Part shown: positions 1 through 34,543 of the stretch, piece after piece
How the letters are laid out: every line of letters starts with the position of its first letter
Position numbering within the stretch: the first letter of the stretch is position 1
Assembly: GCA_029934055.1 (NCBI GenBank)
Contig: JAOZMZ010000014.1
Coordinates: 1-34,543 of the forward strand
Length of the DNA stretch: 34,543 bases
DNA from: Kiritimatiellia bacterium
Lineage (GTDB): Bacteria; Verrucomicrobiota; Kiritimatiellia; B70-G9
Direction: 5' to 3'
Notes under the pieces: generated by a model
Told to the model about the DNA's origin: nothing
What the model saw: only the letters and a program-made list of their open reading frames with translations
The model's database searches: none
Made by a program: the position numbers and the translations under genes

Positions 1-13
1 CTAGAGAAACGTC

Positions 14-244
14 CTAGCGTAGTTGCACCCCAAGAATCAGACGGGGATATCTAGGCGCGGGATGCGCACCCGGCAGCCGGCGCAAGACGTCCAGAGCACC
101 TCCCAGCACGGACGCCACCCACCGCGTGCCGAACGTGATTGTCCCCGCGACTATGTACAGCAGGACGAAAAACCCAAGGTTGCCGATCGCCGCGTTCCAG
201 CTGAAGGATATCGCCTCTTTCGCCGGGAACTTTCTTGCGCCCAT
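14..244 (-). CDS. short hydrophobic membrane protein (possibly truncated)
   Basis: 76-aa ORF with a hydrophobic central segment (NLGFFVLLYIVAGTITFG); the C-terminal part is low-complexity R/P-rich and may reflect a frameshift close to the window edge. Confidence 0.45.
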   Translation of the reverse strand: MGARKFPAKEAISFSWNAAIGNLGFFVLLYIVAGTITFGTRWVASVLGGALDVLRRLPGAHPAPRYPRLILGVQLR

Positions 245-466
245 CCGGTCACCTCCTCCAGCGCACTAGTCATTCTAGCGTAACCGCCCGACCCGTGACA
301 GGAAAAAATCCGGCACTCTTCCCGCCGGTACGCACACCCGGCTTCGGGTGTTCGGCTTGTACCTTGAGTCTGCCTATTCGGAAGCGCGCTTCAGGTCCGG
401 CGCCGACTCCGGATGTGAATTCGGTGTTTGCCTGCGGTCCCGGTAAGTCTATCATCCTCTCCCGCA

Positions 467-1152
467 ATGGAAGCGGGACTCTATATCGTCGGTACCCCCC
501 TGGGGAACCTGGGACCCTGCGTGCGCTCGAAACCCTGCGGGAAGCGGACCTGATCATGGCCGAGGACACGCGGCGCACGCGACGACTGCTGGCGCACTAC
601 GCTATTCACACGCGACTGCTGAGCTCTCACCGCTTCAACGAAGAACGCCGCGCACAGACTGCCGTCCGGCGGATCCGTTCCGGTGAGGCGGTGGCCCTGG
701 TGACGGATGCCGGCATGCCGGGCGTCTCGGATCCCGGCTCGCGCACGGCGGCGGCCTGCCGTGCCGCCGGCCTGCCGGTACACGTCATCCCCGGCCCCAC
801 GGCCGCGGCCGCGGCCCTGGCCTTGAGCGGGATGGGCGGGGGCGGTTACATCTTCGCCGGCTTCCTGCCGCGCCGCAGCGGGCCGCGCCGGCGCCGCCTG
901 GCCGAGCTCGACCGCGCGTCGCTGCCGATGATCGTCTACGAATCGCCGCACCGCCTGCCGGCCCTGCTGGCCGATATCGAGGAAACCATGGGCTCCCGCC
1001 GGGTCTTCATCGCCCGCGAACTCACCAAGCGCTACGAGGAATGCATCTCGGGCACTGCGGCCGAGCTGCGTGCGCATTTCTCCGCCGGGAAAATACGCGG
1101 AGAACTGACGGTCGTCATCGCCCCCGGCCGAAGTTCGCCACGCCAAGATTGA
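467..1152 (+). CDS. rsmI: 16S rRNA (cytidine-2'-O)-methyltransferase RsmI, apparent frameshift near 511-515
   Basis: ATG at 467 gives MEAGLYIVGTPLGNLG in frame 2; the rest of the protein (TLRALETLREADLIMAEDTRRTRRLL...VTDAGMPGVSDPG...PGPTAAAAALALSGM...YESPHRL...RELTKRYEE) is in frame 1. Confidence 0.85.
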
Positions 1153-1466
1153 CAGCCTGCAACGGCAATGCTAGCGTGCCTTGATCACAAACCCGCTGAG
1201 GCGCGGCGCACCATGTCTACGGCGGCGGTCGCCTCGCGGATGTGACCAGCCTTTCGCCGGCTTGCACCGGAAGGGATGGGCTGCAATCACGGGAATTTGA
1301 AGTATGAAAAACATGGGAGGGAGTCATCGCCCGGTCAACGGCTCCACCCGGAAAGCGCGCCCGCGAACAGTAGCGCCGTCCGGGCCGCCGGCCTCACACC
1401 ACCGGAACGATTTCTTCCACGCCTGGGGTTCCAGGCCCGCATTCCCGGTCCCGGAGTCCTGAATCC

Positions 1467-2030
1467 ATGGCCGACCACGTGCAGGAAAACAGCGGTGACC
1501 GACTGATGGTGGCCCTGGCGGACCACACGGCCTTTGTCCAGGTACACGGCCGCGGTTCCTTCAAGAACGCCCCGCCGCTGAAGGAATTCGGCGCCCTGGC
1601 CATAAAGGAAGGCATCCGCCGCTTCGTTCTCGACATGCGTGCCTGCCAGGGAATGGACAGCACCTTCATGGGGGTGCTCGCCGGGCTGGCGGTGCGCCTG
1701 CATCAGCACAACGGCGGGGAGATGGTGATGGTGAACCTCACGCCGCGCACGCGCGGCCTGCTTTCGACCCTCGGCCTGGATTCGATCATCACCACCCACA
1801 TGGCCGGGGAAACCCCGGCGGACATCGCCCGTTTCCTCGGGGCGGTACCGCCGATGCAGAGTCTGCCGCCCGAAAAGGACCGGCGCCGCACCACCGAAAC
1901 GATGATCGAGGCCCATGAAGAGTTGACCAAGGTCACCCCGGAAAACGCGCCGCGTTTCCAGGATGTACTCACATACCTGCGGCAGGAAATAAAGAAACAT
2001 TCCGGGGAGGGCACTGCAGGCGAGCCATAG
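1467..2030 (+). CDS. STAS-domain protein (anti-sigma factor antagonist-like) with C-terminal extension
   Basis: 187 aa; STAS-like segment FVLDMRACQGMDSTFMGVLAGLAVRLHQHNGGEMVMVNLTPRTRGLLSTLGLDSII with a potential phospho-acceptor Ser/Thr after D; adjacent to PP2C phosphatase and STAS/ATPase genes. Confidence 0.8.
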   Translation: MADHVQENSGDRLMVALADHTAFVQVHGRGSFKNAPPLKEFGALAIKEGIRRFVLDMRACQGMDSTFMGVLAGLAVRLHQHNGGEMVMVNLTPRTRGLLSTLGLDSIITTHMAGETPADIARFLGAVPPMQSLPPEKDRRRTTETMIEAHEELTKVTPENAPRFQDVLTYLRQEIKKHSGEGTAGEP

Positions 2031-2044
2031 CCGCGAGGCGAACA

Positions 2045-3484
2045 ATGTTTACACTGCATGCCATAATCTCCACGGTCATTGAACTGTTGATGGCCGTGGC
2101 CCTGCTGATCCTGATTGTGCGCATACGCCACCTGCGCGTTCTCTACGACGAACTTTCGCAGGAAAAAGAGGTCATGTTCGGCTTCATCCACGATATCGCC
2201 GAAGTCTTCGCCGACGCCGACACGGTGGATATGGATCTCATGCTGCGCCGTGTACTCTTCTATGCCATGCGTACCACCCGCGCCGGTGCCGGCGCGGTCT
2301 ATGTACTCGACCACGACGGCGTCCTGCGCGCGCGGGCCCTCTCGGGTCTCTTCCCGCCGATGTCCCCGGAGGCCCCCGATACGACCGCCCAGGCTGCCAG
2401 CAAGGCACACTACGTCGAACAGCTCGCCCGCGCCGAGCGTATCCATGTCGGCCAAGGCCTGGTGGGCACGGTCGCCGATCTCGGACGGCCGATCCTCATC
2501 GAAGACGCCGAACGCGACCCGCGCGTTCCCCGCTACAAGGATGAATACCTACGGATCCACTCGGTCCTCATGGTACCGATGCGCTTCCATGACCGCATCC
2601 TCGGCGTGCTGGCCGTAGTCAACCGTGTGGATGGACGCCCCTTCATTCAAACCGACCTCAATCTTCTCGAGGCCCTCGCCGACCAGGCTTCGGTCTCGAT
2701 CCACTTCGCCCAGTTGCGGGAAGCCCTCGAGGAAAAACGCCGCATAGATCACGACCTCGACCTCGCCCGTCATATCCAGGGGGCCCTCCTGCCGAAATAC
2801 ATCCCGACTCTCGAGGGCATCCAGCTGGCGGCCTTCAACGATCCGGCCCTTGAAGTCGGCGGGGACTACTACGACTTCGTCCCGGTGGACGACGACCACG
2901 TCGGGCTGGTCATCGCCGACGTTTCGGGCAAGGGTATCAGTGGGGCAATTATGATGAGTGTCTGCCGCAGCGTGCTGCGCTCGCAGGCGCGCGGCTGCCA
3001 GCACCCGACCGAAGTCCTGCGGGCGGTCAACCGCTTCATGTACGAGGACATAGCCGAGGACATGTTCGTCAGCATGCTCTACATGGTCTACGATATCCGC
3101 TCGCACCGCCTCCTGATCGCGCGAGCCGGACACGAACGCCCCCTACTGTACTCTCCGGCGGATGACCGCTTCACGATCCTCGATTCCGGCGGCATTGCGC
3201 TGGGAATCGGGCCGGCCGACAACTTCGACCGCCTCCTGGAGGAAAAGGAATACGAACTGCATCCCGGCGACGTCCTGGTGGCATACACGGACGGAATCAC
3301 GGAGGCCATGAATCCCGGCGGCGAAGAGTGGGGCCTCGACCGACTTACCGACGCCATCCGCTCCGCCGCTCCGGAAGGCGCCCCCGCCGTAATTGACAAC
3401 GTCCGCCGCCGCCTGGCCCGTTTCGTCGGCGAATCGCGCCAATATGACGATATGACGTTGCTTACAATGCGGGTCTTGAAGTAA
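2045..3484 (+). CDS. GAF domain + PP2C/SpoIIE (RsbU-type) serine phosphatase
   Basis: 479 aa; N-terminal TM segment, GAF region (GQGLVGTVADLGRPILIEDAERDPR), then LARHIQGALLPKYIP, VGGDYYDFVPVDDDHVGLVIADVSGKGISGAIMMS, GDVLVAYTDGITEAMNPGGEEWG, QYDDMTLL: classic SpoIIE phosphatase motifs. Confidence 0.93.
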   Translation: MFTLHAIISTVIELLMAVALLILIVRIRHLRVLYDELSQEKEVMFGFIHDIAEVFADADTVDMDLMLRRVLFYAMRTTRAGAGAVYVLDHDGVLRARALSGLFPPMSPEAPDTTAQAASKAHYVEQLARAERIHVGQGLVGTVADLGRPILIEDAERDPRVPRYKDEYLRIHSVLMVPMRFHDRILGVLAVVNRVDGRPFIQTDLNLLEALADQASVSIHFAQLREALEEKRRIDHDLDLARHIQGALLPKYIPTLEGIQLAAFNDPALEVGGDYYDFVPVDDDHVGLVIADVSGKGISGAIMMSVCRSVLRSQARGCQHPTEVLRAVNRFMYEDIAEDMFVSMLYMVYDIRSHRLLIARAGHERPLLYSPADDRFTILDSGGIALGIGPADNFDRLLEEKEYELHPGDVLVAYTDGITEAMNPGGEEWGLDRLTDAIRSAAPEGAPAVIDNVRRRLARFVGESRQYDDMTLLTMRVLK

Positions 3485-3525
3485 TATGTGAATTGGTGCA
3501 GGATTAAGATTCACTGGAGCGACCG

Positions 3526-3876
3526 ATGAGGGAATGCGTCATACAGAGAGAAGAACGGGGAGACCTGGACATCCTCCATCTCGACGGATCGCTGGACGCC
3601 TATTCTTTTCCCCGCCTCGAGGGAGCCCTCAACAACCTGCGTGAAGACCAGCGCAACCGGGTCATCCTCGACTGTTCGGGGCTGGACTACATCAGCAGCG
3701 CCGCCCTCGGCGCGCTGATCGGTTTCGCCCGGCGCGCGCGTGAAGACAACGGTGACCTCCGCCTGGCGAAACTCTCGGCCAAAATCTACAACATCGTCGA
3801 ACTGTTGGGATTTCACAAGATCCTCCAGATCTATGACGACGTCGAAACGGCCGTGAAAAGCTTCGAAGCCGCCTGA
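3526..3876 (+). CDS. STAS-domain anti-sigma factor antagonist (RsbV/SpoIIAA-like)
   Basis: 116 aa; VILDCSGLDYISSAALGALIGFARRARED motif with conserved SS phosphosite. Confidence 0.9.
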   Translation: MRECVIQREERGDLDILHLDGSLDAYSFPRLEGALNNLREDQRNRVILDCSGLDYISSAALGALIGFARRAREDNGDLRLAKLSAKIYNIVELLGFHKILQIYDDVETAVKSFEAA

Positions 3877-3897
3877 AGACAATCAAAGGAGGCCGGG

Positions 3898-4359
3898 ATG
3901 CAGCACCAACGAACATCGCCGGACGTCACTGAATATGTCCAGATCCAGATACCGCCTCGTTACAGTTACCTGCGCATCGTCCGCCAGTCGGTCAGGGACA
4001 TGTGTGTCCAGGCGGGCATCTCGGAATTCAAGGCCGCCCAACTGGAGATGGCCGTGGACGAAGCCTGTTCCCAGATCATCGAACATCTCTCACGTGCCCG
4101 CCCGGCGGATGGTGGATCGCAGCTCTCACTCGATATCCTGCTCTCCCTCTTTCGTAACCGCGTGGAAGTCGAGCTGCGCCATCCCGGCGATCCGCTGGAC
4201 ATATCCGGCGAACAGGAGGTTCCTCCCGAGGAATTCGCCCGTCATCCCGCCGACAAGGCCGGCTTGGCGGTATACGTCATCAGGCGCTTCGTGGACGACG
4301 TTCAGTACGGCCCGGACGAAAGCGGCCTGCACTGCTTGCGCCTGATGAAAAAAATCTGA
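3898..4359 (+). CDS. RsbW-like ATP-binding (GHKL) anti-sigma regulatory protein, degenerate nucleotide-binding motifs
   Basis: 153 aa; LEMAVDEACSQIIEHL (N-box-like), VEVELRHPGDPLD (G1-like), GLAVYVIRRFVDDVQY (G2-like), in the genomic context of STAS/PP2C genes. Confidence 0.8.
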   Translation: MQHQRTSPDVTEYVQIQIPPRYSYLRIVRQSVRDMCVQAGISEFKAAQLEMAVDEACSQIIEHLSRARPADGGSQLSLDILLSLFRNRVEVELRHPGDPLDISGEQEVPPEEFARHPADKAGLAVYVIRRFVDDVQYGPDESGLHCLRLMKKI

Positions 4360-4537
4360 GGGTGTATCTCCATACACGCTCCCGAGGTTGATTATTGAAA
4401 CGATCCCCCCAACGTATTACCGTACCGGGTGCCTGGCATGCCGGATTTCCATTGAGCACACCCGGCCGGCAGCCTGTCAGAATGTCACGGCCGGCCGACG
4501 GTCGGCCCGGGAACATTGAAGGAGTCCGCTCGGCAAG

Positions 4538-5173
4538 ATGAAGAAAAAAGGCCATAAGGAACCACGTCACGGTCAGAAAACGGAGTCGCAGCAGCAAAAG
4601 GAAGCGTCCTCAGCCGGGGACGAAAAAACGGCTCCCGCCGCCCCCGCCGAGGAACTCAAGGACCGCCTCCTGCGCCTGCAGGCGGATTTCGACAACTTCC
4701 GCAAGCGGACCATGCGTGAACGCAATGAATGGTACCGCAACGCCAATGAGGATCTCATGCGGGAACTCCTGCCGGTGATAGACCATTTCGAACTCGGGCT
4801 CCATACCGCCGAAAAACTCGACACCGACCCCGCCGTCCTCGACGGACTCCGCCTGGTTCACCAGCAACTCCTCAACGTCCTCGAGAAATTCGGACTGAAA
4901 CCGCTCGACGCCAAAAACGTGCCCTTCGATCCGCGCCTCCACGAGGCCGTTACTCATGTCCCCTCCGAGGAATACCCCGCCGATATGGTCATCGCGCAGA
5001 CCCGTCGGGGATACATGCTCGGCGACAAGGTCCTGCGCGCCGCCCAGGTTGTCGTCTCCAGCGGAAACCCCGCTGGCGTTGAAGATACATCCTCCGCCGG
5101 GTGCGGATCCGACGGCGAGCCCGCCGAGGAGGCCCCTCCCAATCCGGACGCAGCGGCGCCTCGCGAGGAATAA
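4538..5173 (+). CDS. grpE: nucleotide exchange factor GrpE
   Basis: LLRLQADFDNFRKRTMRERNEW, LLPVIDHFELGL, FDPRLHEAV, GYMLGDKVLRAAQVVVS; followed directly by dnaJ; RBS-like AAGGAG at 4519-4524. Confidence 0.95.
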   Translation: MKKKGHKEPRHGQKTESQQQKEASSAGDEKTAPAAPAEELKDRLLRLQADFDNFRKRTMRERNEWYRNANEDLMRELLPVIDHFELGLHTAEKLDTDPAVLDGLRLVHQQLLNVLEKFGLKPLDAKNVPFDPRLHEAVTHVPSEEYPADMVIAQTRRGYMLGDKVLRAAQVVVSSGNPAGVEDTSSAGCGSDGEPAEEAPPNPDAAAPREE

Positions 5174-5176
5174 CAC

Positions 5177-6349
5177 ATGGCGACCAGCAAGAGAGACTTC
5201 TACGAAATTCTCGGGGTGAGCCGTGACGCCTCCGCCGAGGACATAAAAAAGGCCTACCGGCGGCTGGCGGTGAAATACCACCCGGACAAGAACCCCGGCG
5301 ACAAGGAAGCCGAAGAAAAGTTCAAGGAGATCTCCGAGGCCTACGAAATCCTCAGCGATCCCCAGAAACGCCAGCAATACGACCGCTTCGGCCATCAGGC
5401 TTTCGGGCCGGGCATGGGAAGCGCCGCCGGTGCCGGCATGGGGATCGACCTCGAAGAGGCCCTGCGCACTTTCATGGAAACCTTCGGCGGCAGCCACAGC
5501 ATCTTCGATGACTTCTTCGGCGGAGTTTCCGGGGGAGGACGCCGCCATCCCGACAACCGAGGCTCCGATCTGCGCCTCGACCTGGAAATCGATTTCGAAG
5601 AAGCCGCGCTCGGGTCGGAACGCGAGATATCATTTCCGGTGATGGAAGAGTGCCCGCGTTGTCACGGCAGCGGCGCCGAACCGGGCAGCCAACGGCAAAC
5701 CTGCCCGCAGTGCGGCGGGCAAGGCGTCGTGGTGACTTCCAGCGGTTTTTTCCATGTCCGCCAGACGTGCCCGGCCTGCGGCGGTTCGGGCCAGATCCTG
5801 CGTAATCCCTGCCGCACCTGTCACGGCCGGGGCCGCGTCAAGACCCGCCGCAAGATCAAGGTCCGGATCCCTGCGGGCGTCGAAACCGGATCACGGCTGA
5901 GGGTCTCCGGCAAGGGCGAAGGCGGCATTCACGGCGGGCGTCCCGGCGACCTGTATATCGTCCTGCACGTGCGGCCGCACGACCTCTTCCAGCGCCATGA
6001 TACCGATATCTACTGCGAAGTCCCGATCCCGTTCCATATCGCCGCCCTCGGGGGCACGGTCAACGTACCCACCATTCACGGATACGCCGAAATCAAGATC
6101 CCGCCCGGCACCGAAAGCGGGCGCATCTTCCGCCTGCGCGGCAAGGGCATCACGCCGCCCCATGGCGGGCGTCCCGGCGACCAGCACGTGCGCGTCATCG
6201 TGGAAGTGCCCCGCCACCTTTCGGCCCATCAGAAAAAACTCCTCCAGCAGGTCGGCGAGACCTTCAACCAATCTCAATTTCCGCTGACCACCGAACTCCA
6301 GCGGCGCGCACACAAGTTCTACGAACGAAAACGTTCTCTCGGCAAGTAG
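5177..6349 (+). CDS. dnaJ: molecular chaperone DnaJ
   Basis: J domain with HPD ([10 protein letters not shown]), G/F region, four CxxCxGxG-type zinc motifs ([32 protein letters not shown]), C-terminal substrate-binding domain. Confidence 0.97.
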
Positions 6350-6353
6350 GTCC

Positions 6354-7100
6354 ATGCGCCCCCGCTGCTACATCCCGCCGGAAGAATGGACTGCGGATGC
6401 CCTCCGCCCTTCACCCGACAGAACCCATCATCTCCGCGACGTCCTGCGCCTGAGGGCCGGCGACTCCGTGATCGCCTTCAACGGCCGCGGACGGTGGGCC
6501 GGGTGCACCGTCGTCCTCGAATCCCGCGGTGCCCTCAGCCTTCGCATTCAAGACATTCACGAAAGCCCGCCGCCGGCACTGCGTATAACCCTGCTGCCGT
6601 CCCTCATCAGGGCCCAGCGCATGGACTGGCTCATCCAGAAGGCCGTGGAACTCGGTGTGACCCGCCTCGTTCCCCTGATCGCCGAACGCGGCCTGATCCG
6701 CACGAAAAACACCCCCCCGAAGACCCGTCGCGACCGCTGGCTCAAAATCGCCGTGCAGGCCGCCGCACAGTGCGGAAACCTCTGGCTGCCGCAAATCGAT
6801 CTTCCCCTTCCACTCGGCCGGGCCCTCCTCCTCAGGAAGGAACTCGGACTGTGCCTGATCGGATCCACAACCTCAAACGCCCGCCCGCTGCGCGAAGCGC
6901 TCGAGAACGCCAGGCGCCGCAAAACCGACGCCGTCGCCTTCATGAGCGGCCCCGAAGGCGGCTTCACCCCCGCAGAAGAGAGCGAAGCCGTCGCCGCGGG
7001 TTGGTTGCCGGTCAGCCTGGGCGACCTCACCCTCCGCGCGGAAACCGCCCCGCTCTTCGCCGCAGCCGCCGCCCGCTACGCCCTTGCGGCCCCGGGTTGA
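6354..7100 (+). CDS. rsmE: 16S rRNA (uracil(1498)-N(3))-methyltransferase RsmE
   Basis: QKAVELGVTRLVPLIAERGL, FMSGPEGGFTPAEESEAVAAGW, VSLGDLTLRAETAPLFAAAAARYAL; downstream of dnaJ. Confidence 0.92.
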   Translation: MRPRCYIPPEEWTADALRPSPDRTHHLRDVLRLRAGDSVIAFNGRGRWAGCTVVLESRGALSLRIQDIHESPPPALRITLLPSLIRAQRMDWLIQKAVELGVTRLVPLIAERGLIRTKNTPPKTRRDRWLKIAVQAAAQCGNLWLPQIDLPLPLGRALLLRKELGLCLIGSTTSNARPLREALENARRRKTDAVAFMSGPEGGFTPAEESEAVAAGWLPVSLGDLTLRAETAPLFAAAAARYALAAPG

Positions 7101-7167
7101 CCCGTAACGAAGGGCTTCCCTTTGCCCCTGCCAGGCGCTAGACTCAGCTCACTGATTCGACAACACA

Positions 7168-8532
7168 ATGAACAAGTCCGCCCCCATCAATACGAAAGGG
7201 TGGACGGTCCGCCTGGCCGCGGCCGTCCTCTGCCTCTGTGCCGCGTTTCCCGCATCAGGCGCGGCCCCGCGCCGAAAGGACAACGCCGCACTCGACTACT
7301 GGAAAGCCGCCGCCCTGATGAACCGGCCGCGTACCATCGAACAGTTCGACATGACCCTCTTCATCCGCCAGGATCTGCCCGGGTTGCCGCCGCGGGTGTT
7401 CTCCTTCTGGCCCGAAGCCGGTCGCTGGCTGCTTACTGAAAAAGAAATGATCCGAGCACTGCACGACGCAACATCCCGCACGTATTGCGACTTCGGCTCC
7501 CGTCGCGGCCCGGCAACGGGGCCCCGCCTCGATCTGCGCCATATCCCCATGCTGCGCCAACTCACCGACCGCGCCCTCGCCACCGCCAAGGCCCATGCCT
7601 ATGCCCAGGACATGCAGGGGGCCGCCGCCATCTACCGCGACCTGTTTGCCATGGTCGCCAACCTCGACGGCGACCGCACCCTCGCCTCCGGCGCCGCCGC
7701 CGCGGATCTTCTTCAGCAGATCGTCGTCCAGCTGGCGGACTTCTTCGCCGATGCCCCGCCCGTCCCCGCCACCCATATCCTCGAGACCTACTTCCGCCGC
7801 ACACCCGACCGCCTCTTCCATCTCGGTGACTATCTCCGTGACGAAGGCTACCGCATCTCCCGCTGGCTGATGCTCGACCCCGCCGCTGCGGAGAAAAAAC
7901 TCGCCATGCTCTACGGGCGTAACCCCTCGCGCCCGGGGGTTGACCGGCTGATGAGTCTTCCCCCGAACCGCAAGGCCGAACGCCTGCAGAAATGGGTCAT
8001 GGACTACGAAGACCGCATGATCCGCATGGCCGCGGCCTGTGACCGGCCGTTTGCCCAAGGAATCAGCACCCTGCGCCGACTCGATGCCGAAAACAAGGCC
8101 CTCCGGACAAAAACCCTTCCCCCGGACGCCAACCCGCTGATACCGCTCCTCGTCCCGGAGATAACCCCTCTTTACCGCCGTTTCACCCTGGCGGAAGGCC
8201 AATTCCGCGCCGCCCGCGTCCTCACCGGCGCCGCCGCCTACCGCGCCGCTCACGGACGCTGGCCGGTCAACCTCGACGAAATGCACGATCCCGCCCTGCC
8301 GCACGATCCCTTCAGCGGCGAACCTTTCTATTACAAACTGGTCCAGGTACAGCCCTACCTGATCATCCGCATTCCGAAACGCCTCGCCGCCCGGCAGGGA
8401 CTCGTCTACCAGTTCGATTTCGCCCGCCGTCAGCGGGAAAGAAAAAAACTGCTCAACGAAATCGTGCGATCCTGGCAGACAACCGTCTCCCCCGCCGCCC
8501 AAAGTGCGGTGTCAGCCCCCGTCGGCCGCTGA
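7168..8532 (+). CDS. hypothetical secreted protein (454 aa)
   Basis: N-terminal signal peptide-like segment (RLAAAVLCLCAAFPASGAA); long ORF with consistent GC3 bias; no family recognised with confidence. Confidence 0.75.
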   Translation: MNKSAPINTKGWTVRLAAAVLCLCAAFPASGAAPRRKDNAALDYWKAAALMNRPRTIEQFDMTLFIRQDLPGLPPRVFSFWPEAGRWLLTEKEMIRALHDATSRTYCDFGSRRGPATGPRLDLRHIPMLRQLTDRALATAKAHAYAQDMQGAAAIYRDLFAMVANLDGDRTLASGAAAADLLQQIVVQLADFFADAPPVPATHILETYFRRTPDRLFHLGDYLRDEGYRISRWLMLDPAAAEKKLAMLYGRNPSRPGVDRLMSLPPNRKAERLQKWVMDYEDRMIRMAAACDRPFAQGISTLRRLDAENKALRTKTLPPDANPLIPLLVPEITPLYRRFTLAEGQFRAARVLTGAAAYRAAHGRWPVNLDEMHDPALPHDPFSGEPFYYKLVQVQPYLIIRIPKRLAARQGLVYQFDFARRQRERKKLLNEIVRSWQTTVSPAAQSAVSAPVGR

Positions 8533-9690
8533 TGACTTGTCCTGCGACTCGCTCTGCTGGCTTTCGCCCGCGCCTCCCTGCACCAGACCGACCAGTTCCT
8601 TGAACTCACTGCTCTCACGCACGCGGTCGAATTCCTCCGAACGAATCCACGAACGCACGAACCGCGTTCCGAACTTGCGCGCCGCCCGCCCGAGGACGTC
8701 CGCCGTCCCAGCCGCGTCGCCCTCGCGGGCGTGACAGGCCGCCAGGTTGAAGTACGTCAGGGGATCACCCTGCTCCATCCGCAAAAGCTCCGAAAATATC
8801 TTCTCGGCGCGGTCGTATTCGCCGAGCCGGCTGTACGCCTCCGCCAGCCGGTTCCGGGCTGCGGCGTTGTCACGGTCCAGATTGACCAGCTTCCGCAGAT
8901 GCGGTATGGCCCAGCCGGGCTTGTCCATCATCATGAATGCCGCCGCCGCGATATCATGGCCGCGGAGCGAATACGGATCACTCTCCAGGATCCACTTCGC
9001 CGCCGCAAGCGCCGCCGCACTCTTCCGCCGCGCCAGAAGCGCTTCGGCCAGCCTCTCGCGGGCCTCCATATTGTCCGGATCGGCTTGCAAGACCTCGAAA
9101 ACCATTTCCTCGGCCTTGCGATAACGTTTCTGGCCCATGTAAACGCGCGCCAGCAACTCCTTGATGTCCAAATTGGCGCCGTCCGCCCGCATCGCCGCTT
9201 CCAAGCGGTCCGCCGCATCCTCGAGCCGACCCTCCTCCAACAGTCCCGTGGCTACTTCAACAACCTTGGAGGCCTCCTTCCATTTGCGGACGGCATCCTC
9301 CACCAGCTCCTGCTCGCGGGGCGGTTCTTCATCCGGAGGCGGGGAAACCTGCTTCTGCCGCAATTCAGCCTGCCGCCCCCCGCCGGCCGTGACATCCGCC
9401 GCGGCAGCCTCTTTCCTGTTCAACATTGTTATCCCAAGTACGGACGCATAGGCCATTCCCACCAGAACCAAACCGATCCAGAGCAGGTGCCCGGCCCCCA
9501 CGCCCGAGCTCTCACGCGGGGAGTGGTGACGGCTGTGATGAACCCGGTGCGAGACCTGCCGGCCGAGCGTACGCTCCGTACCGGAAGCAGCAGCCGACTT
9601 GTCCGGCGCAGTCCGACGACGACGCTTCCTCCGCACGAGGCGCGGCGGCGTGTCTTTCTTGTAAATATCGTGAGCGCGCTCTTCCGGCAC
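8512..9690 (-). CDS. TPR-repeat protein with single TM segment
   Basis: 392 aa; basic N-terminus, TM helix LLWIGLVLVGMAYASVLGITML, repeated TPR-like segments (DAADRLEAAMRADGANLDIKELLARVYMGQKRYRKAEEMVFEVLQADPDNMEARERLAEALLA...). Confidence 0.85.
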   Translation of the reverse strand: MPEERAHDIYKKDTPPRLVRRKRRRRTAPDKSAAASGTERTLGRQVSHRVHHSRHHSPRESSGVGAGHLLWIGLVLVGMAYASVLGITMLNRKEAAAADVTAGGGRQAELRQKQVSPPPDEEPPREQELVEDAVRKWKEASKVVEVATGLLEEGRLEDAADRLEAAMRADGANLDIKELLARVYMGQKRYRKAEEMVFEVLQADPDNMEARERLAEALLARRKSAAALAAAKWILESDPYSLRGHDIAAAAFMMMDKPGWAIPHLRKLVNLDRDNAAARNRLAEAYSRLGEYDRAEKIFSELLRMEQGDPLTYFNLAACHAREGDAAGTADVLGRAARKFGTRFVRSWIRSEEFDRVRESSEFKELVGLVQGGAGESQQSESQDKSSAADGG

Positions 9691-9777
9691 TTTCAGAACC
9701 CTTCCTCCCCCGGCAATCTACCGTTTCCCCCTGCACCCTGGACCGAACGCCGTCATCACCCACCCGGCTTCATCCGC

Positions 9778-10110
9778 CTAGCGCAACGTGGTCAGCCTGT
9801 CATCCACCTCCTGCACGCCGGGTGTGCCCATGACGATGCCCAGTACCCGGGTCCGAATGATATCGTCGGAAACCGTCCCTCGCAGGGTGACCACCCCCCC
9901 GCGGACTTCCACGCTGACGCGTGCGCGGTCCGCCATGCTGTCGTTTTCGAGGCGTGCAACGATCTCGGAGCGCAGGGCCTCATCCCCGGAAAGCCCCGCC
10001 GGGGAAGTGTTCCCATACTCAACAGGAGCATAGCTCAAGCATCCTCCCGCACCCAGGGTCAAAACCGCCCCCATGATCAACACGCCTGCCGCTGCCGTCA
10101 CTCTGTTCAT
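9778..10110 (-). CDS. BON-domain lipoprotein
   Basis: MNRVTAAAGVLIMGAVLTLGAGGCLS lipobox; BON-like DEALRSEIVARLENDSMADRARVSVEVRGGVVTLRGTVSDDIIRTRVLGIVMGTPGVQEVDDRLTT; internal ATG at 10110 preferred over the ORF-track start 10155. Confidence 0.85.
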   Translation of the reverse strand: MNRVTAAAGVLIMGAVLTLGAGGCLSYAPVEYGNTSPAGLSGDEALRSEIVARLENDSMADRARVSVEVRGGVVTLRGTVSDDIIRTRVLGIVMGTPGVQEVDDRLTTLR

Positions 10111-10179
10111 TTCGCCCTTCCCATTCGTCTCGCAACCGTCGTTCACCGCCGACATACTAGCCGATCAACGATTGCCAGG

Positions 10180-10425
10180 TCAATCTTCGCCGTCCTTCGA
10201 TCCTCCGCCGCTTCCCGTGCCGCCCGCATCCTTCCCGGGCGCGTCACCGTGTTCCGACGAAGCGCCCTCCGCGCGCCCTTTCTTGAATTCAGCGATACTG
10301 CGGCCGAGAGACCTGGCCAGTTCCGGCAGGCGCCTGGCGCCGAACAGCAGCAGCACGATCGCCAGGATTATCAGCAATTCCCCGATCCCCGGCCTGCCGC
10401 CCGCAATCCATCCTGGACTTATCAT
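10180..10425 (-). CDS. tatA: TatA/TatE-type Sec-independent translocase subunit
   Basis: MISPGWIAGGRPGIGELLIILAIVLLLFGARRLPELARSLGRSIAEFKKG: TM helix, FGxxxLPE hinge, amphipathic helix; starts by ATGA overlap with the upstream stop. Confidence 0.88.
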   Translation of the reverse strand: MISPGWIAGGRPGIGELLIILAIVLLLFGARRLPELARSLGRSIAEFKKGRAEGASSEHGDAPGKDAGGTGSGGGSKDGED

Positions 10426-10793
10426 TGCTTCTCTCCTTCCCCCGTATCCGCAACCCGCCGCACGAGATCCCCTTTCCTCGGATCTCCACCCAATATCTCC
10501 GCGGTGACAAGCGCCCCCGCCCGCCGCTCGCCGATCCGCAACTCGGCCACTTCCTCCATCCCGCGATATACTTTGACCTGCGTCCCCGGACTTGGCAAGA
10601 GCACACATTCGAGAACAACGTAGCCGCAGTCCCTATTCACGCTCATCACGCTGCCGATCGGAATGTGCTTCAACTCCTCGACAAACCTGCGCCCGGGCTG
10701 CGCCGGCGGCCGCCGCGCCGATACACACCCCCCCGCCACCAGGCTCACGGCCAACAGGCCGATGCCGGCTGCCGTCCTGACCGCAGGAATCAT
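10422..10793 (-). CDS. small lipoprotein, hypothetical
   Basis: MIPAVRTAAGIGLLAVSLVAGGCVSARRP lipobox; ATGA-type overlaps with both neighbours support translation. Confidence 0.75.
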   Translation of the reverse strand: MIPAVRTAAGIGLLAVSLVAGGCVSARRPPAQPGRRFVEELKHIPIGSVMSVNRDCGYVVLECVLLPSPGTQVKVYRGMEEVAELRIGERRAGALVTAEILGGDPRKGDLVRRVADTGEGEKQ

Positions 10794-11437
10794 GTTTCCT
10801 CTCCACCTCCCCGCGGCAACAGGTCTTCGAGAGGACACCCCTCGCAGACCGGTCGCCGGCGGCAATGTTCCTTGCCGAGCCGCACCAGCAATGCATGATA
10901 CTCATTGTAGAGCTGTACGTCCCTCGGTATTTCCGCGACGATCCTCTCGGCGACCCGGCGGTAGTCCGCACCCTGCTCCACCCATCCGTGACGGGCCATG
11001 ACCCGCCGCGTGTAGGCATCAACCACGAAAACCGGCCGCCGGCCCGCATACAAAAGGATGCTGTCGGCGGTCTCTTCTCCGATTCCATTCACCCCTAAGA
11101 GAACGCGGCGCAATTCCGCCGTATCTTCGGCGAACATCTTGCGCAGACTTCCATCGTACCGTTTCCAGACCATCTCCACGAAAGACTTCAGGCGCCGCGC
11201 CTTGAGGTTGTAGTAACCGGCCGGACGAATCAGCCCCGCCAGACGCCGCGACGGCATCCGCCGTAACACCTCCAGATCCAGGGCTCCCGCCTCATGCAGG
11301 GCGGCTATCGCCCTCTCGACGTTGCGCCACGCGGTGTTCTGCGTGAGAATCGCCCCCACGATCACCTCCAGCCGGGTCCGTCCCGGCCACCAGTGCTGCG
11401 GACCCCAGCGCCGGTACATGCGTTCGTACACATCCAT
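10790..11437 (-). CDS. endonuclease III-related HhH-GPD protein (COG2231-like)
   Basis: GAILTQNTAWRNVERAI, VNGIGEETADSILLYAGRRPVFVVDAYTRRVMARHG (helix-hairpin-helix + catalytic Asp), CRRRPVCEGCPL Fe-S-like Cys; start taken at MMDVYERMYRRWGPQHWWPG (approximate), ORF extends to 11587. Confidence 0.88.
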   Translation of the reverse strand: MDVYERMYRRWGPQHWWPGRTRLEVIVGAILTQNTAWRNVERAIAALHEAGALDLEVLRRMPSRRLAGLIRPAGYYNLKARRLKSFVEMVWKRYDGSLRKMFAEDTAELRRVLLGVNGIGEETADSILLYAGRRPVFVVDAYTRRVMARHGWVEQGADYRRVAERIVAEIPRDVQLYNEYHALLVRLGKEHCRRRPVCEGCPLEDLLPRGGGEET

Positions 11438-11598
11438 CATCAGCGTATTCCCGCTGCCGGACTTTCCTGTTTTTCCGCGCCGTCTCATGATCCCGAACAA
11501 TGCCTCACAACCCCGCCGCCCACTTTTGCATTCGACTCCGCCGCATGAAGCGATTATTTTCTCACTCCAAACAGCTATCAACGACAAGGATAATCATC

Positions 11599-12984
11599 AT
11601 GCGACTTCACTTTCTCGGCGGCGTGGACACGGTCACCGGCTCACAACTGCTGATCGAGCATGACGGGCGCAGCATCCTGCGCGACTGCGGACTCTTCCAG
11701 GGCCGCCGCCGGCAGGCGGAGGAACTAAACCGCAACTTTCTCTTCGGTCCGACCACCATAACAACCTGTGTCCTTTCCCATGCCCATATCGATCACTGCG
11801 GGAACCTGCCCTCCCTCGCCCGCAGCGGATATCAGGGTCCTATCCATGCCACCGCCGCCACGCGGGAATTGTGCACGATCATGCTCCACGACGCCGCCCA
11901 TATCCAGGAACAGGACGCCGCCTACCTCAACCAGAAGACCTCCCGCCGCGGCCAGCCCCCGGTCGAGCCCCTCTACACCGTCGCTGACGCCAAGGCCGCG
12001 GTGGCCCTCTTCCAGGGATGGCGCTACGGCGAAACCATCGAACCCGTCCCGGGAATCGAGCTCACCTTTCGCGAGGCCGGCCATATTCTCGGCGCCGCCC
12101 TGACAGAGTTCGCCCTGCCGCAGGGCAATTCCCGACTCCGCCTCGGTGTGGCCGTCGACCTCGGCCGCAAGGGTCTGCCTCTTATCCGCGATCCGGAAAT
12201 CCTCGGCGGCGTGGACGTTCTCGTCATGGAAAGCACCTACGGCGACCGCCTCCATGATCCCGTGGCCGACGCCCAGGAAGAACTGCGCGCCGTCGTGGAC
12301 CGCACGTGGCGGCGTGGTGGAAAAATCCTGATACCGTCCTTCGCCCTCGAGCGCGCCCAGGAAATTCTCTATCACCTCAACGCCCTCGTAACCGCCGGCC
12401 GCCTGCCGGAAATCCCGGTCTTCGTGGACAGCCCCATGGCAACCGCCGTCACCCGCGTCTTCGAAAAGTGCAGTACCTATCTGGACGAAGACTACCGCAA
12501 ACTTCACGAGCAGGCCGGCCGCGTGATGAGCCCCTCCTGGGTGCACTTCACCTCCTCGGTCGAGGAGTCCAAGGCCGTCACCGCATCGAAGGATCCCTGC
12601 ATCGTCATCTCGGCCTCGGGAATGTGCGAACACGGCCGCATCCTCCACCACCTGAAGCACGCCGTGGAAGATGAACGCAACTCCATCGTGATCGTCGGTT
12701 TCCAGGCCCACAACACACTCGGCCGCCGCATCGTCGAACGCCAGCCCGAAATCCGCATCTTCGGCGACACCTTCCGCCTGAAGGCTGAAGTCACCGTGCT
12801 CAACGCCTTCAGCGCCCACGCCGACCGTGACGAACTCATCGCCTATGCCAAGGCCGTCCAGCCCCGCAAAATCTTCCTGGTCCATGGTGAAGAAACCCAA
12901 CGGCAGGCCCTGGCCGAACACTTGCGCGCCGCCCAGAAAGCTCCCGTTTTTACGCCGGCCCGCGGCGATATCGTCGAGCTGTGA
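11599..12984 (+). CDS. MBL-fold RNA-processing exonuclease-type hydrolase (beta-CASP, CPSF-like)
   Basis: MRLHFLGGVDTVTGSQLL, LSHAHIDHCGNLP, MESTYGDR, IPSFALERAQEILY, VDSPMATAVTRVF, ISASGMCEHGRILHHLKH, FSAHADRDEL; internal ATG 11599 preferred. Confidence 0.95.
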   Translation: MRLHFLGGVDTVTGSQLLIEHDGRSILRDCGLFQGRRRQAEELNRNFLFGPTTITTCVLSHAHIDHCGNLPSLARSGYQGPIHATAATRELCTIMLHDAAHIQEQDAAYLNQKTSRRGQPPVEPLYTVADAKAAVALFQGWRYGETIEPVPGIELTFREAGHILGAALTEFALPQGNSRLRLGVAVDLGRKGLPLIRDPEILGGVDVLVMESTYGDRLHDPVADAQEELRAVVDRTWRRGGKILIPSFALERAQEILYHLNALVTAGRLPEIPVFVDSPMATAVTRVFEKCSTYLDEDYRKLHEQAGRVMSPSWVHFTSSVEESKAVTASKDPCIVISASGMCEHGRILHHLKHAVEDERNSIVIVGFQAHNTLGRRIVERQPEIRIFGDTFRLKAEVTVLNAFSAHADRDELIAYAKAVQPRKIFLVHGEETQRQALAEHLRAAQKAPVFTPARGDIVEL

Positions 12985-13910
12985 CTGCGCCCGTCCAGGA
13001 GAATCCCGAACTCCGCTGCGGCATGGTGGCCGTGGTCGGCCGCGCCAACGTCGGCAAGTCCACCCTGGTCAATCGAATCCTCGGAGAAAAGATATCCATC
13101 GTCACCCCCGTGGCCCAGACCACCCGTAACCTCGTCCGCGGCATGCTTACCGAGCCGCGCGGCCAAATCGTCTTCCTCGACACCCCCGGTCTGCATCAGG
13201 CCCGTTCCCCCCTCGGCCAGCTCCTCAACAAAGTCGCGCGCAGTTCCATCAAGGGAGTGGACCTGATCATGCCCGTCTTCGACATCTCCGTGCCGCCCCG
13301 TATCGAAGACGAAGGATGGATGCGGCGCCTCATGCGCGAGGAGACCGCCGCCCTGCCAGTACTCAACAAGTGCGACCGCCCAACATCTCACGCCGACGAC
13401 TACCGCACCCTCTGGGAACGGATCGCCCGCGAAAAGAAGGCCGCACCCGTCGTACACGCCTGGCGGAGCGTCTCCGCCCTTACCGGTAAGGGCGTGGATG
13501 ATCTCGTAGATCATCTTTTCGACCTGATGCCCGTCGGCCCGCTGCTTTTTCCCGAGGATGTCCTCACGGACTTTCCACGGAAACTCTTCATCGCCGATAT
13601 CATCCGCGAAAAACTCTTCGCGCGTCTCCGCGAAGAACTGCCCCACGCCGTCGCCGTCTGGATCGACGACCTCAAGGAAGACGACCTATCTCTGGTGGTT
13701 GAGGCCGTCATATATGTGGACAAACCCTCACAGAAAGGAATCGTCATCGGCGAAAAAGGACGCCTTCTGCGCGCCGTTCGCCGGGCGGCCGAAGCCGAAC
13801 TGGCGGTCGTATTCGAAAAAAAAGTGCGCCTGTCGCTGTGGGTCAAGGTCTCCCGCAACTGGAAAAAGAATTACTGGATGCTCAAGAAGCTGGGATACCA
13901 GCCCACCTGA
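12981..13910 (+). CDS. era: GTPase Era
   Basis: GRANVGKSTLVNRILGEKISIVTPVAQTTR, FLDTPGLHQA, LNKCDR, and a KH-domain C-terminus (IYVDKPSQKGIVIGEKGRLLRAVRRAAE...LWVKVSRNWKKN); GTGA overlap with the preceding stop. Confidence 0.96.
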   Translation: MTAPVQENPELRCGMVAVVGRANVGKSTLVNRILGEKISIVTPVAQTTRNLVRGMLTEPRGQIVFLDTPGLHQARSPLGQLLNKVARSSIKGVDLIMPVFDISVPPRIEDEGWMRRLMREETAALPVLNKCDRPTSHADDYRTLWERIAREKKAAPVVHAWRSVSALTGKGVDDLVDHLFDLMPVGPLLFPEDVLTDFPRKLFIADIIREKLFARLREELPHAVAVWIDDLKEDDLSLVVEAVIYVDKPSQKGIVIGEKGRLLRAVRRAAEAELAVVFEKKVRLSLWVKVSRNWKKNYWMLKKLGYQPT

Positions 13911-14149
13911 AGACCGGTACCCGCTCCGCCACATTCCCTTGCTTATTACCCATGCGGTGATTAACTTCAACCGTTCATAATCCGAAGATGACAAGTAAAC
14001 GGGTGTCGGCATGTGGAAAAATCCGCCGCGAGAGATTGTTTACGGCAACGGGCCGCGTTGGGATCCCCTGTAAGGATACCGCTGCTTGTCCGGGGCCCCG
14101 CGCACGCCGCTGTCCACTACGCCGCCGACCGTAAGGAAAGGACGTGATC

Positions 14150-15202
14150 ATGAGCGCTGATATCGGCAAAATATCACCGGAGGTCTTCGATTCACTCATC
14201 CTGCCGCGACTGGGCGCCCACCGCCCGGAAGTCGCTGTGGGCCCCCAACACGGCGTAGACGTCGGCATCATCGAAATCGGCCCCTATGCCCTCGCCCTCA
14301 CCTCTGATCCGGTCTTCGTCGTCCCCGCCTATGGATTCGAACGCTCGGCCTGGTTCGCCATTCATATCCTCGCCAGCGATGCGGTCACCTCGGGACTGGC
14401 ACCCGCTTTCCTGTCCATCGATCTCAACCTGCCGATGGAAATGTCCGCCGCGGAATTGGAAACCATGTGGCAGGTCATTCATCAGGAATGTGAAAAAATG
14501 AACACCGCCATAGTCTGCGGCCACACCGGGCGCTACGAAAACTGTTCCTATCCGATGATCGGCGGAGCCACGTTCATCGCCATGGGATCCCGCGAGGGAT
14601 ACTGCACTCCCCGCTTCTGCCGGCCGGGTGACCGCATCATCATCACCAAGGGGCCCGCCATAGAGGCCACCGGCATCTTCGCGGCAATGTTTCCGAAGTA
14701 TATCGAGCAAGAATTGGGCGGCGACCTCCGGCGGGAAGCCGAGAAGTTGTTCTACCAGATGTCGGTGGTCGAAGACGCCCTCGCGGCCGCCGCCGTGGGT
14801 ACCCGTGATAAGGGCGTCAGCGCCATGCACGACGCCACGGAATGCGGCATTTGGGGCGGCCTTGTGGAAATCGCCCGCGCTTCGGGTCTCGGCCTGGTCG
14901 TCCACGAAGATGAAATCGTCGTCTCCCCCGCCGCCGAGGCGGTCTGTCGCCTCTTTTCCATCGACCCCTACAGCAGTATCAGCGAAGGCACTCTCATCGC
15001 CTGCGTGCGTCCCCACGCCGCCGATGAAATCGTCGCAAGACTGGCCGACGCCGAGATACCCGCGTCCGTCTGCGGAGAACTCCTGGAGGCCGGCCGCGGT
15101 GTTTCCGTCGTCCGGGAGGGACATGCCCGGGATCTCGTTCATCCCCGCGTCGATCCCTTCTGGGAGGCCTTCTACCGCTCCATCGAAAAAGGGCTCTCGT
15201 GA
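14150..15202 (+). CDS. AIR synthase-related / HypE-like protein
   Basis: PurM/HypE-like architecture: SDPVFVVP, FAIHILASDAVTSGLAPAFLSIDLNLP, VCGHTGRYENCSYPMIGGATFIA, GDRIIITKGPAIEATGIFA, AMHDATECGIWGGLVEIA; AAGGAAAGG RBS upstream of ATG 14150. Confidence 0.85.
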   Translation: MSADIGKISPEVFDSLILPRLGAHRPEVAVGPQHGVDVGIIEIGPYALALTSDPVFVVPAYGFERSAWFAIHILASDAVTSGLAPAFLSIDLNLPMEMSAAELETMWQVIHQECEKMNTAIVCGHTGRYENCSYPMIGGATFIAMGSREGYCTPRFCRPGDRIIITKGPAIEATGIFAAMFPKYIEQELGGDLRREAEKLFYQMSVVEDALAAAAVGTRDKGVSAMHDATECGIWGGLVEIARASGLGLVVHEDEIVVSPAAEAVCRLFSIDPYSSISEGTLIACVRPHAADEIVARLADAEIPASVCGELLEAGRGVSVVREGHARDLVHPRVDPFWEAFYRSIEKGLS

Positions 15203-16977
15203 ACCTTTTCTCTCCCAGCCGGCACCGCGTCATCCGCCTCGGCGTGGCCTTGCTCCTGCTCGGGGCGGCGAGCCTGCCTTACCTGACGAGTCTCGGGGGT
15301 CCGTTCCTCTACGACGACTACGGGCAAATCGTCGAAAACAATTTTCTGGCAAATCCCGCCAATGCCCGCGCGGTGCTCTCCCTGAAGACGCTGGCCGACG
15401 GCTCCGTCATCAACGGCCGGCGCCCTCTCACGCTCCTTTCCTTCTTCCTGGACCGCGCCCTCTGGGGCGCCGACCCCGCCGGATGGCATCTCACTAACCT
15501 CATCTTGCATGTCCTTGCAACCCTTGCCCTTTACCGTTTCTTCCGGACCGTATCCCGCCGCTCCGGACTGCCGCACCGCCAACGCCGCATCATCCCGCTG
15601 GTTGCGGCCGTGCTCTTCGCTCTTCATCCGGCCAACACCGAAACCGTCCACCTGCCCGCCTTCCGCGCCGACATTCTCGCCACACTCTGCACCGTCCTAT
15701 ATCTGCTCGCCGGCACCGCCGTCGCCCGCAGAACCCGGCCGCTGACGGCGGGCCTGCTCACCACTTCGGCGCTCGGCGGCGTCGTCGCCTCGAAAGAATC
15801 CGGTCTGGCGGCCCCCCTCATCCTGCTGGCCGCCTGGTGGCTCCTGCCCAGATTGCGGCCGGGACGGACCCATATGATCATGATCGCGGCGCTCTCGCTC
15901 CTCCTCAGTGTCGCTTTCTCCGTCGCCTGCCTGCTTCCACAGCATTCCGGCATCCGTCCCTCCTTCCAAGCCGTCGGGACCGCCTGGAATGGATATTCCC
16001 TCCGCTTTCCCTCCAATCTCCTGACGGCACCCTGGTTGTTCGTGCGCATGCTCTCTCTACTGCTCTGGCCGTTTCCCCTCGCCGTCGACCACCCGGTCAT
16101 GCCCGTGACCTCCCCCATGGATCCGCGTTTCACCGCGGGACTCACCGCGCTGGGTCTTTGCGTACTGGCCCTACCCCTCCTTCGGCGGCGGTTGCCGACG
16201 GTCGCCTTCGCCGCGGCCTGGTTCCTCATCGCCTGGCTGCCGGTCGCAAATATCCTTCCCCTGCTCAACCCATTCGCCGAACGCTATGCTTACCCCGCCG
16301 CACCGGCATTCCTCCTCGCCTTGATCACCACGGCCTATTTGCCGTCTGTCTTCAATCCCCGGATGCTTCGCTTCTGTACCGCCGGCGTTGTCCTGCTGAT
16401 CCTTCTCGAGGCAGCCGCCGCGCTCACCCGCATGAGCGATTTCCGCGACAGTCTCACTCTCTGGCGGCGTACTCTCAGGGTGGAACCCCGCAGTGCCCGC
16501 GCCATGGTCTGGTTGGCACTCGAACACAAGCATCACGGCGATGCGGCCGCCGCCGAACGACTTTTCCGCGAAGCCCTCCGAACAAACCCCCGGGAGGTCA
16601 CCGCCCTGGTCAATCTTGCAATTCTCGCCGGGAACCGCGGCGATCTCCCGGAGGCGGAACGTCTTCTCCGCGAGGCCCTCAAGCTGCGCCCCGACCGCGC
16701 CGACATACACTGGAACCTCGCCGTGGCCCTCAACCTCCGCGGGCGCGTCTCCGCCGCTCAGGAAGAAATCCTGGCCGCGCTGCGCTTCGACCCCCGCTTC
16801 CTTCCCGCTCTGCGGGCCCGCGCCCTTTTCCTCGCCGCCCAGGGACAGTATTCACAGGCCCGTGCAATCGTCCGGCGCATTCAGCACATCAGCCCCGGCG
16901 ACACTTTTGCGGAGCAGTTCGCAGCGGCGGTCGCCGCGACAGGCACCAACGCCGTCTCCGTTCCCGTGAGCGAGTGA
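15199..16977 (+). CDS. polytopic membrane protein with C-terminal TPRs (TMTC-like)
   Basis: 592 aa; FLYDDYGQIVEN motif, NGRRPLTLLSFFLDRALWG, many TM helices, C-terminal TPR repeats (RNPREVTALVNLAILAGNRGDLPEAERLLREALKLRPDRADIHWNLAVALNLRG); GTGA overlap start. Confidence 0.9.
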   Translation: MNLFSPSRHRVIRLGVALLLLGAASLPYLTSLGGPFLYDDYGQIVENNFLANPANARAVLSLKTLADGSVINGRRPLTLLSFFLDRALWGADPAGWHLTNLILHVLATLALYRFFRTVSRRSGLPHRQRRIIPLVAAVLFALHPANTETVHLPAFRADILATLCTVLYLLAGTAVARRTRPLTAGLLTTSALGGVVASKESGLAAPLILLAAWWLLPRLRPGRTHMIMIAALSLLLSVAFSVACLLPQHSGIRPSFQAVGTAWNGYSLRFPSNLLTAPWLFVRMLSLLLWPFPLAVDHPVMPVTSPMDPRFTAGLTALGLCVLALPLLRRRLPTVAFAAAWFLIAWLPVANILPLLNPFAERYAYPAAPAFLLALITTAYLPSVFNPRMLRFCTAGVVLLILLEAAAALTRMSDFRDSLTLWRRTLRVEPRSARAMVWLALEHKHHGDAAAAERLFREALRTNPREVTALVNLAILAGNRGDLPEAERLLREALKLRPDRADIHWNLAVALNLRGRVSAAQEEILAALRFDPRFLPALRARALFLAAQGQYSQARAIVRRIQHISPGDTFAEQFAAAVAATGTNAVSVPVSE

Positions 16978-17011
16978 GCCCCCCAGCCGCGCCGTCCCCC
17001 ATCGGGCGCCT

Positions 17012-17632
17012 TCAATCCTCGCCAAGTTCCACGTTCCAGTAGGCCACATCCAGAAAATGCCGCCAGGAATGGTCGCCCATGCGTGCGAAAGTTATGTGCA
17101 GGAAGGGGCGCCAGTGCGGCTTGCGCGGCCGCTTGATCAGGCGCATACCGGCCTCCTCCGGCGTGCGGTTCCCCTTGCGGCGGTTGCATTCGAGACAACT
17201 GCATACCACGTTGGTCCAGGTCGTGCGTCCGCCGCGCTGGCGCGGCACGACGTGGTCAATATTGAGGTTGCGCCGGTCGAAACGCCGCCCGCAGTACTGG
17301 CAGGTGTTGTGATCGCGCTCGAAGATATTGTGACGCGTAAATTTCACTTCACGGTGGGGCAGCCGGTCGAAAAAGAGCAGCAATATGATCCTCGGAATCC
17401 TGATCTTGAGCGAAATCGTCCGCACTACATCCCCACCGTCATGGCCGCAGGAAAAATCGCACCACTCGTTGAGCGTGAACGTGCTGAAGTTGCCCCCGTC
17501 CTCGTAGACAACCTGCGCATGTCCCGTGTAGAGCAACGCCAGTGCGCGCTCGACACTGCAAATGTTCACCGCCTGCCAGAGACGGTTCAGGACGAGCACC
17601 CCGCCCGCCGAACTCTCGTTTTCCAAGGCCAT
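17012..17632 (-). CDS. HNH endonuclease family protein
   Basis: VLVLNRLWQAVNICSVERALALLYTGHAQVV and RDHNTCQYCGRRFDRRNLNIDHVVPRQRGGRTTWTNVVCSCLECNRRKGNRTPEEAGM (CxxC...HNH...CxxC). Confidence 0.93.
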   Translation of the reverse strand: MALENESSAGGVLVLNRLWQAVNICSVERALALLYTGHAQVVYEDGGNFSTFTLNEWCDFSCGHDGGDVVRTISLKIRIPRIILLLFFDRLPHREVKFTRHNIFERDHNTCQYCGRRFDRRNLNIDHVVPRQRGGRTTWTNVVCSCLECNRRKGNRTPEEAGMRLIKRPRKPHWRPFLHITFARMGDHSWRHFLDVAYWNVELGED

Positions 17633-17683
17633 GCCCGGATCCCTCTGCAACGGAAGCCGACTCTCGGCCCCTACCAATACCAC

Positions 17684-18115
17684 TCAGAGCGTGTATACTT
17701 TTTCAGCCGCCAGTGGCGTGATCCCGGCCTGCTTGAGAACCTCCAGTGCCGCCTGCACGTCGTCAAAGCGCAAGACCACCACCGCACGGTCGGATGATTT
17801 CTCCACGAATGCATACAGGTATTCGACGTTGACCTCCTGCTCCTGCAACGGCTCGAGGATTTCGGCCAGCCCGCCGGGACGGTCGGGAACTTCCACGGCG
17901 ACGACATCCGTCAGCGACACCGTCTGGCCGGCCCGCCGCAGGACTTCCACCGCCCGTTCGACGTCGTTGACGATCAGCCGCAAAATGCCGAAATCAGCGG
18001 TGTCGGCCAGGCTGAGCGCCCGGATGTTGACACCCGCATCACCCAGCAGGCGGGCCACCTCCGCCAACCGCCCGCTGCGATTCTCGAGGAAAACCGACAA
18101 CTGCTGTACTTTCAT
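17684..18115 (-). CDS. tandem ACT-domain regulatory protein
   Basis: [50 protein letters not shown] and [32 protein letters not shown]: two ACT repeats; adjacent to paaK. Confidence 0.93.
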
Positions 18116-18130
18116 GATTCTGCTCCCCGT

Positions 18131-19432
18131 TCACTTCTGTTCACGGACATCGATTACCCGCTTGGATTTGCCCATGCTGCGTTCGATGGTCTTCGGCTCG
18201 GCCAAGGTAATCCGCGCACTGATTCCCAATACGCTGTACATTTCCTGGGCAATGCGTTCCCGCAGGGTCTCCATCTTCTTGACCTCGTCGGAAAAGACCT
18301 CCGGCGAAACCTCGACCTTGATCTCGAGCTCGTCCATAACACCGCTCTTGTCCACCACGATGACGTAGTGCGGCGCGATCCCTTCAACCTTCATCAACAC
18401 GCTTTCTATTTGGGATGGAAACACATTCACGCCACGGATTATGAGCATGTCGTCCGTGCGTCCGGTTACCCGTGCCATTCTCCGGCTGGTGCGCCCGCAG
18501 GCACACGGCGTCTCATCGAGAAGCGTAATATCCCGTGTGCGGTATCTTATCACCGGCATGGCTTCCTTCGTCAGACAGGTGAAAACCAGCTCGCCGCGCT
18601 GGCCGGGGGGCAGGACTTCGCCGGTCTCGGGATTGATTATTTCCGGGTAGAAATGGTCCTCGAAGATGTGCAATCCGTTCTGCTCCTCGCATTCGCTGGC
18701 GACTCCCGGTCCTATCACTTCGCTCAATCCGTAGATGTCTATGGCCTTCAGCGGCAGGCGTTCCTCTATCTGCGCGCGCATCGCCTCCGTCCATGGTTCG
18801 GCCCCGAAAAAACCCGTCTTGAGCGCGAGTTTCTTCAGATCGATGCCCTCTTCATCGGCCACCTCGGCGATGAGAAGCGCATAGGACGGCGTGCACGCCA
18901 GCAGGCTGGTGCCGAAATCGCGCATCAACATGATCTGCCGACGCGTATTGCCTCCGGACATGGGCACAACCATCGCCCCCAGCCGCTCACCGCCGTAGTG
19001 CATGCCCAGCCCGCCGGTGAAAAGCCCGTAGCCGTAGGCCACCTGTAACACGTCATCCGGCGTGCCGCCGCCACAGGCCAGCGTCCGGGCGCAGGTCTCC
19101 GCCCATATCTCCACATCACGCCGCGTGTATCCCACCACGGTGGGCTTGCCGGTAGTGCCTGAAGAGGCGTGCACCCGCACTATCTCCCGCAGAGGCACGG
19201 CGAACAGCCCGAAGGGATAGGCCGTCCGAAAGTCCTCCTTGGTGGTAAACGGGAGCTTGACGATATCGTCTATGTCGCGGATGTCGTCCGGATGCACCCC
19301 GTGCTCTTCGAATTTTCGGCGGTAAATCGGGATCTTTTCATATGCCCGCCGTACAACCTCACGCAAGCGCTCACCTTGTATCTGCCGCAGCTGCTTGCGA
19401 TCCATGCATTCGAATTCCGGGTTCAGTATCAT
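18131..19432 (-). CDS. paaK: phenylacetate-CoA ligase family protein
   Basis: [116 protein letters not shown]. Confidence 0.94.
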
Positions 19433-19508
19433 GACTGCTCTCCTTGCGCTTCAAACGCCGGACCACCACCGTTCCCGGAGCTCCCGCTGCCGGCCGGAGC
19501 GGGCTCTC

Positions 19509-20906
19509 TCAGAATCTGTAGGTCAACTCCCAGCGCGCGAACAACGCGGTATCATCCACATTATAATAATTGCCCGGATCCATCAGCTCCAGCAAGATGT
19601 GTCCGGCCAGCTCGTCGCCCTCCATCACCAAGTTCTTGCCCAGAACGAACTTGTTCCACAGCGTGAAAAGCAACCCGCGCTCGTCGCCGCCCCCCGGTCC
19701 GTCCTTCTCCGGCGCCCACATGTATCCGAGCATGGCCTCCGTGGAAAGGTTCTTCAGGGCTTTGAACTTCACGCCCATGTGCGGCATCATCAGGTTCGAC
19801 CAGCGGCCGGCCGCGTCCGCATCGTAGGCATAAACGTATAGCTCGCTGTACTGCGGCCAGCGCGCCCAAAGAGGATTCCACCCTTCGTCCTTGGCGGTAT
19901 GCGGATCGTCACCGGAAAGATAATAGAAACCCACATTGACGCTCGGAGAATACCGCTCCAGCACCGGTAGCTTGTAGATGATGAACGAATCCGACCCGTA
20001 TGCCTCGATATCCTCGTCGCCACGCTCGCCGAACTGATAAGCACATTCTATGTTGGCCGACAGTCTTTCCGAGGGCTTCGGCATCAGCCGGAATCCAACC
20101 GTATGGATCTTCGCGCGCGGGTTCTCGATTACCCCCTCGGCCGTGTTGAGTTCCTGCCACGCCAGACGCGGCGGCAAAGGATTGCCGTCCGCATCACGCG
20201 CCGCCGGCTGGTCCCACGAACTCTCGTGCTTGTAAATGTAATAGGCCTCGAAAGGCATTACCGGCAAAGATGAATTCTTGATGTACACTCCCCCGCCGCT
20301 TTCGACGGCATCGTCGTAATACTTCGTGTAACCGGTCAGGTCGCGATCCTGTGAATTGATGACAAGCTCGTTCTCGGGCTTGTTGTAGATCCCCAGCAGG
20401 TCGATCACCGTATCCGGAAAGCCTTTCCAGGACGCCTTCACCGCATCAAAATAAATCGTGCGGGAACCGTCCTTCGGAGTTCCTTCGAGGATCAACTTGC
20501 CGGTGCCGTAAATCAAATCCTGGCGCCCGATCCGCACATCGAGGCGTTCCCCGAAGAGATCCCGCGCCTCGATGTAAAGGGTGTCCACTATCGCCTCGTC
20601 CGGATAATCCCAGGAAAGATTGTGCGGCTTGTCATACATGCGGAACTCGTTGACGATGCGCGCCCGCGCGGTGACGTTCTCCAATAGGTCCGCCTCGCCC
20701 CAAATACGCGTGCGCACGCGGAAGAAGTGATTCTGCCCGCCGCGGGTCACGCCGGGAGGATCGGCCTTGATGGGGATATCGTCGAAATAGATCTCGCGCA
20801 GCCGCAGATCACCGCCGAAACGGACACGCGGCTTGTCCGCGCCGTAGGCGAAACCGCAAAAATACAGACTCACTGCCAGAACCAGCATTCCTCTCAGTGT
20901 GCGCAT
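19509..20906 (-). CDS. alginate-export-like outer membrane porin
   Basis: signal peptide MRTLRGMLVLAVSLYFCGFAYGADKP, alternating beta-strand pattern, FGERLDVRIGRQDLIYGTGKLILEGTPKDGSRTIYFDAVKASW, C-terminal aromatic residue (ELTYRF). Confidence 0.85.
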   Translation of the reverse strand: MRTLRGMLVLAVSLYFCGFAYGADKPRVRFGGDLRLREIYFDDIPIKADPPGVTRGGQNHFFRVRTRIWGEADLLENVTARARIVNEFRMYDKPHNLSWDYPDEAIVDTLYIEARDLFGERLDVRIGRQDLIYGTGKLILEGTPKDGSRTIYFDAVKASWKGFPDTVIDLLGIYNKPENELVINSQDRDLTGYTKYYDDAVESGGGVYIKNSSLPVMPFEAYYIYKHESSWDQPAARDADGNPLPPRLAWQELNTAEGVIENPRAKIHTVGFRLMPKPSERLSANIECAYQFGERGDEDIEAYGSDSFIIYKLPVLERYSPSVNVGFYYLSGDDPHTAKDEGWNPLWARWPQYSELYVYAYDADAAGRWSNLMMPHMGVKFKALKNLSTEAMLGYMWAPEKDGPGGGDERGLLFTLWNKFVLGKNLVMEGDELAGHILLELMDPGNYYNVDDTALFARWELTYRF

Positions 20907-20909
20907 CTT

Positions 20910-22586
20910 TTATTCCTCCTTGTTGGCTGTTGCCGGCACGGGGCCCGGACCGAAACACATCTCCAGGTGCTGCTTTGAAAACTTGCGCGTAAACATCGAA
21001 ACGACCACCGTGACCAAAATCGCCACCGGCAACCCCACGAAAAGCGGATCCACGAAAGCCCAGATTATCGGCCCCGTTTTCAGGAAAACCTCCTTGCCCT
21101 CCACCATGCGCACCGCCAGGGAACGTACCCCGAAAAGCTTGTGACACAACAACAGCGCCGTCGACGCCTTTTCGTGGACGAACAGCATCCACAGCAGGCT
21201 CGATGCCGCTCCGGTCAACATCCCCCACACCGCCCCGGCAAAAGTAATCCCGCGCGACCACAAGGCCCCCACGTACATCGGCAGGAACGCGCAAGCACAC
21301 AGGCCGAAGAAGATCGCCGTGCCGCGGGCGACGATCGCCGTGCCCGTCTTGCCGAATTTTTCCTCCAAAAGGTACCCCAGGTAAACCGCGAACACGATCC
21401 CCACGATCACCCCGATACGCGTCGCCAAAACACCGCCCACCGTCCGCCCGCGCCGCAACGCCTGCTCATAGAAATCACGCCCCAGCGACGTCCCGATGAC
21501 GTGAAACTGGCTGCTGAGCGTACTCATCGCCGCCGACAGCAAGGTCAACATGAAAAGCAGACTGAACCACGGCGGCAGGGCCTGCTGAATGTACATCGGT
21601 ATGATCTTCTCTACGTCCCCGCGCGCCGCGGCTATTGCCACCTTGCCGCCGTGCTCGAAAAAAAACACGTTGGTCAACGAACCGACGATGAAGGCCACCC
21701 CCGTCATCATCAGAATGAAAACACCCCCGATGGGAACCGCCCGGTTCAGTTCCCGCCCGCTCTTGACGGTCATGTAACGGACCGCCAACTGCGGCTGAGC
21801 CAGCACGCCGATGCCCACCCCCATTATTATGGTGCTCACCAATATCCACCACAACGGCGATCCGAACGCCGGCATACTCGTCCATCCCCGGTGCCCCCCG
21901 TGCACCAGCTTGGCCGGAACATGCGACGCGAGGGCGGTCAATTTCTCATGGGCCGCTACCACCCCTCCCATGGATGAATACGTCATTATCAGCAGGACCG
22001 TCATACCCGCGATCATGATCGTCGCCTGCAAGGCGTCGGTGTACATCACCCCCTTGATGCCGCCCATCACCACGTACAGCGCGATGATCACCGAAAAGGT
22101 GAACAGCGCCGTCTCATAGTGCATCCCGAATTGCTGGGCCAGATACTTCGCCGCCCCCATCAGCACCGCCGAGGCGTAGAGCGGCATGAAAAGAAATATG
22201 ATCAGAGCCGCCGCGCCCTGGATGAAGCGCGAGCGGTAGCGCCGCCCCAGCAATTCCGGAAACGTGTGGGCGTCAAGCCGCAGACCCATCACGCGCGTAC
22301 GCGCCCCGAACAGTACGAACGCTATGAAAATCCCGATGAAAATGTTCAGAAAAGTCAGCCACAACAAGCCCATCCCGAACACGCCGGCCGCACCCCCGAA
22401 CCCGATGATCGCCGACGTGCTGATGAAAGTCGCCCCGTACGACATTGCCATCACGTAGGGATGAATCCGCCGCCCGCCGATCATGAAATCCGTCGCATTA
22501 CGCGTCGCCCGAAACCCCCGATATCCGAGATAGGCGATCACCCCCATGTAGATCACAACCGCTATCGTCGTCCACATCGATATCAT
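20910..22586 (-). CDS. sodium:solute symporter (SSS family)
   Basis: 558 aa, ~13 TM helices; RNATDFMIGGRRIHPYVMAMSYGATFISTSAIIGFGGAAG, TAVVMGGIKGVMYTDALQATIM-like core motif (YVVMGGIKGVMYTDALQATIMIAG). Confidence 0.94.
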   Translation of the reverse strand: MISMWTTIAVVIYMGVIAYLGYRGFRATRNATDFMIGGRRIHPYVMAMSYGATFISTSAIIGFGGAAGVFGMGLLWLTFLNIFIGIFIAFVLFGARTRVMGLRLDAHTFPELLGRRYRSRFIQGAAALIIFLFMPLYASAVLMGAAKYLAQQFGMHYETALFTFSVIIALYVVMGGIKGVMYTDALQATIMIAGMTVLLIMTYSSMGGVVAAHEKLTALASHVPAKLVHGGHRGWTSMPAFGSPLWWILVSTIIMGVGIGVLAQPQLAVRYMTVKSGRELNRAVPIGGVFILMMTGVAFIVGSLTNVFFFEHGGKVAIAAARGDVEKIIPMYIQQALPPWFSLLFMLTLLSAAMSTLSSQFHVIGTSLGRDFYEQALRRGRTVGGVLATRIGVIVGIVFAVYLGYLLEEKFGKTGTAIVARGTAIFFGLCACAFLPMYVGALWSRGITFAGAVWGMLTGAASSLLWMLFVHEKASTALLLCHKLFGVRSLAVRMVEGKEVFLKTGPIIWAFVDPLFVGLPVAILVTVVVSMFTRKFSKQHLEMCFGPGPVPATANKEE

Positions 22587-22602
22587 GGAATCCTCCCGGC
22601 CC

Positions 22603-22785
22603 TCACAGTTCTTCCTCGAGTTTTTCCTCTTCTTCCACCCAGTGCATTATTTCCGCAGGCGGCTCGTCAACCAAAGGCTCTTCCCTGTTCCAGCGCACAA
22701 TGCCCCACACCAGGCACAAGAGGGAACTGAGAATACACAGCAGGAAGGCTGCGGCTACCCACGGGTCCGGAATCCCAAAATACAT
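22603..22785 (-). CDS. symporter small accessory protein
   Basis: 60 aa; MYFGIPDPWVAAAFLLCILSSLLCLVWGIVRWN: single TM, immediately upstream of the SSS symporter on the same strand. Confidence 0.8.
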   Translation of the reverse strand: MYFGIPDPWVAAAFLLCILSSLLCLVWGIVRWNREEPLVDEPPAEIMHWVEEEEKLEEEL

Positions 22786-22960
22786 CGTCCGTTCCTCCTC
22801 GTTGACCCTGCGTCATCACCGCTCGGCGATCAATATCGGCTTCCTTTTTCTGCCACCCGGCGCTCCTTCCGGCAAGAAAAATTCCGCTGCGCGTTGCGCG
22901 CATCCCGCCGGGGCGGTCTTCGGATGAGGAATCCCCCGTTAAAGCTCCCCCCCAAAAAAA

Positions 22961-23036
22961 TGGTGGCGGAGGTGGGGTTCGAACCCACGACACATGGCTT
23001 ATGAAGCCACTGCTCTAACCACTGAGCTACTCCGCC
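22961..23036 (-). tRNA. tRNA-Met (anticodon CAT)
   Basis: minus strand GGCGGAGTAGCTCAGTGGTTAGAGCAGTGGCTTCATAAGCCATGTGTCGTGGGTTCGAACCCCACCTCCGCCACCA: full cloverleaf, loop TTCATAA, encoded CCA. Confidence 0.95.
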
Positions 23037-23186
23037 GCTCCAGGCCAGCAGGGTACGTATCCCCGCCCGTCCTGTCAATCCCGCCACCTTGCAACACGTC
23101 GTCGGGGCATTGCTTTTTTTGTTGTCTGTGACCGCCGCCGCGCTATGCTGAAGGTCTTATCCATCAAAACCGCGGAGGATACCGAC

Positions 23187-24860
23187 ATGCGAAGCGACAC
23201 TGTCAAAAAGGGCATCGAACGCGCACCCCACCGCTCCCTGATGCGGGCCACGGGGCTCGACAGCGCAGCAATCGAAAAACCGTTAATCGCCGTCTGCAAT
23301 TCCTTCTGCGAAGTCGTACCGGGCCACGTTCACCTCCGGCGCGTCGCCGATATCGTCAAGGACGCCATCCGCAAGGCCGGCGGCACGCCCTTCGAATTCA
23401 ACGCAATCGCCATATGTGACGGCATCGCCATGGGCCATACCGGGATGAAATACTCCCTTCCCAGCCGCGAACTCATCGCCGACTGCGTGGAAACAATGGT
23501 CGAAGCTCACCAATTCGACGGCATGATCTGCATCCCCAACTGCGACAAAATCATTCCCGGGATGCTCATGGGCGCCCTGCGCTGCAACATCCCCACGATC
23601 TTCGCCAGCGGCGGTCCCATGCGCGCCGGACGACTCCCGGACGGCCGCGTAATCGACCTCATAACCGTCTTCGAAGGCATCGGCGAATTGAAGGAAGGCC
23701 GCTTGACCGAAGAGCAACTTACGGAGATCGAGCGCTACGCCTGTCCCGGTCCCGGCTCCTGCTCGGGCATGTTCACCGCCAATTCGATGAACTGCCTGAC
23801 CGAGGCCATCGGACTCGGCCTGCCCGGCAACGGTACGATCCTCGCCGAAGACCCCCGCCGCGAAGAACTCTGGCGGGCGGCCGGTACCCGGGCCGTGGAA
23901 CTGGTCTACGAAAACCTGAAACCACGCGACATCGTCACCCGCGAGTCGATTGACAACGCCTTCATCCTCGATATGGCCATGGGCGGCAGCACCAATACCG
24001 TCCTGCATACCCTCGCCGTGGCCCATGCCGCCGGCATACCATACGATCTCGAACGCATAAACGAGCTCTCGCACCGCACGCCGAACCTCTGCAAGGTATC
24101 CCCCTCGTCCAATTACCACATGGAAGACGTGGACCGCGCCGGCGGTATCAGCGCGATCCTCAAGGAGATATCCCGCATTCCCGACCTTCTCCACACCCAG
24201 GCCCGCACGGTCACCGGCCATACCATCGGTGAAACGATCGCCACGGCCGAAATCCGTGATCCGGAGTGCATCCGGCCGCTTGAAAAGGCTTACAGCAAGC
24301 AGGGAGGCCTCTTCATCCTGCGCGGCAACCTCGCCCCCGACGGCGGCGTGGTCAAGACCGCCGGCGTCAGCCCCTCCATGCTCAAACATACCGGCCCGGC
24401 CATAATCTTCGAGTCCCAGGAAGAAGCCTGTGACGGCATCCTCGCCGGCAAGGTACAGCCCGGACATGTCGTCGTAATCCGCTACGAAGGTCCCAAGGGC
24501 GGGCCGGGCATGCAGGAAATGCTCGCGCCGACCAGCTATATCATGGGCCGCGGACTGGGGGATAAGGTCGCCCTCATCACCGACGGCCGCTTCAGCGGGG
24601 GCACGCGGGGAGCCTGTATCGGCCACGTTTCCCCGGAAGCCGCCGAGGGCGGACCCATAGGGCTTCTGCGTGACGGCGACATCATCGAAATCAATATCCC
24701 CGAGCGCACCCTCAACGTGCGCCTCTCCGAAGAAGAACTCGCCGAGCGCCGCAAGTCCTGGAAGCCCCCCGAACCACGCTTCAAAACAGGCTGGCTCGCC
24801 CGCTACACGGCCTTCGCCACCAGCGCCAATACCGGCGCGGTGCTGCGCGACCCGTTCTGA
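23187..24860 (+). CDS. ilvD: dihydroxy-acid dehydratase
   Basis: [104 protein letters not shown]; start ATG 23187. Confidence 0.97.
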
Positions 24861-24882
24861 AAAATACCACCCGCGCAGCGGG

Positions 24883-25584
24883 CTACATTTCTTCCCGGCG
24901 CCCGGCCTCGGCCACCCGGTCCGGCACGACGTAGATCAACGGCAGGCTCACGACGGTAATCGCGTATTTCACCATCAGGTTGAAGAGGAATATCTGCCAA
25001 ACCACCCCCCATGGCAGCGTCCACCCGAACGCCCCCACGGCGAAAAATACGTTGTCGGTCGGCACACTGACGCTGTTGCTGACAAGCACGCGCATCCACT
25101 GATGCCGCAGGGTTATCCGCGTGACGAACCAGTGGTATACCTCGGTGTCCATCAACTCGCTGGCCACCTCGGCCACGATCGAAGCGATGACAATCCGCCA
25201 AACCGGTGTCATCACCCGGCGAAACTCATCGTCAAGCCCCCAGCTCTCCGCCCCGGGGACGTACGCGGTCCACATCAGGTACGCCGCCATCAACAAATTT
25301 ATCACGCCCGCCGCGACGATCATCACGCGCGCATTGCGCCGGCCGAGAACCTTGTGAACCACGTCCCGCAGAGTGAAGGTTATCGGGTAAATGAAAGTCC
25401 CCATGTCAACCGCCAGTCCGCCCACCACCCCGATCTTGACGCTCGCTATGTCCGACAACATCTGCGCGGCGATGTACGCAGCCACCACCAGCACGGCCGT
25501 CGCCGGAACCTGATAGTACGGTATCAGTCCCCCGCCGGAATTACTCTGCCGCTGTTCACTCCAGCTCACCGTCACCCCGCGTCT
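24883..25584 (-). CDS. queuosine precursor transporter (VUT/YhhQ family)
   Basis: polytopic; AAYIAAQMLSDIASVKIGVVGGLAVDMGTFIYPITFTLRDVVHKVLG, SELMDTEVYHWFV, LVSNSVSVPTDNVFFAVGAFG; exact start uncertain (ORF extends to 25614). Confidence 0.88.
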   Translation of the reverse strand, partial: RRGVTVSWSEQRQSNSGGGLIPYYQVPATAVLVVAAYIAAQMLSDIASVKIGVVGGLAVDMGTFIYPITFTLRDVVHKVLGRRNARVMIVAAGVINLLMAAYLMWTAYVPGAESWGLDDEFRRVMTPVWRIVIASIVAEVASELMDTEVYHWFVTRITLRHQWMRVLVSNSVSVPTDNVFFAVGAFGWTLPWGVVWQIFLFNLMVKYAITVVSLPLIYVVPDRVAEAGRREEM

Positions 25585-25863
25585 TCCTACATCACGCCGC
25601 GGCAGGTCGCCCAACCGCAGCTTCTTCCTCGCGGACCAAATATCTCCACTCCTGTTTTTCTCCCAAGCCAGGCAACTTTGTGAAAGGATATTCCCGTGAT
25701 TGCAACCCTTTTCGCGCAGAGTTCCGCATGCCCCGCCCGCTCACGTCTCCCATCCCCGCGGACTCCGTTTTCACGCCCGACCCGCCCGGCCGGGCCCCAT
25801 TTCAGCGTTGCAAAACCCCGCCCGGCATAGGAAATTACCGCGTCAGACTGTTACATACCCGGC

Positions 25864-25940
25864 GCCCCGGTAGCTCAGCAGGACAGAGCATCGGATTCCT
25901 AATCCGAGGGTCGCGCGTTCGAGTCGCGCCCGGGGTACCA
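25864..25940 (+). tRNA. tRNA-Arg (anticodon CCT)
   Basis: GCCCCGGTAGCTCAGCAGGACAGAGCATCGGATTCCTAATCCGAGGGTCGCGCGTTCGAGTCGCGCCCGGGGTACCA: cloverleaf with stem TCGGA/TCCGA, loop TTCCTAA, encoded CCA. Confidence 0.95.
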
Positions 25941-25966
25941 TACATTCTGTCCAGGCGAAGCACGTC

Positions 25967-27238
25967 ATGCGCTATATCGTTCACGTCTTGGGCTGCAAGG
26001 CCAACCAGTACGAGGCCGGCGTACTCCGCGAAATGCTGGCGGAACGCAACCTTTCGCCCGCCGGTGAAGAAGAACCGGACCTGGTAATCGTTCACACATG
26101 CGCCGTCACCGCCGAAGCCGTCCGCAAGTCGCGCCGCGCGCTCTGCCAGGCGCGCCGCAAGCACCCCCGCGCCCGGCTGATCGTCAGCGGCTGCATGGCC
26201 GCCGCACGCTTTCAACCCGAGCTGCCCCCCGCCGACGGAATCGTCCCTGCCGGCCCGCTATGGCACCCCCGCGCAACGGAAATACTCGACCGCCTCCTCC
26301 CTGATCATCCCCCGCAGACTTCCTCTCCCTCGTCCGGAACGCACACCGCCGAATTTCCCGGCCGCACCCGTGCCATCCTCAAGATTCAGGACGGTTGCCG
26401 CATGCGCTGCAGCTATTGCATCGTCCCGCACCTGCGCGGGGGACCGCGTGACCGCTCCCCGGAAGAAGTCATCGCCGAGGCCCGGCGCATGGTGGAGCGC
26501 GGGTATCGGGAGATCGTCGTCAGCGGCATATGTGTCGGTGACTACGGTTCCGGCGGCGCCGGCACCGACCTGGCCGGCCTGCTTGAACGCCTGCTGCGCG
26601 AAACCCGCCTCGAGCGTCTGCGCCTCTCCAGCCTGCACCCCGCGGAAATCACCCCGCGGCTGCTCGCAGTCTGGGGCAGCACCCGCCGTTTCATGCCCCA
26701 TGTCCACCTGCCTCTCCAGTCGGGCTCGGACCGCATACTCACCGCCATGCGGCGGGGCTATTCGACGGCCGACTATCTGCACGCCGTCGCCCGCGCCCGG
26801 ACCGCTCTCGACGATCCGTCCTTCACCACCGACATAATCGTCGGATTTCCCGGCGAAACCGACGAGGATTTCGCCGCCACTCTCGATCTCTGCCGCCACG
26901 TCGGGTTCACCCGCATGCATGTCTTCCCGTTTTCTCCACGGCCCGGTACGGCGGCGGCCCGGCTGCCGCGGCAACTGCCCCCGGAAACCATCCGGGAGCG
27001 CACCCGGGTGCTCCGCGAACTCGCGCGCGAACTCGCCCGGACACGCATCGCCGGCCTGCAGGGCCGGCGGGTCGAAGTGCTCGTCGAAACATTTTCTCCC
27101 GACCGCAGCCTCTGTCGCGGACATGACCAGCGTTATATCGAGGTCACCTTTCCCGGCGACGCCGCCCTCGCAGGCGCCATCGTCCCCGTAATTCTCGCCG
27201 GCACCACGCGGCACGGAGCATCCGCCCGTTGCGCCTGA
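25967..27238 (+). CDS. mtaB: tRNA (N6-L-threonylcarbamoyladenosine(37)-C2)-methylthiotransferase MtaB
   Basis: MRYIVHVLGCKANQYEA, VHTCAVTAEAVRKSRRA, VSGCMAA, KIQDGCRMRCSYCIVPHLRGGPRDRSPEEV (radical-SAM CxxxCxxC), SLHPAEITPRLL, HVHLPLQSGSDRILTAMRRGYS, DIIVGFPGETDEDF. Confidence 0.93.
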   Translation: MRYIVHVLGCKANQYEAGVLREMLAERNLSPAGEEEPDLVIVHTCAVTAEAVRKSRRALCQARRKHPRARLIVSGCMAAARFQPELPPADGIVPAGPLWHPRATEILDRLLPDHPPQTSSPSSGTHTAEFPGRTRAILKIQDGCRMRCSYCIVPHLRGGPRDRSPEEVIAEARRMVERGYREIVVSGICVGDYGSGGAGTDLAGLLERLLRETRLERLRLSSLHPAEITPRLLAVWGSTRRFMPHVHLPLQSGSDRILTAMRRGYSTADYLHAVARARTALDDPSFTTDIIVGFPGETDEDFAATLDLCRHVGFTRMHVFPFSPRPGTAAARLPRQLPPETIRERTRVLRELARELARTRIAGLQGRRVEVLVETFSPDRSLCRGHDQRYIEVTFPGDAALAGAIVPVILAGTTRHGASARCA

Positions 27239-27462
27239 CCGTGATATGCCGCATCCATGCCGTGATCTGCGGCCGCCGCCGGCAGGATTCCCTCTCGGCG
27301 CCGGAGGAACGCTGCGGGAATCCGCGCTAACGAAATGCCATTCCCGGCACACCCTCTTCAACATCCGCCGACCGCCAAGCACCGGAAATGGATAAAAAAT
27401 AAACGCCGGAGTATGTACGAACACGCAGCCGCCGCATATAATGCAGTCAACGAGGCTGTGCC

Positions 27463-29085
27463 ATGCCCGAGAATTCGCCTCAGAAAAAGACGGACGATTC
27501 CGGCAAGAACCTTTCTCCGGTGACGGAAATCGCCGAGTTCGTCCGGCGTCTCTGTATTTCGCAGTCCAATGCGGTGATGTACGCCGCCGATCACCCGATG
27601 GCTGTCAAGAGCATGCGTGACGCCTTCGAGTGGCTCGAGAAAATGCTGGCCCGCAAGAAGGAGCCGGTGATCGTCAGCGCAACCGAAGGACACATCCTCT
27701 TCGAAGGTCTTCCGGTGGAAGAAAACAATCCGCTCGTCAACCGCCTGGCGAAAAGCTTTGAACAACTCCATATAAACAATCTCTTCTTCGAACCCGGCGT
27801 TGATTTCGAAGAATTCAAGAAACTCCACATCATCATGGCCCGCGGTCCGGCCTACGTGAATGAACACGGCGGTCTGGTGGACCTCCTCAAGAAAGAGGGC
27901 ATCACCCATATAACCTCCCACGAGGCGAGTTACGTACTCGTCACCGAAGGCGAAAAGGTGATCGCCCGCGACGCAAAGGTGGTCACCAAGGGCAAAAGCG
28001 GCGAGGGCGATGCGGACCAGGAAATCGTCAACTACATGGTCGAACAGGTGCTCAAGCAGGCGGAACAGAAGAAGTGGCTCCTCAACGAAATCAAGAACCG
28101 CCCGCAGAAAATGGCCGCCCGCATCATTGACGGCATCGAGCTGGCGACCTCCCGTTCGGAACTCGGCCGGGAAGAATCCGGCGACACGATAGAAACCCTT
28201 CTGCAGAACATCAAGATGATCGGCCAGAGCATCGCCACTCAAACCGCAACCCCGGAAGACGCAGACTCGACCGATCTCGAAGACGCCGTGCTCACCCTGG
28301 AAAAAGAGCTGCGTTCCCGCTCTCACCAGCTGATGTCCTCGAAGGTCGCGGCCGGGTTCATCAATGAAATTCTCGCCATCATCGCCTCGGTGTCCGACCA
28401 GGTGCGCGCGCGACGGATTTCGGACCAGTTCCTGAAGGGCGAAAAAGGACTCAAGGAAGTCGAAAAACTACTGCAATCGTTTTCTTCCGAACGGGATCAG
28501 TCGGAGGAGTTTCTGCGCCGCATCCGCGACGCCGCCCGCCAGAGAGGCATCAGCGAGAGCGAGCTCGAAAAAATAATGGATCGTGTCACCCGCCGTAAGA
28601 AGAAACCCGCCCGCCGGCGTACCCCGCGCCGCCGCAAACCTTTCGATGAAGCCCTTCTCGACGGACTGCGCACCCAGGTCCGAAAGCTGGGTCTGGCACC
28701 GGACCGCGTCGACGCGGCGGTGGACTCTCTGGCCGCCTTCGTGAACCGAAAAATCAACGCCCGTGAAAAAACGGCTCAAACGGCACGCGCCAACCTCGAA
28801 GCCGCCCTCGACAAATCCAACATCGCGGGCATTATCTGGGATGACGAAGGACGTGTGATATACGTCCATCCCCGAGCCATGAAAAAGACCGGACTCAAGA
28901 CCGGTACGGTCCTCAGCCCGGCCTTGCTCGAATATCTCGCCGGACTGGATCCTGCGGCGGGCGACAAGCTTCCCGACGGACGCGGGGCGGCGATTCCGGA
29001 TCGCACGGCACGCTCGCTCCTGGCAAGCGCCACTTCCATCCTTCGTGACCGCCGCAAGCGCCCTATCGGGCTGCTCTTTGACTGA
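27463..29085 (+). CDS. hypothetical signalling/regulatory protein with C-terminal PAS-like segment
   Basis: 540 aa; N-terminal helical segment (YAADHPMAVKSMRDAFEWLEKMLARKKEPVIVSATEGHILFEGLPVEENNPLVNRLAKSFEQLHINNLFFEPGVDFEEFKKL), coiled/basic linker, C-terminal NIAGIIWDDEGRVIYVHPRAMKKTG. Confidence 0.75.
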   Translation: MPENSPQKKTDDSGKNLSPVTEIAEFVRRLCISQSNAVMYAADHPMAVKSMRDAFEWLEKMLARKKEPVIVSATEGHILFEGLPVEENNPLVNRLAKSFEQLHINNLFFEPGVDFEEFKKLHIIMARGPAYVNEHGGLVDLLKKEGITHITSHEASYVLVTEGEKVIARDAKVVTKGKSGEGDADQEIVNYMVEQVLKQAEQKKWLLNEIKNRPQKMAARIIDGIELATSRSELGREESGDTIETLLQNIKMIGQSIATQTATPEDADSTDLEDAVLTLEKELRSRSHQLMSSKVAAGFINEILAIIASVSDQVRARRISDQFLKGEKGLKEVEKLLQSFSSERDQSEEFLRRIRDAARQRGISESELEKIMDRVTRRKKKPARRRTPRRRKPFDEALLDGLRTQVRKLGLAPDRVDAAVDSLAAFVNRKINAREKTAQTARANLEAALDKSNIAGIIWDDEGRVIYVHPRAMKKTGLKTGTVLSPALLEYLAGLDPAAGDKLPDGRGAAIPDRTARSLLASATSILRDRRKRPIGLLFD

Positions 29086-29209
29086 GCCGGGACTTCACGT
29101 TCGGCGCCCTGCAAGACGTTCGGTTGATCACGGCGGCCGCAACTGGTATTAGTGGAGTGCAGCCGCCGCCTGCCGACAGCAGGCGACCACGCCCGCGGTC
29201 GAGGAATAG

Positions 29210-30874
29210 ATGATCAGGGTGTACTCTCAAGTGAACACGCCCCAAGAACAGCGCCGGCCCAACCTGCCAGCGGTATTCATTCTGACCATCATCGTTCTGG
29301 CGGCCTACGCTGATATTCTTACCGGCGATTTCTCTTTCGACGACACCTTCGTGCTGCACCGCGCCCGCATATTGAACCCGTCCGAATGCAATTGGCGCTG
29401 CTGGCTTCCGCCGCTCTACTACCGCACAAGCGGCGAACGCTCATACCGGCCGGCCGTCACCTTTTCCTACTATCTCCAAGCGACCGTGGAACGCCTTTTC
29501 AATCACGGCCGGCCGGCATTCCACCCCTCCTTTTTCAAAGCCGGCAACCTGCTGCTCCATCTGGCGGCGGTTCTGCTCTTATGGCGTCTCGCCCGCCGTC
29601 TCCTGAACCGGCAGGCGGCCCTCTTCGCCGCCGCCCTTTTCGCCTGTCACCCGGCCACGACCGAAGCAGTCAACGCAATCGGCTTTCGGGAAGACCTGCT
29701 GGTGGCGGTATTCGGCACGGCGGGCGTACTCGCCGCAATCGCCTGGACGCAACGTCCTTCACCCGTGCGGCGGGCCGCGGCGTTGCTGTCATTCGCCGCC
29801 GCGTTCCTCTCCAAGGAAAGCGCCTATGTCTATCCCCTGATGCTCGCAGCGGTTCTCGCCGCGCTGCATAGCGCCGGCCGTCCCATGCGGCGGGCCGCCG
29901 CGGCGGTGATCGCCGCCGGCGCACTCGCGTTGGTCAGCGCCGTACTGTTCCTCGTGTTTCTCCGCAACCGGGTCAGCGTTCCCTACGCGTGGCTGGAGGG
30001 ATATTCAGGGCCGCGCTGGGCATTATGCGGCCCCCTGATGGCCGCGCACCTGCGAATCCTGTTTGTGCCCTATCCACTCATCGCCGACAGATACTTTTCC
30101 GCGGTCGAAGCGGGGGCGCCGCCCCTTCTCGCAATCGAAACCCTGGGCCTCCTTTTCCTGATCGCAATCCTTCTGGGCGCGTCGTGGCGGGCCGACCGTC
30201 GGCTTCTCGCGGCCTTTGCCTGGATCATCCTTCCCCTGCTCCCGGTGAGTGGCCTGATACCCCTCAGCCAGCCGCTCGCCGACCGTTTCTATTACGTGCC
30301 GTGCATGGGCGTCGGCCTGCTGGCCGGCTGGGGCTGGGAACGCCTGCTCGCCGCCCCACGTGTGAGTCTCCATCCAATGCGTGCCCGTGTCGTCGTCGGC
30401 ATGGGCATCTCGCTGCTGCTGCTGTGCATCGGTCTCACAGCCCACCGCAACATCGCCTGGAGTTGCGAGGGTGAACTGTGGAGCCGCACGCTCCGCAGCA
30501 ATCCATCATCCGCGCGGGCATGCGCCAACATCGGGCGTATACTCATGCGACAGGGACGGCCGCTGAACGCCTTGCAGTTTCTGAAGGAAGCCCGGCGGCT
30601 GGAACCGGGCGAACGGCGTCACTGGGAAAACCTGGCCGCCTGCCTCGCCGCCTGCGGGCGCACGGCGGAGGCCCTGCACCTTTCGCAGGAAACCCTCGAA
30701 CGCTTCGGGCCCAGTACCACCCTGCTGATGAACATGGCCCGGATGTACCTCGACCTGCCGGATCCCGACCCGCAGAGCGCCCGCAAATCCTACCGCGGGG
30801 CGCGCGCCCTGGGAGCCGGCCGCGATCATCTGCTCGAAGAACGACTGGCAAGAAACACCACGAAAACAAAATGA
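29210..30874 (+). CDS. polytopic membrane protein with TPRs (TMTC-like, second copy)
   Basis: 554 aa; FSFDDTFVLHRARILN, ERSYRPAVTFSYYLQATVERLF, multiple TMs, C-terminal TPR-like NPSSARACANIGRILMRQGRPLNALQFLKEARRLEPGERRHWENLAACLAACGRTAEALH. Confidence 0.88.
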   Translation: MIRVYSQVNTPQEQRRPNLPAVFILTIIVLAAYADILTGDFSFDDTFVLHRARILNPSECNWRCWLPPLYYRTSGERSYRPAVTFSYYLQATVERLFNHGRPAFHPSFFKAGNLLLHLAAVLLLWRLARRLLNRQAALFAAALFACHPATTEAVNAIGFREDLLVAVFGTAGVLAAIAWTQRPSPVRRAAALLSFAAAFLSKESAYVYPLMLAAVLAALHSAGRPMRRAAAAVIAAGALALVSAVLFLVFLRNRVSVPYAWLEGYSGPRWALCGPLMAAHLRILFVPYPLIADRYFSAVEAGAPPLLAIETLGLLFLIAILLGASWRADRRLLAAFAWIILPLLPVSGLIPLSQPLADRFYYVPCMGVGLLAGWGWERLLAAPRVSLHPMRARVVVGMGISLLLLCIGLTAHRNIAWSCEGELWSRTLRSNPSSARACANIGRILMRQGRPLNALQFLKEARRLEPGERRHWENLAACLAACGRTAEALHLSQETLERFGPSTTLLMNMARMYLDLPDPDPQSARKSYRGARALGAGRDHLLEERLARNTTKTK

Positions 30875-32490
30875 GACACCTCAAAGCGGAAATCCTGATC
30901 TTCGGCGCGTTCCTCCTGGCCGCGGGACTCTTCCAGCAACCGGTGGAATACGACAATACCCTCGTGCGCTTCCTGGCGGTCCGTGCAGTCGCCGACAACG
31001 GACGACTGGATATCGCCCCCTGGCACAAAAGCACCATAGACGCCGCCCGCTACAACGGCCATTACTACTCCAGCAAGGCATTCGGGGCCTCACTCCTGGC
31101 ATTGCCGGCCTACTGGGCGGTGCGGCTTTTTACTCCCCAGGCACCGACACCCTGGCCGTCGCCACTGCAACGTTATCTGGTCACACTCGTCGCTTCCGGA
31201 TTGCCCTCGGCGCTCCTGGCGGCGCTGCTCTTCCATACGGCCCGAATTCTCGGGGCGGGACGCAAGAATGCTTTCCTGATGGTGCTGGCTTACGAAACCG
31301 GAACAATCGCCTGGAGCCACGCGACGATTTTCAGCGGCCATCAGGCCGCGGCGGCCGCCGCCTTTTTCTCGTTCGCACTCCTTCGCCACGCCCTGGGAGC
31401 CGGCCGCCGCCGGGCGACGGCCGTCTTTTTCTATAGCGGTCTCACGGCGGGATTCGCCGCCGTCACGGAATACACGCTCCTTTTGTGGATCCCCATCGGC
31501 GCCCTCTACGCCCTCATGCGGGGAGCGCGCGGGAAGGCACTGGCGGCGTTCACCGCCGGTATCGTTCCGTGGCTCGTCCTCCTGGGTCTCTACAACAATG
31601 TCTGCTTCGGCAGTCCCCTCGCTTTTTCGTATGCCCACCTGGCGTTCACGCGTTGGGCGCAGGGAATCCACAGCGGGCTCTACGGCTTCAATCTTCCCAG
31701 CCTGCGGGCCGCCGCCGCTCTCCTGGCGCATCCCGCCCGCGGACTCTTCTTCCTCTCACCCGTGCTGCTGCTCTCGATCCCGGGGCTGGCCGTAATGATC
31801 CGGCGCAAGGAAACACGTCCCGAAGGAATCCTCTGCGCCACGATGCTGATCTCCTGGACGCTGCTCATTTCCAGCCTCTACTGCTGGCACGGCGGCTGGA
31901 CCTACGGCCCGCGATACCTCGTGGTGATCATTCCCTTTGCGGCCTTTCCAATGGCTTTCTACCGTTTCCGCAGGTTGACCTTCACGGCCCTCTATGTGGT
32001 CTCGCTCTTCCAGTGCGCCGCGGCCGTGGCCGGGATCCCCCATACCCCCCAACAGATAGCCAACCCGCTCCGCGAAATAATCCTCCCGTGCCTGGGCTAC
32101 GGTTACATGGCCCGCAACGCCGGAACCCTCCTCGGCTTGCCTCCCCTCGCCTCGCTGGCTTTCACGGGTCTTCTGCTCGGTACCGTGCTCTGGTCCGTCT
32201 ATCGCCGCGTGACGGCGGAAAGCCCGACTGAAGAAGCTGCCCGCCCGGGAGTCTCCCGGCGCGAAACAATCTTGTTCGCGTGTCTGGCCGTGATAATCTC
32301 GAGCCTGGCTCTGGTACGGACTCCCGAACGGGAAAAAGTACATTACCTGCGCTGGCGCCTGCTGCGGGACGCCGCCCGGGTTACGGCGTCTCCACGCCTG
32401 GCGGCCGCCGCGCGCAGGGAATACGCTCTCCTGAGAGGGTACGATGGAGAGCCGGCCGCCGATACGGGCCGCCGCGGAAGACAACCTTAG
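30871..32490 (+). CDS. polytopic membrane protein, likely glycosyltransferase/oligosaccharide-type
   Basis: internal ATG 30871 overlaps the upstream stop (ATGA); ~12 hydrophobic segments; GRLDIAPWHKSTIDAARYNGHYYSSKAFGASLLALPAY resembles GT-C-type membrane proteins; WHGGWTYGPRYLVVIIPF. Confidence 0.75.
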   Translation: MRHLKAEILIFGAFLLAAGLFQQPVEYDNTLVRFLAVRAVADNGRLDIAPWHKSTIDAARYNGHYYSSKAFGASLLALPAYWAVRLFTPQAPTPWPSPLQRYLVTLVASGLPSALLAALLFHTARILGAGRKNAFLMVLAYETGTIAWSHATIFSGHQAAAAAAFFSFALLRHALGAGRRRATAVFFYSGLTAGFAAVTEYTLLLWIPIGALYALMRGARGKALAAFTAGIVPWLVLLGLYNNVCFGSPLAFSYAHLAFTRWAQGIHSGLYGFNLPSLRAAAALLAHPARGLFFLSPVLLLSIPGLAVMIRRKETRPEGILCATMLISWTLLISSLYCWHGGWTYGPRYLVVIIPFAAFPMAFYRFRRLTFTALYVVSLFQCAAAVAGIPHTPQQIANPLREIILPCLGYGYMARNAGTLLGLPPLASLAFTGLLLGTVLWSVYRRVTAESPTEEAARPGVSRRETILFACLAVIISSLALVRTPEREKVHYLRWRLLRDAARVTASPRLAAAARREYALLRGYDGEPAADTGRRGRQP

Positions 32491-32502
32491 AAAAACGACG
32501 GC

Positions 32503-33753
32503 ATGAAGCCCACGACCATACGACGCCTTGACGCCTTTCTCGGCACCCCCCTGTGTCTCCTGCTGACCGCCCTGCGCCGCCTCGCCGCCCCCCTGAGGCG
32601 GACTCCCGCCCGGCGGCGGCCGCACAAGATCCTTTTCATCAAGATGACCGAGCAGGGCGCCGTCGTTCTCGCCGCCGGGGCGATCCGAAAGGCCGCCCAC
32701 ATGGTCGGGACTGAAAACGTCTATTTTCTCGTTTTCGGCGAAAACCGACCGGTAGTCGACGTGCTGGGCCTCATTCCATCCCAGAACGTGATCGAAGTCC
32801 GGCATGATTCAGTACCCGTGTTCATCGCCGATGTCCTCGCCGCCCTCCGCCGGATACGGCGCCTGCAGGTAGACACCGTGGTGGACCTCGAGTTCTTCGC
32901 GCGCGCCTCCGCGATCCTGGCATTCTGCAGCGGCGCGAGCCTGCGCGCCGGCCACCACCCCTTCCACGGAGACGGCCCCTGCCGCGGGGATCTGATGACC
33001 CATCGTGTCGCTTACAACCCCCACATCCACACGGCCATGACCTATGTGGCCCTGGTCGAATCCCTGAAGTACGACCCGGCCATAACCCCGCTCCCCAAGA
33101 TTCCCGCCGCCGAACTTGAAGAGGCGCTCGTTCCCCCGCGCTTCGAGCCCTCTGCACAAGAGACCGGCGCCGTGCGGAAACTGCTCGAAACCGTCGGCGG
33201 CCGGCAACCTTCGCCACCCATCATCATCCTCAATCCGAACGCCAGCGACATGCTTCCACTGCGGCGCTGGCCGCTCGCACGCTTCGTCGAGCTCGGACGG
33301 CTGATCATTGATCATTATCCCTCCGCGACCCTCGTCGTCACCGGCCAGGCACACGAACGTGCGCAGGCGGATGATCTCGTCGCCGCAATCGGCTCGCCGC
33401 GCTGTCTCAACCTGGCCGGACGGACGAGCCTCAGGGAACTGCTGGTGCTCTTCGCAAACAGCCAGCTCCTCGTGACCAACGACAGCGGCCCGCCCCACTT
33501 CGCCTCGATGACGGACATTGACGTGGTTGTCCTTTTCGGGCCTGAAACACCACGGCTTTTCGGCCCGCTGGGAGACAGGATTCACGTACTGACGGCGGAC
33601 CTGGCCTGCAGTCCGTGTGTCAACGTCCGCAACTACCGCGCCTCTCCATGCCGGCGCAATGTCTGCATGGAAGCGATCAGCGTAACCGCCGTCTACGAAC
33701 GCGTGCGCACGATCCTTGCCGCGCGCGGGTTCCCCTCCTCCTCCCTTCCCTGA
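32503..33753 (+). CDS. glycosyltransferase family 9 (heptosyltransferase-like)
   Basis: HKILFIKMTEQGAVVLAAGAIRKA, FFARASAILAFCSGASLRAGHH, ILNPNASDMLPLRRWPLARFVELGRLI, LAGRTSLRELLVLFANSQLLVTNDSGPPHFASMTDIDVVVLFGPETPRLFGPLG. Confidence 0.93.
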   Translation: MKPTTIRRLDAFLGTPLCLLLTALRRLAAPLRRTPARRRPHKILFIKMTEQGAVVLAAGAIRKAAHMVGTENVYFLVFGENRPVVDVLGLIPSQNVIEVRHDSVPVFIADVLAALRRIRRLQVDTVVDLEFFARASAILAFCSGASLRAGHHPFHGDGPCRGDLMTHRVAYNPHIHTAMTYVALVESLKYDPAITPLPKIPAAELEEALVPPRFEPSAQETGAVRKLLETVGGRQPSPPIIILNPNASDMLPLRRWPLARFVELGRLIIDHYPSATLVVTGQAHERAQADDLVAAIGSPRCLNLAGRTSLRELLVLFANSQLLVTNDSGPPHFASMTDIDVVVLFGPETPRLFGPLGDRIHVLTADLACSPCVNVRNYRASPCRRNVCMEAISVTAVYERVRTILAARGFPSSSLP

Positions 33754-33769
33754 ATGCCCGGCCACAATT

Positions 33770-33972
33770 TTCCAATGCTTGGGAAAACTTGTAGAAAAAC
33801 TTCCAACCATTGGAAAAAACATGCGGGAAAACTTCCAATCATTGGAACTTTCCCGTCAAAAACTTCCAAACATTGGAAATTTCAAACCGCAAAACTTCCA
33901 ACCATTGGAAAAACTTATAGTAAAACTTCCAATCATTGGAAACTTCCCTTCAAAAACTTCCAAACATTGGAA
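33770..33972. repeat. phased array of near-palindromic units, consensus AAAACTTCCAANCATTGGAA
   Basis: intact 15-mers at 33801, 33833, 33864, 33896, 33927 and 33958, plus a degenerate inverted unit at 33770-33785; start-to-start spacing 31,32,31,32,31,31. Confidence 0.95.
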
Positions 33973-34012
33973 GAATTGCGGGGCGGGAATATTCTCACCT
34001 CCGGCGGAACCC

Positions 34013-34528
34013 CGCAAAGGAAGAATGATGCACGCTGCATTCCCTCATCCCGGACAACAACCATCAACAATCAACGATCAACTGTTATCCACTCCGTCCC
34101 TTCGCGTCCTTCGCGTGCTCCGCGAGAGAAGAAAAAGAAAAACCTCTCGCAAAGAGCGCAAAGCCCGCAAAGAAGAGAGAAGAAGGGAGAATATCTCGCA
34201 AAGTCCGCAAAGCACGCAAAGGAATCTCTCATCCCCTAACAACCCAACAACTCAGCAACCGGCAACTCTCCCCTCCGTGTGCTTCGTGTCCTTCGTGGTA
34301 AAAAGAAAAAGAAGAATCTCTCGCAAAGGTCGCAAAGATCGCAAAGAAAAGACGATTAGATCAGAAAGAAGCCGCACCAAGATCCCAAGGCACGCAAAGG
34401 AATCTCTCATTTCCCAACAACCCAACAACCCCATCCGCTGACCTCCCTGGCCGACGTAGCCTTGGCGTAGTCGGCCGACCTCCGTCTTCTCCGTGGTAAA
34501 AAAACGGCCTCTCGCCAGGAGCGCAAAG
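34013..34528. repeat. 9-bp-periodic CGCAAAGNN triplet repeats and complementary pyrimidine-rich arms
   Basis: CGCAAAG at 34148/34157/34166, 34197/34206/34215, 34322/34331/34340, single copies at 34013, 34393 and 34522; CTTCGCG/CTCCGCG at 34100/34109/34118 and CTCCGTG/CTTCGTG at 34273/34282/34291. Confidence 0.93.
34212..34430 (+). repeat. ~41-bp direct repeat pair (34212-34253 and 34390-34430)
   Basis: GCACGCAAAGGAATCTCTCATCCCCTAACAACCCAACAACTC versus GCACGCAAAGGAATCTCTCATTTCCCAACAACCCAACAACC. Confidence 0.9.
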
Positions 34529-34543
34529 CAAGAGATGGTTCAT

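Follow-up and report, generated by a model that had tools for sequence, protein, structure and literature searches.

Our results describe an array of 15-bp palindromes in helical phase, located downstream of a GT9 gene in the window (the whole stretch of 34,543 nucleotides that was analysed), as one member of a motif family with a class-wide distribution, the class being, judging by its named relatives, probably Kiritimatiellia. On balance, we lean towards the reading that these arrays are cooperative sites of a putative homodimeric DNA-binding protein, which would organize the chromosome locally and limit transcription run-on.

The array and its surroundings

The array is real and exact, and its units lie where the earlier note had placed them. 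Six intact palindromes (TTCCAANCATTGGAA) match exactly on the plus strand, corresponding to unit 1 (TTCCAACCATTGGAA, 33801–33815), unit 2 (TTCCAATCATTGGAA, 33833–33847), unit 3 (TTCCAAACATTGGAA, 33864–33878), unit 4 (TTCCAACCATTGGAA, 33896–33910), unit 5 (TTCCAATCATTGGAA, 33927–33941) and unit 6 (TTCCAAACATTGGAA, 33958–33972). They are preceded by a degenerate seventh copy on the minus strand (unit 0, TCCCAAGCATTGGAA, 33770–33784), which carries one mismatch and stands 31 bp ahead of unit 1 and in phase with it, so that the successive spacings are 31, 32, 31, 32, 31 and 31. Allowing up to three mismatches, the matches numbered 16, where 1.54 were expected, a count that 100 shuffles never reached. 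The units are separated by linkers of 16 or 17 bases (33785–33957) of a few recurring types (AAACTTRTAG-, -TTTCAAACCGCAAAAC and -YTTCCCKTCAAAAAC); furthermore, Tandem Repeats Finder recognized a 94-bp period, equal to about three units, on the plus strand at 33796–33972 (1.9 copies, 89% matches), which represents an internal expansion.

The GT9 gene upstream (32503–33753, plus strand) was upheld by a match to PF01075 (E 3.8e-24); it is context and not part of the element, and its stop codon lies 16 bases before the first unit. A coding role of the array was rejected, in keeping with the earlier note, as the two open frames across it match no Pfam family; its units fall in differing frames. The AAAAC flank holds for the window's genome, with the consensus AAAAC-unit-GTTTT, whereas in other genomes the flank is merely T-rich or A-rich. 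The array is followed by a tail at 33973–34019 (GAATT...CTCC.CCGGCGGAA...CGCAAAG) that resembles, in a side-by-side reading, the tails of arrays L191 and L199. Beyond it, the contig end (34090–34543) is filled with other short repeats, in which stretches of AACAACCCAACAAC alternate with runs of (CGCAAAGNN)n and of CTTCGCGTCCTTCGCGTGCTCCGCG-like sequence, and similar blocks also adjoin arrays L191, L199 and L201 of the same genome. At the other end of the window, four open frames (1467–4359) were read by eye as a STAS protein, a GAF/PP2C phosphatase, a second STAS protein and a serine-kinase-type ATPase, i.e., a partner-switching signalling cluster.

The array is distinct from a CRISPR in its 15-bp units and in its linkers of 16–17 bp, which recur among arrays, and no cas-like genes were noticed among the open frames of the window in an unsystematic look. 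In the two same-family genomes searched for an orthologous array behind the GT9 gene, no close orthologue of the gene was found, the nearest homologues being 26–38% identical. Nothing relevant on the motif, or on palindromic repeats in these bacteria, was found in the open-access literature.

Copy number and distribution of the motif

A genome-wide search of the window's genome (2.2 Mb in 115 contigs) revealed about 111 exact copies of TTCCAANNNTTGGAA, including several arrays of which the one in the window is a member, against 0 for a reversed-pattern control. When all 6-3-6 palindromes were compared in five sampled genomes, TTCCAA was the top half-site by a wide margin, with 61 against at most 3 for any other. 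In a set of 289 genomes from the phylum, tens to 1,339 copies were found in many members of the window's class (controls 0–2), and genomes outside the class displayed 0–5 copies, which corresponds to background. Within the class, copy number ranged from 0 to 3,017 per genome, the densest genome found being G292 (3,017 copies in 6.7 Mb), and congeneric genomes held from 3 to more than 1,000 copies; G053 and G151 carried 58 and 183 copies, and the complete genome G081 about 567, spread around the chromosome. Most of the genomes compared are MAGs.

Further, a public genome collection was scanned for pairs of palindromes at most 30 bases apart. Among the matches listed, records corresponded to Kiritimatiellae/Kiritimatiellia, Lentisphaerae, Verrucomicrobia, uncultured bacterium and a few oddly named bins. 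Array-bearing contigs binned under the names Firmicutes, Prevotellaceae and Candidatus Limosilactobacillus (L063, L037/L043 and L126) may reflect binning contamination, and the Candidatus Limosilactobacillus bin had a single copy (central base G or C) genome-wide. The rumen MAG contigs L043 and L037 contain arrays with a 22-bp period in which variants such as TTCCAAGTCATGGAA stand between TTCCAAGCATTGGAA units, suggesting a related but shifted specificity. In 2.9 million viral contigs, only 4 stretches held a pair at three turns; the three viral contigs with phased pairs (L303-L306) may correspond to host flanks or proviruses.

At the end of the window, as well as in contigs C1, C5, C13, C14, C18, C34, C48, C63, C64 and C65 of its genome (G000), arrays lie within about 100–500 bases of contig ends. 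This position suggests that the assembly broke at the arrays and that the figures for copy number and array length are probably too low; arrays in these genomes seem to break assemblies and to yield spurious open frames.

Helical phasing and in-phase partners

The distances between exact sites fell at 20–22, 30–33, 41–44, 53, 63–64, 75 and 94 bp among the matches listed, where spacings of 23–29 and 34–40 bp, though permitted by the scan, were absent. With degenerate partners included, the peaks go on at 52–53, 62–64, 73, 83–84, 93–95 and further. Over the range 18–130 bp, the best period was 10.4–10.5 bp in three of five data sets, and the phase was significant even without the 29–34 window, in the window's own genome (R 0.86), in G293 (R 0.62) and in the pooled loci (R 0.54, p ~1e-35). 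For G292, 10.5 bp was not the best period because nearly all of its pairs lie 32 apart, and G081, which has few partners, displayed no significant phase past those at 31/32. The arrays of the rumen MAGs mix steps of 22, 30 and 31 and retain the phase.

Partners were near-obligatory in three genomes: an in-phase copy with up to three mismatches lay 31–33 bp away from 99/102 exact sites in G293, 190/198 in G292 and 51/55 in the window's genome, and at the out-of-phase offsets of 25–27 bp no exact site had a partner. The exception was G081, where just 7/46 sites had a partner at 31–33 bp; as its sites are mostly single, and two thirds of them lie within genes, arrays are not obligatory. The sites were picked by exact match, so that the conservation of the palindrome is partly a product of data selection, a bias that the in-phase partners and the comparisons between orthologous loci reduce but do not remove.

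Conservation between species and copying within the genome

Between G293 and G291, which belong to one genus, three orthologous gaps with flanking proteins 76–95% identical have kept their palindromes, exact or slightly degenerate, while the linkers have diverged, and the number of units varies (five versus two in one case). One more gap was discordant and the others were without arrays in both species, such that these comparisons are few, with 3 shared arrays and 1 discordant.

Within the window's genome, the linkers of 16 or 17 bases, 50 in all, fall into a few recurring types, found in consistent order and in both orientations, with a mean identity between arrays of 58–61% against 30–36% in shuffles. 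The shared linkers, the tails shared with two other arrays and the duplicated 94-bp block indicate that whole arrays were copied and expanded. Spacings of 31 and 32 alternate in 27 of 34 successive steps in this genome; given the block copying, this alternation is partly inherited and does not constitute independent evidence of selection.

Position relative to genes

Genes were called with a purpose-written coding-potential finder, which recovers the GT9 gene and its neighbours and whose calls are approximate. In G292, 19 convergent gaps measured 40 bp or more, and 17 of them held arrays, as did about half of the tandem and divergent ones; across five genomes, convergent position had an odds ratio of 2.7 (z 3.4), with little effect of gap length. 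Distances from stop codons were short, many sites beginning within 15 bases of the stop. Sites thus prefer the 3' ends of genes and convergent gaps. None of 61 sites lay inside a gene in the window's genome, and those of G292 were mostly extragenic; in G081, 31 of 46 were in genes, in all three frames. The genes flanking the largest arrays displayed no common theme. A conserved autoregulated gene in low-copy genomes was also considered and rejected, as the remaining copies adjoin unrelated genes.

Alternative explanations

The palindromes could fold as RNA hairpins, the array being then a terminator or a stabilizer of mRNA 3' ends, close to the multi-hairpin 3' UTR that the earlier note had listed. 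A unit with its flanks from the window's genome folds at -10.2 kcal/mol, sites lie directly past stop codons, and intrinsic terminator-like sites were rarer after genes with an array (7/142 versus 26/213, p 0.02), although this test is weak and biased by the masking of half-sites in the array class. However, complementarity between symmetric flank positions within genomes was no greater than shuffles predict (z -3.1 to 1.4), several symmetric flank pairs in the window's genome were complementary less often than chance, and the linkers and flanks of unit pairs displayed no covariation, a lack that makes RNA hairpins unlikely. The symmetric consensus TTTTCCAANSNTTGGAAAA is explained by independently read half-sites of a putative dimer. 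Furthermore, the spacing tracks the turns of the DNA helix, divergent gaps hold arrays as commonly as tandem gaps, sites also occur within genes, the stems are A+T-rich, and an Rfam search gave no match above gathering scores. Terminators with a G+C-rich stem and a T-run had one minus-strand match in the region, under the shuffled mean of 3.2. A hairpin formed by two paired units was also rejected, the central bases of the pooled loci having no bias towards complementary pairs (55 versus 56) and the linkers lacking covariation, although in G292 complementary central pairs were favoured about 2:1. Taken together, the 3' UTR proposal is disfavoured, and we consider RNA hairpins improbable.

A more serious competitor, which we still regard as unlikely, is a selfish repeat, belonging with REP/REPIN or MITE elements, that a transposase or recombination would have copied around the genome and that would be devoid of cellular function, for which gaps behind genes are the places where insertion harms least. 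The linkers and tail common to arrays at unrelated loci of the window's genome, the great differences in copy number among congeners, the preference for 3' ends and convergent gaps, and the many arrays at contig ends would all fit such a repeat, and the motif shares with REP/BIME and REPIN elements short palindromes, high copy number, extragenic location near 3' ends and lineage specificity, the extragenic location applying to the window's genome and mostly to G292, but not to G081. Nevertheless, helical spacing with unrelated linkers in other genomes, near-obligatory in-phase partners and palindromes kept amid diverging linkers require a force acting on the sites. Most REPs are marked by a GTAG/CGTC tag (PMC3733652), and neither tetranucleotide was present as an end tag in the unit and flank consensus of the sampled data sets. 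A RAYT/REP origin was likewise rejected: three genomes that carry the motif (the window's, G053 and G151) had 0 matches to PF01797, and RAYT number was uncorrelated with the motif (rho 0.22, p 0.08). The motif differs from REP/REPIN elements in its constant helical spacing, the missing tag, the lack of stem covariation and the dispensability of RAYT. Alternatively, the motif could be a genome-wide signal that is read site by site, for instance in DNA uptake or as a tag for self-recognition, with arrays as extra copies; the chromosome-wide, mostly single and often intragenic copies of G081 would suit it, as would the rarity of three-turn pairs in viral contigs, but sites in G292, G293 and the window's genome are paired in phase almost without exception, which speaks against it, and we find it very improbable. 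Clustered repeated palindromes also resemble, judging from the sequence, operators and iterons, and the array might accordingly serve this one locus alone, as the operator of a single gene or as a replication/partition site. The motif, however, reaches 3,017 copies per genome, its neighbouring genes are unrelated and its copies are dispersed around a complete chromosome, a distribution that largely refutes this reading and makes it extremely improbable.

Phased sites for a putative dimeric protein

We therefore return to the phased sites of a dimeric protein. That the array is of the operator type and phased for such a protein, as the earlier note had put forward, is well supported by helical spacing in many genomes and by the absence of flank covariation. 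Of its suggestion of a nucleoid, partition or replication site, the nucleoid (architectural) part survives, whereas replication and partition are disfavoured by the dispersal of copies around the chromosome and next to unrelated genes. Each 15-bp palindrome, with an extended consensus of approximately TTTTCCAANSNTTGGAAAA, would take one dimer; dimers two, three or more whole turns apart would share one face of the helix and could touch, such that two or more units would assemble cooperatively into a single nucleoprotein complex, probably wrapped or bent. These complexes would be mainly intergenic, mostly right after stops and between convergent genes, where they may organize the chromosome locally and curb transcription passing from gene to gene; in the window's genome, the arrays have propagated in whole blocks and have also grown internally. 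One point against this model is the range from 3 to more than 1,000 copies in one genus, which is odd for an essential architectural system.

Among known systems, the matS (MatP), SlmA and Noc sites are dispersed short palindromes for a dimeric protein, which occur singly, in tens of copies and regionally. The motif resembles them in being a dispersed short palindrome, and both it and the Noc sites are TTTCC/GGAAA-flavoured, but it differs in forming phased arrays and in reaching thousands of copies. The DNA uptake sequences of Neisseria and Haemophilus, with hundreds to thousands of copies often located after genes, are comparable to the motif in copy number and post-gene position; unlike it, they are not self-palindromic and form no helically phased arrays.

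The closest resemblance in geometry is to Lrp-type regulators, which wrap DNA and bind clustered palindromes of 13–17 bp spaced by two or three turns (PMC2995911, PMC10201364). As with Lrp/AsnC proteins (FFRP; e.g., Ss-LrpB, BarR and E. coli Lrp), whose dimer-bound palindromes are clustered on one DNA face, the arrays combine a 15-bp unit with spacings of 21–22 and 31–32 bp. However, the Kiritimatiellia sites are near-perfect, number up to thousands and lie at the ends of unrelated genes, in contrast to the usually degenerate Lrp sites, and their central base is G or C, whereas Lrp sites are AT-rich at the centre. An Lrp/AsnC protein is disfavoured as the cognate binder, since the family is near-universal in the class (PF01037 in 22/22 motif-rich and 41/46 motif-poor genomes, p 0.17), a similar HTH occurs in motif-free relatives and no motif lies beside the gene; genomes of the class carry one or few Lrp-family genes. 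The likeness to Lrp clusters would be one of working, and does not make the arrays Lrp clusters.

More broadly, we propose tentatively, as something possible rather than probable, that Kiritimatiellia have a chromatin-like system, specific for sequence, in which an undescribed dimeric protein would bind cooperatively along one helix face, at hundreds to thousands of phased palindrome pairs and arrays, and act as a boundary-marking transcription insulator or a chromosome scaffold. If true, this would constitute an unusually clear example, among bacteria, of an architectural protein with sites legible directly from sequence. The motif lets the putative protein be fished directly, and close relatives, whose copy numbers run from none to thousands, offer a natural experiment on the role of the system.
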